From Sphingomonas sp. SCN 67-18 (GTDB lineage: Bacteria; Pseudomonadota; Alphaproteobacteria; Sphingomonadales; Sphingomonadaceae), in the NCBI RefSeq assembly GCF_001724715.1, contig NZ_MEFG01000012.1, positions 1 through 64,000 of the forward strand: 64,000 nt of DNA, given 5' to 3'. Numbering within the stretch: position 1 is the first letter of the stretch; every line of letters begins with the position of its first letter. The notes beneath the pieces are model-generated. The model was not told where the DNA came from and did no database searches. It saw only the letters and a program-made list of their open reading frames with translations. A program made the position numbers and the translations under genes. This document shows positions 1 through 64,000 of the stretch, one piece after another.

Positions 1-90
1 TGCGCCACTAGACCCGAAGGTCTCGTTCGACTTGCATGTGTTAGGCATGCCGCCAGCGTTCGTTCTGAGCCAGGATCAAACTCTCAAGTT
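1..90 (-). rRNA. rrs: 16S ribosomal RNA, 5' end (partial)
   Basis: Read on the minus strand, this is the start of a bacterial 16S rRNA: the universal 8F-type block AGAGTTTGATCCTGGCTCAG lies near position 85-66, followed by AACGAACGCTGGCGGC and CATGCAAGTCGAACG. The gene runs off the left edge, so only the first ~90 bases, including the start of variable region V1, are present. The V1 stretch resembles sphingomonad 16S sequences, but this is too short to name a genus. The exact mature 5' end is estimated from where the conserved 16S sequence begins. Confidence 0.97.
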
Positions 91-402
91 TGATGTCCGA
101 ACCAACCGAGGTGGAATAACCCCGGCAGATCCGCTCATTTCAAGGAGCCGTTCCTGCACAATTCTATTACGTATGGATACGTGAATAGGACTATATGGAA
201 CGACTTAGCTTACCATGACATCGGGACCTTGAATTCCCGAGCATGGAGCCGCCGCCCACATGTCCCTTCATCTAAACCGACAATGTCAAAGAGCCGCAAA
301 CGCGGACGCCTTGGCTTCCCCCGCTTTACCGGGGTGACCGGGCATCCTGGTTGTTTGCGACCGCTGCGGCGAACCGGCTGGTTCAGCGCCGCGGTGAGAG
401 GG
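91..402 (-). other. rRNA operon leader (no protein gene)
   Basis: About 310 bases between the predicted rRNA promoter and the 16S gene. It carries a boxA antitermination element at 284-294 and otherwise should hold the precursor stem sequences for RNase III trimming, which I could not delimit. Open frames crossing it on both strands show no recognisable protein and overlap the promoter and leader, so I do not treat them as genes. Confidence 0.75.
284..294 (-). promoter_or_regulatory. boxA antitermination element of the rRNA leader
   Basis: The minus strand reads GCTCTTTGACA, matching the bacterial rRNA boxA consensus bound by NusB/NusE to form the antitermination complex. It lies in the transcribed leader about 110 bases after the predicted start and ~195 bases before the 16S gene, the expected arrangement. 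Confidence 0.85.
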
Positions 403-431
403 CATATATGGGGGGGTCCAAGGGCCGTCAA
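403..431 (-). promoter_or_regulatory. rRNA operon promoter (-35/-10)
   Basis: On the minus strand TTGACG (431-426) and TATATG (408-403) are separated by exactly 17 bases, close to the housekeeping sigma-70 pattern. The stretch just upstream (about 432-460) is unusually rich in A and T for this genome, with runs such as CAAAA, resembling an UP element. Position, strand and the boxA downstream all fit the main rRNA promoter. Transcription would begin near 396. Confidence 0.75.
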
Positions 432-689
432 CAGCCATTTTGCACTTTTGTTTCAAGCGAGCCCTGAATCCGCAGAAAATCGTTATTTTTCAGATCATTG
501 CCGATGGTCATGGAAACGCGATGTCATCCACTGCCGCTGCGCATCGATGTTGAAGGCTTCGCAGAAAAGCCCGGATTTCCGTGCCCTGGCCGGAGTCGGG
601 GTCGAAAAATGCCCCGAATCATCCCCGATTCTCCCGCACGCCCGTTTCCGGTGACTCGCGCAAAGCCGGAACAGGCCGCCCGGCCGCGC
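432..689. other. Intergenic region upstream of the rRNA promoter
   Basis: No protein or RNA gene recognised in these 258 bases between the rRNA promoter and the end of the CBS-domain gene. The part next to the promoter is AT-rich and probably contributes to promoter strength. A second tandem rRNA promoter could be present but I see no clear match. Confidence 0.5.
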
Positions 690-1118
690 TCAGGCGCCCT
701 GGATATAATCCCGCATGGCCGCGGCTTCCTCCTCGATCCTGTCGATCCGATATTTCACGAGATCGCCGATCGAGACGAAGCCGACGATGGCGCCCGCGTC
801 CAGCACGGGCAAGTGGCGGATGCGTCGCCGCGTCATCAAAGACAGCGCTCCATAGACCTTTTCACCCGGGCCGACCGTCACCGCCGGCGCGGTCATCACC
901 TCGCCCACCGTGCGGTTGAGCGCATCGGCCCCGGCGGTCTGCAGGCAATAAATGACGTCGCGTTCGGAAAAGATGCCCACCACCTCGCCATCGGCGATCA
1001 CCAGCAGCGCGCCGATACGCTTTTCGGCCAGCAGCGCGATCGCTTCCGAGACCTTCATCGCCCCATCGGCGGTAATGACCGGATGGCGGTTCCCCGCGAG
1101 AATTGCTGCTATCGTCAT
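690..1118 (-). CDS. CBS domain-containing protein
   Basis: A 142-residue protein that is essentially two CBS domains (about residues 8-66 and 74-128). Each ends in the usual strand-helix signature: GIFSERD at 48-54 and GFVSIGDL near 113-120. Stand-alone CBS pairs typically bind adenine nucleotides and sense energy state or modulate a partner. No catalytic domain is fused, so the partner is unknown. It lies just upstream of the rRNA operon on the same strand, but the strong rRNA promoter between them argues for separate expression. Length is normal for this two-domain class. Confidence 0.9.
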   Translation of the reverse strand: MTIAAILAGNRHPVITADGAMKVSEAIALLAEKRIGALLVIADGEVVGIFSERDVIYCLQTAGADALNRTVGEVMTAPAVTVGPGEKVYGALSLMTRRRIRHLPVLDAGAIVGFVSIGDLVKYRIDRIEEEAAAMRDYIQGA

Positions 1119-1193
1119 GGCAAGCCGCTCCCTTCACCTGCGCTTTGCGCGTCAATGGCTTGATGTTCCCACGCCCGGGCGACAAAGGGAAGC

Positions 1194-1484
1194 ATGGTGA
1201 CGAACAAACCCGATCTTTCCGACGCGCGTTACGCGGCATTCGTCTGGGCGCGCTTCTTCCGCCTGATGCGCTGGATGACGCTGGCCGCCATTACCACGGT
1301 GGCCGTCGTTCTGGCGGTGTTGTGGCATTGGGGCGGGCCGCTGCCGATCCACCTCATCATCGGCACCGCGCTTGGCGTGTTCTTCACCATCTGGCTGACG
1401 GCCGCGCTGATGGGCCTGGTGTTCCTCAGCTCGGGCAGCGGGCATGACGAGGTGGCCGGCGAACGATTCGAGGAACAGAGATGA
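1194..1484 (+). CDS. Small two-helix membrane protein, function unknown
   Basis: A 96-residue protein with two hydrophobic segments (about residues 27-44 and 52-79), a basic N-terminus and a short acidic cytoplasmic-type tail. No motif lets me name a function. It begins at an ATG preceded by AAGGGA and its stop overlaps the ATG of the thioesterase gene by 4 bases (ATGA), so the two are probably translationally coupled. The next in-frame GTG one codon later is an alternative start. Its coupling to an acyl-CoA thioesterase hints at, but does not show, a membrane-lipid role. Confidence 0.75.
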   Translation: MVTNKPDLSDARYAAFVWARFFRLMRWMTLAAITTVAVVLAVLWHWGGPLPIHLIIGTALGVFFTIWLTAALMGLVFLSSGSGHDEVAGERFEEQR

Positions 1485-1852
1485 CAGACCGCGCCGAACC
1501 CATTTTGCGTGTGGTGCCGCGCCCCGCCGACATCAATTCCAACGGCCATATCTTCGGCGGCTGGATCCTCAGCCAGATGGACATTGCCGGCGGCATCGTC
1601 GCGGGACGGACCGCGAAGGGATCGACCGCCACCGTCGCCATCGACGCGATGGAGTTCATCGCGCCGATCCTGCTCAGCGATATCATATCCATCTACGCCC
1701 AGGTGGAGCGGCGCGGGCGCACCTCCATGGCGATCCGCATTGAGGTGATCGCGGACCGGGGCAGCGAGGATGTGAAAGTGACGAGCGGGCTGTTCACCTT
1801 CGTCGCGCTGGACGAGAACCACCGCCCCCGGCCGCTGCCGCCTATCGATTGA
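1481..1852 (+). CDS. Acyl-CoA thioesterase, YciA-like hotdog fold
   Basis: A 123-residue single hotdog-fold protein. Residues 19-28 read NSNGHIFGGW, followed by the conserved aspartate D34 in LSQMD, the hallmark of the YciA/BACH acyl-CoA hydrolase family that cleaves acyl-CoA to free acid and CoA in the cytoplasm. Length matches bacterial YciA (about 130). It is coupled by a 4-base overlap to the small membrane protein before it. Its 3' end overlaps the convergent DUF4139 gene by 11 bases. Family assignment is firm; chain-length preference cannot be judged. Confidence 0.9.
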   Translation: MTDRAEPILRVVPRPADINSNGHIFGGWILSQMDIAGGIVAGRTAKGSTATVAIDAMEFIAPILLSDIISIYAQVERRGRTSMAIRIEVIADRGSEDVKVTSGLFTFVALDENHRPRPLPPID

Positions 1853-3383
1853 CGTCCTCGGCCCGGTATTCGAGGGTCGCGGTGCCGTTGGCCGGCACGG
1901 TCACCGCCCACAACCAGTCACCGTCCTTGCGCGCCATCCTTTGCGAGAAGCGTTTCAGGCGCTGATCCTGGTCCACCCTGATCCGCGCCTCGAACAGCTG
2001 GGGCTCGGGCGTGGCGTTGCTCACCGTCACCCGGCGCCTGTCCCAGTCGGCGCCGCCGTCCACATCCTCCACATCGACGGTGATCTGAGTCGCCTCGGCC
2101 CCGTCCATCTCGACATCCTCGCCCACCGCCTTGTCGGCCAGCGTCGATTCGCCGATCAGCAGCGCGGTGTCCCGGCTTTTCTGGAACAGGGCTACCGGCC
2201 CGGCGGGCAATGGCAGGCCAAGCCCCTCCTGCTCGCGGTTGCGCGTCCGCAGGGTCATCACCGGGTCCGTCGCCTCGTCGTCAAGGATCGTCGTGCGGTA
2301 GAGTATCGTCACCGGCACGGCCTTGCGGTCCATCAACGCCACCTGCTTCTGGCTGCTGGCGGCGACGGTGACCGGCTGCGGGATGCGATAGAGCTTCAGA
2401 TCGGCCAGTTCCTCCTGCTGAACCTTCATGCCGGTGACGATGATGCTGGCCGCTTCCGACTCATCCTCGGCGCGCGCCATCATCGCGGGCGCCATCATCA
2501 CCATCGGCGCGGGCGGCGGGGGCGGCGAAGGCACGTCGTAGGGCGTCCTGCCGCTGCTTGTCGTGCCGGCCGGCCAACATGCCAGCGAAAGATAAGAATC
2601 GCTTCCCCCGCCATCACCGGAGTAATCATCATCCTCCCGGTTGACCTTGCCCGCGACAGCCTGAGTCCCGGCATCGACGAAACTCGTCTGGTCGCCGCTC
2701 GCCAGCGTCAACCAGGCGAACAGGTCCATGCTGCGCCGGTCCGGCGCCAGCTCGGCGACATAATTGGCCTGCCAGTCGAAACCGGCGGCAAGGTAGGAAA
2801 GCGTCACCGTCGCACTGGCGGCGCGGGTGCTGCGGGTGAGCACGGACAGGGTCGGCTTTGCGGAAAGGCCGGTCGGCACGCTGTCATGAACCAGCGTCTC
2901 GGGCAGGCCGGAGCAGCGCAGCGCCTCGAATCCGGCCCTGGTCTGCAGCACCACCGCCCCATCGGCGCCGGAGCGGATGACAGCATCCTCCTGCGTCACC
3001 GCGCCGGTTGCCCGGCTGGTCCGCCGAATGGTCACCCGGCGCCCTTCCGACCGGTCGATCAGGCTGCGCGGCGACAAGAGGTCCGCATCCTGGTTCTTTT
3101 CGACAACGCCCTCCGGCAGGCCGGTGACGATCGCGCTCTCCGGCAGGATGCCGCCCGCCACCCCCTCGAACCGGATGGTCGCCTCGCCTTGCGGAATGGT
3201 GATGGTCCGCCGCTCGGTGATCAGCGCATAGCCTTCCAGCCAGTCGAGATCCATCGCCTGATCGGACGACCGGTAGGGCGCGCGATAGACGGTGACCGAC
3301 ACGCCGTCCGGCCCGGCGGATGTCACCGTCTGCGCCATCGCCATGCCGGGCAGGGCCAGCGCGATCAGGATGGGGCGGATCAT
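1842..3383 (-). CDS. Secreted DUF4139 domain protein (copy 1)
   Basis: 513 residues from the chosen start, which opens a signal peptide (MIRPILIALALPGMAMA, cut before QTV). An upstream in-frame start would add a charged segment before the signal and overlaps the neighbour, so I reject it. The body matches the DUF4139 family of periplasmic or secreted beta-rich proteins of unknown role (KPTLSV, ATVTLSYL, DWQANYVAEL motifs). A low-complexity insert at ~285-303 (proline then Met/Ala) is followed by SIIVTG at 313-318, reminiscent of the start of a TonB-receptor plug. It lies 10 bases after a second DUF4139 gene, clearly one operon and an ancient duplication. Confidence 0.85.
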   Translation of the reverse strand: MIRPILIALALPGMAMAQTVTSAGPDGVSVTVYRAPYRSSDQAMDLDWLEGYALITERRTITIPQGEATIRFEGVAGGILPESAIVTGLPEGVVEKNQDADLLSPRSLIDRSEGRRVTIRRTSRATGAVTQEDAVIRSGADGAVVLQTRAGFEALRCSGLPETLVHDSVPTGLSAKPTLSVLTRSTRAASATVTLSYLAAGFDWQANYVAELAPDRRSMDLFAWLTLASGDQTSFVDAGTQAVAGKVNREDDDYSGDGGGSDSYLSLACWPAGTTSSGRTPYDVPSPPPPPAPMVMMAPAMMARAEDESEAASIIVTGMKVQQEELADLKLYRIPQPVTVAASSQKQVALMDRKAVPVTILYRTTILDDEATDPVMTLRTRNREQEGLGLPLPAGPVALFQKSRDTALLIGESTLADKAVGEDVEMDGAEATQITVDVEDVDGGADWDRRRVTVSNATPEPQLFEARIRVDQDQRLKRFSQRMARKDGDWLWAVTVPANGTATLEYRAEDVNR

Positions 3384-3393
3384 CGCCCGCCGC

Positions 3394-4764
3394 TCAAAAA
3401 CGCGTGTCGAAGACCGCGGTGACGACCGTCTCGCCATTGGCGGGCACCGGCACATGCCATACCGCCTCGTTGGACGAACGCCGCTCGCTCTTCAGGCTTT
3501 CCTCGACGATGCGGGTGTCGTCGAAATACCAGTCCAGCCCCGCCTGGCTGAGGTCCACCGTTACCGCGCCGGGCCGTGCGTTGGTCAGCTGATAACGCAT
3601 CGACGTGCGCCAGCGCCGCTCGCCCAGCCGCTCGCGCTTCTCCACCGTGGCCTTCACCTTGACGTCGAATGCCTCGCCGGTTTTCAGGCCCAGTTCCGAC
3701 CCCATCGGCGTGTGATCGATCGCATTTTCCCCGATGAACTGGGGCTGGCCCTGCGCATCGCGCACATAGACGCGCACCGTCCCTGCGGGCAGCGCATCGC
3801 CCAGCCCGCCTTCGCGCGCATTGGAGAATTTCAGCACCGTCGCCGCGCTCCGCGCCTCGTCAGACGCGCCGAGCCAGCCATTGCGATATTCATAGGCCTT
3901 GCTCGCCGCCGCCCCGGCCACGTCAAGGAAACCGACCTGCTTGGTCTGGCGGTTGGCGATGGTCGTGCGCGCGCCCAGCGGATAGAGGTAGAAATCGCCC
4001 AGCCGTTCGCGATCCGCCGTTTCAGTCCCCGCCTGGACGGGCGTCGGCCGGCCATAGCGCGGCCCCTGCTGCACCTGCTGGACGGCGCCCGCAACCAGCA
4101 GCGTCCGGGCATTGGCAAAGCTGGTGCCGGTATTGTTGGTGAGGGTGATCCACCCCTGCACGTCGAGCTTGCCCTTCGCCTCGTCGAACAGAGCGACATA
4201 ATCGGCCTTCCAGCCCATGCCCGGCGTCAGATAGGTGAGCGTCGCCGGCCGCGCCCCGGCCCGCGCGGACTCGAGTGTCACCGACAGAGTCGGCCGCGCG
4301 CGCAGATTTGGGGGCAGGCGATCGAACACAACGCGCACCGGCAGCCCGTCGTCGCGCAGCACCTCGATGCGATTGCCGATCTGCAACACAACGCCGCCGT
4401 TGACGGCCAGCACCTTGGCCTGCTCGCGCAGTTCCGCCCCGGTCGCCGGGTTGGTGCGGACGATGGTGATGGTCTGGCCGACCGCCTTGTCCATCAGGGC
4501 GGAAGGCGACAGCAGGTCATAGTCGAAATTCTGCTCGACAATGCCGGCGCCCGCCGCCGTCAGCGTCACCGTTTCCGGGCGGATCCGGGCGGACACGTCC
4601 GGAAATTCCTGACGCGATTTGCCCGCCGGGAGGTCGAGTTGGCGCACGTCCTGAACCAGCGCGAGATCGTCGTTGTAAATGGTGACGGACACATCGCCCT
4701 GCGCCGTCTGTGCCAGGGCGGGCGCGGCCAGCGCCAACAGGCCGAAACCGATCATCGCACGCAT
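3394..4764 (-). CDS. Secreted DUF4139 domain protein (copy 2)
   Basis: 456 residues starting at an ATG with a good GGAAGGGA ribosome site; the first 19 residues form a signal peptide ending PALA before QTAQ. The rest is DUF4139: an N-terminal part with SVTIYNDDLALVQD, then RPTLSV, PATLTYL and GMGWKADYVALFDE, the same order seen in copy 1. This copy lacks the low-complexity insert found in copy 1 and has instead a Gln-rich QQVQQ segment. Biochemical function of the family is unknown. It is first of the tandem pair, with a stem-loop separating it from the upstream DUF4167 gene. Confidence 0.85.
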   Translation of the reverse strand: MRAMIGFGLLALAAPALAQTAQGDVSVTIYNDDLALVQDVRQLDLPAGKSRQEFPDVSARIRPETVTLTAAGAGIVEQNFDYDLLSPSALMDKAVGQTITIVRTNPATGAELREQAKVLAVNGGVVLQIGNRIEVLRDDGLPVRVVFDRLPPNLRARPTLSVTLESARAGARPATLTYLTPGMGWKADYVALFDEAKGKLDVQGWITLTNNTGTSFANARTLLVAGAVQQVQQGPRYGRPTPVQAGTETADRERLGDFYLYPLGARTTIANRQTKQVGFLDVAGAAASKAYEYRNGWLGASDEARSAATVLKFSNAREGGLGDALPAGTVRVYVRDAQGQPQFIGENAIDHTPMGSELGLKTGEAFDVKVKATVEKRERLGERRWRTSMRYQLTNARPGAVTVDLSQAGLDWYFDDTRIVEESLKSERRSSNEAVWHVPVPANGETVVTAVFDTRF

Positions 4765-4816
4765 GGGCAATCCCTTCCGCCTTGATTCGGATGGAGACTG
4801 CCCTGCCTGGGCGGGT

Positions 4817-4842
4817 TTGCGAAGCCTCAATCGGCTCCGCAA
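4817..4842. other. Intergenic stem-loop
   Basis: TTGCGAAGCC (4817-4826) pairs with GGCTCCGCAA (4833-4842), 9 of 10 positions, with a six-base loop. It sits in the gap between the DUF4167 gene and the DUF4139 pair. Neither strand has a T-run after it, so it is either a weak terminator or an RNA-processing or stability element. Confidence 0.4.
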
Positions 4843-4850
4843 CCGTGGGA

Positions 4851-5636
4851 TCAGGATGCGGAGGCGACCGGATCGACGCCTTCGGCGCGCGGCTTGCGGC
4901 CGCGGCGCTTGGGCGCGGGCGCTTCCCCGCCATCGTCGCCGTTCAGCGGCTCATCCTTGGCGAGCGCGGGCGGAAGCCGATCGATCTCGATGGAGCCGTC
5001 AGCCTGCCCGTCATCCTCCGCCGGACGCGCTTTGGGCGGGCGGCCGCGACGGCGCGGTTCCGCCCGGGCGTCGGCATCGGCCGGATCGGCGGAGGCGCGG
5101 GGTTGCTCGAAGCGATCCTCGTCCTGCCGCGCGCGCAGCGGCGGGCGCTGCGACTGGCGATTGCCGTCGGCGCGGTCACCGCGCTCATAGCGGTCATTGC
5201 CCTCGTCGCGATCGTCGTCGCGATCGTCGTCGCGCGCGGCGCGGCCATTGTCATAGCCGCGCGCGGGCTGGCGCTGGCCGCGATCATGGCCATTGCCGTT
5301 GCCGCGATCGTCGCCGTCATCGTCGGAGCGGACGTCGTAACCATCCTCATCTTCGTCATTCTGCGGACGACGATTGGGGTTGCTCTCTTCGAAGCGGGCG
5401 CGGCTTTCGCTCAGCACGCGGAAATAATGATCGGCGAACTGCAGATAATATTCGGTGTTGACCCGATCGCCCTGCATCTGCGCGTCGCGCGCCAGGGTCT
5501 TGTATTTTTCGTGGAGCTGGCTGGCATTGCCGCGGGCGCGGTTATCGATCCGGTTGCCCTGCTCGCGACCCTGGTTATTCGACGGCCGCTGGCCACCGCG
5601 ACCGCGACGGCGGCCGGTCTGACGATTGTTGATCAA
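4851..5636 (-). CDS. DUF4167 domain protein, RNA/DNA-binding-like, highly charged
   Basis: 261 residues. The N-terminus (1-40) is rich in Arg, Gly, Asn and Gln; residues 41-75 (LHEKYKTLARDAQMQGD then YYLQFADHYFRV) are the conserved DUF4167 core found across alphaproteobacteria. Residues ~90-190 are disordered Asp/Arg/Gly repeats. Two AT-hook-like motifs occur near the end, RRRGRPPKA (195-203) and KRRGRKPRA (243-251). Function is unknown; composition suggests nucleic-acid binding, an inference. It follows prmC on the same strand after a 276-base gap, a common alphaproteobacterial order. Confidence 0.85.
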   Translation of the reverse strand: MINNRQTGRRRGRGGQRPSNNQGREQGNRIDNRARGNASQLHEKYKTLARDAQMQGDRVNTEYYLQFADHYFRVLSESRARFEESNPNRRPQNDEDEDGYDVRSDDDGDDRGNGNGHDRGQRQPARGYDNGRAARDDDRDDDRDEGNDRYERGDRADGNRQSQRPPLRARQDEDRFEQPRASADPADADARAEPRRRGRPPKARPAEDDGQADGSIEIDRLPPALAKDEPLNGDDGGEAPAPKRRGRKPRAEGVDPVASAS

Positions 5637-5912
5637 CGTTCTGCTGTCCTCGTCTTAAAGCACAAACTCTTTCATCATGGTCCGGCATTGCGGATGCGCG
5701 CCCACCGGGGGAGCCGCGATCGCCAAGGGGCATCCGCGTGCTTCCGCCATCTGCCAGAGCTGCTGACCTTCAGCGGCTTCGTGACTGTGGGGGTCGGGCG
5801 AGCCGGATCTTCACGCATCGATGCCGAAGACCGCTCATCCGTGCGCTCCATCTAGCGACTCGATCGTCAAAATCCAAGCGGAAATATGCGTCTTCTTTGT
5901 TGCTTTCCCGTT

Positions 5913-6734
5913 TCAGCGCGCGGTGACGACCAGACAGCGGTCACGCCCGGCCAGATCGGCCATGCAGCGCACCTCCAGAGCCTGCGCGGCAATCAGCGCG
6001 GTGACCGCCGCGCGCTGCGTCGCGCCGATCTCGATCGCGGCCATGCCACCGGGCGCGATCAACCGGGGCAGCATGGGCGCGATCCTGCGATAATCGTCCA
6101 GCCCGTCCACCCCGGCGAACAGCGCGCCATGCGGCTCATGCCGGGCTACGGCCTCGGGCAACTGCGCGCCAGCCTCGATATAGGGCGGATTGCACAGCAG
6201 CAGGTCGAACGGCCCGGCCACCCCTTCCGCCCAGTCGCCGACCAGGAACAGCGCGCGCGCCGCCATGCCCAGCCGGGCGGCGTTGCCCGCCGCCACCGCC
6301 AGCGCGGCCGGCGAGCGGTCGATCCCGACGCCCTGCGCGCCGGGCCACTGGTCGAGCGCCGCCAGCAGCAACGCGCCGGAGCCGGTGCCCAGATCGATCA
6401 CGCGCGACGGCTCCCGTCTGCCGAAATGCGCCACCGCCGCGTCGATCAGCGTCTCGCTGTCCGGGCGGGGAATCAGCACGTCCGGCGTCACCCGCAGCTC
6501 GATGGTCCAGAACGCCTTGCTGCCGAGAATATAGGCGATCGGCTCCGCCGCCAGCCGCCGCGCCACCAGCGCCTCGAACCCGTCCGGCACGGCGCGCTCG
6601 CCCGCCGCGCGCAGCAACAGCGCCTCGCGCGTCACACCCAGCGCGTGGGCGAGCAGCAATTCCGCGTCCAGCCTGGGGGTATCGCTGACGGCGGCCAGCC
6701 GCGCGGCGGCCCCGGCCAGCGCCCGGTCAATCAT
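5913..6734 (-). CDS. prmC: Peptide chain release factor N5-glutamine methyltransferase
   Basis: 273 residues. Methylates the glutamine of the GGQ loop of release factors using S-adenosylmethionine. Visible landmarks: helical N-terminal domain, PRPDSE (89-94), SAM-binding DLGTGSG (114-120) and the catalytic NPPY (182-185). The chosen ATG overlaps the end of prfA by 8 bases; an upstream start would give nine extra residues not typical of the family. Directly following prfA, its substrate, is the classical arrangement and supports the call. Confidence 0.95.
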
Positions 6735-7806
6735 CGAGATTGGCGAGCCGCGAAGCCTCATCCTCGGCGATCAGCGCGCCGATCAGCTCGTCCATCTGCC
6801 CTTCCAATATTTCAGGCAGGCGGTGAAGGGTCAGGCCGATGCGATGGTCGGTCACCCGCCCCTGCGGGAAATTATAGGTGCGGATGCGCTCTGACCGGTC
6901 GCCCGATCCGACCATGGACTTGCGCGCGCCGGCCCGCTCGCTGTCCAGCCGCGCGCGCTCCAGCTCGTAAAGGCGGGTCCTCAGCACCTTCAGCGCCTTC
7001 GCCTTGTTCTTGTGCTGGGATTTCTCGTCCTGCTGGATGACCACCAGCCCGCTCGGCAAATGGGTGATGCGGACGGCGCTGTCCGTGGTGTTGACGGACT
7101 GGCCGCCCGGCCCGGATGAGCGATAGACGTCGATCCGCAGATCCTTCTCGTCGATCTGCACGTCGACATCCTCCGCCTCGGGCAGCACCGCCACCGTGGC
7201 GGCGGAGGTGTGGATGCGCCCGCCGCTTTCGGTCGCCGGCACGCGCTGCACCCGGTGGACGCCGCTTTCGAACTTCAGCCGGGCGAACACCCCCTTGCCG
7301 GTGACGCTGGCGACGACTTCCTTATAGCCGCCTATGTCCGCCGGGCTGGCGGAGATCAGCTCGACCCGCCAGCCGCGGTCCTCGGCATAGCGGCTGTACA
7401 TGCGGAACAGGTCGCCCGCGAACAGCGCCGCCTCGTCGCCGCCCGTCCCCGCGCGGATCTCAAGCATCGCCGCACGCTCGTCCGCCGCGTCGCGGGGCAG
7501 CAGCGCCACCGCCAGCGCCCGCTCCGCATCGGGAAGCACGGCGCGGATATGTTCGGCTTCCTCGGCCGCCATCGCGCGGATCTCAGCTTCCGCATCCTCA
7601 TCCACGGCCAGCGCCAGCAACACGTCCACCTCGGCTCGCAACCGCCGCACCTCGGCCGCCGCGGCGGCCACCGGCTCCAGCTCCGCATAATCCTTGGAGA
7701 GCGCGACGAACTTGTCCGGCGGCAGATCGCCCCGCGCCATCGCCGCCTGCATTTCATCGCGCCGCGCCTCGATGGCGGCGATCCGTTCGGCGGAGATCAC
7801 CGTCAT
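6727..7806 (-). CDS. prfA: Peptide chain release factor 1
   Basis: 359 residues, normal for RF1. Recognises UAA and UAG and triggers peptide release on the ribosome. The GGQ catalytic loop is at ~234-236 within [12 protein letters not shown], and the codon-recognition region carries RVPATES (~188-194), the PxT type that marks RF1 rather than RF2. N-terminal coiled region is intact. It overlaps hisS upstream (ATGA) and prmC downstream, forming a three-gene translation operon. Confidence 0.97.
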
Positions 7807-9053
7807 GCGGCGCGCACCGCCCGGACAAGATCGGCCAACGGCACCGTGCTCTGCGCGCCGCTGGCAAGATCCTTCACGGCGGCGACGCCCTGCGCCAGCT
7901 CGTCCTCGCCAAGGATCACCGCCAGTCGCGCGCCGCGCGCATTGGCGCGGGCCAGCCGCTTCTTCATATTGCCCTTATAGGCCATGTCGCAGGCGATGCC
8001 GGCCCGGCGCAGATCAGCGACAAGCCCCAGCGCCGCCGCCTCGGCCGCCGCGCCCATCGGCACCATAGCGACATCGACGACATCTGCCGCCGGCGCATCG
8101 ATCAGCATCGCCAGCCGTTCGATGCCGGCCGCCCAGCCAACCGCCGGCGTCTCCGGTCCGCCCAGCGCGGCCATCAGCCCGTCATAGCGGCCGCCGCCCA
8201 GCACTGTACCCTGCGCGCCCAGCCGGTCGGTGACGAATTCGAACGCGGTGTGCCGGTAATAATCCAGCCCGCGCACCAGCCCGCCATTGCGGGTCCAGGC
8301 GACCCCGGCCGCGTCCAGCCCCGCCGTCACCGCCGCGAAGAAATCCGCCGCCTCGGCCGAAAGATAATCGTCGATCGGCGGAGCGGTGTCCGCCACCGGG
8401 CGGTCGCGCGAGTCCTTGCTGTCCAGGATCCGCATCGGGTTGCGTTCCAGCCGGTCGAGGCTGTCCTCGGACAGGCTGGCCCGGTGCTCGCTGAAATGGG
8501 CGATCAGCGCGGCGCGCCAGGCCGCCCGCGTCGCCGCGTCGCCCAGCGTGTTCAGCTGCAGCGTGACGCCGTCAGCCACGCCCAGTTCCTTCAACAGTTG
8601 ATCGGCGAACACCAGCAGCTCCACGTCCGCGGCCGGCTCCGCCGCGCCGATGATCTCGGCATCGAGCTGGTGGAACTGGCGGAAGCGCCCTTTTTGCGGC
8701 CGCTCATAGCGGAACAGCGGGCCGTGCGTCGCCAGCTTCAGCGGCGCATATTGCTGCCAGCCCTCGGTCAGGTAGGCGCGGGCGATGCCGGCGGTGAATT
8801 CCGGCCGTAGCGTCAGGGAATCGCCGCCGCGATCCTCAAAGCTGTACATTTCCTTCGACACCACGTCGGTGGTTTCGCCCAGCGAGCGGGCGAACACCGC
8901 CGTCGCCTCGAACACCGGCACCTCGATGCGCTGAAACGCATAAAGCCGGCGCACGCGATCGAACGTCGCGGCGACATGGGCGAAACGATCAGCGGTTTCA
9001 CCCAGCATGTCCTGCGTGCCGCGAATGCGATTTGGGGTTTGTTGGCCTGCCAT
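7803..9053 (-). CDS. hisS: Histidine--tRNA ligase
   Basis: 416 residues. Class II synthetase charging tRNA-His. Starts with the family's RGTQDML segment; motif 2 appears as [16 protein letters not shown], the histidine-binding region as [12 protein letters not shown], and motif 3 as [13 protein letters not shown]. The anticodon-binding domain is at the C-terminus. It is first in the hisS-prfA-prmC operon, overlapping prfA by 4 bases, and divergent from the DUF1345 gene across about 50 bases. No leader peptide or attenuator is visible in so short a gap. Confidence 0.97.
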
Positions 9054-9105
9054 GATTCCGCGCTCTCTATGCGAGACGAGCGGAAATCGCTAGCTTTCCC
9101 GTTGC

Positions 9106-9759
9106 ATGGCGAAACGAGACGGTATCGGGCTGGGCAACAGGGTCGCGCCACCGCGTTTTCTGGCGTTCGGCGCGCTGTTTGTCGCAGGGGTCGGGGCCGG
9201 CTGGCCGGCGCTCGGCTGGCGGCACGGGCTGATGATCGGTTTCGATCTGGCGGCGCTGGTCTTCCTGCTGAGCGTCGCGCCGCTGCTCCGCACCGCCGAT
9301 GCGGACGCCATGCGGCGGCAGGCGCTGCGCAACGACGCCAATCGCGCCGGGCTGCTCGCCATCACCGGGGCGGTGACGCTGGCGATACTCACCGCCGTCG
9401 CGGCGGAACTGATCGACGCGCGCCACGGCGATGCGGGGTCGATCCTGCTGGTCATCGGCACGCTGGCCATCGCCTGGCTGTTCTCAAACATGATCTATGC
9501 GCTGCACTATGCCCACATCTTCTACCTGCGCGATGCCCGCACCGGCCGGGACAGCGGCGGCATCGATTTTCCGGGCCGTAAGGAACCGGATTACTGGGAC
9601 TTCATCTATTTCGCCTTCACGCTGGGCATGACCTTCCAGACTTCGGACGTGGAGATCGTCCGCACGGCGGTGCGGCGCGTGGTCATCTTCCACTGCCTGG
9701 CCGCCTTCGTGTTCAACATCGGCGTGCTCGCCTTCACGATCAACGTGTTGGGCAACTGA
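9106..9759 (+). CDS. DUF1345 integral membrane protein
   Basis: 217 residues with five or six membrane segments separated by short loops. The conserved DUF1345 features are present: the helix with SNMIYALHYAHIFY, then DFPGRKEPDYWDFIYFAFTL followed by GMTFQTSD and VRRVVIFHCLAAF. These are widespread predicted membrane proteins of unknown function, some with a pore-like KEPDY/DF loop. Divergent from hisS and followed by an M61 peptidase gene 89 bases on. Confidence 0.88.
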   Translation: MAKRDGIGLGNRVAPPRFLAFGALFVAGVGAGWPALGWRHGLMIGFDLAALVFLLSVAPLLRTADADAMRRQALRNDANRAGLLAITGAVTLAILTAVAAELIDARHGDAGSILLVIGTLAIAWLFSNMIYALHYAHIFYLRDARTGRDSGGIDFPGRKEPDYWDFIYFAFTLGMTFQTSDVEIVRTAVRRVVIFHCLAAFVFNIGVLAFTINVLGN

Positions 9760-9848
9760 TCACGCCGCCGGGCGGGGTGGACGGGGTGGCGATGCTTTGC
9801 CACAACATGACACAACATCTCCCGATCGTCCGAAAGGCCCGCCGATCC

Positions 9849-11762
9849 ATGACTGCCCACTATCTTGTTCTTGCGTCGATCCTCGCTTCCACCACCGCCC
9901 TCGCCCAGACGACCAACAGCAAGCCGCAACCCGTGCCCTTTACCGACACCATCCCGGCCGCCCGCGACATCCCCTATCCCGGCACCATCACGCTCGACGT
10001 GGACGCGACGGACACCGCGCGCGCCATCTTCAACATCCGGCAGACCATCCCGGTGGCCCAGCCCGGCCCCATGGTGCTGCTCTATCCGGCCTGGCTGCCC
10101 GGCAACCACAGCCCCTCCGGCCCGATCTCCAAGGTGGCGGGGCTGGTCATCAAGGCCAATGGCCAGCGCATCGCCTGGACGCGCGATCCGGTGGATGTCT
10201 TTGCCTTCCACATCGACGTGCCGGCGGGCGCCGCGCAGATCGAGGTGGAATTCCAGTATCTGTCCGCCACCGACCGCAATCAGGGCCGCATCCAGATGAC
10301 GCCGGAGATGCTCAGCCTGCAGTGGGAAAAGGTCTCACTCTATCCGGCGGGCTATTACACCCGGAACATCCCGGTGGCGGCCAGCGTCAAATATCCCGCC
10401 GGGTGGACGGCGGCCTCCGGCCTTCCCGCCACAGCGTCCGGCGCCACCTATCGCTATCAGGCGACGGATTATGAAACGCTGGTCGATTCGCCGACCATCG
10501 CCGGCCGCCATTTCCGGCGCGAGGCGCTCAGCCCCCGCGTCAATCTGAACATCGTCGCCGACAACGCCAAAGAGCTGGCGGCGACGCCGGACCAGATCGC
10601 CGCGCACAAGCGGCTGGTGGATCAGGCGATCAAGCTGTTCGGCGCGCAGCATTACGACAATTATGAATTCCTGCTCTCGATCTCGGACGAGATGGGCGGC
10701 ATCGGCCTGGAACATCATCGCAGTTCCGAAAACGGCGTCGGCACCGGCTATTTCACCAAGTGGAATGACGGCCCCGGCCCGCGCAACCTGCTGCCCCATG
10801 AATATGTCCACAGCTGGAACGGCAAGTTCCGGCGCGGCGCGGACCTGTGGACGCCCGATTACCGCACGCCGATGCGCGACAGCCTGCTCTGGGTCTATGA
10901 GGGGCAGACGCAATTCTGGGGCTATATCCTCCAGGCCCGCTCCGGCATCGTGTCCAAGCAGGATACGCTGGACATGCTGGCGATCATCGCCGCCTATCAC
11001 GACAATCTGCCGGCGCGCAGCTGGCGCGACCTGATCGATACCACCAACGACCCGATCATCGCCCGCCGCCAGCCCAAGGCGTGGGTCAGCTATCAGCGGT
11101 CGGAGGATTATTATAATGAAGGGCTGATGGTGTGGATGGAGGTGGATTCCATCCTGCGCAAACAGACCGGCGGCAAGGCCTCGCTCGACGATTTCGCGCG
11201 CGCCTTCTTCGGCGTGAACGATGGCGACTGGGGGCAGCTGACCTACACGTTCGACGATGTGGTGAAGACGCTCAACGCCGTGGCGCCTTATGACTGGGCG
11301 TCCTTCCTCACCGCGCGGCTGACCGAACATGCCAAGGGCGCGCCGCTGAACGGCTTTACCGACAATGGCTATCGGCTGGTCTATGCCGAGGAGCCGACGC
11401 CCGCCTTCAAGGACCGCGAGAAGAGCCGCAAGGCGGTGGACCTCAGCTATTCGCTGGGCATGGTGGTCGGCAATGACGGCGACATCTCCAGCGTGCTGTG
11501 GGACAGCCCGGCCTTCAAGGCGCAGCTGGACGTCGGCGCCCGTCTGGTCTCGGTCAACGGCCGCGCTTTCACCGGCGAAGGCTTGAAGGAGGCGATCACC
11601 GCGGCCAGGGACGGCACGCATCCGGTGGAGCTGATCGTGCGGTCTGGCGACCGCTTCCAGACGGTGTCGATCGATTATCGCGGTGGACTGCGCTACCCGC
11701 GCCTCGAGAAGATCGGCAATGGCGAGAACGGGATGGATCGCCTGCTGGCGCCGCGCAAATGA
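9849..11762 (+). CDS. M61 family metallopeptidase with PDZ domain
   Basis: 637 residues from the ATG that opens a signal peptide (MTAHYLVLASILASTTALA). Upstream in-frame starts would place a non-signal extension before it. The zinc-binding HEYVH lies near residue 316, followed by SWNGKFRRGADLW and the glutamate-bearing YEGQTQFWG, as in glycyl aminopeptidase-type M61 enzymes. The C-terminal ~100 residues look like a PDZ domain (SLGMVV, ARLVSVNGRAF). Predicted periplasmic or secreted aminopeptidase. Downstream gene is ppa, 78 bases away. Confidence 0.92.
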   Translation: MTAHYLVLASILASTTALAQTTNSKPQPVPFTDTIPAARDIPYPGTITLDVDATDTARAIFNIRQTIPVAQPGPMVLLYPAWLPGNHSPSGPISKVAGLVIKANGQRIAWTRDPVDVFAFHIDVPAGAAQIEVEFQYLSATDRNQGRIQMTPEMLSLQWEKVSLYPAGYYTRNIPVAASVKYPAGWTAASGLPATASGATYRYQATDYETLVDSPTIAGRHFRREALSPRVNLNIVADNAKELAATPDQIAAHKRLVDQAIKLFGAQHYDNYEFLLSISDEMGGIGLEHHRSSENGVGTGYFTKWNDGPGPRNLLPHEYVHSWNGKFRRGADLWTPDYRTPMRDSLLWVYEGQTQFWGYILQARSGIVSKQDTLDMLAIIAAYHDNLPARSWRDLIDTTNDPIIARRQPKAWVSYQRSEDYYNEGLMVWMEVDSILRKQTGGKASLDDFARAFFGVNDGDWGQLTYTFDDVVKTLNAVAPYDWASFLTARLTEHAKGAPLNGFTDNGYRLVYAEEPTPAFKDREKSRKAVDLSYSLGMVVGNDGDISSVLWDSPAFKAQLDVGARLVSVNGRAFTGEGLKEAITAARDGTHPVELIVRSGDRFQTVSIDYRGGLRYPRLEKIGNGENGMDRLLAPRK

Positions 11763-11840
11763 CCGGACCGGCCACGCGCTGCGGAAATGGGCCAAAAGCC
11801 GCATTGCCGCAGCGCACAAAATTGGCTAGTCGCCCGGCGC

Positions 11841-12371
11841 ATGGACATCGAACTCATCCCCGTCGGCGACGATCCGCCCAACAGCCTCAACGTCATCATC
11901 GAAGTTCCCGTCGGCGGTGAGCCGGTCAAATATGAATTCGACAAGAAATCGGGCGCGCTGTTCGTCGATCGCATCCTGCACACGCCGATGCGCTATCCGG
12001 CCAATTATGGTTTCGTCCCGCACACCCTGTCGCCGGACGGCGACCCGCTGGACGCGCTGGTGATCGCGCGCTCGCCCTTCATCCCCGGCTGCGTCGTGCG
12101 CGCCCGGCCGATCGGCGTGCTCAAGCTGGAAGACGAAGCGGGCGGCGATGAGAAACTGGTCTGTGTGCCGGTCGACACCACCTTCCCCTATTATTCCGAC
12201 GTCGGCGAGCGGCAGGACCTGCCCTCCATCGTCCTCGCCCAGATCGAGCATTTCTTCACCCACTATAAGGATCTGGAAGACAAGAAGTGGGTGCGCATCG
12301 GCAATTGGGGCGATGCGGACGAGGCGCGGCGGATCGTGATAGAGGCGATCGAAAGGGCGCAGGCCAAGTGA
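11841..12371 (+). CDS. ppa: Inorganic pyrophosphatase (family I)
   Basis: 176 residues, typical for bacterial class I enzymes. Hydrolyses pyrophosphate to two phosphates in the cytoplasm, driving biosynthetic reactions. Seen: YEFDKKSG, RYPANYGFVP, and the metal-binding signature DGDPLDALV. The start MDIELIPVGDD matches family N-termini; a longer open frame begins upstream but adds 18 unrelated residues. Its stop overlaps the GTG of the following membrane protein. Confidence 0.97.
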   Translation: MDIELIPVGDDPPNSLNVIIEVPVGGEPVKYEFDKKSGALFVDRILHTPMRYPANYGFVPHTLSPDGDPLDALVIARSPFIPGCVVRARPIGVLKLEDEAGGDEKLVCVPVDTTFPYYSDVGERQDLPSIVLAQIEHFFTHYKDLEDKKWVRIGNWGDADEARRIVIEAIERAQAK

Positions 12372-13039
12372 CGCCGACGGCGGCCTGGCGCTGGTGCGCG
12401 GCCGCCGGCATCGCGACCACGGTCGCATCCTTCGCCTTCGACGCCATTCCGGGCCTTACCGCCTGCACCGATACGGGCGGGCTGGGGCCGATCATCGCGG
12501 CCGAGCTGGCGCGAACCCCTGCCGAGTTCCACCAGCTGTTCGGTCAGGCCGCCTGCCCGCGGCTCGCCGGCGCGATGATCGACAGCCTGGTACTGGACGC
12601 GCTGGCCTTCATCCCGGCCTATGCCGCCTTCCTCACCCTCGCGCTGGTCGCGCTCAGGCCAGTGCGGCCGGGCATTGCCCTGGCGGGCATCGGCGTGACG
12701 CTGGCGGCCGCCCTGCTCGACCAGATCGAGGGCGGTCTGCTGTGGCGGATCGTCGGCCATGACGCGGGGCAGGGCGCGATCGACGCGCTCGCCATCGTCG
12801 TCAGGACCAAATTCGCGCTGCTCGGCGCGTCCGCCATGCTGATCGGCGTACTGCTCGCAATGCGTCGCGGCATCGGCCTTTTCGCGGGGCCGATCATCGC
12901 CATCGGCGGCGCGGCCTGCCTATATGGACTGGCGGGAGACCCCCGTGCGCTGGTGGAGGGCAATCGTTACGCCTGGATGGCGTTGCTCGCGGTCGCCCTG
13001 ATACTCTCATTCGCGCGCGGGGCGCGCGTCAGGAAATAA
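12368..13039 (+). CDS. Integral membrane protein, function unknown
   Basis: 223 residues starting with GTG that overlaps the ppa stop (GTGA), so translation is likely coupled. Hydrophobicity suggests six membrane helices with short loops; the segment with two Cys (LTACTDTGG and GQAACPRLAG) lies in the first external-looking loop. I do not recognise a family. Its 3' end overlaps the convergent SMR gene by 11 bases. Coupling to pyrophosphatase may be incidental. Confidence 0.7.
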   Translation: MTPTAAWRWCAAAGIATTVASFAFDAIPGLTACTDTGGLGPIIAAELARTPAEFHQLFGQAACPRLAGAMIDSLVLDALAFIPAYAAFLTLALVALRPVRPGIALAGIGVTLAAALLDQIEGGLLWRIVGHDAGQGAIDALAIVVRTKFALLGASAMLIGVLLAMRRGIGLFAGPIIAIGGAACLYGLAGDPRALVEGNRYAWMALLAVALILSFARGARVRK

Positions 13040-13343
13040 GCTTCAGCCCGGCGATGCAGCCGACCAGGCCCATGATGAGCAGGATCCTGACCGCGATCAC
13101 CGGCTCGCCGAACCAGATCATGCCGACGACGACCGTGCCGAGCGCGCCTATGCCGCCCCACACGGCATAGGCCGTGCCCATCGGGATCGAGCGGGACGCA
13201 AGTTCCAGCAGCCCCATCGACAGGGTGACCGAGGCGAGGAAGCCGAGCGTCCACGGGATATTCTTAAATCCGTCCACGAAGCGCAGGCAGGTGGTGAAGC
13301 CCACCTCGAAACAGCCGCCCAGAATCAGCCACACCCAAGCCAT
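13029..13343 (-). CDS. SMR-family exporter, Gdx/SugE type
   Basis: 104 residues with four membrane helices. Glutamate E13 in helix 1 is the proton/substrate-binding residue of small multidrug resistance transporters. GTAYAVWGGIGALG (residues ~56-69) is the Gdx/SugE-type signature rather than EmrE-type. Family members of this branch export guanidinium in exchange for protons. It begins directly after the GNAT gene with no gap, last in an ispG-CDF-GNAT-SMR minus-strand run. There is no room for a guanidine riboswitch directly upstream. Confidence 0.88.
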   Translation of the reverse strand: MAWVWLILGGCFEVGFTTCLRFVDGFKNIPWTLGFLASVTLSMGLLELASRSIPMGTAYAVWGGIGALGTVVVGMIWFGEPVIAVRILLIMGLVGCIAGLKLIS

Positions 13344-13817
13344 TCAATCCTCCGCCAAGCGATCCAGCGCCATACCCTCCAGCCGCCACGGCTGCCAACC
13401 CGTCGAATGGCGGCCGCCGATGCGGGCATAAAAGGCCATCGCGTCTTCATTCCAGTCCAGCACCGCCCAGTCGATGCGGGCGCAACCGCGTGCCCGGGCG
13501 GTGCGCGCCAGCGCGCGGAACAGCGCCAGGCCGACGCCGCGCGCCGCATCCTCCACGAAAAGATCCTCCAGATAGAGGCTCGGCCGCCCCGTCCAGGTTG
13601 AATAGGTGAGGAACCACAGCGCCATGCCGACCGGCCGCCCGTCCAGTTCCGCAACATGGACGAACACCTGCGGCGCACCGCCGAACAGCGTTTCACGAAG
13701 CATTTCCGGCGTCGCGCGCACGGCGTCCGGTTCCTTCTCATAGGCGGCGAGCGCCCGGATCATGCGAAGGATGTCGTCGATGTCCGCAGGGGTTGCGGGC
13801 CGGACCCGGACGCTCAC
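13344..13817 (-). CDS. GNAT acetyltransferase, spermidine/thialysine acetyltransferase-like
   Basis: 157 residues from the GTG at VSVRVRPATPADI, which matches the N-terminus of SSAT-type enzymes; an ATG 14 codons upstream would overlap the CDF gene by 32 bases and add an Arg-rich leader. The order DDILRMIRALAAYEKEPD, LYLEDLFV, RGVGLALFRALA (acetyl-CoA loop) and VLDWNEDAMAFYARIG closely follows the polyamine/thialysine acetyltransferase family. Predicted to transfer acetyl from acetyl-CoA to an amine; actual substrate unknown. Fits directly against the SMR gene. Confidence 0.85.
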   Translation of the reverse strand: MSVRVRPATPADIDDILRMIRALAAYEKEPDAVRATPEMLRETLFGGAPQVFVHVAELDGRPVGMALWFLTYSTWTGRPSLYLEDLFVEDAARGVGLALFRALARTARARGCARIDWAVLDWNEDAMAFYARIGGRHSTGWQPWRLEGMALDRLAED

Positions 13818-13827
13818 GAAGCGGAAC

Positions 13828-14475
13828 TCACGAGGCGGCCTGCGTCCCGCGCGGCGCATGGCGCCACGCGCGTGACGCCTCTACCCCCACGCGCACCGCC
13901 GAACGCAGGAAGAGCATGGCGATCAGGCTGGCCACCAGAATGTCCGGCCATGCCGCGCCGGTGATCGCGACGCCGCCCGCCGCCGCGATGACGCCGATAT
14001 TGGCGATCACATCGTTGCGCGAACATTCAAAGGTGCTGGACATGTTCACATCATCCCGCCGGAACCGCCAGAGCAGCCTGAGGCAGAACAGGTTGCCGGC
14101 CAGCGCCAGCGCGCCCACCGCCACCATCAGCGTCGTCGCGGGCGGCACGCCATAGGCGATCTTGACGCCGATCTGGACCAGCACGCCAAGGCCCAGCGCA
14201 AGGATGAACGCGCCCTTGAACAGCGCCGCCCCGGCCTGCCAGCGCACGCCACGGCCGATGGCATAGAGGCTGATGCCATAGACCATGGCATCGCCGAGCA
14301 TGTCGACCGAATCCGCCATCAGCGCCGCCGACCCGGCGACCAGCCCGGCCCCGAATTCGACGATGAACAGCAGCGCGTTGACCGCGAGCACCGCCAGCAG
14401 CACCCGGCGCAGCGCGGCGGTGCGCGCCATGGCGGCCAGCGCGTCGCCCTTGGCCGAGCAGCAGTCCGCGCTCAT
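13828..14475 (-). CDS. Cation diffusion facilitator-type transporter
   Basis: 215 residues, membrane domain only, with no long C-terminal cytoplasmic domain. The conserved acidic site of CDF transporters is visible as [12 protein letters not shown] in helix 2 and [11 protein letters not shown] in helix 5. The N-terminus begins [10 protein letters not shown], a Cys pair that could bind metal. Likely exports a divalent cation such as zinc or cobalt; specificity cannot be read. It overlaps ispG by 4 bases (ATGA) and continues into the GNAT gene. Confidence 0.85.
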
Positions 14476-15593
14476 TCCGCCGCGATCGACGCGGACTGCG
14501 CCGCCTCTATCTCCGCCGCCTTGGCCTCCACCAGCCTGACGATATGATCGACCATGTCGGCATCCTGGACATGATGGTCGGTGACGCCGGATAGATAGAC
14601 CATATGCTTGCCGTTGCCGCCGCCGGTGATGCCGATATCCGTCTCCCGCGCCTCGCCCGGACCGTTGACGACGCAGCCGAGCACCGAGAGCGAAAGCGGC
14701 GTGCGGATGTGCGACAGCCGCTCTTCCAGCGTCTGCACGGTGCGGATCACGTCGAAGCCCTGCCGCGCGCAGGACGGGCAGGAGACGACGCGCACCCCCC
14801 GGTTGCGGATGCCGAGCGCCTTCAGGATTTCATAGCCGACGCGCACTTCCTCCTCCGGATCGGCGGAGAGCGAGACGCGGATGGTGTCGCCGATGCCGAA
14901 CCAGAGCAGCGACCCGATGCCGATCGCCGATTTGACCGTGCCGCCGCGCAGGCCGCCCGCCTCCGTAATGCCCAGATGCAGCGGGCAATCCACCGCTTCG
15001 GCCAGCTGCTGATAGGCGGCGACGGCGAGGAACTGGTCAGACGCCTTCACCGCCACCTTATATTCGTGGAAATCATGGTCCTGCAGCAGCCGGATATGGT
15101 CCAGCGCGCTTTCCACGAGCGCGTCCGGGCAAGGCTCGCCATATTTTTCGAGCAGATCCTTTTCCAGGCTGCCGGCGTTGACGCCGATGCGGATCGAGCA
15201 GCCATTGGCCCTGGCCGCGCGCACCACCTCAGCCACCCGGTCCGACGAACCGATATTGCCGGGGTTGATGCGCAGGCAGGCGGCGCCCGCATCGGCCGCT
15301 TCCAGCGCGCGCTTATAATGGAAATGGATATCGGCGACGATCGGCACATGCGCCGCGCGCACGATCTGCTTCAGCGCGGCGGTGGACGCCTCGTCCGGGC
15401 AGGAGACGCGGATGATGTCCACCCCCACCTCCTCGCAACGGCGGATCTGGTCGATCGTCGCCCGCGCGTCCGACGTCGGCGTGTTGGTCATGGTCTGGAC
15501 GGTGACGGGCGCGTCGCCGCCCACCGGCACGTTGCCGACCATGATCTGACGCGACTTGCGGCGCGTGATGTCGCGCCAGGGACGAAGGGACAT
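14472..15593 (-). CDS. ispG: 4-hydroxy-3-methylbut-2-enyl diphosphate synthase
   Basis: 373 residues. Iron-sulfur enzyme of the MEP isoprenoid pathway converting MEcPP to HMBPP. Landmarks: N-terminal TIM-barrel with TNTPTSD and VRVSCPD-like region, RINPGNIG, and the C-terminal cluster ligands [10 protein letters not shown], then [11 protein letters not shown] and a glutamate-bearing loop. It is first in the minus operon with a CDF transporter, GNAT and SMR genes, none obviously linked to isoprenoids. Starts ATG divergently from the isoaspartyl peptidase gene. Confidence 0.97.
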
Positions 15594-15739
15594 GAGGGGC
15601 CTCGAACGGACTGTCAGCGCCCCTATAGCGCCTCGGCCGCGCTTTCGCGACGGCTATTGTCGGGTGGCGGGCGGATCGCCTTGTGCTACAGCCACTTGCC
15701 CGGCCGGGGCGCACCCCCGGCGTTGCCGAAAGCCCGATC

Positions 15740-16681
15740 ATGCCCGCCGCACCCGCCGCCACGCCCCCCTGGTCCATCGTGATCCACGGCGGCGCGGGGA
15801 CGATCACCCGCGCCGTGCTGACCGCCGCACAGGACAGCGGCGCGCGCGCCGGGCTGCGCGCCGCGCTGGACGCCGGATCGGCGGTGCTGGCGGGCGGCGG
15901 CGCGGCGCTGGACGCGGTCGAGGCGGCGGTGCGGGTGCTGGAGGACGACCCGCATTTCAACGCCGGGCACGGTGCCGCCTATACGCGCGACGGCCGCAAC
16001 GAACTGGACGCCGCAATCATGGACGGACGCGACCGGGCGGCGGGCGCGGCGACCGGGCTCAGCCACACCCGCAATCCGGTGAGCCTGGCCCGGGCGGTGA
16101 TGACGCACAGTCCGCATGTGCTGCTGAGCGGCGAGGGCGCGGACCGATTTTCGCGCGAACAGGGGCTGGAGCAGGCCGAACCGTCCTATTTCGCCACCGC
16201 CGAGCGCCGCCGCCAGCTGGACGAGCTGCTGGCCAGCGGCAGCGACGGATTCGATATCGACATGAAATATGGCACGGTGGGCGCGGTGGCGCGCGACCGC
16301 CGCGGCCATGTCGCCGCCGCCACCTCCACCGGCGGCGTCACCGGCAAGCGCTGGGGGCGGATCGGCGATTCGCCGGTGATCGGCGCGGGCACCTATGCCG
16401 ACGATCGCGCCGGGGCGGTTTCCGCAACCGGGGCGGGCGAATATTTCATCCGTGTCGGCGCGGCGCACGAAATCTGCGCGCGGGTGCGGCTGGCCGGCGA
16501 GGACATATTGACCGCGGGCGGCGGGGTGATCGACGAGCTGACGGCGATGGGCGGCGCGGGCGGCGTCATCCTGGTCGCACCGGACGGCATCGGCGGCTGG
16601 CGGTTCAACACGCCCGGCATGTATCGCGGCCACGCATCCAGTTCCCACGCGCCGCATGTCGCCATCTATGGCGATGAATGA
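15740..16681 (+). CDS. Isoaspartyl peptidase / L-asparaginase (Ntn hydrolase)
   Basis: 313 residues. N-terminal-nucleophile enzyme of the EcAIII/IaaA family that self-cleaves to expose threonine; T179 in KYGTVGAV is the expected nucleophile. Also seen: IHGGAGT near the start, FNAGHGAAYTRDG, STGGVTGKRWGRIGDSP and GTYADD. Removes isoaspartyl residues from peptides and hydrolyses asparagine. No clear signal peptide. The ATG chosen gives the family-like N-terminus; an earlier start would add 19 residues. S1/P1 nuclease gene follows on the same strand 22 bases later. Confidence 0.94.
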   Translation: MPAAPAATPPWSIVIHGGAGTITRAVLTAAQDSGARAGLRAALDAGSAVLAGGGAALDAVEAAVRVLEDDPHFNAGHGAAYTRDGRNELDAAIMDGRDRAAGAATGLSHTRNPVSLARAVMTHSPHVLLSGEGADRFSREQGLEQAEPSYFATAERRRQLDELLASGSDGFDIDMKYGTVGAVARDRRGHVAAATSTGGVTGKRWGRIGDSPVIGAGTYADDRAGAVSATGAGEYFIRVGAAHEICARVRLAGEDILTAGGGVIDELTAMGGAGGVILVAPDGIGGWRFNTPGMYRGHASSSHAPHVAIYGDE

Positions 16682-16703
16682 GGCGAGCGATTAGGACAGG
16701 CCG

Positions 16704-17552
16704 ATGATCCGCATCCTCCCGCTCGCCGCCCTGTTGCTGGCCGCGTCCCCCGCCCCGGCCTTTTGGGAATATGGCCACGAGACCGTTGCCGGCATCGCCT
16801 ATGCGCAGGCGTCGCCAAAGGCCCGTGCGGAGATTCGCCGGCTGCTGCGCCATGCGCCGGAGATGGCGACGCCCGGCTGTCCGCTCGGCACCATCGAACA
16901 GGCCAGCGTGTGGGCGGACTGCATCAAGCCGCTCGGCCCGCGTTTCAGCTATGCCTATTCCTGGCACTATCAGAATGTGAACGTGTGCCAGCCCTTTGCG
17001 CTCAAGGAAGCGTGCAAGGACGGCAATTGCGTGTCGGCGCAGATCGACCGCAACGAGAAGCTGCTGGCCGACCGGACGCTGCCGATGCGTGAGCGGCTGA
17101 TGGCGCTCGCCTTCCTGGTCCATTTCGTCGGCGACCTGCATCAGCCGATGCACGCCGGGGACCGGGGGGACCTGGGCGGCAACCGGCTTAAGGCGCAATA
17201 TGGCCAGCCCGGGGTGGGCACCAACATCCACGCCATCTGGGACGGCTATCTGGCCGAGCGGGCGATATCGACGCCGCTGGCCGGGCCGGCCGGGCTGATC
17301 GCCGGGCACAGCGCCGCCGAGCGCGCCGCGATGGCGCAGGGCACGACCGAGGACTGGTCCCGCGAAAACTGGGCCGTGGCGCGCGACGCGGCCTATGCCT
17401 CCGTGCTGGGCGGCGACCCGTGCGGCCCGGTGCCGGAAGGCCGGGTGACGCTGGACGAAGGCAGGATCGAGGCGCTGATCCCCGTGTTCCGCCTGCAGAT
17501 CGTGCGCGGCGGGATGCGCCTTGCCCGCTTGCTGGACGCGGCGCTGGGATAG
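16704..17552 (+). CDS. S1/P1-type nuclease, secreted
   Basis: 282 residues with a signal peptide (MIRILPLAALLLAASPAPA). Zinc-ligand pattern of the S1/P1 single-strand nuclease / phospholipase C-like fold is intact: WEYGHE at 21-26, VWADCIK, WHYQNV, HFVGDLHQPMHAGDRGDLGGN region, and NIHAIWDG. In known members the mature N-terminal Trp itself binds zinc; here Phe20 precedes Trp21, so cleavage site prediction matters. Predicted periplasmic or extracellular degradation of single-stranded nucleic acid for nutrient salvage. Four Cys pairs could form disulfides. Confidence 0.93.
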   Translation: MIRILPLAALLLAASPAPAFWEYGHETVAGIAYAQASPKARAEIRRLLRHAPEMATPGCPLGTIEQASVWADCIKPLGPRFSYAYSWHYQNVNVCQPFALKEACKDGNCVSAQIDRNEKLLADRTLPMRERLMALAFLVHFVGDLHQPMHAGDRGDLGGNRLKAQYGQPGVGTNIHAIWDGYLAERAISTPLAGPAGLIAGHSAAERAAMAQGTTEDWSRENWAVARDAAYASVLGGDPCGPVPEGRVTLDEGRIEALIPVFRLQIVRGGMRLARLLDAALG

Positions 17553-17555
17553 AGG

Positions 17556-17792
17556 CTAGCCCTTCCGGCGGCCCCAATGCCAGTGCCAGCCGCCGCGCGT
17601 CTTGCGCCAGCACAGCAGCATGAAGCCGACCAGCACAGGCGCGGCGACGATCCAGCGCGCCGGATCCGCCATCATCGTCATGATCGCCACCAGCACCGCT
17701 GAAAAGACCGCCGTGGCCGCCCAGCCCTGCCAGCTGTCCGGAACGGCCCCGAAGCCATGGCTTTTGGGCCGGAACCAGTAACCATCGTCCAT
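17556..17792 (-). CDS. Small membrane protein of the SPFH unit
   Basis: 78 residues starting at the ATG overlapping the stop of the RHH gene by one base. The N-terminus WFRPKSHGFGAVPDSWQGW is distinctive, followed by two hydrophobic helices (about 25-43 and 47-65) and a basic, Trp/His-rich tail (GGWHWHWGRRKG). Function unknown. A longer frame exists upstream but it overlaps the RHH gene entirely. Tight coupling to an RHH regulator and SPFH protein suggests a membrane-related unit. Confidence 0.8.
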   Translation of the reverse strand: MDDGYWFRPKSHGFGAVPDSWQGWAATAVFSAVLVAIMTMMADPARWIVAAPVLVGFMLLCWRKTRGGWHWHWGRRKG

Positions 17793-18001
17793 CACACCTC
17801 TCCTTCTTCCCGGGGCGGCCGGCCGCGCTTGCGGGCCTCCGGCGCGGCCACCTTGATCCCCCGCCGGGCCAGCGCCTCGCGCAGCAGGCATTCCACCTGC
17901 GCGTTCATGCTGCGCAGATCAGCCGCCGCGGACCGCTCCAGCGCCGCGTGGAGCGCCGGTTCCAGCCGCAGCGGAAACGCCTTTTTGGGGGATGCCGCCA
18001 A
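17792..18001 (-). CDS. Ribbon-helix-helix (Arc-like) DNA-binding protein
   Basis: 69 residues. FPLRLEPALHAALERSAAA then SMNAQVECLLREAL is the classic strand-helix-helix pattern of Arc/CopG antitoxin-type repressors. The C-terminus has an AT-hook-like KRGRPPRE (58-65). It lies 9 bases after the SPFH gene and overlaps the next small membrane gene. Such proteins usually bind as dimers to short palindromes; the AT-rich palindrome upstream of the SPFH gene is the obvious candidate operator, making this probably an autoregulated unit. Confidence 0.85.
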   Translation of the reverse strand: MAASPKKAFPLRLEPALHAALERSAAADLRSMNAQVECLLREALARRGIKVAAPEARKRGRPPREEGEV

Positions 18002-18010
18002 ACCGCCCGC

Positions 18011-18907
18011 CTATTGATACAGCGACCCGGCGTTGACCACCGGCTGGGTGTCGCGTTCCGAACACAGCACCACCATCAGGTTGGAGACCATCGCCGCGCG
18101 CCGCTCATCGTCCAGTTCCACGACATCCTTGGCGGAAAGCAGGTCCAGCGCGGTCTCGACCATGCCCACCGCGCCTTCGACCAGCGCCTGCCGCGCGGCC
18201 ACCACCGCCTCCGCCTGCTGACGCCGCAGCATCGCCTGCGCGATTTCCGGCGCATAAGCGAGATGGGTGAGCCGGCATTCGTCGATCGTCATGCCCGCCG
18301 CGCTCACCCGGTCCTGCAATTCCTTGCGCAGTTCATCGCTGATCAGGTCATGATCGCCGCGCAGCGTCACCTGATCGTGGGTGAAATCGTCATAGGGGTA
18401 GCGCGACCCGATCGCCCGCACCGCCGATTCGATCTGGACGTGGATGAACGCCTTGTAGTCGTCGACATCGAACAGGGCCTGCGCGGTATCGGTGACCCGC
18501 CACACCACGTTGGATGCGATTTCGATGGGGTTGCCGCGCAGATCGTTCACCTTCAGCCGCTCCGAGGTGATGTTGTGGACGCGCACCGAGATCTTGCTGC
18601 GCGTCATCCACGGCCAGATCCAGCGCAGACCGGACTCCCGGTCAGTGCCCCGATAGGCGCCGAACAGGAGGATCGCCGCCGCCTGATTGGGCTGGATCAG
18701 GTAGAAACCGCTGAGGATGAGCAGGATGCCCGTCACCCCGACGACGAAGGTCGCCAGCCCCGGCAGATCGACCGCGCCGTCCGTGAAGGAGATGAACCCG
18801 GCCACGGCGAGCGCCGCCGCGACCAGGAGAAGCAGCAGCATGCCGTAGCCGCCGGATGTACTGGCCGGCCGTTCCCGGCTGGCATTCAATGCGTTCGAAT
18901 CGACCAT
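18011..18907 (-). CDS. SPFH/Band 7 domain membrane protein
   Basis: 298 residues. Start chosen at MVDS because GGAGGA lies 4 bases before it; an ATG four codons upstream would put the ribosome site inside the coding region. Two N-terminal membrane helices (about 22-41 and 49-70) are followed by an SPFH/PHB domain ([19 protein letters not shown], then [23 protein letters not shown]) and a helical coiled-coil with [17 protein letters not shown] proteins form oligomeric membrane scaffolds. First gene of the three-gene unit with the RHH and small membrane proteins. Confidence 0.9.
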
Positions 18908-18921
18908 CGATTCCTCCATAA

Positions 18922-18945
18922 ATTATGATATCATATTTATATCGG
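18922..18945 (-). promoter_or_regulatory. AT-rich palindrome, candidate RHH operator/promoter
   Basis: Contains the perfect 12-base palindrome TATGATATCATA (18925-18936) extended imperfectly, plus a further TATATC at 18940-18945 that echoes the palindrome's GATATC half about 12 bases away. Almost pure A/T here stands out in this G+C-rich DNA. It sits just before the SPFH ribosome site. Positioned as an operator for the RHH protein of the same operon, and may include the -10 element. Confidence 0.5.
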
Positions 18946-19018
18946 AAATCCGGGCAGTCAAGCCTGTCTTATGATTGGGAAAATCCGGGGCGGAGCGCGC
19001 TGTGCGCCGATCCAATGG

Positions 19019-19053
19019 AAAAGGCCGCCGGCGCGGGAGCGCCGACGGCCTTT
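19019..19053 (-). terminator. Rho-independent terminator after pal
   Basis: On the minus strand a 15-base stem (AAAGGCCGTCGGCGC pairing with GCGCCGGCGGCCTTT, one wobble) with a four-base loop is followed by a short T-run (TTTTCC). It lies 20 bases after the pal stop codon, closing the long ruv-tol-pal cluster. Confidence 0.85.
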
Positions 19054-19072
19054 CACCGGCGGACGGTTGCGA

Positions 19073-19597
19073 TCAGTGCAGGGTGACCGTCACCGCGCGG
19101 CGGTTCTGCGCCCAGGCGGACTCGTCGGAGCCGAGCGCCTCCGGCCGTTCCTTGCCGTAGCTGATCGTGGTGATCCGGCTTGCGGCGACCCCGGCCGCGG
19201 CCAGATAGTTCTTCGCGGAATTGGCCCGGCGATCCCCCAGCGCCAGGTTATATTCGCGCGTGCCGCGTTCGTCGGCATGGCCTTCGATGGTGATGCGGAC
19301 ATTGGGATACTGGTTCAGCCATGCCGCCTGGCTGTCGAGGATCGACCGCGCCTGGCTGTCGATGTCCGAACTGTCGGTGGCGAACAGCACGCGATCGGCC
19401 GACACCTTCGCCAGGAAGTCCTCGCGCGATCCGGGGACCGGCCCGGTCTGCACCTGCGCCGGCGGCGCGGGCGTGGTTTCGGGCGGTTGGGTGGACTGCT
19501 GCGGAGCGGGCGGAATCTGTTCCGGCGCCTTCTTGGCGCAGCCCGCGACTGCGACAAGCGCAGCCCCCGCCAGGATCAGCTTGGTCGTCTTGAGCAT
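19073..19597 (-). CDS. pal: Peptidoglycan-associated lipoprotein Pal
   Basis: 174 residues. Signal peptide with lipobox VAGC (Cys20 to be lipidated), a proline-rich linker (~28-55), then an OmpA-like peptidoglycan-binding domain with LFATDSSDID, IEGHADERGTREYN and LGDRRAN. Anchors the outer membrane to peptidoglycan and works with TolB during constriction. Last in the tol cluster, 90 bases after tolB, with its own good ribosome site (AAAGGAGA), a possible separate promoter and a terminator behind. Confidence 0.97.
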   Translation of the reverse strand: MLKTTKLILAGAALVAVAGCAKKAPEQIPPAPQQSTQPPETTPAPPAQVQTGPVPGSREDFLAKVSADRVLFATDSSDIDSQARSILDSQAAWLNQYPNVRITIEGHADERGTREYNLALGDRRANSAKNYLAAAGVAASRITTISYGKERPEALGSDESAWAQNRRAVTVTLH

Positions 19598-19647
19598 GGT
19601 CGTTCTCCTTTGAAAATTGGCTCGGCCGCCCCTGTTTCGACCCGCTC

Positions 19648-19676
19648 ATCGTCGCGGCATGTCGTTACGGGGTCAA
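19648..19676 (-). promoter_or_regulatory. Possible separate promoter for pal
   Basis: On the minus strand TTGACC (19676-19671) and GACGAT (19653-19648) are 17 bases apart in the tolB-pal gap. The -35 is good, the -10 weak. An extra promoter would suit the known high abundance of Pal relative to the other Tol proteins. Confidence 0.35.
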
Positions 19677-19687
19677 CCCGAAAGTCG

Positions 19688-21004
19688 TTACGGCAACAAC
19701 GGTCCCCAGGCCGGATCGGATCCATCGAGCGGCGTCGGGATGCGTCTTTCGTTCACGCCGGTGAGGTCGACCGACCACAGATCGGCCTTGCCCGATCCCT
19801 GCGCGGTGCGGAAAAACATGAGGACACGGCCATTTGGCGACCAGGTGGGCCCTTCATCCTGCCAGGCGTCGGTCAGCAGCTTCTCGTCGCCGCCGGAGGG
19901 CGTCATCGTGCCGATGCGGAAACCGCCGCCGATCTTGGTGAAGGCGATCAGATCCCCCTTCGGGCTCCAGACAGGCGTGGCATAGCGCCCGCCGCCGAAG
20001 CTGATCCGCTGCTGGTTCGACCCGTCGGCGTTCATCACATAGATTTGCTGCCCGCCGGATCGGTCGCTTTCGAACACGATCCGGCTGCCGTCCGGGGAAT
20101 AGCTGCCGCCGGTATCGATACCGGGCGATGTGGTGAGCCGCTGCGCGGTGCCGCCATTGGCGCCGATGCGGTAAAGGTCGGTATTGCCGCCCGTCGCCAT
20201 CGAGAAAAGGATGTAGCGGCCGTCCGGCGAGAAGCGCGGCGCGAAGGTGAGGCTGGCGCCCTCCACGATCAGCCTCTGCCGCCCGGAGCCGACATCATAG
20301 GTGTAGACGCGCGGCCGATCGTTGGCGAAGCTCATATAGACGATCGTCTGCTCATTGGGCGAGAAGCGCGGGGTGAGGACGATATTCTGGCCGTTGGTCA
20401 GGAAGCGGTGGTTTGCGCCGTCCTGGTCCATGATCGCCAGCCGCTTGATGCGCCGGTTCTTGGGCCCGGTTTCGGACACATAGGCGACGCGGCTGTCGAA
20501 ATAGGGACCTTCGCCGGTCAGCCGCGTATAGACGCTGTCCGCGCATTTATGCGCCGCGCGCCGCCAATATTGCGGCTGGACGATGAAGCCCTGCCGGGTC
20601 AGTTCCGCCTTGGAATAGACGTCATAAAGATAGCAGCCGACGGTGAGGGTGCCGTCCCCATTGGCGCGCACGAAACCCTGGACCAGCGCCTGCGCGCCGG
20701 TGCCCACCCAAAAGGGGAAATCCGGCTGGGTCACCTGTTCGAACCCCACCGGGCGCAACGAGCCGGGGCCGAGCGGCTTGAACAGGCCGCTGTTGCGCAG
20801 ATCGTCCGTCACCACCTGCGCCACCTGCCGGCCCAGCGCCGCGGTGTCGCCCGCCGCCGTATCCTGCGCTGCCGGCGTCGGCATCACCGGAATGGCGATG
20901 GGCATGGGCGACGAGATGCCGCCGGTGATATCGACGCGGATCGACTGGGCGGCCGCGGGGGCCGCGACCAGCGCCGCGATCAGGGTCATCAGGCGGTAAC
21001 GCAT
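19688..21004 (-). CDS. tolB: Tol-Pal system beta-propeller protein TolB
   Basis: 438 residues from [12 protein letters not shown], which opens a signal peptide cut after APAAA and has AGAGAGG upstream; an ATG seven codons earlier overlaps tolA and is the alternative. The N-terminal domain (to about 160) precedes a six-bladed propeller with repeated [23 protein letters not shown] and [11 protein letters not shown] units, as in TolB. Periplasmic; binds Pal and TolA. Lies between tolA and pal as in most proteobacteria. Confidence 0.96.
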
Positions 21005-21021
21005 ACGCCATCCTCTCTTGG

Positions 21022-21858
21022 TCATGACAATTGCCCCGGAATGAAGCGAAGCTCGAAATCGTCCCAGCCGCCTTCATAAAGCTCGGCCGGCAGGCTGACC
21101 GGCGAGCAGCGCAGCACGGCGCGCCGGGCGATCTCCGCCATCTGCCGGGCATAGGAGCTGTTGCCGCCGGTGACGCCGGTCTGTTCCACCACTTCGGGCG
21201 CGACCGCCACCGATCCGTCCTTGCGATAGCGCAGGCGCAGTACGGTGTTGATGCTCATCGCCTCCGTCCCGGCCATCGACCCCAGCTCGTAGCAGGGCTT
21301 GAACTGGCGGAACAAGGCGCTCGCCAGCCCCGACATCGCCTGCGCGCCGATGGCGGAGGCGCGCGGCGTCTGGCCCCTGGCGCTGGTGGCCTGCGCGGCC
21401 AGCCCCTTGCGGAAATCCGCGCCGAGGCGCGATCCACGCTGCGGCTTGTCGGTGGCGGCCGCGGCACTGCCGCTGCTCTTGCTCTTGGCTTTCGATGCCT
21501 CCGCCTTGGGCGCGGGCCTGGGCGGCTCCGGCTTTGGCGGGGCCTTTGCCGCCGGCTTGGGCGGCGGGGCCGGTTCCGGCTTGGGCGGCGCGGGGGCGGG
21601 ATCGGGCTGGACAGCCTCCGGCGGGGCGGCGTCATCCGGCACGCCCAGTTCCGGCGCGACGCTTTCGGCCGGGTCTTCCGTCGCCGGCTCCGGGAAAGCG
21701 GATTTCAGGCCGATCTCGTCGACAAACTGGACCTCGACCGGATCGCTCTGCAGCCGCGACGGATTGGGCGTGGCGAGAAACCCGACGGACAGCAGCCCGA
21801 ACAGCACGACATGGCCGGTGATCGCCACCGCCAGTCCGGTGCTTTCCGTCCTATCCAT
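21022..21858 (-). CDS. tolA: TolA-like energy transducer
   Basis: 278 residues. One N-terminal membrane helix (about 9-29), then a long Pro/Ala/Lys-rich spanner (roughly 70-135) and a C-terminal globular domain ([11 protein letters not shown] to the end) resembling TonB/TolA C-termini, with two Cys that may pair. Links TolQR proton-driven motion in the inner membrane to TolB-Pal. The spanner is shorter and more proline-rich than in enteric TolA, as is common in sphingomonads. Identified as much by position as by sequence. Confidence 0.9.
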
Positions 21859-21888
21859 GCGGACGGACTCCAGGCAAGCCGCACGCCG

Positions 21889-22320
<432 letters not shown>

Positions 22321-23016
22321 TTACGCGTCCTGCTCCAGCTCGCGCGACAAGGTGGTGTGGAAACGGTCCGCGAACCGCCCCAGCCGCGCCTCCAGCCGGT
22401 CCAGCCCGTGCGAGAAGCGGTTATAGGCGATCACCGCCGGAATGGCGGCGAACAGGCCGATGGCAGTGGCGAACAGCGCCTCGGCAATGCCCGGCGCGAC
22501 GACGGCGATGCTGGAATTCTTTTCCGCCGCAATGGAGGTGAAGGCGCGCATGATGCCCCAGACGGTGCCGAACAGGCCGACGAAGGGGGCGACGCTGCCC
22601 ACCGTCGCCAGCACGTTCAGCCGCCCGGAAAGCCGGTCTATCTCCGCCGCGATGGCAGTGCCCATCGCCGTCGACAGGCGCGCGCGCGTGCCCTCCCGGT
22701 CGATGGTCCGTCCGCCGGTGGAGCGCCGCCATTCCAGCACCCCGGCGGAGAGCACCTGCGCGCTCGGCAATTCGGATTTGGCATGGGCCTCGTGGAACCG
22801 GTCGATATCGTCGGCTTTCCAGAAATCCTGCTCCAGTCGTTCGGATTCGCGCGCGGTGCGGCGCAGCTTAAGCCCGAAACCGACGATGATCGCCCAGGTC
22901 CAGATGCTTGCGAACAACAGTCCAAGCATCACGCCCTTCACCACCCAGTCGGCCTGAAGAAACAGCCCTATCGGAGACAGCGTGGCCGCATCGGCGTTTA
23001 CGAAGATCGCATCCAT
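22321..23016 (-). CDS. tolQ: Tol-Pal system protein TolQ
   Basis: 231 residues of the MotA/TolQ/ExbB family. Membrane segments at about 18-38, 135-155 and 172-192, with [23 protein letters not shown] covering the conserved TolQ signature and [17 protein letters not shown] the third helix. Forms the inner-membrane proton channel with TolR. First of tolQRAB, six bases after ybgC, the standard order. Confidence 0.96.
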
Positions 23017-23022
23017 CTTTGG

Positions 23023-23481
23023 CTAATCATCCTTCTGCAGCAACCGCTCGAAAATCTCCACCCAGGCGCGCGGCTGTCGCCTGGGCTTCCCATCGGACGA
23101 CAGGAACGCCGCGACGACTTGCGCGTCTGTCAGCACTTCCGCGCCGCGCCTGACTGTTTGATGAATGCGGCACGTCGCGGCGCGAATTTCGATCAATTTC
23201 GTCGCGACGACAAGGTCGTCGTCCAGCCGGGCGGGCCGAAGATAGCGGATGGTGAGGTCCGCCACCGCGTAAACCCCTGTGCCGCCATCAAAGGTTGCGC
23301 GCTGGTCTATCCCCGCCACGCGCAGCATGTCGGAACGGGCACGCTCCATGAAGCGCAGATAATTGGCGTGATAGACGATGCCGGAAAGGTCGGTGTCCTC
23401 GAAATAGACGCGCAGCGGGAAGCGGTGCTCCGTCCCGACGAAGCGGCCCGTGCGCGGCAGGTCCTGAGCATCGATCGTCAT
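23023..23481 (-). CDS. ybgC: Tol-Pal-associated acyl-CoA thioesterase YbgC
   Basis: 152 residues, 4-hydroxybenzoyl-CoA thioesterase-type hotdog fold. The YbgC signature FEDTDLSGIVYHANYLRFMERAR region starts at about residue 27, including the catalytic aspartate and Tyr-His pair. The ATG chosen is the family-like start; a long upstream open extension overlaps ruvB antisense-free sequence but has no homology. Hydrolyses short acyl-CoA or acyl-ACP and is conserved next to tolQ across proteobacteria. Confidence 0.94.
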   Translation of the reverse strand: MTIDAQDLPRTGRFVGTEHRFPLRVYFEDTDLSGIVYHANYLRFMERARSDMLRVAGIDQRATFDGGTGVYAVADLTIRYLRPARLDDDLVVATKLIEIRAATCRIHQTVRRGAEVLTDAQVVAAFLSSDGKPRRQPRAWVEIFERLLQKDD

Positions 23482-23533
23482 CCTGCCCGGCCATAGCCCG
23501 CGATTCCCGCCGATGAAAGGCGGTTCCCGAAGG

Positions 23534-24553
23534 CTATTTCCCGTCGAACAGCCCGTCCTGCGCGCCCGGCGGCGGGTTGAGCCCCAGATGCGTCCAGGCG
23601 CGGCCGTTGAGGCAGCGTCCGCGCGCGGTGCGGGCGATAAGCCCCAGTTGCAGCAGATAGGGCTCAATCACGTCCTCGATGGTGTCGCGCGGTTCGGAAA
23701 GGCCGGCGGCCAGCGTTTCCACCCCCACCGGGCCGCCGCGATAGATGTCCGCGATCATCATCAGATAGCGCCGGTCCATCGCGTCGAGGCCCAGCGCGTC
23801 GACTTCCAGCCGGTTCAGCGCCGCATCGGCCACCCCGGCATCGACGCTGGGCGCACCGGCGACGGTCGCGAAATCGCGCACCCGGCGGAGCAGCCGCCCC
23901 GCGATGCGCGGCGTGCCGCGCGAGCGCCTGGCGATCTCCAGGGCGCCGTCCGCGGTGAGCGCCATGCCCAACAGTCCGGCGGCGCGGCCGATCACCTGCT
24001 CCAGCTCGGCATGGGTGTAGAAATGCAGCCGCACCGGGATACCGAACCGGTCGCGCAGCGGCGTGGTGAGCAGCCCCTGCCGCGTCGTCGCACCCACCAA
24101 AGTGAATTTGGGCAGATCGATCCTGACCGAGCGCGCCGACGGCCCCTCGCCGATCATGATGTCGAGCGCGCGGTCCTCCATCGCCGGATAGAGAATCTCC
24201 TCCACGGCGGGCGCGAGGCGGTGAATCTCGTCGATGAAGAGGACGTCGCCATCCTCCAGATTGGTGAGCAGCGCGGCCAGATCGCCCGCTTTGGCGATCA
24301 CCGGGCCGCTGGTTGAGCGGAAACCGACGCCAAGCTCGCGCGCCACGATCTGCGCCAGCGTGGTCTTGCCAAGCCCCGGCGGGCCGAAGAACAATACATG
24401 ATCCAGCGCGTCGCCCCGCGCCCGGGCCGCCTCGATGAAGATGCGTAGATTGTCCCGCGCCGCCGCCTGCCCGACGAACTCGGCCAGCGACCTGGGCCGC
24501 AATGCGGCGTCGGCATCCTCGGGGGTGCGGTGCGGGACGGTGAGATCGGTCAT
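23534..24553 (-). CDS. ruvB: Holliday junction helicase subunit RuvB
   Basis: 339 residues. AAA+ motor driving branch migration on RuvA-bound junctions. Walker [10 protein letters not shown] at 57-65, Walker B LFIDEIH, sensor motif [10 protein letters not shown] and the C-terminal winged helix with [17 protein letters not shown]. The ATG at [13 protein letters not shown] is right; a longer frame upstream overlaps ruvA. Third of ruvC-ruvA-ruvB, 10 bases after ruvA. Confidence 0.97.
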
Positions 24554-24563
24554 CGGCGGGCCA

Positions 24564-25163
24564 TCACTTCGCTGCCTTTTTGAGCGCGGTGCGGACCAGC
24601 GCGTCCAGCGTCGCCGCCGGGCCGAGTTCCTCCTGCGCGGCAGCCACCGCCGCGCTGGCCTCGCCGGGCCTGAAGCCGAGGCCGGTGAGCGCGGCCACGG
24701 CGTCGCCCAGCGGGCCGGAGGCGGCGGACAGCGCCGTGCCACCGCCCGCAATGCCGCCGAGCGCGCCGGCCTTGTCCCGCAATTCGTTGCAGATGCGCTG
24801 CGCCAGTTTCGGCCCGACGCCGTTGGCCCGGGCGATCATCGCGCTGTCGCCGCCGGCCAGCGCGCGCTGGAGATCGGCGATTTCCAGTGCCGAGAGGATC
24901 GCCAGCGCCACCTTTGCACCGACGCCCTGCACGCTGGTGAGCAGGCGGAACCAGTCCCGCTCCTCGGCCCGGGCGAAGCCGAGCAGGCGGAGGAAATCCT
25001 CGCCGACCAGCATTTCGGTGTGGACGGTGACGGTGCCGCCGACCGCGCCCAGCGCGTCCAGCGTGCGCGCCGACGCCTCGACCAGATAGCCGACGCCGCC
25101 GACGTCGATCACCGCATGGCCCGCGCCGCTCGAATCCAGCCGCCCCGTCAGTTTCGCGATCAT
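24564..25163 (-). CDS. ruvA: Holliday junction branch migration subunit RuvA
   Basis: 199 residues, normal length. N-terminal OB fold ([10 protein letters not shown] ... [13 protein letters not shown]), two helix-hairpin-helix motifs ([17 protein letters not shown] and [17 protein letters not shown]), and the flexible linker then C-terminal domain III ([16 protein letters not shown]) that contacts RuvB. Tetramers cradle the four-way junction. Lies 39 bases after ruvC. Confidence 0.97.
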
Positions 25164-25202
25164 GCCCCGTGCCTAGCGCGGGGAGAACGAAAAGGGAATC
25201 GC

Positions 25203-25673
25203 TTATCGCGGGCGGTGATGGGCGTGGGCGATGGCGACGGCCAGCGCATCCGCCGCGTCAGCGCCCGCCACCTTCGCGCCGGGCAGCAGCACGCGCAGCA
25301 TGGCCTGCACCTGCTCCTTGGCTGCGCCGCCGGTGCCGACGATCGCCTTCTTGACGAGCCGGGGCGCATATTCGGTGACCGGCAGGCCGCCGCGCGCGCA
25401 GGCGAGGAGCGCGACGCCGCGGGCATGGGCCAGCTTCAGCGTCGACTGGGGGTTGTCGTTGACGAACACCTCCTCGACCGCCGCGCAATCGGGCGCGTGA
25501 TCGGCGATCACCGCCGCCAGCACGCTGTCGAGATGGGCCAGCCGGTCGGGCAGCGCGGCCCGGGCGTCCGTCTTCACCTGGCCGTTGGCGACATGGCCGA
25601 TGCGGCTACCCTCGACGCGGATGACGCCCCAGCCGGTGCAGCTCAGCGACGGATCGAGGCCGAGGACCAGCAA
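25203..25673 (-). CDS. ruvC: Crossover junction endodeoxyribonuclease RuvC
   Basis: 156 residues, RNase H-like resolvase that nicks Holliday junctions symmetrically. Acidic active-site residues are visible: D7 in GLDPSL, E67 in AVEEVFV, and aspartates in [11 protein letters not shown]. The only sensible start is TTG, separated from the yebC stop by a single base, so its translation is probably fed by yebC re-initiation. Order yebC-ruvC-ruvA-ruvB is common in alphaproteobacteria. Confidence 0.95.
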
Positions 25674-25674
25674 T

Positions 25675-26418
25675 TTAGCCCAGCCGCTCCATCACCTCGT
25701 CGGGCACGTCATAATTGCCCCACACGGTCTGCACGTCGTCATCGTCGTCCAGCGCGTCGATCAGCTTCAGCAGGTTGGCGGCATCCGCCTCGCCCACCGT
25801 CACCATCGTCTGCGGCCGCCAGGCGAGCTTGGCGCCTTCCGCCTCACCCAGCACCGGCTCGAGCGCGCGGGCGACCTCGTGGAGCGATTCCTGCGCGGTC
25901 CAGATCTCATGGCCGTCGTCGCTTGAGGCGACATCCTCCGCGCCGGCTTCCAGCGCCGCCTCGAACACCGCATCGGCGCTGCCCGCGCCCGCCGGGTAGC
26001 TGATCAGCCCCAGTCGGTCGAACCCGTGGCTGACCGCGCCGGAAGCGCCCAGATTGCCGCCATTTTTCGACACGGCTGTGCGCACGTTGGTGGCGGTGCG
26101 ATTACGGTTGTCGGTGAGCGTCTCGATGATCAGCGAGACGCCGCCGGGGCCGAAGCCTTCATAGCGCACTTCTTCGTAATTTTCGCCGCCGCCACCCGCG
26201 CCCTTGCTGATCGAGCGATCGATATTGTCCTTGGGCATACCGCCCTGCCGCGCCGCGATGATCGCCGCGCGCAGCCGGGCATTGGCGTTGGGATCCGGCA
26301 GGCCGGCCTTGGCCGCCACCGTGATTTCGCGGCTCAGCTTGGAAAACAGGGCGGACCGTTTTTTGTCCTGCGCGCCCTTGCGGTGCATGATGTTCTTGAA
26401 CTTGGAATGGCCGGCCAT
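25675..26418 (-). CDS. YebC/PmpR family regulatory or translation factor
   Basis: 247 residues. [20 protein letters not shown] is the invariant N-terminus of the family, followed by [23 protein letters not shown] and the [19 protein letters not shown] block. YebC proteins were described as transcription regulators and more recently linked to relief of ribosome stalling; which applies here is not decidable from sequence. Stop TAA is one base before the ruvC TTG. Start ATG is preceded by a short gap from gapR. Confidence 0.95.
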
Positions 26419-26448
26419 AGGCAATGTCTCCGTCGGTTGCAGCGCGCC

Positions 26449-26688
26449 TTATTGCAGGCCGAGCGCCGCCTTGTAGGTGTCCAGCAGCGCTTCCGCCTCG
26501 TCGCGCGCATCCTTCTCCATCTTGCGCAGCCGCACGATGGCCCGCATCGTCTTGGTGTCATAGCCGTTGGCCTTGGCTTCGGCATAGACGTCCTTGATGT
26601 CGTCGGCGGTGCCTTTTTTCTCTTCCTCGAGCCGCTCGATCCGTTCGATGAACAGGCGAAGCTGGTCGGCCGCGACGATGTCACTCAT
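26449..26688 (-). CDS. gapR: GapR-type nucleoid protein (DUF2312)
   Basis: 79 residues, almost entirely helical, with [20 protein letters not shown] forming the dimerising coiled coil and [19 protein letters not shown] the basic DNA-binding segment. In Caulobacter GapR clamps over-twisted DNA ahead of polymerases and forks and aids topoisomerases. Length and motifs match. It is the first gene of the long minus-strand cluster, 30 bases before yebC, divergent from pyk. Confidence 0.93.
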
Positions 26689-26833
26689 GCAAATGCTCCC
26701 GCTGGATAGTGGCCCGATGGGCGTGGGCTGTGCGTCTAGGCGAGCACGGGCGATTCCTCAACCGCCCGCCGCCGCGCCGGTGCGATTTTCACGCCGACGT
26801 TGATATTGATCTCGCTGCACGAACCGCTAAGCC

Positions 26834-26849
26834 CGCCTTGCATAAGGCG
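26834..26849 (+). promoter_or_regulatory. Hairpin abutting the pyk ribosome site
   Basis: CGCCTT (26834-26839), loop GCAT, AAGGCG (26844-26849): a perfect 6-base-pair stem. The last stem base is also the first base of GAGGAG (26849-26854), the ribosome site of pyk. Could modulate access to the site or protect the 5' end; no known riboswitch recognised. Confidence 0.4.
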
Positions 26850-26859
26850 AGGAGCCAGA

Positions 26860-28314
26860 GTGAGCATCACCATCATCCCCCGATCCCGCAAGGTCCGCAT
26901 TCTGGCGACGCTTGGCCCCGCCAGCCGATCGCCGGAGATGATCGAGAAACTCTATCGCGCCGGCGCGGATGCGTTCCGCGTCAATATGAGCCATGGCGCG
27001 CAGGCGGATCACGCCGCCACCATCAAGACCATCCGGGGGCTGGAAAAGGCGCTGGGCCGCCCGTCGACCATCCTGGTCGACCTGCAGGGGCCCAAGCTGC
27101 GCGTCGGCGCGTTCGCTGACGGCGTCGCGATGCTGAAGACCGGCGACGCCTTCACGCTCGATCGCGATCCCGAACCCGGCGACACCCGCCGCGTCTGCCT
27201 GCCCCACCGCGAGCTTTTCGAGGTGCTGGACGTCGGCACGCGGCTGTTGCTGGATGACGGCAAGGTGGTGCTCCGCGTCACCGCGCGCGACACCGACCGC
27301 ATCGACACCCGCGTCGAGGTGGGCGGCGCGCTGTCCAACAACAAGGGGCTGAACGTGCCCGACGTGGTGGTGCCGATGGCGGCGCTGACCAAGAAGGACC
27401 GGTCCGACCTCGCCTTCGCGCTGGATCAGGGCGTCGACTGGGTGGCGCTCAGCTTCGTGCAGCGGCCCGAGGACGTGGCCGAGGCCCGCCGGCTGATCGA
27501 CGGGCGCGCCTCGCTGCTCGCCAAGATCGAGAAGCCGGCGGCGATCGAGCGGCTCGATTCCATCCTGGAGCTGGCCGACGCGGTGATGGTGGCGCGTGGC
27601 GACCTGGGCGTGGAGCTGCCCCCGCAGGACGTGCCGCCGATGCAGAAACGGATCGTCGAGAGCGCCCGGCGGCTGGGCCGGCCGGTGGTGGTCGCCACCC
27701 AGATGCTCGAATCGATGATAAAGGCGCCCACGCCGACGCGGGCCGAAGTGTCCGACGTGGCCACCGCCATTTACGACGGCGCGGACGCGATCATGCTGTC
27801 GGCGGAAAGCGCGGCGGGCGACTGGCCGGAAGAATCGGTGGCGATGATGAACAGCATCGCCGAGGCGGTGGAGCGCGATCCCGGTTATCAGGCGCGCATC
27901 CACTTCACCGTCACCCGGCCCGACCCGACCACCGCCGACGCGCTGGCAGAAGCCGCCAGCTCGATCGCCAACACGGTGTCGGCGTCCGCCATCATCTGCT
28001 TCACGGCGTCCGGCTCCACCGCCCGCCGCGTGGCGCGCGAACGGCCGGCGGTGCCGCTGCTGGTGCTGACGCCCAAGCTGGAAACGGCGCGGCGGCTGGG
28101 CCTGCAATGGGGCGTCCACGCGGTCCACACCCGCGACATCGGCTCGTTCGAGGAAATGGTGGCCAAGGCGAAGCGCATGGCGCTGCGCCACGGCATCGCC
28201 GTGGCCGGGGACCGGGTGATCGTGATCGCCGGCGTTCCCTTCGGCACGCCCGGATCCACCAACATGCTCCATGTCGTCCGCCTGAGCGGCGACGAGCTGA
28301 AGGACCGGACCTAG
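26860..28314 (+). CDS. pyk: Pyruvate kinase
   Basis: 484 residues from a GTG with GAGGAG six bases before it; an upstream start would add 20 residues across the hairpin and ribosome site. Converts phosphoenolpyruvate and ADP to pyruvate and ATP. Seen: KVRILATLGPAS, AFRVNMSHG, VDLQGPKLRVG, LAKIEKPAAIERL with the catalytic lysine, MVARGDLGVELP and ATQMLESMI. C-terminal allosteric domain present. Divergent from gapR. Confidence 0.97.
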   Translation: MSITIIPRSRKVRILATLGPASRSPEMIEKLYRAGADAFRVNMSHGAQADHAATIKTIRGLEKALGRPSTILVDLQGPKLRVGAFADGVAMLKTGDAFTLDRDPEPGDTRRVCLPHRELFEVLDVGTRLLLDDGKVVLRVTARDTDRIDTRVEVGGALSNNKGLNVPDVVVPMAALTKKDRSDLAFALDQGVDWVALSFVQRPEDVAEARRLIDGRASLLAKIEKPAAIERLDSILELADAVMVARGDLGVELPPQDVPPMQKRIVESARRLGRPVVVATQMLESMIKAPTPTRAEVSDVATAIYDGADAIMLSAESAAGDWPEESVAMMNSIAEAVERDPGYQARIHFTVTRPDPTTADALAEAASSIANTVSASAIICFTASGSTARRVARERPAVPLLVLTPKLETARRLGLQWGVHAVHTRDIGSFEEMVAKAKRMALRHGIAVAGDRVIVIAGVPFGTPGSTNMLHVVRLSGDELKDRT

Positions 28315-28400
28315 GCCGCAGCGCCATTCAGCCCCGGCGGGCCGCGCATGACATACTTGCGCGCTTGCGGCGTTGACGCGCCATCGGCCCGTTGCGTTTC

Positions 28401-28462
28401 CGGGTCGCGAAAGATGGGCATTCCCGTTCTACCACGGCCGAATGGCGATTCGGCCTGACCCG
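28401..28462. other. Nested inverted repeats between pyk and the HAD gene
   Basis: Inner perfect stem GGCCGAAT (28436-28443) / ATTCGGCC (28448-28455) with loop GGCG, enclosed by CGGGTC (28401-28406) / GACCCG (28457-28462). It lies in the 176-base gap between two convergent genes. No T-run follows on either strand, so not a textbook terminator; a bidirectional structured 3' end is the simplest reading. Confidence 0.4.
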
Positions 28463-28490
28463 TCGCGGCGGCGGGCGCCGCGCGGGAATT

Positions 28491-29102
28491 TCAGCGCAAC
28501 AGCCCGCGCCCGACCAGTTCGGCGCGCAGCGTCGGGGCGTCGATGAAGCGGTGCCCCGCCATGCCGACCGATTCGGCGCCGGCGATATTGTCCGCCCGAT
28601 CGTCGATGAACAGGGCGTCCCCGGCGGCGACGCCGAAACGGGCGAGCGCCAGCCGGTAGAGCGCCGGATCCGGCTTTACCATCCGCTCATCGCCCGACAC
28701 GACGATATCGCGGAAACGGCCGAACAGGCCGGGGTTGGTGGCGCTGAACGGCGGCCAGAATTCCGCCGAGAAATTGGTGATCGCGAACAGCGGCACGCCC
28801 GCCGAATCCAGCTCCGCCACGATGGCCGCCATTCCGGGGACCATAGTTTCCAGGCTTTCGTTGAAGCGCGGCCCCCAGGCGGCGATCAGATCCGCATGGT
28901 GCGGAAATTGCGCGGTCAGCTCCGCCCGGGTTTCCGCGAAGGGGCGGCCGAGATCATGCTGGAAATGCCATTCCGGCGTCACCACGTCGCGCAGGAACGC
29001 GTCGAGCGCCCGATCGTCGTCGATCAGGCGCTCGTACAGGAACCGGGGGCTCCAATCGTAAAGGACGTTGCCGACGTCGAATATGACGGTGGTCACCGTC
29101 AT
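28491..29102 (-). CDS. HAD-family hydrolase
   Basis: 203 residues. HAD subfamily IA-type phosphatase: motif I as FDVGNVLYDW (the first Asp is the nucleophile; the usual second Asp is replaced by Asn-Val), motif II as AITN, motif III lysine in MVKPDPALY and motif IV FIDDRADN. The glycine in place of a second motif I aspartate resembles FMN-phosphatase/YihX-like members that read FDxGNVL. Substrate unknown, possibly a sugar phosphate. Its ATG is 11 bases after the rpmJ stop, so the two are probably co-transcribed. Confidence 0.9.
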   Translation of the reverse strand: MTVTTVIFDVGNVLYDWSPRFLYERLIDDDRALDAFLRDVVTPEWHFQHDLGRPFAETRAELTAQFPHHADLIAAWGPRFNESLETMVPGMAAIVAELDSAGVPLFAITNFSAEFWPPFSATNPGLFGRFRDIVVSGDERMVKPDPALYRLALARFGVAAGDALFIDDRADNIAGAESVGMAGHRFIDAPTLRAELVGRGLLR

Positions 29103-29113
29103 ATCGGCACGGA

Positions 29114-29239
29114 TCAGCCCTGGCGGGCCTTGAACCGGCGATTCGTCTTGTTGATGACGTAGGTGCGGCCGCGCCGGCGGATCACGCGATTGTCGCGATG
29201 ACGGTCCTTGAGCGACTTCAGTGAATTGCGGATCTTCAT
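29114..29239 (-). CDS. rpmJ: 50S ribosomal protein L36
   Basis: 41 residues, translated here by eye: begins [18 protein letters not shown], continues with [18 protein letters not shown] and ends KARQG before TGA. This matches the slightly long, zinc-free L36 type of alphaproteobacteria (no Cys ligands), starting [11 protein letters not shown]. Basic composition (about 40% Lys/Arg) fits a ribosomal protein. Stands alone rather than in the main ribosomal cluster, followed by a HAD hydrolase gene. Confidence 0.95.
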
Positions 29240-29286
29240 GGCGAAACGCTTCCGTATCTTCGAATCTGGCTTGAATTTGAGGCGTC

Positions 29287-29315
29287 CGCCTATCGGCCGG
29301 GGGTGGGCAAGTCAA
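29287..29315 (-). promoter_or_regulatory. Possible rpmJ promoter
   Basis: TTGACT (29315-29310 on the minus strand) is a strong -35 match; 15-17 bases on lies CGATAGGCG, which offers GATAGG or TAGGCG as a poor -10. It sits about 50 bases before the rpmJ ATG. Rest of the 212-base divergent gap shows nothing else I can name. Confidence 0.35.
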
Positions 29316-29451
29316 CCCTGACGCCGGTTTTTCCGCTGCCCTCCGCCGCCCGCGGGCAGCGCCATGCACATCAGGGGGTTGCGGCGGATCGTGCCTGCGA
29401 TACGGTGCCGGCAAGACCTGCGTTCTGTACCCATCCAAGGATGACCCGATC

Positions 29452-30033
29452 ATGGCCCCTGCATTCACCCGCATTCTGATCGTCACCACCGCCCTTTCGC
29501 TGGGCGCCTGCACCACGCCGACGCCGCCCGTGCAGGTGGCGCGCTTTCACCTCAACCAGCCGATCGAGCGGGGCAGCGTGGTGATCGAGCCGATCACCGG
29601 CGAGGAGAACAGCCTTGAATTCCGCACCTATGCGGCGGCGGTGGACCGCGAATTGCGGCGGATCGGCTATGTCCCCTCGGAAGGGCTGGCGACCACCCTT
29701 TACGTCGCCAATGTCGGCATCAGGCGCGACATCCGCCCGGGCGGGGCCAAGCGTTCGCCGGTGTCGATCGGCCTCGGCGGCGGATCCGGCGGGGTCGGCG
29801 CCGGGCTGAGTTTCGGCCTGGGCGGGGGCGGCAGCAACAATGTCGTCATCACCCAGCTGAGCGTCCAGCTGAAGCGCAAGGCCGACCAGTCCGTGGTGTG
29901 GGAAGGCCGCGCCCAGCTGGAAGCCGGCGAGAAGGCGCCCGCCGCCCAGCCGGGCATGGCGGCCTCGAAATTGGCCGAGGCGTTGTTCGGGGACTTCCCC
30001 GGGGAGTCGGGGCGCACTATCACGGTCAAATGA
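29452..30033 (+). CDS. DUF4136-like lipoprotein
   Basis: 193 residues. Lipobox LGAC puts the lipidated cysteine at 20. The rest fits DUF4136 outer-membrane-type lipoproteins: [28 protein letters not shown], a long glycine-rich stretch at ~108-128 and [11 protein letters not shown]. Function unknown. Its stop overlaps the ATG of the M14 carboxypeptidase (ATGA), so the two are translated together. Confidence 0.85.
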
Positions 30034-31148
30034 CCCTCAGCATCACCAGCGCCTTCGACGGCGGCAACATCCGCGTGCGCGCCATCGATGGCGACCGCGC
30101 CGAACTCGACATCGTCACCGACCACAAATCGGATTTCTACCAGTGGTTCCATTTCCGCGTGGCCGGCGCGGCCGGGCGGCCGGTGGAGTTGCGCATCACC
30201 AACATAAAAGGTTCCGCCTATCCGCTCGGCTGGCCCGGCTACCGCGCCCGGGTGAGCGAGGACCGGCAGCAGTGGCGGCTGACCGAGACGCATGTGGAGG
30301 ATGACCAGCTGGTCATCCGCGCGACGCCGCGATCAAACGCGCTGTGGGTCGCCTATTTCGCGCCCTATTCCATGGAACGGCACCATGATCTTGTCGCCCG
30401 CATGGCCGGGAGGCCGGGCGTCAGCCAGAGCGAGCTGACCCGCACGCTCGACGGCCAGCCGCTCGATTGCCTGACCATGGGAACCGGCGCCAGGAGCGTC
30501 TGGCTCTATGCCCGCCAGCACCCGGGCGAGACGATGGCCGAATGGTGGATGGAAGGGGCGCTGGAAAAGCTGACCGACCCGGACGACGCCACCGCCCGGC
30601 TGCTGCGCGAGAAGGCGACCATCCATGTCGTCCCCAACATGAACCCGGACGGATCGCGCCGCGGCCACCTGCGCACCAACGCGGCGGGGGTGAACCTGAA
30701 CCGCGAATGGCACGAACCCTCGGCCGAGCGCAGCCCGGAAGTGCTGGCGGTGCGCAACCGCATGGACGAGACCGGCGTCGATTTCGCCATGGACGTGCAT
30801 GGCGACGAGGCGATCGCCGCCAATTTCCTGGCCGGATTCGAGGGCATTCCTGCGTGGAAGGACGAGCAGGGCGCGCTCTATTACCGTTTCCGCGACACGC
30901 TGGCCGCGCGCACGCCCGATTTTCAGGTGGAAAAGGGCTATGCCGTGTCGGACAGCGGCAAGGCCAATCTGTCCATGTCGACCAACCAGCTTGCCGAGCG
31001 TTACGGCGCGGTGGCGATGACGCTGGAAATGCCGTTCAAGGACCATGACGACAATCCCGATGCGGAGCATGGCTGGTCCCCCGAACGATCGAAGGCGCTG
31101 GCCCATGCCTGCCTCGACAACCTTGCCGCGATGATCGACGCGATCTGA
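30030..31148 (+). CDS. M14-type carboxypeptidase, cytosolic carboxypeptidase-like
   Basis: 372 residues. N-terminal beta domain (to about 125) with [11 protein letters not shown] is the type seen in the cytosolic carboxypeptidase (M14D) group. Zinc ligands: HPGE in [13 protein letters not shown], later His in [10 protein letters not shown]; substrate site NLNREW and catalytic Glu in MTLEMPFKD. No signal peptide, so cytoplasmic. Eukaryotic relatives remove glutamates from protein tails; bacterial substrate is unknown. Coupled to the lipoprotein gene by a 4-base overlap. Confidence 0.9.
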
Positions 31149-31178
31149 TCCGATCCACCGACCAATCAGGGAATTTTC

Positions 31179-31868
31179 ATGCCGACACTCGTTCTGATCC
31201 GCCACGGCCAATCCGCGTGGAACCTCGAAAACCGCTTCACCGGCTGGTGGGACGTGAACCTGACCGACCAGGGCGCGGAGGAGGCGAAGGCGGCCGGGCG
31301 GCTGATGGCCGATCGCGGGCTGGATTTCGACATGTGCTTCACCAGCTTCCAGACGCGGGCGATCAAGACGCTCAACCTGGCGCTGGAGGAGATGGGCCGG
31401 CTCTGGCTGCCGGTGGAGAAGGACTGGCGGCTGAACGAGCGCCATTATGGCGGGCTGACCGGGCTGGACAAGGCGGAGATGATGGCGAAGGCCGGCGAGG
31501 AGCAGGTCCGCATCTGGCGGCGCAGCTTCGACGTGCCGCCGCCGCCGCTGGAGGCGGGCAGTGCGTGGGATCTCGCCGCGGACCGGCGCTATGCGGGCAT
31601 CCCCATCCCCAACACCGAAAGCCTGAAGGACACGATCGCGCGGGTGCTGCCTTATTGGAACGCCCGCATCGCGCCCGAGCTGAAGGCGGGCAAGCGGGTG
31701 CTGATTTCCGCCCACGGCAATTCGCTGCGCGCGCTGGTCAAGCATCTGTCGAACATCGCGGATGCGGAGATCACCGGGCTGGAGATCCCGACCGGCCAGC
31801 CGATCGTCTATGAGCTGGCCGACGACCTGAGCGCCGTCGACCGCTACTATCTGTCGGAGCGCGGCTGA
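31179..31868 (+). CDS. gpmA: 2,3-bisphosphoglycerate-dependent phosphoglycerate mutase
   Basis: 229 residues, normal for the dimeric/tetrameric d[23 protein letters not shown] holds the phospho-histidine H9; [11 protein letters not shown]-like [15 protein letters not shown] and the second histidine in [11 protein letters not shown] are also present. Interconverts 3- and 2-phosphoglycerate in glycolysis. Its last 22 bases overlap the convergent GGDEF gene. Confidence 0.96.
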
Positions 31869-32452
31869 GCGCGTTTGGCGGCGTACATCGCGCCGTCGGC
31901 GCGGGCGAGCAGGCTGTGATGATCGTCCTCGCCGCACAGCGCGGCGATGCCGATCGATATGGTGACGGCGATGGCGCCCGGCGCGGGCGACCGGGCGACG
32001 AGCGCGCAGAGCGCCGCCGCCTTTTCCCGCGCCGCCGCCTCGTCCGCGCGGTCCAGCAGCAGGCCGAATTCGTCCCCGCCGATGCGCGCGACGATGTCTC
32101 CGCCGCGCACCTGATCCCTGAGCAGGCGGGCGACGTGGATCAGCGCATCGTCGCCCGCACCGTGGCCGTGCGCGTCGTTGATCGCCTTCAGCCCGTCGAC
32201 ATCGACGAAGAGCAGCGCCGCCGGGGTGCCGTAACGCGCCACCTGCTTGGCCACGCGCTCAAGCTCCCGCAAGAAGAAGCGGCGATTGGGCAGCGGCGTC
32301 AGCGTATCGCTGTCGGCCAGCTTCTCCAGCTCTTCGATGCGGTCGCGCAGTTCTTTTATCGTCGCTTTCAGCGCCGTATTTTCCGTCTGCAGCTCTTGCG
32401 AATCCAGGCCCATGGGGCCGTCTAACTTAAATTTCAGAACTTTGGCAGTCAC
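31847..32452 (-). CDS. GGDEF-domain diguanylate cyclase without sensor domain
   Basis: 201 residues from the GTG at VTAKVLKFK (an ATG 13 codons later and a start 14 codons earlier are alternatives). A short coiled coil (about 16-46) precedes a complete GGDEF domain: [12 protein letters not shown] at 82-93, active site GGDEF at 125-129 and the inhibitory RxxD site as RGGD at 116-119, exactly five residues upstream. Predicted to make cyclic di-GMP from GTP with product feedback. No membrane or sensory domain is attached. Confidence 0.9.
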
Positions 32453-32571
32453 CGCTTCGCAAGCCTCCGCGCCGGGCGATCGAATCCGCTGCATTGCGCA
32501 TCGATGACACGGACACTAAAGCCGGTCACTCCGTGGGGCTGTGCAAGAAATCACAGGGCAAAGGGGCAATC

Positions 32572-33060
32572 ATGGCGAAGGCGCCACCAGTGATCGGCAT
32601 CATCATGGGTAGCCAGTCCGACTGGGAGACGATGCGCCACGCCGCCGACACGCTGGCCGCGCTCGACATTGCCCATGAGGTGCGGATCGTCTCGGCGCAC
32701 CGCACGCCGGAGCGGCTTTACGATTACGCGCGGACCGCGGTGGACCGGGGGCTGGCGGCGATCATCGCCGGGGCCGGCGGCGCGGCGCATCTGCCGGGCA
32801 TGACGGCATCGATGACGCGCCTGCCGGTGCTGGGCGTGCCGGTGGAATCCAAGGCGCTGAGCGGCATGGACAGCCTTTTGTCGATCGTCCAGATGCCGGG
32901 CGGCATCCCGGTCGGCACGTTCGCCATCGGCAAGCCCGGGGCGATCAATGCCGCGCTCTTCGCCGCCGCCATGCTGGCCAATGGTGATGCGGCGCTGGCC
33001 GGGCGGCTGGAGGCGTGGCGCGCGGCGCAGACCGCCAATGTGGCGTCAACGCCCGAATGA
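32572..33060 (+). CDS. purE: N5-carboxyaminoimidazole ribonucleotide mutase
   Basis: 162 residues, class I Pur[13 protein letters not shown] binds the nucleotide phosphate, [13 protein letters not shown] carries the catalytic histidine, and [11 protein letters not shown] and [10 protein letters not shown] are conserved loops. Rearranges N5-CAIR to CAIR in purine synthesis. The ATG chosen matches family starts; the frame is open upstream but unrelated. Stop overlaps purK (ATGA). Confidence 0.97.
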
Positions 33061-34133
33061 ACACGCTGCCGCCGGGGTCAACGATCGGAATCGTCGGGGG
33101 CGGCCAGCTGGGCCGGATGCTGGCCATGGCCGCCGCGCAGCTCGGCTATCGCTGCCACATCTATTCGCCCGGCGCATCCTCGCCCGCCGGAGAGGTTTCG
33201 GCCAGCGTCACCAGCGCCGATTATGACGATGCGGCGGCGCTCGCCCGCTTTGCCGACGCGGTCGACGTCGTCACCTATGAATTCGAGAACATCCCGGTCG
33301 CGGCGATGCGGGTGCTGGAAGGGCGCGCGCTGATCCGCCCGTCGATCGCGGCGCTGGAAACGGCGCAGGACCGGATCGCGGAAAAAAGCTTCGTCGCCGC
33401 GCTGGGCGGCCGCACCGCGCCCTGGGCGGCGGTGCCGGACCGGGCGGCGCTGGACGGCGCGCTGGCGGCCGTGGGCACGCCCGCCATATTGAAGACGGTG
33501 CGGATGGGCTATGACGGCAAGGGCCAGGCGCGCATCCTCGGCCCGGCCGATGCCGACGCCGCCTGGCAGGCCATTGGCGGTCGGCCGGCGATCCTCGAGG
33601 GCTTCGTTTCCTTCGACCAGGAATTCTCCGTCATCGTCGCGCGCGGCGCGGACGGCGCGGTGCGCGCGTGGGACGTGCCGGAAAACGTCCATCACAACGG
33701 CATTTTGGCGACATCGACCGCGCCCGCCGGCGGGCTGATCGCCGAACAGGCGGCGGCGGCCACCGCGCTTGCCGGGCAGATCGCCGCCGCGCTGGATTAT
33801 GTCGGGGTGCTGGCCTGCGAATTCTTCGCCACCGCCGACGGTCCGCTGTTCAATGAAATGGCGCCGCGCGTCCACAATAGCGGCCATTGGACGACCGAAG
33901 GCGCGGTGACGTCGCAATTCGAGAACCACATCCGCGCCGTGGCGGGGCTGCCGCTGGGCGATACCGCGCTGACCGCGAAGCGGGTGGTGATGACCAACCT
34001 GATCGGCGACGCATTCAACCAGTGGCCGGCGCTGCTCGCGGAGCCGGCGGCCCATGTCCACCTTTACGGCAAGAGCACGGTGCGGCCCGGCCGCAAGATG
34101 GGGCATGTCACCCGGCTGTTCCCGGAAGGCTAG
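33057..34133 (+). CDS. purK: N5-carboxyaminoimidazole ribonucleotide synthase
   Basis: 358 residues, ATP-grasp enzyme making N5-CAIR from AIR, bicarbonate and [19 protein letters not shown] is the N-terminal signature; ATP-grasp residues appear in [14 protein letters not shown] and [16 protein letters not shown], and [14 protein letters not shown] is the PurK-specific motif. Works directly with PurE, to which it is translationally coupled by the 4-base overlap. Confidence 0.97.
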
Positions 34134-34224
34134 GGCCTTTCCGGCAATCCGGCCCTGACGGCGCGCCGGGGACGATCGGGGGATGACCCCGGAGCCCGCG
34201 CCCGCGCGGACCCCGGGTTTCTCA

Positions 34225-34527
34225 TCATGACCGGCGGGTGCCCGTCATCGGCGAGGTGCCGAAGGCGCCGGCGGTGATGCCGCCGGTCAGCGTGTCGCCG
34301 TCAATCGTGGCGGTGCAATCCAGCGTCAGCGGCATCGGCACCTTCATGTCCATCTTCCAGGTCAGCGTGTTGCCGTCCACCTTGCCGTCGATCACGTCCA
34401 GCGATCCCAGCGGGCCGGCATTGCTGCCCGTCCAGCTGCTGCCGTCGGTCTTGACGGTCAGCACGGACTTCTGCTCGCCAAGCGGCGACTTCGTGATGCA
34501 ATCCCATTCGCCGTCGACACCAGCCAT
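34225..34527 (-). CDS. Small conserved hypothetical protein, beta-rich
   Basis: 100 residues, no signal peptide. GEWDCITKSPLGEQKSVL at the start then repeating short strands (TWKMDMKVP, LTLDCTATIDGDTLTG) and the ending FGTSPMTGTR suggest a small beta barrel or sandwich, with two Cys. I do not recognise a function. Ribosome site GGGAGAG lies before the ATG. It is 20 bases downstream of the M16 peptidase gene and probably in its operon. Confidence 0.75.
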   Translation of the reverse strand: MAGVDGEWDCITKSPLGEQKSVLTVKTDGSSWTGSNAGPLGSLDVIDGKVDGNTLTWKMDMKVPMPLTLDCTATIDGDTLTGGITAGAFGTSPMTGTRRS

Positions 34528-34547
34528 AATACTCTCCCGTTGAAATC

Positions 34548-37418
34548 TCAGCGCGCGGCTTGCGCCGGCAAAACCTCGACAGGCAGGCCGAGCGTGTCAA
34601 GCTGCGGCTTGACGATTTTGGCGTCGCCGACCACCACCCAGAGCAGCCGTGCCGGATCGATCGACGCCCGCGCCGCCTTGTCCATGTCCGATGCCGTAAG
34701 GGCAAGGTAGCGCCGGGCGACGGTGTCGAAATAGTCGTCCGACCGCTTGTAGAGCAGGTTGCTTTGCATCGCGTTCAGCACGTCGCTGGCGGATTCAAAG
34801 GCGCTGGCCAGTTCGCGCACCGAGCCGTTGACCGTGCGGTCCCGTTCCCCGGCGGTGATTCCCTGGGTGGACAGGAAGGCGGCGATGTCGTCGCGCAGCG
34901 CAGCGATGGATGCGCCGGTCTTGTCCGCCTGAACCGGCGCCTGCACGACATAGGGGACGCTGTTTTCCAGCCGGTTGAGCGCGCCGCGCACGCCATAGGA
35001 CCAGGCCTTGGTTTCACGCAGGTCCATGTTCAGCCGCGACAGGAAATCGTCGCCCAGCACCTTGTTGGCGGTCTGCACCGCCAGCAGGTCGTCCGCGCCC
35101 CGCAGCGCCGTCACCTGACCGGCATAGATCAGCGATTGCGGGGAATCGGGCCGGTCGACCAGCACGATCCGCGGCCTTGCCGCCGGCACCGCGGCCGCGA
35201 AATTCTTGACCCCCGCCGGGCCTTCGGCGCGCCAGTTGCCGAAGCGCGCGTCGAGCGCGGCGCGAATCTCGGCGAGCGGCCGATCGCTGACCACGAAGAT
35301 GGTCGCCTTGTCCGGGCGCAGCCAGGCGCGCTGGAAGGCGATCAGATCGTCCCGGCCCAGCTTTTCCACCACCGCCGGATCGCCGGTGCCGGTGAATGCC
35401 TTGCCATAGGGGTGGTCCGCGCCGAACAGCAGCGGCGGCAGCGTGCGCTGGGCCAGCCCGCCGGGGCTGGTCATCTCATTGGCGATGCGCGCCAGCTGCT
35501 GCCCGCGCAGCCGCTCCACCTCCGCCGGGGCGAAGGCGGGGTTGCGCACCACATCGGCCAGCAGGTCGAGCGACGGCGCCAGATTGGCCGACAGCGCGAA
35601 CAGGTTCACCTTGGTCCGGTCCACCGTGGCGCCGGCGCCGATATTGGCGCCCAGCCTTTCCTGTGCCTCGGCCAGCTGGATCGAATCGAGCGTGGTTGTG
35701 CCTTCATCGAGCAGCGCCAGCATCAGCGATTGCACGCCCAGCTTGTCGCGCGGATCGGCGGCGATGCCCGCATCGAAGCTCAACACCACCTGGGTGACGG
35801 GCACCGCGTCGCGATGCGCATAGACCAGGGTGATGCCGTTCGACAGCGTGGCGCGGCTGACTTCCGGAAAATCGAAATCGGTGACCGGGCCGACATCGGG
35901 CAGCTTGGAACGGTCCACGCCCGCCCGGGGCGCCGCGGCGGCGGCAGCGGCGGCAAGCGCGGCCTCGCTGCCCGGCGCGCGAAAATAGGAGGGCGCAAAG
36001 GTGGATCCGCCCTTGGACGCGGCGGCCTCTTCATAGGCGTCGCGCGGGCCGGGGACCACGCTCAGCGCATAGACCGGCCGGCTGATCCATTTCTGCAACG
36101 CGCGGCGCACCTCGTCCGGCGTGGTGGCGGCATAGGCGGCAAGCTGTTTCTTGTAGAAGGCGGGATCGTTCGAATAGAGCGCGCCTTCGGCCAGCGTCGT
36201 CGCCTTGCCGCTGAACCCGCCCACTTCCTCAAGCCCCGCAATCTGCTGGGCCAGCTGGCGGGTGGCGGTGCGCTGCACCTCGTCCGCGGTCGGCCCGTCA
36301 CGGACCAGATCGGCGATGATCGCATCCAGCCGCTTGCCCACCAGCTCCACATCCGCGCCCGGCGTCACGTCCACCTGCACCTGGAAAAAGCTGAGCTGCG
36401 CGAACTGCTGGAGATTGGCCGCCACCGCGACGGCCAGCTTCTCCTTGCGGACCAGCGCATTGTCCAGCCGCGAACTCGCCAGCCCGCCCAGCACCGTTGC
36501 CCCCACGTCCAGCGCCACGGCGTCCGGATCGTTCAGCCCCGGCCCGGTCCAGAAGCGGTAGAGCCGGGTGGTCGCCACCCGGTCCTTCATCACCTCGCTC
36601 ACCGGCTTGTCCAGCGTGGGCACGGGCACGGCCAGCGGCCCTTGCTGCGGACCGCGCGGAATATCGCCGAAATAGGTTTCCACCAGCGGCCGTGCCGTCT
36701 TGGCGTCAATATCGCCGGCCAGCACCAGCACCGCATTATTGGGGCCATAATGCTGGCGGAACCAGCCCTTCACATCCTCAAGGCTGGCGGCGTCGAGATC
36801 CGCCATCGAACCGATGGTGGAATGGCCATAGGGGTGGCCGGCCGGGATCATGGCGCGCAACTGGGCATATTCGACCAGCCCGTAAGGCTGGTTGTCGCCC
36901 TGGCGCTTCTCATTCTGGACGACGCCGCGCTGGGCATCCAGCTTTGGCTGGGTGACCGCGCCGAGCAGGTGGCCCATCCGGTCCGATTCCATGAACAGCG
37001 CCAGCGGCAGCGCGCCTGTGGGCACCGTCTCGACATAATTGGTGCGATCGAACCAGGTGGATCCGTTGGTCGGCGTCGATCCGGCGGCGACCAGCGGCTC
37101 GTCGAAATTGGGGACGTTCTCCGACCCGCCGAACATCAGATGTTCGAAAAGATGGGCGAAGCCGGTCTTGCCGGCGGGTTCATGCTTCGAGCCGACATCG
37201 TACCACACCGAAATGCCGACGATGGGCGCCTTGCGGTCGGTATGGACGATGACGCGCAGGCCGTTGGCCAGCGTGAACTGTTCAAACGGGATATCCACCG
37301 TCTTCACCAGCGCGCTGACCGGCGCGGGCTGGGCGGACTGGGCCAGGAGCGGCGCCGGGAGCGGCGCCGGGAGGACGACCAGCAGGGCGGCGATTGCGGA
37401 AAAGCCAAGGCGCATCAA
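34548..37418 (-). CDS. M16 family zinc peptidase, secreted two-unit type
   Basis: 956 residues with a signal peptide (cut near LLAQSAQ, residue 27). Contains two M16 repeats. The first has the inverted zinc site HLFEH at 89-93 with downstream Glu, so it is catalytic; the second, from about 530, has LMLALLDEGTT at the matching place with no HxxEH and is inactive, as in processing-peptidase-like pairs. Predicted periplasmic degradation of peptides. Similar double M16 proteins are common in sphingomonads. Confidence 0.93.
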   Translation of the reverse strand: MMRLGFSAIAALLVVLPAPLPAPLLAQSAQPAPVSALVKTVDIPFEQFTLANGLRVIVHTDRKAPIVGISVWYDVGSKHEPAGKTGFAHLFEHLMFGGSENVPNFDEPLVAAGSTPTNGSTWFDRTNYVETVPTGALPLALFMESDRMGHLLGAVTQPKLDAQRGVVQNEKRQGDNQPYGLVEYAQLRAMIPAGHPYGHSTIGSMADLDAASLEDVKGWFRQHYGPNNAVLVLAGDIDAKTARPLVETYFGDIPRGPQQGPLAVPVPTLDKPVSEVMKDRVATTRLYRFWTGPGLNDPDAVALDVGATVLGGLASSRLDNALVRKEKLAVAVAANLQQFAQLSFFQVQVDVTPGADVELVGKRLDAIIADLVRDGPTADEVQRTATRQLAQQIAGLEEVGGFSGKATTLAEGALYSNDPAFYKKQLAAYAATTPDEVRRALQKWISRPVYALSVVPGPRDAYEEAAASKGGSTFAPSYFRAPGSEAALAAAAAAAAPRAGVDRSKLPDVGPVTDFDFPEVSRATLSNGITLVYAHRDAVPVTQVVLSFDAGIAADPRDKLGVQSLMLALLDEGTTTLDSIQLAEAQERLGANIGAGATVDRTKVNLFALSANLAPSLDLLADVVRNPAFAPAEVERLRGQQLARIANEMTSPGGLAQRTLPPLLFGADHPYGKAFTGTGDPAVVEKLGRDDLIAFQRAWLRPDKATIFVVSDRPLAEIRAALDARFGNWRAEGPAGVKNFAAAVPAARPRIVLVDRPDSPQSLIYAGQVTALRGADDLLAVQTANKVLGDDFLSRLNMDLRETKAWSYGVRGALNRLENSVPYVVQAPVQADKTGASIAALRDDIAAFLSTQGITAGERDRTVNGSVRELASAFESASDVLNAMQSNLLYKRSDDYFDTVARRYLALTASDMDKAARASIDPARLLWVVVGDAKIVKPQLDTLGLPVEVLPAQAAR

Positions 37419-37434
37419 TGCGATCCTTCAACAA

Positions 37435-37454
37435 GATTATGACCCACATTATCA
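37435..37454. promoter_or_regulatory. AT-rich inverted repeat upstream of the M16 gene
   Basis: GATTATG (37435-37441), spacer ACCCA, CATTATCA (37447-37454): half-sites match with one mismatch. Located 17 bases before the M16 start codon in the 228-base divergent gap to the M28 gene. Could be an operator or part of the promoter. I see nothing else definite in this gap. Confidence 0.3.
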
Positions 37455-37646
37455 GACCCGCACGGGGCCGGATAGGCAGGGATGGGACTGCATATCACGC
37501 AGGATCAGCCCCGGCCGGATTGAAGCGGCTTTCGACCAACGCCGCCGCCGGTTCGACCAGCGACGGGGGATGGCGGGGGCCGCGCTTTGCGCATGGCGGC
37601 GTCCCGCCCTAAAGCCATGTTCATGCAATCACAGGGGATGATGACG

Positions 37647-39302
37647 ATGCGGCAAAGATTCCTGACGGCGGCGATGGCCGCCTTTTTGATGTCCGGCAGC
37701 GCGCTGGCCCAGCAGGCGGCGGACCCCGCCTTCACGCCCGGCGCGATGCGCGCGCATGTGGAGTTTCTGGCCGACGACCTGCTGGAAGGCCGCGACATCG
37801 GCAGCCGGGGCTATGACATCGCCGCCCGCTATGTCGCCACCCGTTTCGAGGCGCTGGGGCTGAAGCCCGCGGGCGACGATGGCGGCTGGTTCCAGAAAAT
37901 CGGCTTCCAGCAGACCAGCCGGGGCGAAACGCCGGGCGCGATCGAGATCAGCGGGCCGGCCGGCACGCAGCGCTGGGCGCATGGCACCGAGGCGCTGGTG
38001 GGCCTGAGCGCGACCGAACCGAAGCTGGACCTTTCCGCCCCGCTGGTCTTCGTGGGCTATGGCATCGAGGACGCATCGCTGGGGCTGGACGATTATCGGG
38101 GCCTTGACGTCAAGGGCAAGATCGTCGTCGTGCTCAGCGGCTATCCCAAGGGGCTGGCCAGCGAGGAGGGCGCGCATCTGAACGCCACCAAGAGCCTGGT
38201 CGCCCAGCGCCACGGCGCGGTCGGCATGGTCCGCATCGGCACGCTGCAATCGATGAAGACCCGGCCGTGGGCGCGCACCGTGCAGTTTGCCGGCGCGCCC
38301 GGCTACACATGGATCGGCAAGGACGGCAAGCCGTTCGACGAGGCGCCCGGCATCCGCGCCGGCGCGGCGCTGAACACCCCCGCCGCCGAGGCGGTGTTCG
38401 CGGGCGCGCCCCGCACGCTCGCCGCCGTGCTTAAGGAAGCGGACAAGAAGGGCGGCAAGCCCAAAGGCTTCGCGCTGAAGACCAGCGCGCGCATCACCGC
38501 GCAGGCGGAGACGAAGCGGATCGAGAGCGCCAATGTCGCGGCGCTGCTGCCGGGGTCTGACCCGACGCTGGCGGCGGACTATGTCGTGCTGTCGGCGCAT
38601 CTCGACCATATCGGCATCTCCCCCGCCAAGGAGGGCGACGCGCCGGACAAGGACCGGATCAACAACGGCGCGCTGGACAATGCGGCGGGCATCGCCACCC
38701 TGCTCGAAGTCGCCCGCGCCGCCGCCGAAGCGCCGGTGAAGCCGCGCCGGTCGATCATCTTCCTGGCGGTGACGGGCGAGGAGAAGGGCCTGCTGGGCGC
38801 ATCCTATGCGGCCCACAACCCGCCGGTGCCGATCGATCGGATCGTCGGCAACGTCAATCTGGACATGCCGCTGCTGCTCTATCCCTTTACCGACGTGATC
38901 GCATTCGGCGCGGACCATTCCACGCTGGGCCGCACGGTGCGGGAGGCGGTGGCGCCGATGAATATCGCGCTGGCGCCCGATCCGATGCCGGAGGAAGGCA
39001 TTTTCACCCGGTCGGACCATTATATGTTCGTGAAACAGGGCATACCGGCGGTGTTCCTCGCCACCGGCTACGCCAATGGCGGCGAAAAGGCGTGGGGCAC
39101 GTTCCTCAGCAACAATTACCACAATCCGGGCGACGACCTGAACCAGCCGATCGACTGGACGGCGGCGGCGCGCTTTGCCGAGGCGAATTACCGCATCGCG
39201 CTGGCGATCGCCAATGCCGACCAGCGGCCGCAATGGTATCAGGGCGATTTCTTCGGAAACGTCTTCGCCAAGGACCAGCCCAAGGCCGCGCCGGCCAAAT
39301 AG
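37647..39302 (+). CDS. M28 family metallopeptidase with PA domain
   Basis: 551 residues beginning with a signal peptide (MRQRFLTAAMAAFLMSGSALA); AGGGG nine bases before this ATG supports it over two nearby upstream ATGs. A PA-type insert lies at about 110-290. Zinc ligands of M28 are all visible: SAHLDHIG, NNGALDNAAG, TGEEKGLLG, NVNLDMP and RSDHYMF. Predicted secreted aminopeptidase. Divergent from the M16 peptidase, convergent with the mitofilin-like gene. Confidence 0.93.
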   Translation: MRQRFLTAAMAAFLMSGSALAQQAADPAFTPGAMRAHVEFLADDLLEGRDIGSRGYDIAARYVATRFEALGLKPAGDDGGWFQKIGFQQTSRGETPGAIEISGPAGTQRWAHGTEALVGLSATEPKLDLSAPLVFVGYGIEDASLGLDDYRGLDVKGKIVVVLSGYPKGLASEEGAHLNATKSLVAQRHGAVGMVRIGTLQSMKTRPWARTVQFAGAPGYTWIGKDGKPFDEAPGIRAGAALNTPAAEAVFAGAPRTLAAVLKEADKKGGKPKGFALKTSARITAQAETKRIESANVAALLPGSDPTLAADYVVLSAHLDHIGISPAKEGDAPDKDRINNGALDNAAGIATLLEVARAAAEAPVKPRRSIIFLAVTGEEKGLLGASYAAHNPPVPIDRIVGNVNLDMPLLLYPFTDVIAFGADHSTLGRTVREAVAPMNIALAPDPMPEEGIFTRSDHYMFVKQGIPAVFLATGYANGGEKAWGTFLSNNYHNPGDDLNQPIDWTAAARFAEANYRIALAIANADQRPQWYQGDFFGNVFAKDQPKAAPAK

Positions 39303-39315
39303 GCCGGGCCGACCG

Positions 39316-40230
39316 TCAACCCCCGCTGTCTTCCGCTACGGGCGCGGCGGCGGGGGGAAGGGCGGGCTGGGGCAGCAGCGGCGCGGGCGTCGCGCTGCCC
39401 GGCTCGAGGATCGCCGCCGTCTCGATCACGTCGAGCGCGCGGCGGGCCTCATTATATTGGCGGGCCGCCTTCATCCAGTTGGCGGCGCGTTCCCGGCCCG
39501 GCATCCGCGCGATCTCGGCCAGCGCCGCATCGACCCGGCCGCCTTCCAGCATCCGCTGGGCGCGGCGAAGGCGCTGGGCGGGCAGCGGGGACGGGGTGCC
39601 CGCCTTGCGGATCACCACCAGCTCGGCCATTTCGCGCTTGAGGCCGCTCCACCAGCCTTCTTCCGCGCTGGCGCTCGACAATGTCGGGGCCAGATCCTCA
39701 AGCCCGATCTGCAGCTCACCGATCGTCACCGGATCGCGCGCCGCTGCGAGGATGGTGGCCACCGCGCGCGGCTGCGATGCGCCGAAACGCTCGCGCAGCT
39801 GGGCCTCGATATAGCCGAGCGCCATGCCGCGATCGAGCGCGCGCCGCGCGGCGAAGGCGACCAGCAGCCCTTCCGCCCGCGCCGCATTGCCCGACGCCGC
39901 CTGCGCCCGCTCGCTGACCCGCGCGATGCGCGATTCGAGATCCGCCACACGGGCGTTCAGCACGCCCGCCTCCGCCGTGTCGGCGGTGCCGCCGGGCGCG
40001 GCGGCAATATCGGCGGCGGGGTTCGATCCGCTCATCACGGCGGCAACCGGCGCGGCGGCGGGTTTCTGCCCCGGCATCACCGCGCGGGCGCGGTCCCAAT
40101 GGGTGAGGATCCAGCCCATCGCCACCAATCCGGCGACGAAGGCCAGCGCCGCGATGATCAGCAGGGTGCGCAGCGGGCGCGGGCGCTGCGCGTCGACGCC
40201 GGTCGGCTCATAATCGCTGTTCATTGCCAT
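39316..40230 (-). CDS. Mitofilin/Mic60-like inner-membrane protein
   Basis: 304 residues: a short cytoplasmic N-terminus, one membrane helix (about 21-42), a Pro/Ala linker, a coiled coil (about 90-118) and a helical C-terminal domain ending in a Pro/Ala tail. This architecture and its place directly after hemC-hemD match the alphaproteobacterial Mic60 homologue, which shapes intracytoplasmic membranes in other species. It is short for the family and the match is by architecture and context, not by an obvious motif, so the call is moderate. Confidence 0.65.
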   Translation of the reverse strand: MAMNSDYEPTGVDAQRPRPLRTLLIIAALAFVAGLVAMGWILTHWDRARAVMPGQKPAAAPVAAVMSGSNPAADIAAAPGGTADTAEAGVLNARVADLESRIARVSERAQAASGNAARAEGLLVAFAARRALDRGMALGYIEAQLRERFGASQPRAVATILAAARDPVTIGELQIGLEDLAPTLSSASAEEGWWSGLKREMAELVVIRKAGTPSPLPAQRLRRAQRMLEGGRVDAALAEIARMPGRERAANWMKAARQYNEARRALDVIETAAILEPGSATPAPLLPQPALPPAAAPVAEDSGG

Positions 40231-40254
40231 CGCCTCATCATCGCACGGGCACGG

Positions 40255-40923
40255 TCAGTCGCACAAGCGGGCGGCGACCGCCAGCAGCGCGTCGTCGGTC
40301 GGCGCGGCGGCGCTGGCCCCGGCGGCCCAGCCATCGCCCGCCGCCGCCAGCGCCCGCGCGCTGATCGCGGCGATCCGCACCGCCGCCCTGTCGGCGACGA
40401 TTTCGGCCAGCCGCCGGGCGGCGCGGGGGGAATGGACGAGCGCCACCGGCCGCCGCGCGATCGCATCGGCCAGCGGCGGCGGCGGATCGATGGCGGCGGA
40501 GCGATAGACGGCGCGCACGCTGATCGCCACCTCGGCGCTGGTCAGCCCGATGCGGTCGACGCCCGCGAAATGGAGGACCTGCCGCCGCCCGTCGCGCGCC
40601 ATCCGCTCGACCAGCGCGACGCCGTCGCTGTCCCCCGCGACGATATCGGCAAAGCCCCGCTCCGCCGCCGCCCGCGCGGTCGGCGCGCCCACGGCATAGA
40701 GCGGCAGGTGGCGATAGGCGTCCAGCGCCGGCCCGCCATGGCGCGCGGCGTTGGCGCTGGTCATCATCACCGCGTCGAAACCGGAGGGATCCGGCGCATC
40801 CCATGGGCAGGCGAGAATGTGGAACAGGGGACGGCACAGGCAATCGAACCCCGCCGCCCGGGCCAGCGCCGCCGTGGCGGCCGCGCCCGGCTCCGGCCGC
40901 AGGATCAGCAGCGGCCGCTTCAC
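40255..40923 (-). CDS. hemD: Uroporphyrinogen-III synthase
   Basis: 222 residues from a GTG that overlaps the hemC stop (GTGA). KRPLLILRPEPGAAATAA at the start, DAVMMTSANAARH and LYAVGAPTARAAAERGF are typical of the poorly conserved HemD family; two alternating lobes are evident. Cyclises hydroxymethylbilane with D-ring inversion in tetrapyrrole synthesis. Assignment rests on these motifs plus its position after hemC. Confidence 0.92.
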   Translation of the reverse strand: MKRPLLILRPEPGAAATAALARAAGFDCLCRPLFHILACPWDAPDPSGFDAVMMTSANAARHGGPALDAYRHLPLYAVGAPTARAAAERGFADIVAGDSDGVALVERMARDGRRQVLHFAGVDRIGLTSAEVAISVRAVYRSAAIDPPPPLADAIARRPVALVHSPRAARRLAEIVADRAAVRIAAISARALAAAGDGWAAGASAAAPTDDALLAVAARLCD

Positions 40924-41831
40924 CCGCCGAACAGCGCCGCAAGCGTCGGCGACGCCCGGGCGAGCAAGGCGCGGCCCAGCGCGGTCGCATCGGCCAGGTC
41001 GCGGACCAGCGCCTCGCCGGCCTGATGCTCGCGGCCGTCCGGGGACAATATTTCCGCGCGCAGCCGGATGGCATCGCCCTCGATCGTCGCCAGCGCGGCG
41101 ACGGGGGAGCGGCAATCGGCGGCCAGCGCGGCGAGCAGGGCGCGCTCCGCCAGCACGCAGCGATGGGTATCGCCATGGTCGATCGCCGCCAGCGCGGCCA
41201 GCGCCGCCTGATTGGCGCTGAGCGTCTCCACGCCGACCGCGCCCTGCGCCGGGGCGGGCAGCATCGTCTCGACAGCGACCGGCGCGCCAAGGCCCGGCCG
41301 GCCCAGCCTGTCCAGCCCGGCGGCGGCGAGCAGCGTCGCATCCGCCTCACCCAGGTTGAGGCGGGACAGGCGGGTGTCCACATTGCCGCGAAACAGCGTG
41401 ATGCGGATGTCCGGCCGCAGGCGGCGCAGTTGAGCGGAACGGCGCGGCGAGCTGGTGCCGATCACCGCGCCCGGCTTCAGCGCGTCGAGCGTATCCACGC
41501 CCAGCAGCCGGTCCCGCACGTCGGCGCGGGGCAGCATCGCGGCGATGGCGATGGCGCCGGGCCGGACCGTCTCGACATCCTTCATCGAATGGACGGCGCA
41601 ATCGATCTCGCCGTCGATCAGCGCCCGGTCAAGCTCCTTGGTCCACAGCGCCTTGCCGCCGACATCGGCCAGGGCGCGGTCCTGAATCCGGTCTCCGCTG
41701 GTCTTGATCGGCACGATCTCGATGCCGTCTTCGGCCCAGCCATGCGCCTCCACCAGCGCCGCGCGCACCATGCGCGCCTGGGTGAGGGCCAGTGGCGAGC
41801 CGCGGCTGCCGATGCGAAATGAGATAGGCAT
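40920..41831 (-). CDS. hemC: Hydroxymethylbilane synthase (porphobilinogen deaminase)
   Basis: 303 residues. Starts ISFRIGSRGSPLALTQA. Catalytic aspartate D85 in HSMKDV, phosphate/substrate arginines in GTSSPRRSAQL, and the dipyrromethane-cofactor cysteine C240 in AADCRSPVA. Polymerises four porphobilinogens. First of hemC-hemD-mitofilin-like, divergent from tsaD with an 79-base gap, a widely conserved alphaproteobacterial arrangement. Confidence 0.97.
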   Translation of the reverse strand: MPISFRIGSRGSPLALTQARMVRAALVEAHGWAEDGIEIVPIKTSGDRIQDRALADVGGKALWTKELDRALIDGEIDCAVHSMKDVETVRPGAIAIAAMLPRADVRDRLLGVDTLDALKPGAVIGTSSPRRSAQLRRLRPDIRITLFRGNVDTRLSRLNLGEADATLLAAAGLDRLGRPGLGAPVAVETMLPAPAQGAVGVETLSANQAALAALAAIDHGDTHRCVLAERALLAALAADCRSPVAALATIEGDAIRLRAEILSPDGREHQAGEALVRDLADATALGRALLARASPTLAALFGG

Positions 41832-41910
41832 GACGCCCCTTAGGCCGATCCCGCCCCCGCATCAAACCGCCGCCTTCGACATGGGGCGATCCAGCCGCTA
41901 GGGGAGCGGC

Positions 41911-42945
41911 ATGAGCCTGATCCTTGGCATCGAATCAAGCTGCGACGAGACGGCGGCGGCGCTGGTGACCGGCGACCGCGCCATCCTGGCGCACCGGCTG
42001 GCCGGGCAGGAGGAGGCGCACCGCCCCTATGGCGGCGTGGTGCCCGAAATCGCGGCGCGCGCGCATGTCGAGATGCTGATGCCGCTGGTCGAATCGGCGC
42101 TGGACGATGCGGGCGCGACGCTGAGCGATGTCGACGCCATCGCCGCCACCGCCGGGCCGGGGCTGATCGGCGGGGTGATGGTGGGGCTGGTGACGGCGAA
42201 GGCGCTGGCCATGGCGGCGGGCAAGCCGCTGATCGCGGTCAACCATCTGGAAGGCCATGCGCTCAGCCCGCGCCTTGCCGATCCCGCGCTTGCCTATCCC
42301 TATCTGCTGCTGCTGGTATCCGGCGGCCATTGCCAGCTGCTGCTGGTGGAAGGCGTCGGCGCCTACCGCCGGCTGGCGACCACCATAGACGATGCCGCGG
42401 GCGAGGCGTTCGACAAGACCGCCAAGCTGCTCGACCTCGGCTTTCCCGGCGGCCCGGCGGTGGAAAAGGCGGCGATGCGGGGCGACCCGCGCGCCGTGAA
42501 GCTGCCTCGCCCGCTGGTCGGCACGACGGAGCCGCATTTCTCCTTTGCGGGCCTGAAAAGCGCGGTGCTGCGCGCCCGTGACGCCGGCATCCACCGGCCG
42601 GAAGATATTGCCGCATCCTTCCAGCAGGCGGTGGTCGATTGCCTGATCGACCGCACCCGCCGCGCCATCGACCGGGCGGACGGGGCGCCGGCGCTGGTCG
42701 TCGCCGGCGGGGTGGCCGCCAATCGCGCGGTGCGCGGCGCGCTGGAGGTGCTGGCGGCGGAGCACGGCCTGCCCTTTGCCGCACCGCCGCTCTGGCTTTG
42801 CACCGACAATGCGGCGATGATCGCATGGGCGGGGGCCGAGCGGTTCGCCGCCGGCCATGTCGATCCGTTGGACGTGCCGGCGCGGGCGCGCTGGCCGCTC
42901 GACCCGGATGCGGAAAAGGCGCGGGGCGCGGGGGTGAAGGCATGA
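41911..42945 (+). CDS. tsaD: tRNA N6-threonylcarbamoyladenosine transferase subunit
   Basis: 344 residues. Kae1/TsaD family: [14 protein letters not shown] at the start, metal-binding histidines H112 and H116 in [20 protein letters not shown], and [10 protein letters not shown] near the C-terminus. Transfers threonylcarbamoyl to A37 of ANN-decoding tRNAs. Stop overlaps gpsA (ATGA); the tsaD-gpsA order is frequent in this class. Confidence 0.97.
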
Positions 42946-43922
42946 ATTTCGAACGGATCGGCGTGATCGGCGGCGGCGCATGGGGCACCGCGCTGGCCCA
43001 GACCGTGGCCGGAGACGGCAGCCCGGTGCTGCTCTGGGCGCTGGAGGACGAGGTGGTCGACGCGATCAACCGGGACCATGTCAACGCGCCCTACCTGCCC
43101 GGCGTCGCCCTTTCGCCCGCGATCCGCGCGACGAGCGCGCTGGCCGCGCTGAATGCGTGCGATCTGCTGCTGGTCGTCACCCCGGCCCAGCATCTGCGCG
43201 GCCTGATCGGCGGGCTGGAGACCAGCGCGCCGCTGATCCTCTGTTCCAAGGGGATCGAGGCCGAAAGCTGCATGTTGATGTCTGAAGTGGCGGGCGCCGT
43301 TTCCTCCGCGCCCATCGCCGTGCTGTCCGGCCCCACTTTCGCGCATGAGGTGGCCGCCGGGCTGCCCGCCGCCGTGACGCTGGCCTGCGAGGACGCGGCG
43401 CTGGGCGGAGCGATGGTGCGCCGCCTCGCCCGCCCGGCCTTTCGCCCCTATGGCTCGACCGACGTGATCGGCGCGGAAATCGGCGGGGCGGTGAAGAATG
43501 TGCTCGCCATCGGCTGCGGCGTGGTGGAAGGGCGCGGCCTTGGCCAGAACGCCCGGTCCGCGCTGATCAGTCGGGGTTTCGCGGAAATGACCCGTTTCGG
43601 CCTGGCGCGCGGCGCTCGGCCCGAGACGCTGGCCGGCTTGTCCGGGCTGGGCGACCTGGTGCTGACCTGTTCCTCCACCAGTTCGCGCAATTTCTCGCTG
43701 GGCAAGGGGCTGGGCGAGGGCCGCAAGGCGGCCGAGCTGCTGGCCGATCGCCGCACCATCGCGGAAGGCGCGTTCACCGCGCCGGTGCTGCGGCAGGCGG
43801 CGGCGGCGGTGGGCGTCGACATGCCGGTGGTCAACGCGGTCTGCGCGCTGCTGGACGGATCGGCCGCCGTGGATGCGGTCGTCGGATCGCTGATGGCGCG
43901 GCCGCTGCGGGATGAGGGCTAG
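42942..43922 (+). CDS. gpsA: Glycerol-3-phosphate dehydrogenase [NAD(P)+]
   Basis: 326 residues. Dinucleotide-binding [11 protein letters not shown] at 10-20, [10 protein letters not shown], catalytic lysine in [11 protein letters not shown] and [13 protein letters not shown]. Reduces dihydroxyacetone phosphate to sn-glycerol 3-phosphate for phospholipid synthesis. Start overlaps the tsaD stop; a longer frame upstream lies inside tsaD in another frame and is spurious. Confidence 0.97.
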
Positions 43923-43968
43923 CGGGCGATGGCCTGGCGGGCCGGCGCGGCCTGCTCCGCACCGCCGC

Positions 43969-44139
43969 TCAGAAATCGACCGCGATGCCCTTGGATTCCC
44001 AATCGCCATAGCGCACCGGGTTGCGGCCGAGCGGGTCGTCCTTGTCGCCGCCCATGTCCACCGGCTCCGGTTCCGGCACGGGCGGGCTTTTCGACAAATG
44101 GGCCGGCGGCTTGGCGTGGGCGGGGCGGCGGCTGGTCAT
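43969..44139 (-). CDS. SdhAF4-type succinate dehydrogenase assembly factor (DUF1674)
   Basis: 56 residues. The C-terminus LGRNPVRYGDWESKGIAVDF closely follows the DUF1674/SDHAF4 signature (NPxRYGDWExKGxxxDF); the N-terminal half is basic and disordered. Members bind flavinylated SdhA and aid its assembly. Start chosen at MTSRR with AGGA eight bases before; an ATG two codons upstream is possible. Convergent with gpsA, divergent from htpX. Confidence 0.88.
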   Translation of the reverse strand: MTSRRPAHAKPPAHLSKSPPVPEPEPVDMGGDKDDPLGRNPVRYGDWESKGIAVDF

Positions 44140-44223
44140 AATCATGGTCCTGTCATTGAAGCGCGGGGCGCTTTCGCCCACATGGGGTGTGACAGGGCGA
44201 CCACGCAAGGGCGGTGACGCGGG

Positions 44224-45174
44224 ATGAATGGCATGAGGACGACGATGCTGCTGGCGGCGCTGACGGCGCTGTTCATGGCGCTGGGCTATACGCTGGGCGG
44301 CGGCGGCGGCGCGGTGCTGGCGCTGCTGGCGGCGGCGGGCATGAACCTGTTCACATATTGGAACGCCGACAAGATCGTGCTGAAGATGCACGGCGCGCGC
44401 GCGGTGGACGCCGCCGCCGCGCCGGAATTTTACGGCATTGTCCAGCAGCTGGCGACGCGCGCCGGCCTGCCGATGCCGCGCGTTTACATCGTCGATTCGC
44501 CCCACCCCAACGCCTTCGCCACCGGCCGCAACCCGGAGAATGCGGCGGTGGCGGCGACCACCGGCCTGCTCGCCATGCTGACCCGCGACGAAGTGGCCGG
44601 GGTGATGGCGCATGAGCTGGGCCATGTCCGCAACCGCGACACGCTGATCATGACGATGGTGGCCACCATTGCGGGCGCGATCTCCATGCTGGCCAATTTC
44701 GGCCTGTTCTTCCGCGGCGGCGACAATCGCGGCAATGCGCTGGCGATGCTGCTGGCGGTGATCGTCGCGCCCTTTGCCGCGATGATCGTGCAGATGGCGA
44801 TCAGCCGGACCCGCGAATATGGCGCGGATCGGGCGGGCGGCGAGATTTCCGGCAATCCGCGCGCGCTGGCGTCCGCGCTCGCCAAGCTGAGCGAGGGCGC
44901 GGGCCGCATTCCGGACCCGGTGACGCAGCGCAACCCGGCGGCAGCGCAGCTTTACATCGTCGAGCCGCGCGCCGGGCGCGACAACTGGTTTTCCACCCAC
45001 CCCGACACCGGCAACCGCATCGCGGCCCTGGAAGAGCTGGCCATGGACATGGGGGCGCCCGCCCTCTCCGGCGGCGCGGCGCGGCCGTCCGCGCTGGCCC
45101 CGGCCCGCGCCGCCACGCCGAAAGGCACGGCGCGGCGCGCCGGCAGCGCGCTCGATCCCTTGCGGCGGAACTGA
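44224..45174 (+). CDS. htpX: Zinc metalloprotease HtpX
   Basis: 316 residues, M48B membrane protease. Two N-terminal helices (about 7-23 and 28-45), zinc site HELGH at 130-134, further helices near 145-165 and 170-195, and the third-ligand Glu in [13 protein letters not shown]-terminal ~50 residues are Ala/Pro/Arg rich. Degrades misfolded inner-membrane proteins. Starts [13 protein letters not shown] three codons later is an alternative. Its TGA overlaps the rsmB CTG start. Confidence 0.95.
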
Positions 45175-46445
45175 CCATCACCGACATTCCCGGCCTTGCC
45201 GCGCGCCGCGCCGCGCTCCGCCTGCTCGATGCCGTCCTGCGGCGGGGCGTTCCGCTGGACGCCGCGCTGGACGGCGCGACGCGGGGAATCGACCGGCCGG
45301 ATGACCGCGCCCTCGCCCATGCCATTGCGGCGGAGTGCCTGCGCCGCCTGCCCGACCTTGACGCGCTGATCGATTCGGCGACCCGCAACCGGCTGGCCGA
45401 CGACGCCAAGGCGCGGTTCGCGCTGCGCATCGCGCTGGTCCAGGCGCTGGCGCTGGGCACGCCCCACCATGCCGCGATCTCCACCGTGCTGCCGCTGGTC
45501 GACGGCGGCCCGCGCAAGCTGGTCCATGGCGTGTTCGGATCACTGGTGCGCGGCGGCGCGGCGCTGCCCGGGATCCCGGCCCTGCCCGGCGATGTCGCGG
45601 CGCGCTGGAGCACGGCCTGGGGCGCGGCGATGGCCGAGGCGGCGGCAGAAGCCATCGCTGCGCCGCCGCCGCTCGACCTGACGATCGCCGACCCGGCCGA
45701 AACGGCGCGCTGGGCGGAGGCGCTGCAGGGCGTCAGCCTGGCCCCCGGCCATGTCCGCATCGCCCATGGCGGCCATGTCCGCGAACTGCCGGGGTTCGAC
45801 GACGGCGCCTGGTGGGTGCAGGATCTTGCCGCATCTCTGCCCGCCCGGCTGCTCGGCGCGGGCGAAGGACGCAGCGTGCTGGACCTTTGCGCCGCGCCCG
45901 GCGGCAAGGCGATGCAGCTCGCCGCCGCCGGCTGGGCGGTGACGGCGGTGGACAAGGCGGCAAGTCGTCTGGCGCGACTTCGCGACAATTTCGACCGGAC
46001 GGGGCTGAAGGCCGCGCTGGTCGAGGCGGATGTGACGCGCTGGACGCCGCCTGCGCCCGCCGACGCGATATTGCTCGACGCGCCGTGCAGCGCGACCGGC
46101 ATCTACCGCCGCCATCCGGACGTGCTCCACCGCGTCCGCCCACGCGAGATAAGGGCGATGGCGGAGGTGCAGACCGCGCTGATCGCCCGCGCGGCGGACT
46201 GGCTGACGCCGGGCGGAACGCTGGTCTACGCCACCTGCTCGCTGGAGCCGGAGGAGGGCGAGGCGCAGGTGGCGGCGCTGCTGGCGGCGCGCGCCGACAT
46301 GCGTATCGAGCCGATCCGCGCGGACGAACTGCCCGCCGGCATCGCGCCGGACGAGGCGGGGCGGCTGCGCACCCTGCCGACGATGCTCGCAGCCGAAGGG
46401 CGGCTGGACGGTTTCTTCATCGCCCGGCTGCGGCGCAACCGCTAG
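45171..46445 (+). CDS. rsmB: 16S rRNA (cytosine-C5) methyltransferase RsmB-like
   Basis: About 424 residues from a CTG that overlaps the htpX stop (CTGA). NusB-like RNA-binding N-terminal domain ([27 protein letters not shown]), then a SAM methyltransferase: [14 protein letters not shown] near 240, catalytic Cys in DAPCSATG near 303 and the second Cys in [12 protein letters not shown] near 353. Between 45174 and 45486 there is no ATG, GTG or TTG in frame though homology is clear, so a rare start codon is the best explanation. Methylates C967-type position in 16S rRNA. Confidence 0.9.
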
Positions 46446-46489
46446 CGACGCTTGCCGGTGCCGAATCGGACGGCTAAGGCTCGCTACCG

Positions 46490-47152
46490 ATGACGCAGCC
46501 CGTCCGCATTGCCCCATCCATCCTGTCCGCCGATTTTTCCCGGCTGGGCGAAGAGGTGCGCGCGATCGACGCCGCCGGGGCGGACTGGGTGCATGTCGAT
46601 GTGATGGACGGCCATTTCGTGCCCAACCTCACCATCGGCCCGGCCGTGGTGAAGGCGCTGCGCCCGCACAGCAGCAAGCCCTTCGACGTCCATCTGATGA
46701 TCTCGCCGGTCGACCATTTCCTGGACGCCTTTGCGGAGGCCGGCGCGGACATCATCACCGTCCATCCCGAGGCCGGGCCGCACACCCACCGCACCATCCA
46801 GCGCATCAAGGCGCTGGGCAAGCAGGCGGGCGTCTCGCTGAACCCGGCGACCCCGGCCAAGATGCTCGATTATCTGCTGGAAGAGATCGACCTGGTGCTG
46901 GTGATGAGCGTCAACCCCGGCTTTGGCGGGCAGAGCTTCATCGAAAGCCAGCTCCGCAAGATCGAGGCGATCCGCAAGCAGATCGACCGGCTGGGCAAGG
47001 ACATAAGGCTGGAAGTGGACGGCGGCATTGACGTCATGACCGCACCGCGCGCCATTGCCGCCGGGGCGGACGTGCTGGTGGCCGGCACAGCCACCTTCCG
47101 CGGCGGCCCTGACGCCTATGCCGCCAACATCCGGGGGCTGAGAGGCGGGTGA
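46490..47152 (+). CDS. rpe: Ribulose-phosphate 3-epimerase
   Basis: 220 residues, TIM barrel. [16 protein letters not shown], metal-site [19 protein letters not shown]-type FDVHLMIS, and [12 protein letters not shown] plus VDGGID are all family landmarks. Interconverts ribulose 5-phosphate and xylulose 5-phosphate in the pentose phosphate and related pathways. Overlaps the GTG of the heparinase-like gene (GTGA). Confidence 0.97.
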
Positions 47153-48888
47153 CCGGCGGCCCGCCGATCGAGACCGGCGCCGACGGGATCGAGGAAGGCA
47201 AGCGGCTGATCCGACTGGACGGCGACAAGGGACTGTCTCTCGCCGAGCGCATCGCCAACCGTTTTCACCGCCTGACCTGGCGCACGCCGCTGCACAGTTT
47301 CCGCCTGCGCGGCCGTTTTCCGCTGAAGCTGACGGCGGTGCCGGACGATCCCATCATGGGCGATCTGAGGCGCGGGCAGGCGCTGCTGGACGGCAGCATC
47401 CTGTGGCGATCGGAGCGGATAGCGGTGCGCGCGCTCGATTTCGCGACGCTGGCCGTGTCACCGGGTTTCGAGGATTATCTGCAAAGCTTCGCCTGGCTGC
47501 GCGACCTGTCCACCGCCGCGACGCGGGAGCAGGGCGCACCGGTGGCGGAAGCGATGATGCGCCGCTGGCTGAACGTCCATGCCGACCATGTCGGCGGGAC
47601 CGCCTGGCGGTTCGACGTGTGGGGACGGCGCATCCTGTTCTGGGCGGCGCACGCCCCGCTGATCCTGTCCAGCGGCGACCTGATCTACCGTTCGGCGGTG
47701 CTGAACAGCCTGGCGCGTGGCGCCCGCCACCTCGACAGGGGGGCGGACCGCGCGCCGGTGGGCATCGCCCGCGTTTCGGCATGGGCCGGGGTGGTGGCGG
47801 CCGGGCTGCTGATCCCGGGCGGCCAGCCGCGCCGCCTGTTCGGCGAGGACGGGTTGACCCGCGCCCTTTCCACCGCCTTTTACGAGGATGGCGGATCGAT
47901 CTGCCGTTCGCCGACGGCGCTGCTGGACGGCATTGCCCTGCTCACCCTGTTGCGCGCGGTCTATGCGGCGCGACGGCAGGAGGTGCCGGAAGCCATAGAG
48001 ACCGTGCTGGCCCGCGCCGTGCCCGCATTGCTGGGCGTGCTGCACGGCGATGGCGGGCTGACCAGCTGGCAGGGCGGCCTGCCCATCGAGGCGCAGCGCG
48101 TGGCGACGGTGATCGAGGCGAGCGGGGTGCGCGCCCGCCCGCTGCGCCAGGCGCGCGACTGGGGCTATCAGCGGCTGGCCGGCGGGGCGACGATGGTGTC
48201 GGTGGACGCGGCGCCGCCGCCTGTCACCCGGCTGGCGGACGGCGGCTGCGCCTCCACCCTGGCGTTTGAAATGTCGGACGGGCCGCACCGGCTGATCGTC
48301 AATTGCGGCGGCGCGCGGCATCGCGGCGCATCCATCCCGGCCACCCTGTCCGAAGGGCTGCGCACCACCGCCGCCCATTCGACGCTGATCGTCGGCGACA
48401 GTAACTCCACCGCCATCCATGCCGACGGCAGCCTGGGCCGCGGCGTCGCCGAGGTGGAGATCGACCGGCAGGAGCTGGAGGGCGGCAGCCGGCTGGAGGC
48501 GAGCCATGACGGCTATGTCCGCCGCTTCGGCTTCATCCACCGGCGTCAGCTCGCCCTCTCCTCCAACGGCCGCGAATTGCAGGGCGAGGACCTGTTGCTG
48601 CCCGCCGCGCGCCGGCGGCGGCCGCAGGCCAGCCAGTTCGCCATCCGCTTTCACCTTGCGCCGGGGGTGGAGGTGACGCCGACGGCGGATTCGCTGGGCG
48701 CGCTGCTCCGCATCGGCGACGGCCCGGCCTGGCAGTTCCGCTGCCGGGGCGGCACGCTGGGCATCGAGGAAAGCCTGTGGGCGGATGGCCTCGGCCGGCC
48801 CCGGCCCAGCCAGCAGCTGGTCGTCAGCGGACAGGCACTCCCCGGCGGCGCAAGCATTTCCTGGCTGCTCAAGCGGGCGGGTCAATAA
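47149..48888 (+). CDS. Heparinase II/III family protein
   Basis: 579 residues starting with GTG that overlaps the rpe stop. An alpha-toroid N-terminal half ([37 protein letters not shown]) and a C-terminal beta sheet domain containing [22 protein letters not shown] match the heparinase II/III-like family. No signal peptide is seen, which is usual for the version conserved between rpe and purH in alphaproteobacteria, where its substrate is not known. Possibly cell-wall or polysaccharide linked. Confidence 0.88.
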
Positions 48889-48917
48889 TCACCAGATAAT
48901 CGGATTCGGACACAGAC

Positions 48918-50507
48918 ATGAACGACGTGAAGATCAGCCGGGCACTGCTTTCAGTCTCGGACAAAGCGGGTTTGGCGGAACTGGGCGCGGCGCTGGCCCG
49001 GCACGGGGTGGAGCTGGTTTCCACCGGCGGCACCGCCCGGGCGCTGCGCGACGCGGGGCTGACGGTGCGCGACATTTCCGACCTCACCGGCTTTCCCGAG
49101 ATGATGGACGGGCGGGTGAAGACGCTGCATCCGCTGGTCCATGGCGGCCTGCTGGGCGTGCGCGACAACCCCGAACATCAGGCCGCGATGGCCGCGCACG
49201 GCATCGGCGCGATCGACCTCGTCGTCGTCAACCTCTATCCCTTCGCGCAAACCGTGGCGCGCGGCGCGGACCGCGACGAGATTATCGAGAATATCGATAT
49301 CGGTGGGCCGTCCATGGTGCGCTCCGCCGCCAAGAACCATGCCGATGTCGCCATCGTCACCGATCCCGCCGACTATGCGGAGCTGATCGCCGCGCTGGAT
49401 GCGGATGACGGCAAGACGTCGGCCGATTTCCGCAAGCGGCTGGCCGCCAAGGCATTTTCGGCGACGGCGGCCTATGACGCCATGATCTCACAATGGTTCG
49501 CCTTTGCCGATCAGGGCCAGTTCCTGCCCGACATGCTGGCCGCCACCGCCACCCGCGCGCAGACGCTGCGTTATGGCGAGAACCCGCACCAGCAGGCGGC
49601 GCTCTACCTGCCCATGGGGCCGCACGGCCGCGGCATCGCGCAGGCGGAGCAGCTGCAGGGCAAGGAACTGAGCTATAATAATTACAACGATGCCGATGCG
49701 GCGCTGGAGCTCGTCTCCGAATTTCGCGACGGCCCGCCGACGGTGGTCATCGTCAAGCATGCCAACCCCTGCGGCGTCGCCAGCGCGGACACGCTGATCG
49801 CGGCCTATCAGGCGGCGCTGGCCTGCGACAGCGTCTCGGCATTTGGCGGCATCATCGCGGTCAACCGGCCGCTGGACGGCGCGACGGCGGAGGCGATCAG
49901 CGGCATCTTCACCGAAGTGGTCGTCGCCCCCGGCGCCGATGCGGAGGCCCGCGCCGTCTTTGCCCGCAAGAAGAACCTGCGACTGCTGCTCACCGGCGAA
50001 CTGCCTGACCCGGCGCGCGGCGGGCTGACCATGAAGACGATCGCCGGCGGCTGGCTGGTCCAGTCGCGCGACAATGGCGGCATCGTCGAGGCGGATCTGA
50101 AACTGGTCACCAAGCGCGCGCCGACCGCGCAGGAGCTGGCCGACTGCCGCTTTGCCTGGACTATCGCCAAGCATGTCAAATCCAACGCCATCGTCTACGC
50201 CAGGGACGGCGCCACCGCCGGCATCGGCGCGGGCCAGATGAACCGGCTGGAATCGGCGCGGATCGCGGCGTGGAAAGCGAAGGACGCGGCGGAAAAGGCC
50301 GGCTGGGCGCAGGCGCGCACGATCGGATCGGCAGTGGCGTCCGACGCTTTCTTCCCCTTTGCGGACGGGCTGCTGGCCGCGATCGAGGCCGGGGCGACGG
50401 CGGTGATCCAGCCGGGTGGCTCGATCCGCGATGAAGAGGTGATCGCCGCCGCCGACGCGGCGGGCCTGGCGATGCTGTTTACCGGGATGCGGCACTTTCG
50501 GCATTGA
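48918..50507 (+). CDS. purH: Bifunctional AICAR formyltransferase / IMP cyclohydrolase
   Basis: 529 residues. N-terminal MGS-like IMP cyclohydrolase domain (about 1-150; [43 protein letters not shown]) and C-terminal formyltransferase ([42 protein letters not shown]). Last two steps of IMP synthesis. Its 3' end overlaps the convergent flippase gene by 29 bases. Ends the htpX-rsmB-rpe-heparinase-purH run. Confidence 0.97.
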
Positions 50508-52005
50508 GCGGCAGCGCGTCGCCCTGCCTGCGGCGGAACAGCACGCGATCCTCGCTGGTGAAACCCTTGAACCAGATGATCGCCCCATAGCTGAGCAGGA
50601 TGAGCGGCGCGCCGAGGCTGAGTTCCAGCCATTCCAGCGAAGGCGGCAGCGAGGTGGCCGCATAGCCGACGACGGTGGCCGCCGCCGCCGCCCAGACCAG
50701 CGCCCAGCGCCAGGGCGAAACCGGCGCGCCGAGCAGGCGGGAGAGCAGCCGCGCCTTCAGCACCGATGAGAAGCCGAGCGCGATCGGCAGGGCCAGCGCC
50801 GGCCCCGCCGCCTGGACGACGACGGGCAGGGCCAGCGCCCGCGCGCCGAGGATGAAGGCGAAGCTGAGCAGAATCTGCAGCGTGATTGTCGCCATGGAGA
50901 TCATCAGGTTGCGGTGACGGGCGATGTAGATGAGCGCCGATTCCGACACCACGGCGGTGGCGGCGACCACCTCCGCCGCCAGCAGGAAAGCGAGCGCGCC
51001 GGTGCCGCTGACGAATTCCTTGCCGGCAAGGCCCATCACCGCCTCGCCCGGTATGGCCAGCGCCAGCGCGATGCCGGCCTGCGCGGCGATGATCCAGAAG
51101 CCGACCTGGCGGACCTGCTGGGCCACCGCCGCCTTGTTGCCCGCCTCCAGATTCTGGGTGATGACCGGGCCGAGAATGGGATCGAAGCTGGTCTTCAGCT
51201 TCTGCGGCAGGGTGACGATCTGCTGCGCGACCCAATAGATGCCGACGATGGCCGGGCTGAAGAACAGGCCGAGGATGAAGCGGTCGACATTGCGGGTGCC
51301 CCATTCGATGGCGTCCGCGGCGGCCAGCGGGATGTTGCGCCGGGTCAGCCGCGCCAGCTCCACCGGCGCCGGCCGCCAGCCGTGCGGCAGGCCATATTCG
51401 CGGATGAAGGGGATGAGCGAGGCGAGCAGCGCCGCGACCATGGACAGCGCATAGGCGATGATCAGCCCGTCGCGCTGCGAATAGAAATAGAGCGCCCCGG
51501 CGGCGATGCTGATCGTCCACGGCTCCACCACCGCGCGGGCCCGCACCGTCGCCGCCACGTTGAGCCGATAGGCGAGCGCCGCCAGCGACACGTCCGACCA
51601 GGCGAAGGCGAAGATGGTGAGCGGCAACAGCTGCTCCAGCCCGTTGATGCGGCTGTTGGGGAACATGATCTGCGGCAGCGCGGCCAATATGCCCGCAGCG
51701 ATTGCGGAGGCGATGCCGGCGATCAGCAGCGCGTCCCACACGATGTGGACGTGCGGCCGCTCATTTTTCGACAACTGCTGGGCAAGCCCCCGCTTCAGCC
51801 CCAGCGTGGCCAGCTGGGCGGCGAATTCGATGACCAGGATCGCCAACGCGAAGCGGCCGAGCGCATCCGGCCCGTACAGCCGTCCGGCGATGAACAGGAA
51901 AGGGATGCGCGCCAGAAGGCGCAGGACGAAGCCGAAGAAATTGGTGCGTCCGCCCTTGGCGAGCGCCTGGATATCGCCATTGCTGTCGCCGGCGGCGTTG
52001 CTCAA
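50479..52005 (-). CDS. Polysaccharide/lipid flippase, MOP superfamily
   Basis: 508 residues with about 12-14 membrane helices and short loops, in the pattern of Wzx-type polysaccharide transporters ([28 protein letters not shown] near the start, [18 protein letters not shown] mid-way). Would flip lipid-linked sugars across the inner membrane. No glycosyltransferases lie beside it, so the substrate is unknown. Its ATG overlaps the polA stop by 4 bases; the 3' end overlaps purH. Confidence 0.85.
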
Positions 52006-54755
52006 TGCGCCGCACCCCAGCTCGGCCCGGTGCCGATTTCCACGCCCAGCGGCACGCTGAGCGTCACCGCCGGTTCGGCGGCGCCCGCCATCACCGCGCG
52101 GATCACCGCGCTCGCCGCCTCGACATCGCCTTCGGGCAATTCGAACACCAGTTCGTCATGCACCTGCAGCAACATGCGGACATGGCCCAGCCCGGCCGCG
52201 GCCAGCGCCGGCATCATCCGCGCCATGGCGCGCTTGATGATGTCCGCGCTGGTGCCCTGGATGGGGGCGTTGACGGCGGCGCGCTCCGCCCCCTGCCGCT
52301 CGTGCTGGACCTTGGAATGGATGCGCGGGAAATGCGTCTTGCGGCCGAACAGCGTGGTGGTGAAACCCTGTTCGCGCGCATGGGTGAGCGTTTCGGCGAT
52401 ATAGCGGTTGATGCCGGGGAAACGCTCGAAATAGCGGTCGATCATCGACTGCGCCTCGTCCGGGGTGACGTCAAGACGCCCCGCCAGCCCCCAGCGCGAG
52501 ATGCCGTAGAGGATGGCGAAGTTGATCGTCTTCGCCCGCCCGCGCGTTTCGCGGTTCACCGTGCCGAACAATTCCATGGCGGTCAGATTATGGATATCCT
52601 CGCCCCGCGCAAAGGCATCCTTCAGTGCGGGCACGTCGGCCATGTGCGCGGCCAGCCGCAGCTCGATCTGCGAATAATCCGCCGAAAGCAGGACATTGCC
52701 CGGCTCCGCCACGAAAGCGTGGCGGATGCTGCGCCCCATCTCCGTGCGGACCGGGATGTTCTGCAGATTGGGGTCGTTGGAGGAAAGCCGCCCGGTCTGC
52801 GCGCCGGTGAGCGAATAGCTGGTGTGGACGCGGCCGGTTTCCGGGTTGATCTGCGCTTGCAGCGCGTCGGTATAGGTGGATTTCAGCTTGGAGATCTGCC
52901 GCCAGTCCAGCACCTTGCGGGCGATCTCGACGCCGCCGGCCGCCAGCCGCTCAAGCTCGTTGACATCGGTGGAATAGACGCCGCTCTTGCCCTTGCGCCC
53001 GCCCTTCAGCCCCATGCGCTCGAACAATATGTCGCCCAGCTGCTTGGGGCTGCCGATGGTGAAGGGGGTGCCCGCCAGCGCGTGAATCTCCCCCTCCAGC
53101 GCCAGCATCTGCGCCGCGAATTCGGTGGAAAGCCGGGCCAGCTCGTCCCGGTCCACGCGGATGCCGTGCTGTTCCATGGCGGCGATCACCGGCACCAACG
53201 GCCGATCCACCTGCTCATAGACGCGGGTCGCGCCTTCCGGCGACAGGCGCGGTTTCAGCCGCCGCCACAGCCGCAGCGTCACGTCCGCATCCTCGGCGGC
53301 ATAGCGCGTCGCATCCGCCACATTGACCTGATGGAAGCCGAGCGCCGCCTTGCCGGTGCCGACCACATCCTTGAAGGCGATGCAATCATGGTCGAGATGG
53401 ATCTTCGCCACCTCGTCCATGCCATGGCCGTGCAACCCGGCATCGAGATCGAAGCTGATGACGATACTGTCGTCGATCGGCGCGAGGATGACGTCATGAC
53501 GGGCCAGCACCGTCATGTCATATTTCAGATTATGGCCGATCTTAAGCACCGCCGGATCGGCCAGCATCGGCCGCAGCCGGGCGATGGCATCCGCCGTGTC
53601 GATCTGCACCGGCGTTTCGGCCAGCAGGTCGTGTCCGCCATGGCCGAGGGGAATGTAGGAGGCGGCGTTGGGCGCGGTCGCCAGGCTGATGCCGACCAGC
53701 CTGGCGCGGGTGGCGTCGAGATTGTCCGTCTCCGTATCGATGGCGACCAGCCCCTGCGCCGTCGCCGCCGCGATCCAGCGGTCCAGCGCGTCGAGCGTGG
53801 TCACCATCTCATAGCCCGCATGGTCTATCGGCGGATCGGCCTCCAGCACCGGCGCGGCGCCTGCGGGCGGAGCGGGCGCCTGCGCCGCGGCGGTCCCCAA
53901 TTTGGCGAGCAGCGACTTGAAGCCGTGATGTTCCAGAAAGGCGCGCAGCGGTTCCGGCGGGATGCCCTTCATCGCCAGATCGTCGAGCGGATCGGGCAGC
54001 GGCACATCGTCACGCAGCGTCACCAGCACGCGCGACAGCCGGGCCTCCTCGGCATGGGCGATCAGATTGTCGCGCATTTTGGACGGCTTCATCGCGGGGG
54101 CGGCCGCCAGCACCGCATCGACATCGCCATATTCCGCGATCAGCTTCGACGCGGTCTTGGGGCCGATGCCAGGCACGCCGGGCACATTGTCCACGCTGTC
54201 GCCCATCAGCGCCAGCACGTCGCCCAGCCTGTCCGGCAGCACGCCGAATTTTTCCACCACATGGTCCGGGCCGATCCGCCGGTCGTTCATCGTGTCCAGC
54301 ATGTCGATGCCCGGCTCGATCAGCTGCATCAGATCCTTGTCGGAGGATACGATGGTGACCGTCCAGCCAGCGGCCAGCGCGGCCTTGGCATAGGATGCGA
54401 TGATATCGTCCGCCTCGAACCCGTCTTCCTCTATGCAGGGCAGCGAAAAGGCGCGGGTGGCGTCACGGATCATCGGGAACTGGGGGACCAGGTCTTCCGG
54501 CGGCGGCGGCCGGTTGGCCTTGTAGCGATCATAAAGGTCGTTGCGGAACGTCTTGGACGATTTGTCGAGGATAACCGCCAGATGGGTCGGCCCGTCCGCC
54601 TTGTGCAGCGCGTCCGCCAGCTTCCACAGCATCGTCGTATAGCCATAGACGGCGCCCACCGGCTCGCCCCGGATATTGGTGAGCGGGGGCAGCCGATGAT
54701 AGGCGCGGAAAATATAGCCCGAGCCATCGACGAGGTAGAGGTGATTGGATGCCAT
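52002..54755 (-). CDS. polA: DNA polymerase I
   Basis: 917 residues. N-terminal 5'-3' exonuclease (about 1-290; YLVDGSGYIFRAYH, EADDIIASYAK, GDSVDNVPGVPGIGPKTA). Proofreading exonuclease appears intact: AIDTETDNLDATRARLVGI near 337. Polymerase motifs A (SADYSQIELR, near 691), B (RGRAKTINFAILYGIS) and C (VHDELVFE, near 864) are present. Okazaki fragment and repair synthesis. The ATG at MASNHLYLVDG is the right start; longer frame upstream crosses the divergent hydrolase. Confidence 0.97.
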   Translation of the reverse strand: MASNHLYLVDGSGYIFRAYHRLPPLTNIRGEPVGAVYGYTTMLWKLADALHKADGPTHLAVILDKSSKTFRNDLYDRYKANRPPPPEDLVPQFPMIRDATRAFSLPCIEEDGFEADDIIASYAKAALAAGWTVTIVSSDKDLMQLIEPGIDMLDTMNDRRIGPDHVVEKFGVLPDRLGDVLALMGDSVDNVPGVPGIGPKTASKLIAEYGDVDAVLAAAPAMKPSKMRDNLIAHAEEARLSRVLVTLRDDVPLPDPLDDLAMKGIPPEPLRAFLEHHGFKSLLAKLGTAAAQAPAPPAGAAPVLEADPPIDHAGYEMVTTLDALDRWIAAATAQGLVAIDTETDNLDATRARLVGISLATAPNAASYIPLGHGGHDLLAETPVQIDTADAIARLRPMLADPAVLKIGHNLKYDMTVLARHDVILAPIDDSIVISFDLDAGLHGHGMDEVAKIHLDHDCIAFKDVVGTGKAALGFHQVNVADATRYAAEDADVTLRLWRRLKPRLSPEGATRVYEQVDRPLVPVIAAMEQHGIRVDRDELARLSTEFAAQMLALEGEIHALAGTPFTIGSPKQLGDILFERMGLKGGRKGKSGVYSTDVNELERLAAGGVEIARKVLDWRQISKLKSTYTDALQAQINPETGRVHTSYSLTGAQTGRLSSNDPNLQNIPVRTEMGRSIRHAFVAEPGNVLLSADYSQIELRLAAHMADVPALKDAFARGEDIHNLTAMELFGTVNRETRGRAKTINFAILYGISRWGLAGRLDVTPDEAQSMIDRYFERFPGINRYIAETLTHAREQGFTTTLFGRKTHFPRIHSKVQHERQGAERAAVNAPIQGTSADIIKRAMARMMPALAAAGLGHVRMLLQVHDELVFELPEGDVEAASAVIRAVMAGAAEPAVTLSVPLGVEIGTGPSWGAAH

Positions 54756-54849
54756 TGCCGGGGAATAGCAGCGCCGGGCGCGCGGGGCGAGACGTGATCG
54801 TGCAACGCCTTTCAGCCTGGGTTCAACCGGCGGCGACCAGGGCGGCGGG

Positions 54850-55719
54850 ATGACCGCGAACCCGATCGACCGCCGCCGCCTGATCGGCATGGGCCTTGCC
54901 GCGATGGCGCTGGCGGTGCCCGGCGCGGCGGGTGCCGGAAGCCCGCCTTTCGCCTCCCGCCGCATCTCCGTGGTGACGCGGGGGGCGGGGCCGGACGTGA
55001 TCCTGATCCCCGGCCTCGATTCATCCCGCTCCATATGGGCCGGCACGGTCGCGGCGGTGCCCGGCTATCGCTATCATCTGGTCCAGCTCGCCGGTTTCGG
55101 CGGCACCGCGCCCGAGGACAATGGCACCGGCCCGGTCATCGCCCCGGTGGTGGACGAGATTGCCCGCTATATCCGCGCCGCCGGGCTGAGGTCCTCGGCA
55201 ATCGTCGGTCATTCGATGGGCGGCAGCATGGCGATGATGCTCGCCGCCCGGCACCCCGCGCTGGCCGGGCGGATCATGGTGGTGGACATGCTGCCCGCCC
55301 CGGCCGGGCTGTTCGGCGCGGCGCCCGCCAGCCTCGGCCCGCTCGCAGGGCGGCTGCGCGACACGCTGACCGGAACGGCGGAGGGGCAGCGGATGATGGA
55401 TTCGCTGATGCGCCTGTTCGGCGACGGTCCGGCCGTGGCGGCGGCGGAGCGCAGCGACCGTGCCGTCACCGCCAACGCCCTGCACGATCTGGCGACCATC
55501 GACCTGACCGGCGCGCTCCCCCGCATCGCCGCGCCGATTACCGTCGTCTATGCCAATGCCGAGTCCCAGCCGCTGATCGACCGCACCTACAGGTCCGCCT
55601 ATGCCGGCGCGCGCGGCGCAACGCTGATCGCCATCCCGCAGAGCGGCCACATGGTGATGTTCGACCAGCCCGCGCGTTTTCAGGCCGCGCTGCGGACGTT
55701 TCTGAAGGGCGGGAATTAG
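54850..55719 (+). CDS. Alpha/beta hydrolase, exported
   Basis: 289 residues. Starts with a Tat-like signal (DRRRLIGMGLAAMA, cut near AGA, residue 29). Nucleophile S122 in VGHSMGGSM, oxyanion region LIPGLDSSRSIW, and catalytic His in PQSGHMVMFDQP near 266. Broad esterase/lipase fold, substrate unknown. Divergent from polA. A second, degraded copy of its last 22 codons lies about 830 bases downstream beyond the phyH gene. Confidence 0.88.
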   Translation: MTANPIDRRRLIGMGLAAMALAVPGAAGAGSPPFASRRISVVTRGAGPDVILIPGLDSSRSIWAGTVAAVPGYRYHLVQLAGFGGTAPEDNGTGPVIAPVVDEIARYIRAAGLRSSAIVGHSMGGSMAMMLAARHPALAGRIMVVDMLPAPAGLFGAAPASLGPLAGRLRDTLTGTAEGQRMMDSLMRLFGDGPAVAAAERSDRAVTANALHDLATIDLTGALPRIAAPITVVYANAESQPLIDRTYRSAYAGARGATLIAIPQSGHMVMFDQPARFQAALRTFLKGGN

Positions 55720-55731
55720 GGCGAAAAGCCC

Positions 55732-56418
55732 CTATACACCCAACCATTCCAGCCCGCCCGGAAGGTCATCAGCCGCGAAGTCGACCTGCAGGACGCGACG
55801 GTGAACCGGGTTGGAAGCAGCTTCCGATGCGTGGAGTATCGGCGTGGCATAGAGCCAAACATCCCCGGCCTCAGCAAGACATGCCCGGACACCGCATTGC
55901 CGTACGACCTCCCCGACAAGCTTTGTCGGCACCTTTCCGCGCCTATACGAGCCCGGTGCGATCAGAAGCGGAGCGTTATCGGGGCCAACGGGATCGAGAT
56001 GAACCCGCAAAGTCACCATATGCGCCAACAATGCGAACGGCGGCGCAACATGCTGCATCCCGCCCTTGGTGGTCCATGGACCGAAGCCATCGACTTCAAT
56101 CTTTCGCCGGACGCAGATGGTCCGATCCTGATGCCACGCTAAAGACCAGTTGGTGTCAGCGGTCTTGTCGAACAATATGGCTCGCACGGCACGGGTTCTC
56201 GGCCCCAATATGGCTGCCGCAATCGACCCGACTGGACCTTTGCCGGCAAGATATGGGCGCAGACCATCTATTCCCCGGATGCGAATCCCGGCGCGATCTG
56301 GCGGCAAGTGGGCCAGAAGCGCCTGTAGACAATCCAGCGCACCGCACACTGCGCCACAAAAGCGTTGCGCACCGTCACATTGAAAGCTCAGCGGAGCGGA
56401 AAGCGGAAACTCCTCCAT
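55732..56418 (-). CDS. Phytanoyl-CoA dioxygenase (PhyH) family protein
   Basis: 228 residues from the ATG at MEEFPLSAP (a GTG 11 codons earlier is possible). Fe(II)/2-oxoglutarate oxygenase residues are intact: H96 and D98 in WHQDRTI, H196 in ILHASEA and Arg near 207-208. The ending DLPGGLEWLGV also suits this bacterial subgroup. Codons such as TGT, CTA, GCT and GTT are frequent here but scarce in neighbours, suggesting recent acquisition. It stands on the opposite strand between the hydrolase and its 3' remnant. Substrate unknown. Confidence 0.88.
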   Translation of the reverse strand: MEEFPLSAPLSFQCDGAQRFCGAVCGALDCLQALLAHLPPDRAGIRIRGIDGLRPYLAGKGPVGSIAAAILGPRTRAVRAILFDKTADTNWSLAWHQDRTICVRRKIEVDGFGPWTTKGGMQHVAPPFALLAHMVTLRVHLDPVGPDNAPLLIAPGSYRRGKVPTKLVGEVVRQCGVRACLAEAGDVWLYATPILHASEAASNPVHRRVLQVDFAADDLPGGLEWLGV

Positions 56419-56474
56419 ATGCTTAGCCTTAACCGACGAACGCGAGATCACAACGCTGGCAACAGGCCGGCCCC

Positions 56475-56540
56475 GGCCATATGATGATATTCGACCGGCC
56501 TGCGCGCTATCAGGCGGCGGTACGGGGGTTTCTGAAGGGC
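56475..56540 (+). pseudogene. Remnant of a hydrolase 3' end
   Basis: Translates as GHMMIFDRPARYQAAVRGFL then KG, against GHMVMFDQPARFQAALRTFL then KG at the end of the intact hydrolase (55645-55710). By hand count 54 of 66 bases are identical, with many third-position changes, so it is a diverged paralogue, not a fresh duplicate. No start codon or upstream part survives. It marks the right edge of the phyH segment. Confidence 0.8.
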
Positions 56541-56584
56541 AGATTCCGGATCACCGCCTCCGGACGTTCGTGGAGAAACCAGCG

Positions 56585-57115
56585 ATGGCGAAACTCATCT
56601 ATGCCTTGAACGTCTCGCTGGACGGCTATGTCGATCATATGGAATTTGCGCCGGATCCGGTGCTGTTCCGGCATTTCGTCGACGATGTGGGCAGCGTGGC
56701 CGGCAGCATTTACGGCCGGCGGATGTATGAGGTGATGCGCTATTGGGATGAAGACCGGCCCGAATGGGGTGAGGCGGAGCGCGACTATGCGATCGCGTGG
56801 CGGCGGCAGCCCAAATGGGTGGTGTCCCGGTCCCTGGCGTCCGTCGGGCCCAACGCCGCGCTGATCCGGGACGATATCGCGGCGGCGATAGCCGGGCTGA
56901 AGCGCGAGATTGACGGGGATATCGAGGTTTCCGGCCCCGCGCTCGCGCAGAGCCTGGCCGATCTGGACCTTGTCGACGAATATCGGCTCTATTTCCATCC
57001 GGTCGTGCTGGGGCGCGGCAAGCCGTTTTTTGCGGGCACGCGGGCGCGGCTCCGCCTGGTCGCCCATGACCGCATCGGCGCGGACGTGATCAGACTGACC
57101 TATGTCCCCGCCTGA
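56585..57115 (+). CDS. Dihydrofolate reductase / RibD C-terminal family protein
   Basis: 176 residues from MAKLIYALNVSLDGYVD, the usual family start (GGAG lies upstream; a GTG five codons earlier is possible). SIYGRRMYEVMRYWDED and PKWVVSRSL, then EVSGPALAQSLADLDLVDEYRLYFHPVVLGRGKPFF are the RibD_C/DHFR-like landmarks that bind NADPH. Such stand-alone proteins are of unknown substrate. Follows the hydrolase remnant closely and might once have been in its operon. Confidence 0.9.
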   Translation: MAKLIYALNVSLDGYVDHMEFAPDPVLFRHFVDDVGSVAGSIYGRRMYEVMRYWDEDRPEWGEAERDYAIAWRRQPKWVVSRSLASVGPNAALIRDDIAAAIAGLKREIDGDIEVSGPALAQSLADLDLVDEYRLYFHPVVLGRGKPFFAGTRARLRLVAHDRIGADVIRLTYVPA

Positions 57116-57129
57116 CCGGACGGGAACCT

Positions 57130-57804
57130 TTACCCCTGTTGCCGCGCCCCGAACAGCGCGCTGCCCACGCGGACATGCGTGGCGCCCAGCGTGACGGCGG
57201 TGGGATAATCATCCGACATGCCCATGCTGAGCAGCGGCAGGCCGTGGTCGCGGGCAAGCTTGCCGAGCAGGGCGAAATAAGGGGCGGCCTCCACGCCAGC
57301 GGGCGGCACGCACATCAGGCCGGCGACGGGCAGGTCCGCGCCGCGCGCATCGGCCAGCAGCGCGGGCAGACCGGCGATGGCGCAACCGCCCTTTTGCGGT
57401 TCCGCGCCGATATTCACCTGGATGAAAAGCTGCGGCCGGCGCCCAGTCGCGTCCATCGCGCGGGCCAGCGCCGTCACCAGCGAAGGCCGGTCGAGCGAAT
57501 GGATGGCGTCGAACAGCCGCACGGCGGCGTCCGCCTTGTTCGATTGCAGCTGGCCGACCAGATGCAGGCCGATATCCGGATGCGCTTCGCGCAGCGCGGG
57601 CCATTTGTCCTGTGCTTCCTGCACGCGATTTTCGCCGAAAAGGCGCTGCCCGGCGGCGATCAGCGCCGCGACCGCACCTGCAGGCTGGGTCTTTGAAATC
57701 GCGATCAGCGCGACATCGTCCGCCTTTCGCCCGGCCGTGCGCGCCGCGCCGGCGATCCGCCCGCGCACATCGTCCAGCCTTCGTGCCGCTTCATCCTTGG
57801 TCAT
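57130..57804 (-). CDS. PLP homeostasis protein, YggS/PROSC family
   Basis: 224 residues. Single alanine-racemase-type barrel; pyridoxal phosphate lysine K38 in IAISKTQP. FGENRVQEAQDKW, HLVGQLQSNKA, IQVNIGAEPQKGGC and LSMGMSDDYPTA are the family markers. Binds PLP and keeps its free pool and amino acid balance in check rather than catalysing a known reaction. Convergent with the reductase-like gene; divergent from the ThiE-like gene with 22 bases between starts. Confidence 0.95.
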   Translation of the reverse strand: MTKDEAARRLDDVRGRIAGAARTAGRKADDVALIAISKTQPAGAVAALIAAGQRLFGENRVQEAQDKWPALREAHPDIGLHLVGQLQSNKADAAVRLFDAIHSLDRPSLVTALARAMDATGRRPQLFIQVNIGAEPQKGGCAIAGLPALLADARGADLPVAGLMCVPPAGVEAAPYFALLGKLARDHGLPLLSMGMSDDYPTAVTLGATHVRVGSALFGARQQG

Positions 57805-57826
57805 GCGCGCTGCTATAGGCGGCGAT

Positions 57827-58396
57827 ATGACGTGCCGCCACCCCGCCCGCCCGCTGCCGACGCTGTGGCTGATGACCGACGAACGGCAGGGCGACGCGCT
57901 GTGGGCGGCGCTGGATCGGCTGCCGCGCGGCGGCGGGGTGATCGTGCGGCATTACGGCCTTCCCGCCGCCGAACGCCGGGCGCTGTTTGCGCGCATCCGG
58001 CGCATCGGCCGGGTGCGCGGGCTGGTGGTCCTGCTCGCGGGATCCGCGCGCACCGCCGTCGCCTGGCGCGCGGACGGCGTGCATGGCGATGCCCGGCGCA
58101 CGGCGCGCCCGCTGCTGCGCACCGCATCGGCCCATGCCCCGCGCGAGATGATCGCCGCCGCGCGGGGCGGGGCGCAGCTGCTGTTCCTTTCCCCGGTATT
58201 CGCCACGCGCAGCCACCCGGGCGCGGGCGCGCTGGGGCCGATCCGCTTCGGGCTGGCCATGCGCCATGCCCGCACGCCCGTCGCCGCGCTGGGCGGGATG
58301 ACGGCCGCACGGGCGCGATCGCTGAAAGGATTCGGAATTTCAGGCTGGGCGGCGATCGACGCGTGGAGCGCCGCGCCGGACGGCGTCAGAACTTGA
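57827..58396 (+). CDS. ThiE/TenI-like protein (annotated type: thiamine phosphate synthase)
   Basis: 189 residues. TIM-barrel match to ThiE/TenI: LMTDERQ at the start, ADGVHGDARR, FLSPVFATRSHPGAG followed by LGPIRF, and ALGGMTAARA. However the Asn-Asp pair expected before ADGVH in true ThiE is absent (LLAGSARTAVAWRADGVH), and the lysine of the TPTK-type loop is not seen, so activity as thiamine phosphate synthase is doubtful. Its stop overlaps the convergent beta-barrel gene by 11 bases. Confidence 0.8.
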   Translation: MTCRHPARPLPTLWLMTDERQGDALWAALDRLPRGGGVIVRHYGLPAAERRALFARIRRIGRVRGLVVLLAGSARTAVAWRADGVHGDARRTARPLLRTASAHAPREMIAAARGGAQLLFLSPVFATRSHPGAGALGPIRFGLAMRHARTPVAALGGMTAARARSLKGFGISGWAAIDAWSAAPDGVRT

Positions 58397-59111
58397 AGGC
58401 GGTGCCGATATAGACGGCCTGGCTGTCGCGGCGGCCGTCATCCAGCGCCTGCAGCCGATCCCGGTCACGCTGCGTCTGGTAACGCAGGCCGGCGGTCACA
58501 TCCAGATTGCGGGTGAGCGAATAGGACCCGCCCAGATCGACCGAATAGCGTTCCCCGTCGGACAGCAGGCGCGGCTCGCTGGCGATCGGCGCTTCCTTGC
58601 CCACCTGCACCCGCGTGCTCCACTGGTTGCCGCTGTAGCTCAGCCCGACATCCATCTTCTCGCGCCCGCCGGGCAGCGGACCCATGTCGATCTTGGCGAC
58701 GTCGCCGGCCAGCGCGAAACGCTTCCAGCCCACGGCGACGCCCAGATTATAGGCGACCGGGGTGATGCTGACCACGCTGGAGCCGGCGGCAAGGCGATCC
58801 GCCTCGATCCGCCCGGTGTTGGACAGGGCGCGCACCGCCACCGTGATCTGGCGGGTGCCGTTGCGAGTCGCGCCCGAAGGCGTGAACCGGAAGCCGTTGG
58901 GCAGGCCGGCGCGCGACAGGCTGGCCGCGAGTCGCGGATCCGCCGATGCGGGGGTGAAGGAGGCGAGGCCATTGGGGGCGATCAACGAAACCGCGCGCTT
59001 GAGCGGCTTGCGATCGACAGAATTCTGCGCTCCGAAAGCGGGCGACAGGAACAGGCCCGCAACGGCCAAAGCCGCTACTCCTCCCCCAGCCATGATCCGC
59101 CCGGTGACCAT
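58386..59111 (-). CDS. Predicted outer-membrane beta-barrel protein
   Basis: 241 residues. Start MVTGRIMAGGGVAAL with GAGG before it; signal peptide ends SPAFG A near residue 28. The C-terminal half alternates short strands (KMDVGLSYSGNQWSTRVQV, RYSVDLGGSYSLTRNLDV, TAGLRYQTQRD) and ends in AVYIGTAFKF with terminal Phe, the signature for outer-membrane insertion. No family recognised; perhaps a small porin-like or structural barrel. Confidence 0.75.
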   Translation of the reverse strand: MVTGRIMAGGGVAALAVAGLFLSPAFGAQNSVDRKPLKRAVSLIAPNGLASFTPASADPRLAASLSRAGLPNGFRFTPSGATRNGTRQITVAVRALSNTGRIEADRLAAGSSVVSITPVAYNLGVAVGWKRFALAGDVAKIDMGPLPGGREKMDVGLSYSGNQWSTRVQVGKEAPIASEPRLLSDGERYSVDLGGSYSLTRNLDVTAGLRYQTQRDRDRLQALDDGRRDSQAVYIGTAFKF

Positions 59112-59234
59112 CGGTGCCCTCAATCGTCCTCTTGCCGATTCCGCCTAGCATGATTCAGCCTGTGACCGCCACCACAAGCGGGTCTTTTCACGGACCTGTT
59201 GCACAAGGTCCACATCATCGCGGCGCGCGCCAGC

Positions 59235-59262
59235 TTGCGGGCAGCGCCGCAGGGCCTATAAG
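59235..59262 (+). promoter_or_regulatory. Possible promoter of the DUF3576-leuS operon
   Basis: TTGCGG (59235-59240) and TATAAG (59257-59262) are 16 bases apart, about 40 bases before the DUF3576 ATG. The -10 sits in the loop of a perfect 9-base-pair inverted repeat CAGCGCCGC/GCGGCGCTG (59242-59250/59262-59270). A second inverted repeat GGACCT/AGGTCC lies at 59192-59211. Nothing else recognised in the 190-base divergent gap. Confidence 0.4.
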
Positions 59263-59301
59263 CGGCGCTGACTCTCGTTTTTTCGCGTCCGAGGAAAGCT
59301 T

Positions 59302-59733
59302 ATGGCCGGCACGTTTCGTATCCTATCCGTGATCGCCCTTGCCGCCGCCCTGGCGGGCTGCGGCGGGCGGGAGCGCCCCCAGGCCGATCTTGCGGCGTCG
59401 CGGGTGACGACGATCGGCGTCAACAGCTATTTGTGGCGCGCTTCGCTGGATACGGTGTCGTTCATGCCGCTGGTGCAGACCGATTCGGCGGGCGGCGTGA
59501 TCGTCACCGACTGGTATGTGAACCCGCAGACCCCGTCCGAGCGGATGAAGCTGACCGTGACCATCCTCGACCAGGACCTGCGCGCCGACGCGCTGCGCGT
59601 CGCGGCCTCGCGCCAGACCATGGCCAACGGGCAGTGGGTGGACGCGCCGGTGCAGGCGGCGACGGTGCAGAAGCTGGAAAACATCATCCTCACCCGCGCG
59701 CGCGACCTGAGGCGCAGCGCCGTCACCGGCTGA
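59302..59733 (+). CDS. DUF3576 lipoprotein
   Basis: 143 residues. Signal with lipobox LAGC, lipidated Cys20. [19 protein letters not shown] then [18 protein letters not shown] is the DUF3576 signature. Good ribosome site (GAGGAAAG). Function unknown; conserved just before leuS and lptE in alphaproteobacteria, hinting at outer-membrane assembly. 16 bases separate it from leuS, so one operon. Confidence 0.9.
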
Positions 59734-59749
59734 TCCGGGCGGCAGGACG

Positions 59750-62257
59750 ATGACATCGCGCTTCAATCCGCGCACGGCAGACGCGCGCTGGCAGCAGGTC
59801 TGGGCCGAAAGGCAGAGCTTTCGCGCCGACGACGCTTCCCCCCGCCCCAAATCCTACGTGCTGGAGATGTTCCCCTATCCTTCGGGGCGCATCCATATGG
59901 GCCATGTCCGCAACTATACGATGGGCGACGTGCTGGCCCGCTATCGGCGGATGACCGGGCATGAGGTGCTCCACCCGATGGGCTGGGACGCATTCGGCAT
60001 GCCGGCGGAAAACGCCGCGATGGAAAAGGGCGTGCACCCGGGCGACTGGACCCGCGCCAACATAGCCGCGATGCGCGACCAGCTGAAATCGCTGGGCTTC
60101 GCGCTTGACTGGAGCCGTGAACTGGCCACCTGCGAGCCGGATTATTACGGGCAGGAACAGGCGCTGTTCCTCGACCTTTACGAAGCCGGGCTGGTCTATC
60201 GCAAGGAATCGGCGGTCAACTGGGACCCTGTCGACATGACGGTGCTGGCCAACGAGCAGGTGATCGACGGCAAGGGCTGGCGGTCCGGCGCGCCGGTGGA
60301 AAAGCGCAAGCTGAGTCAGTGGTTTCTGAAGATCACCGACTTCGCCGAGGAGCTGCTGGACGGGCTGGCGACGCTCGACCAGTGGCCCGACAAGGTCCGG
60401 CTGATGCAGGAAAACTGGATCGGCAAAAGCCGGGGCATGAAATTCCGCTTCGCGCTGAGCGACGGCGGCAGCCTGGAGGTGTTCACCACCCGGCCCGACA
60501 CGATTTTCGGCGCCAGCTTTGCCGCGGTGGCGGCGGACCATCCGCTCGCCCGGGCCGTGGCGGCGCGCGATCCGGCGGCGGCGGCGTTCGTGGACGAATG
60601 CCGCGCCGGCGGCACCACCGCGGCCGAAATAGAGACCCAGGAGAAAAAGGGCTTCGATACCGGCCTGACCGCGACCCACCCGTTCGATCCGGCCATCCGG
60701 CTGCCCGTCTACATCGCCAATTTCGTGCTGATGGATTATGGCGCGGGCGCGGTGTTCGGCGTGCCGGCGCATGACCAGCGCGACATGGATTTCGCCCGCA
60801 AATATGCGCTGCCCGTGCGCCGCGTGGTGGCCGACGGTGAGCGGACCGCCCCGGAATTCACGGGCGACGAGGCCTATACCGGCCCGGGCACGCTGGTGAA
60901 TTCCCGCTTCCTTGACGGGCAGGACGTGGAAACCGCCAAGGCGAGCGTCATCGCCCGCGCCGAGGCCGATGGCTGGGGCGAAGGCACCACCGTCTGGCGG
61001 CTGCGGGACTGGGGCGTCTCGCGGCAACGCTATTGGGGCACACCGATCCCCATCGTCCATTGCGACGGCTGCGGCGTGGTGCCGCTGCCCAAGGCGCAAC
61101 TGCCGCTGGTGCTGCCGGACGATGTCGCTTTCGACGTGCCCGGCAACCCGCTGGACCGGCACCCCACATGGAAGCATGTCGATTGCCCGGCCTGCGGCAA
61201 GCCCGCCCGGCGCGAGACGGACACGCTCGACACCTTCGTCGATTCCAGCTGGTATTTCATCCGGTTCGCCAGCCAGCCGGACGACCGCCCGTTCGACCCC
61301 GCCATGGTCGCCCAGTGGCTGCCGGTCGGCCAGTATATCGGCGGGGTGGAACATGCGATCCTGCACCTGCTCTATGCCCGTTTCTGGACCCGCGCGCTCG
61401 CCCATATCGGCATGATCGACGTGAAGGAGCCGTTCACCGGCCTGTTCACCCAGGGCATGGTGACGCACGAAACCTACCGAGCGCCGGACGGCCGCTGGCT
61501 CAGCCCGGAAGAAGTCGCGCCGCGCGACAATGGGCTGGTGATCGCGGCGACCGGGGAGCCGGTGAGCGTCGGCCGGGTCGAGAAAATGTCCAAGTCCAAG
61601 AAGAACGTCGTCGATCCGGCGCCGATCCTGGACCAATATGGCGCGGACGCGGTGCGCTGGTTCATGCTGTCGGACAGCCCGCCGGAGCGCGACCTGCCCT
61701 GGTCCGAATCCGGCATCGAGGGCGCGTGGCGCTTCGTCCAGCGGCTGTGGCGGCTGGTTGACGGGCTTGAACCCGGCGACGGCGCGGACGCCGCGCTGGA
61801 CCGCAAGCTGCACCGCGCCATCGCCGGCGTTGCCGAGGATATCGAGGCGCTGTCGTTCAACAAGGCGGTCGCCAAGCTGTACGAGCTGGCCCATGCCATG
61901 GAAAAAGCGAAGCCGTCCGCATCGCGCGCGGAGGCGGTGCGCACCATCGTCCGCCTGGTCGCGCCGATGATCCCGCATCTGGCCGAGGAGGCCTGGGCCG
62001 CGCTGGGCCAGGACGGGCTGATCGCGGACGCGGCCTGGCCCGCCGTGGACCCTGCCCTGCTGGTCGACGATCAGGTGACGGTCGCGGTCCAGATCAACGG
62101 CAAGCTGCGCGACACACTGGCCGTTGCCAAGGGCACACCGCGCGAGACGCTGGAGGCGATGGCGCTGGCATCGGACAAGATCGTCCGCTCACTGGACGGC
62201 GCGACGCCGAAAAAAGTGATTGTCGTTCCGGACCGTCTGGTCAATCTGGTCGCATGA
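59750..62257 (+). CDS. leuS: Leucine--tRNA ligase
   Basis: 835 residues, class I synthetase. HMGH at 49-52 in [17 protein letters not shown]1 editing domain with [12 protein letters not shown] and the [12 protein letters not shown] region, and [12 protein letters not shown] near 612. C-terminal domain has [14 protein letters not shown]. Full length, no frameshift. Overlaps lptE by 4 bases (ATGA), and lies in the DUF3576-leuS-lptE-holA run. Confidence 0.97.
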
Positions 62258-62754
62258 TCCGCTCCGCCGCCCTGCTGGTCGCGCTGGCGCTGCTCGCCGG
62301 CTGCGGGCTTCGTCCGCTCTACAGCGGCGGATCGTCCGGCACGGTGGCCCAGTCGCTGGGCCGGGTCGAGGTGGCGGAAATCCCCGGCCGGGCAGGCTGG
62401 CTGGTCCATAATGCCCTGAACGACCGGTTCGGCGCGGTCGCGCAGGGTGCCCCCCGCTACCGGCTGGAAGTGGAGCTGGACGACCAGATTTCCGGCTTCG
62501 GCGTGCGATCCGACGATGCGGTGACGCGCGAGCAACGCACGCTGCGGGCCCGTTACCGGCTGATCGACGCCGGCATGGGCACGGTGGTGCTCGACGCGAC
62601 GGCCGGATCGGACGCCGGCATCGACGTGGTCAGTTCCGAATATGCGACGATCGCGGCCGAGAACACCGCGCTGGAGCGGCTGGCCCAGGTGGTCGCGGAC
62701 CAGATCGTCGCCCGCGTCGCGCTTTACGCATCGCGCGCGCCGGCATCGCAATGA
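62254..62754 (+). CDS. lptE: LPS-assembly lipoprotein LptE
   Basis: 166 residues. Lipobox LLAGC with Cys17, directly followed by GLRPLYSGG, the LptE signature. Rest is the conserved alpha/beta domain ([32 protein letters not shown]). Plugs the LptD barrel that inserts lipopolysaccharide or, in sphingomonads, glycosphingolipid-type outer leaflet lipids by inference. Overlaps leuS; holA begins about 20 bases later. Confidence 0.92.
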
Positions 62755-62773
62755 AGCGCCGGGCCGGCCGGCC

Positions 62774-63799
62774 GTGAAGGCCAATCGCGGCCAGATCGAG
62801 CGGGCGCTGGACGCGCCGACCCCCGATATCCGCCTGTTCCTGCTCCACGGCCCGGATGAATCGGGGTCGCGGGCGCTGGCCGAGCGGCTGGCGCGCGCCA
62901 TGGGTGCTGATGCGGAACGGATAGACCTGGATGGCAGCGCCGTTGCCCGCGATCCGGCTCTGCTCGCCGACGAGGCGGCATCCATGTCCCTGTTCGGCGG
63001 GCCGCGCCACATCCGGCTGAAAATCAGCGGCGACGAGGCGCTGGACGCCATCGAGGCGCTGCTGGAGGCCGAACAGGCGGGAAATCCGGTCGTCGCGGTG
63101 GCCGGGGCGCTGAAAGGCACGTCGAAGCTGCTGAAGCGCGCGCTGGCCGCCGCCAACGTCATGGCCTTTGCCAGCTATGTGCCCGAAGGCGCGGATGCCG
63201 ACCGGATGGCGATGGCGCTGGCCCGCGATTCCGGGCTGCGGATGACGGCGGACGTCGCTCGCCGGGTGGTGGACGCGACCGGGGGGGACCGCGCGCTGTT
63301 GACCCGCGAGATCGAGAAGCTGGCCCTGTATGTCGATGCCGCGCCGGAGCGGCCGGGCGAGATCGGCCATGACGCGCTGGACGCGGTGGGCGTGGACAGC
63401 GGCGATGGCGACCTGTCCCGGCTGGTCGACGGCGTGATGTCCGGCCAGCCGGACGCCGCCGTGCGGGAACTGGAGCGGCTGGCGGTGGAGGGAATCGAGG
63501 GGATGCCCCTGATCCGCGCGGTGTTGCGGCGCATCTTCACGCTGATGCCGCTGCGCAGCGAAATTGACGGCGGCGCATCGGTGGACGACGTCATGGCGTC
63601 ATCCGGCAAGGCGCTGTTCTGGAAGGAAAAGCTGGTGATTTCCCGGCAGGTGCGCCGGTGGGATTCGCCCCGCCTCGCCATCGCCCAGTCCCGCTTGCTG
63701 GAGGCCGAGCGCCAATTGAAATCCGCCGGAACGGCCGGGCCGATCCTGGTCGCGGCGGAACTGGTGGCGATCAGCCGCGTCGCGGCCCGGCTGCGCTAG
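62774..63799 (+). CDS. holA: DNA polymerase III subunit delta
   Basis: 341 residues from a GTG at VKANRGQIERALD, giving the family-like N-terminus and length; a longer frame upstream lies within lptE. RLFLLHGPDESGSRALAERL replaces the Walker A of true AAA+ proteins, as expected for delta, which opens the clamp without ATPase activity. SMSLFGGPRHIRLK and ALLTREIEKLALY are typical. Last 4 bases overlap convergent parB. Confidence 0.95.
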   Translation: MKANRGQIERALDAPTPDIRLFLLHGPDESGSRALAERLARAMGADAERIDLDGSAVARDPALLADEAASMSLFGGPRHIRLKISGDEALDAIEALLEAEQAGNPVVAVAGALKGTSKLLKRALAAANVMAFASYVPEGADADRMAMALARDSGLRMTADVARRVVDATGGDRALLTREIEKLALYVDAAPERPGEIGHDALDAVGVDSGDGDLSRLVDGVMSGQPDAAVRELERLAVEGIEGMPLIRAVLRRIFTLMPLRSEIDGGASVDDVMASSGKALFWKEKLVISRQVRRWDSPRLAIAQSRLLEAERQLKSAGTAGPILVAAELVAISRVAARLR

Positions 63800-64000
63800 A
63801 TCGGCTCGCCGGTCAGCCGCTGGCAGATCATGTCGAGCTGGTCGAGCGTGGAATAGCCCAGGCTCACCGTGCCGCCCTTCTTGCTGTGGGCGATCTTCAC
63901 CTTCAGGCCCAGCAGATCGCCCAATTGCCGTTCCAGCGCGGCGACGTCCGAATCGAGGCTTTTATATTCGATAGCGCCCTTGCGCTTCGGCTGCGCGGGC
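63796..64000 (-). CDS. parB: Chromosome partitioning protein ParB, C-terminal part
   Basis: Only the last ~67 residues are inside the window; the gene starts beyond the right edge. Translated: AIEYKSLDSDVAALERQLG, then GLKVKIAHSKKGGTVSLGY and STLDQLDMICQRLTG, ending EPI. This is the ParB C-terminal dimerisation/DNA-binding domain. Placement next to holA and leuS is the common alphaproteobacterial location for parAB. Tail-to-tail overlap of 4 bases with holA. Confidence 0.93.
   Translation of the reverse strand, partial: PAQPKRKGAIEYKSLDSDVAALERQLGDLLGLKVKIAHSKKGGTVSLGYSTLDQLDMICQRLTGEPI

Follow-up and report, generated by a model that had tools for sequence, protein, structure and literature searches.

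The stretch of DNA analysed here, 64,000 nucleotides from a sphingomonad genome and referred to below as the window, contains an intact alpha/beta hydrolase gene, a phyH-type gene on the opposite strand and, just beyond phyH, a short sequence that resembles the end of the hydrolase. How did the end of one gene come to lie on both sides of another? A sequence-only reading of the window suggested either that a tandem hydrolase had been lost around phyH or that recombination had occurred at the hydrolase 3' end as it does at integration sites; it favoured incoming DNA that had brought its own gene tail, or an old paralogue.

A duplicated hydrolase end beside phyH

The genome comprises 3.22 Mb in 79 contigs. 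From left to right, the locus contains polA (minus strand), the hydrolase (plus), phyH (minus), the remnant of the hydrolase end (plus) and a RibD_C-domain gene (plus); yggS, thiE, a porin-like gene, a DUF3576 gene and leuS follow (Table 1). The products of yggS and thiE belong to the Pfam families Ala_racemase_N and TMP-TENI, respectively, and the porin-like gene scores just below its Pfam cut-off. The assignment of leuS and the name yggS are based on the sequences themselves.

Table 1 Features of the hydrolase-phyH locus in the window
Feature	Position	Strand	Basis or remark
Source: Sphingomonas sp. SCN 67-18, contig NZ_MEFG01000012.1 (the window)	1-64,000		
polA, DNA polymerase I	52005-54755	-	Pfam DNA_pol_A, E 3.4e-144; divergent from hydrolase
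Intact alpha/beta hydrolase, SGHM type	54850-55719	+	PF12697, E 8e-20
Copy 1 of duplicated hydrolase tail, within intact gene	55644-55710	+	55/67 identical to 56474-56540
Junction, end of hydrolase homology to phyH stop	55711-55731	.	Sequence and flank listing
phyH, Fe(II)/2-oxoglutarate dioxygenase-like	55732-56418	-	PF05721
phyH upstream region, 55 bp, promoter-like	56419-56473	-	Flank listing of phyH loci
Remnant, diverged last 22 hydrolase codons (GHMMIFDRPARYQAAVRGFLKG)	56474-56540	+	Alignment and protein search
RibD_C-domain gene	56585-57115	+	PF01872; start 45 bp past remnant

The two tail copies align without a gap. The alignment scores 74, compared with a maximum of 28 among just under 2000 random segments of the window, and a protein search of the whole genome independently recovered 56472-56540 as a match to hydrolase residues 265-287 (70% identity, E 3.6e-4). 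In view of this score and the independent protein match, the duplication is not a product of chance. The earlier count by hand of 54 matching bases in the 66 at 56475-56540 was reproduced exactly by alignment. Identical runs between the copies are no longer than 13 bp. The homology stops after AAGGGC, beyond which the copies have nothing in common; the intact hydrolase ends GGG AAT TAG, codons that lie outside the homology, and the junction that follows the homology contains, besides its stop codon, a short inverted repeat of GGGC/GCCC. The remnant lacks a stop of its own, and its frame continues to a stop at 56607. At its other end, 55 bp away from the ATG of phyH, it begins abruptly at a GH motif that includes the catalytic His.

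When 20 codons are compared, the remnant and the intact tail have 48 of 60 bases in common and, in translation, 14 of 20 residues. The best match among 97 other distinct hydrolase tails reaches 51 of 60 bases with the intact tail and 46 of 60 with the remnant, and pairs of hydrolases with 45-60% identity in the body of the protein have mean tail identities of 0.64-0.66. Because the agreement between the copies is close to that of such pairs, the copies appear to differ about as much as orthologues from separate genera do and would fit an origin from two different orthologues. The 67 bases of the remnant are too short to be placed on a tree. By codon position, the 12 differences between the copies are distributed 3, 3 and 6, a pattern that does not tell decay from older divergence.

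Two further readings of the tail sequences were set aside. A gapped extension of the remnant into 56413-56473 had a P of ~0.08 in shuffles and 0.07 with random window segments, and the stretch also overlaps, by eye, a motif found upstream of phyH in other genomes. The intact hydrolase tail gave no convincing sign of intragenic recombination or foreign origin in a test with 71 proteins, three of which were overlapping copies of the hydrolase from the window itself; the tails closest to it were 0.90 and 0.85 identical (P 0.014 and 0.03, before correction for multiple comparisons).

phyH is a horizontally moving accessory gene

The phyH product matches Pfam PF05721 with 26.0 bits, above the curated cut-off of 22. 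Its gene starts with an ATG at 56418, and a GTG further upstream, at 56451, also lies in the open frame. A WHQD motif is present in 72 of 72 relatives, a distal HAS pattern in 65 and a following Arg pattern in 66 of the 72; these represent the metal-binding HxD and the distal H. No NCBIfam match was found, and a PADLOC search for a defence function returned no match at E 0.01. By eye, a (C/G)(A/G)TTG motif recurs upstream of phyH in the flank listing across loci. phyH is probably a stand-alone, ordinary 2-oxoglutarate dioxygenase gene with a predicted promoter of its own.

phyH is the only gene in the insert of ~760 bp between the tail copies, in which no recombinase or integrase was found. 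It has a GC content of 0.606 and a GC3 of 0.617, compared with GC3 values of 0.890 for the hydrolase, 0.853 for polA, 0.797 for RibD_C, 0.809 for yggS, 0.864 for leuS and 0.874 for thiE. In an index resembling codon adaptation, its value is lower than that of every one of the window's 45 reference ORFs, which were themselves picked by a GC3 above 0.8. These values bear out the earlier remark that the insert uses codons uncommon nearby; as also remarked, it lies on the opposite strand.

Matches to phyH occur in 72 of 397 genomes of the family (E 1e-5), at one place per genome, and in 83 of 396 genomes at the level of the order (E 1e-20), a set that overlaps the first. With both 1.3-kb flanks compared, 81 phyH loci represent 68 different contexts, a number that may be slightly high because loci with short flanks were counted as separate contexts. 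On a tree of 72 phyH proteins, the genus label changes 25 times among the 13 genera with at least two rows; the minimum possible is 12 and the mean after shuffling is 34. One strongly supported clade, which consists of loci L208, L203, L200 and L201, spans three genera. Two of its members, L200 and L201, occupy different sites in one genus and have only 788 bp in common, extending from -63 to +43 around phyH. The patchy presence, the many contexts, the genera broken up on the tree and the DNA common to L200 and L201 together establish that phyH is accessory, moves horizontally and has an upstream region of its own. The composition of phyH, combined with its distribution and tree, identifies the insert as foreign DNA.

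The RibD_C gene is present in 21 of 397 family genomes (E 1e-25) and occupies 9 contexts in 12 loci. Roaming is therefore normal for accessory genes in these genomes and is not a peculiarity of phyH. No phyH match was found among 50,697 phage records, which argues against carriage by phages; six plasmid records contain matches, two of them at 60% identity or above. In six genomes (G057, G171, G203, G010, G272 and G184), the phyH match is split into two pieces that adjoin or overlap each other on a single contig, a pattern that suggests that the gene has been inactivated repeatedly. At another site than the window's, in G122 (L228), phyH again lies beside polA, by eye directly past its 3' end.

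The site in relatives and a second stranded gene end

Hydrolase matches were found in 85 of 397 family genomes (E 1e-30); the genus of the window is represented by one genome only in the comparison set. Among the 30 best-matching hydrolase loci, which were mapped, polA and the hydrolase occur together and divergently in 23, and seven have no polA in the available sequence. Beside polA, relatives of the window hydrolase are 43-55% identical to it. The comparison of this region across genomes, which the sequence-only reading had proposed, found phyH in 0 of the 23 polA-linked loci over the 1.4-7.5 kb of sequence past the hydrolase. RibD_C, yggS, thiE, the porin-like gene, the DUF3576 gene and leuS were likewise found in none of the 23 over the same distance, and the site in the window is thus a synteny break. 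The opposite outcome, in which relatives uniformly carry phyH here and its composition is normal, was looked for and was not found.

Two hydrolases stand beside polA in 3 of the 23 loci (L034, L088 and L100). Each pair consists of one SGHM-type and one SAHF-type enzyme, and no tandem in the 23 loci has both members of the remnant's SGHM type. Since both copies in the window are SGHM, the tandem state seen in relatives does not supply the remnant. The pair in L088 (G275) is adjacent and that in L100 (G299) is separated by a 1.3-kb gap. In L034 (G021; 5601-8812), an opposite-strand transporter-like gene, presumably of the MFS type, separates the two hydrolases, which differ in type.

Flanks were compared with each other at 79 phyH loci, 2 of the 81 being too short. 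A stranded gene end was found only in the window and at L208 in G353, which leaves 1 of 78 when the window is set aside. In G353, phyH has an intact sirtuin gene on one side and a partial, stranded sirtuin start on the other, a case equivalent to that of the window. The same-genus genome G322 has one sirtuin match. The stranded start of G353 is 90% identical to G322 over 120 bp, and the sirtuin body and flank are 93% identical over 2.6 kb; the first codons of the intact G353 gene align with G322 over only 55 bp (84%) and include extra in-frame codons that are missing from G322 and from five other sirtuins compared. Judged by this comparison, the stranded piece is the resident sirtuin's own start. 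The start in use on the intact gene is probably foreign, and the gene resembles a fusion of a foreign start with a native body. By eye, a patch of ~25 bp, GCACCGGATCGAGGA and on, is present at both G353 joins.

Ahead of the sirtuin gene, G322 is ~1.1 kb longer than G353. It therefore represents an empty site for phyH, but an imperfect one, which is a flaw in the analogy. Between a 157-aa gene and the sirtuin gene, G322 (L252, 3204-4306) has a regulator-like gene, which we take to be of the MarR/ArsR type, and a second small gene; G353 has 28 bp there. The sirtuin start in this genus looks like a recombination hotspot.

Gene-end copies at only 2 of 79 loci rule out target duplication as a general rule of phyH insertion, and two cases are too few to establish any rule. 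In G363, phyH lies in ~1.2 kb of extra DNA, the flanks of which are 68 bp apart in the same-genus G385; comparison with G385 revealed no flanking repeat or duplication at this insertion. At L219 and L278, the protein-level matches found are short or weak, at a distance of 0.3-0.6 kb.

Origin of the locus and phyH insertions elsewhere

On balance, and narrowly, we consider it probable that the locus arose by homology-assisted horizontal capture of phyH, in which the incoming hydrolase end came to lie on the intact gene and the remnant is the tail of the resident gene. The incoming fragment would have come from another sphingomonad, with phyH adjoining the end of a hydrolase gene homologous to the resident one. 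On one side, a homologous join inside the resident hydrolase would have kept the gene intact; on the other, a join lacking long homology, at a point inside the resident tail immediately ahead of the phyH promoter, would have stranded that tail beyond phyH, where it would then have lost its function. With one-sided homology considered, the window has two hydrolase tails and the intact sirtuin of the G353/G322 comparison looks fused, one genome standing for the window's genus. We infer from the G353 locus that events in the window ran the same way, and likewise which of the two copies was resident and how the joins were made: because the stranded piece in G353 is resident, the incoming tail of the window would, by analogy, more likely be on the intact gene than in the remnant. 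The earlier proposal that incoming DNA brought its own gene tail thus gains from the foreign, mobile phyH and from G353.

The same duplication could have been left by a tandem hydrolase paralogue that once stood here and of which a deletion, during the capture of phyH or afterwards, spared only the tail. Tandem hydrolases beside polA do exist, and the opposite-strand gene between the pair in L034 also speaks for this proposal. Against it, the pairing of SGHM with SAHF in all three loci does not match two SGHM copies, and five SAHF-type tails beside polA agree with the remnant at 34-40 of 60 bases, compared with 48 for the intact window tail; we consider such a loss unlikely. Somewhat less likely still is a duplication of the target, in which phyH entered the hydrolase 3' end and 67 bp were copied; the two copies would have started out identical and diverged later. 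Such insertion with a long duplication of the target has been proposed for gene mobility (Nobusato et al. 2000, as cited in PMC3154945), and the citation concerns restriction-modification systems. As in the cases described there, a small gene unit in the window stands between direct repeats of a target, and the 67-bp repeat immediately flanks a compact one-gene insert. The far copy begins about where the DNA common to L200 and L201 ends, and the remnant is altered at two columns that are invariant among 12 hydrolases (M270 to I and F277 to Y), as decay predicts. However, the window copies are only 82% identical, and a divergence of 18% without any gap requires long decay. In G353, moreover, an in-frame block distinguishes the copies and it is the intact one that is atypical, an outcome that a simple duplication would not yield; the block points to two sources.

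Two other origins are far less probable than these. The remnant might be part of the right-hand block (RibD_C, yggS and onward), joined to polA and the hydrolase by a separate rearrangement that had nothing to do with phyH. The synteny break, with the right-hand genes in none of the 23 polA-hydrolase loci, is what such a rearrangement would leave, but in 11 other RibD_C loci no hydrolase from this family was found at a distance of up to 1.1-1.5 kb, and we give the idea very little weight. Least probable of all is integration by a site-specific recombinase that supplies a replacement gene end. Phages inserted in icd carry such an end, and the logic is the same, with a gene end restored and the native end displaced. 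Against this, the insert holds phyH and no integrase, the copies have no identical run above 13 bp, phage records contain no match, and phyH loci in so many contexts have no single common target. The comparison with integration sites that the sequence-only reading drew is hence unsupported, at least for the phage kind.

Capture of phyH with homology on one side, the reading that we prefer, has parallels. Homology-facilitated illegitimate recombination has been invoked for the T6SS effector-immunity arrays of Vibrio cholerae (PMC5361080, Sci Rep 2017). As described for these arrays, and as in our reading of the window, homology anchors one end of an incoming module while the other end is joined illegitimately, and a resident gene, or only its 3' end, is displaced to the far side of the insert. 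The cargo in the window is a lone dioxygenase-like gene; in V. cholerae, the retained pieces are mainly immunity genes. The position of the accessory genes phyH and RibD_C beside the core genes polA, yggS and leuS likewise resembles the horizontal-transfer hotspots that are described, together with recombination at the core genes beside them, in PMC5635113 (Nat Commun 2017). Events of this kind are known, and the window is likelier to be an ordinary, well-preserved example of them.

There is a slight chance that phyH, together with ~60 bp before and ~40 bp after it, forms a minimal mobile unit of one gene in sphingomonads, which lacks its own recombinase and moves by recombination at dispersed palindromic repeats or borrowed gene ends, remaking the gene that it enters by bringing a replacement terminus and stranding the native one. 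The minimal mobile element of Neisseria comprises single-gene cassettes that are exchanged between conserved genes by recombination. The window also has a single-gene cassette between conserved genes, but phyH changes site between genomes and does not alternate with other genes at one site. Stranded gene ends record the entry of a single foreign gene and can reveal which flank came along with it. Two such scars beside one mobile gene family, in two genera and at two unrelated targets, provide a concrete case in which to ask how lone genes that lack recombinases spread among sphingomonads.

Repeats of any kind that score at least 40 flank 5 of 79 phyH genes and 4 of 444 control ORFs (Fisher P 0.005; 0.02 without the window), which hints that phyH tends to sit between repeats. 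Three of the five loci (L203, L225 and L279) have dispersed repeats of palindromic appearance. In these, GTCCGC(...)GCGGAC repeats lie near phyH on both sides, and parts of the L203 stretch recur widely in its genome. The control scan also detected an ORF elsewhere in the window, at 33015-34133, that lies between imperfect direct repeats of ~56 bp each (score 42).
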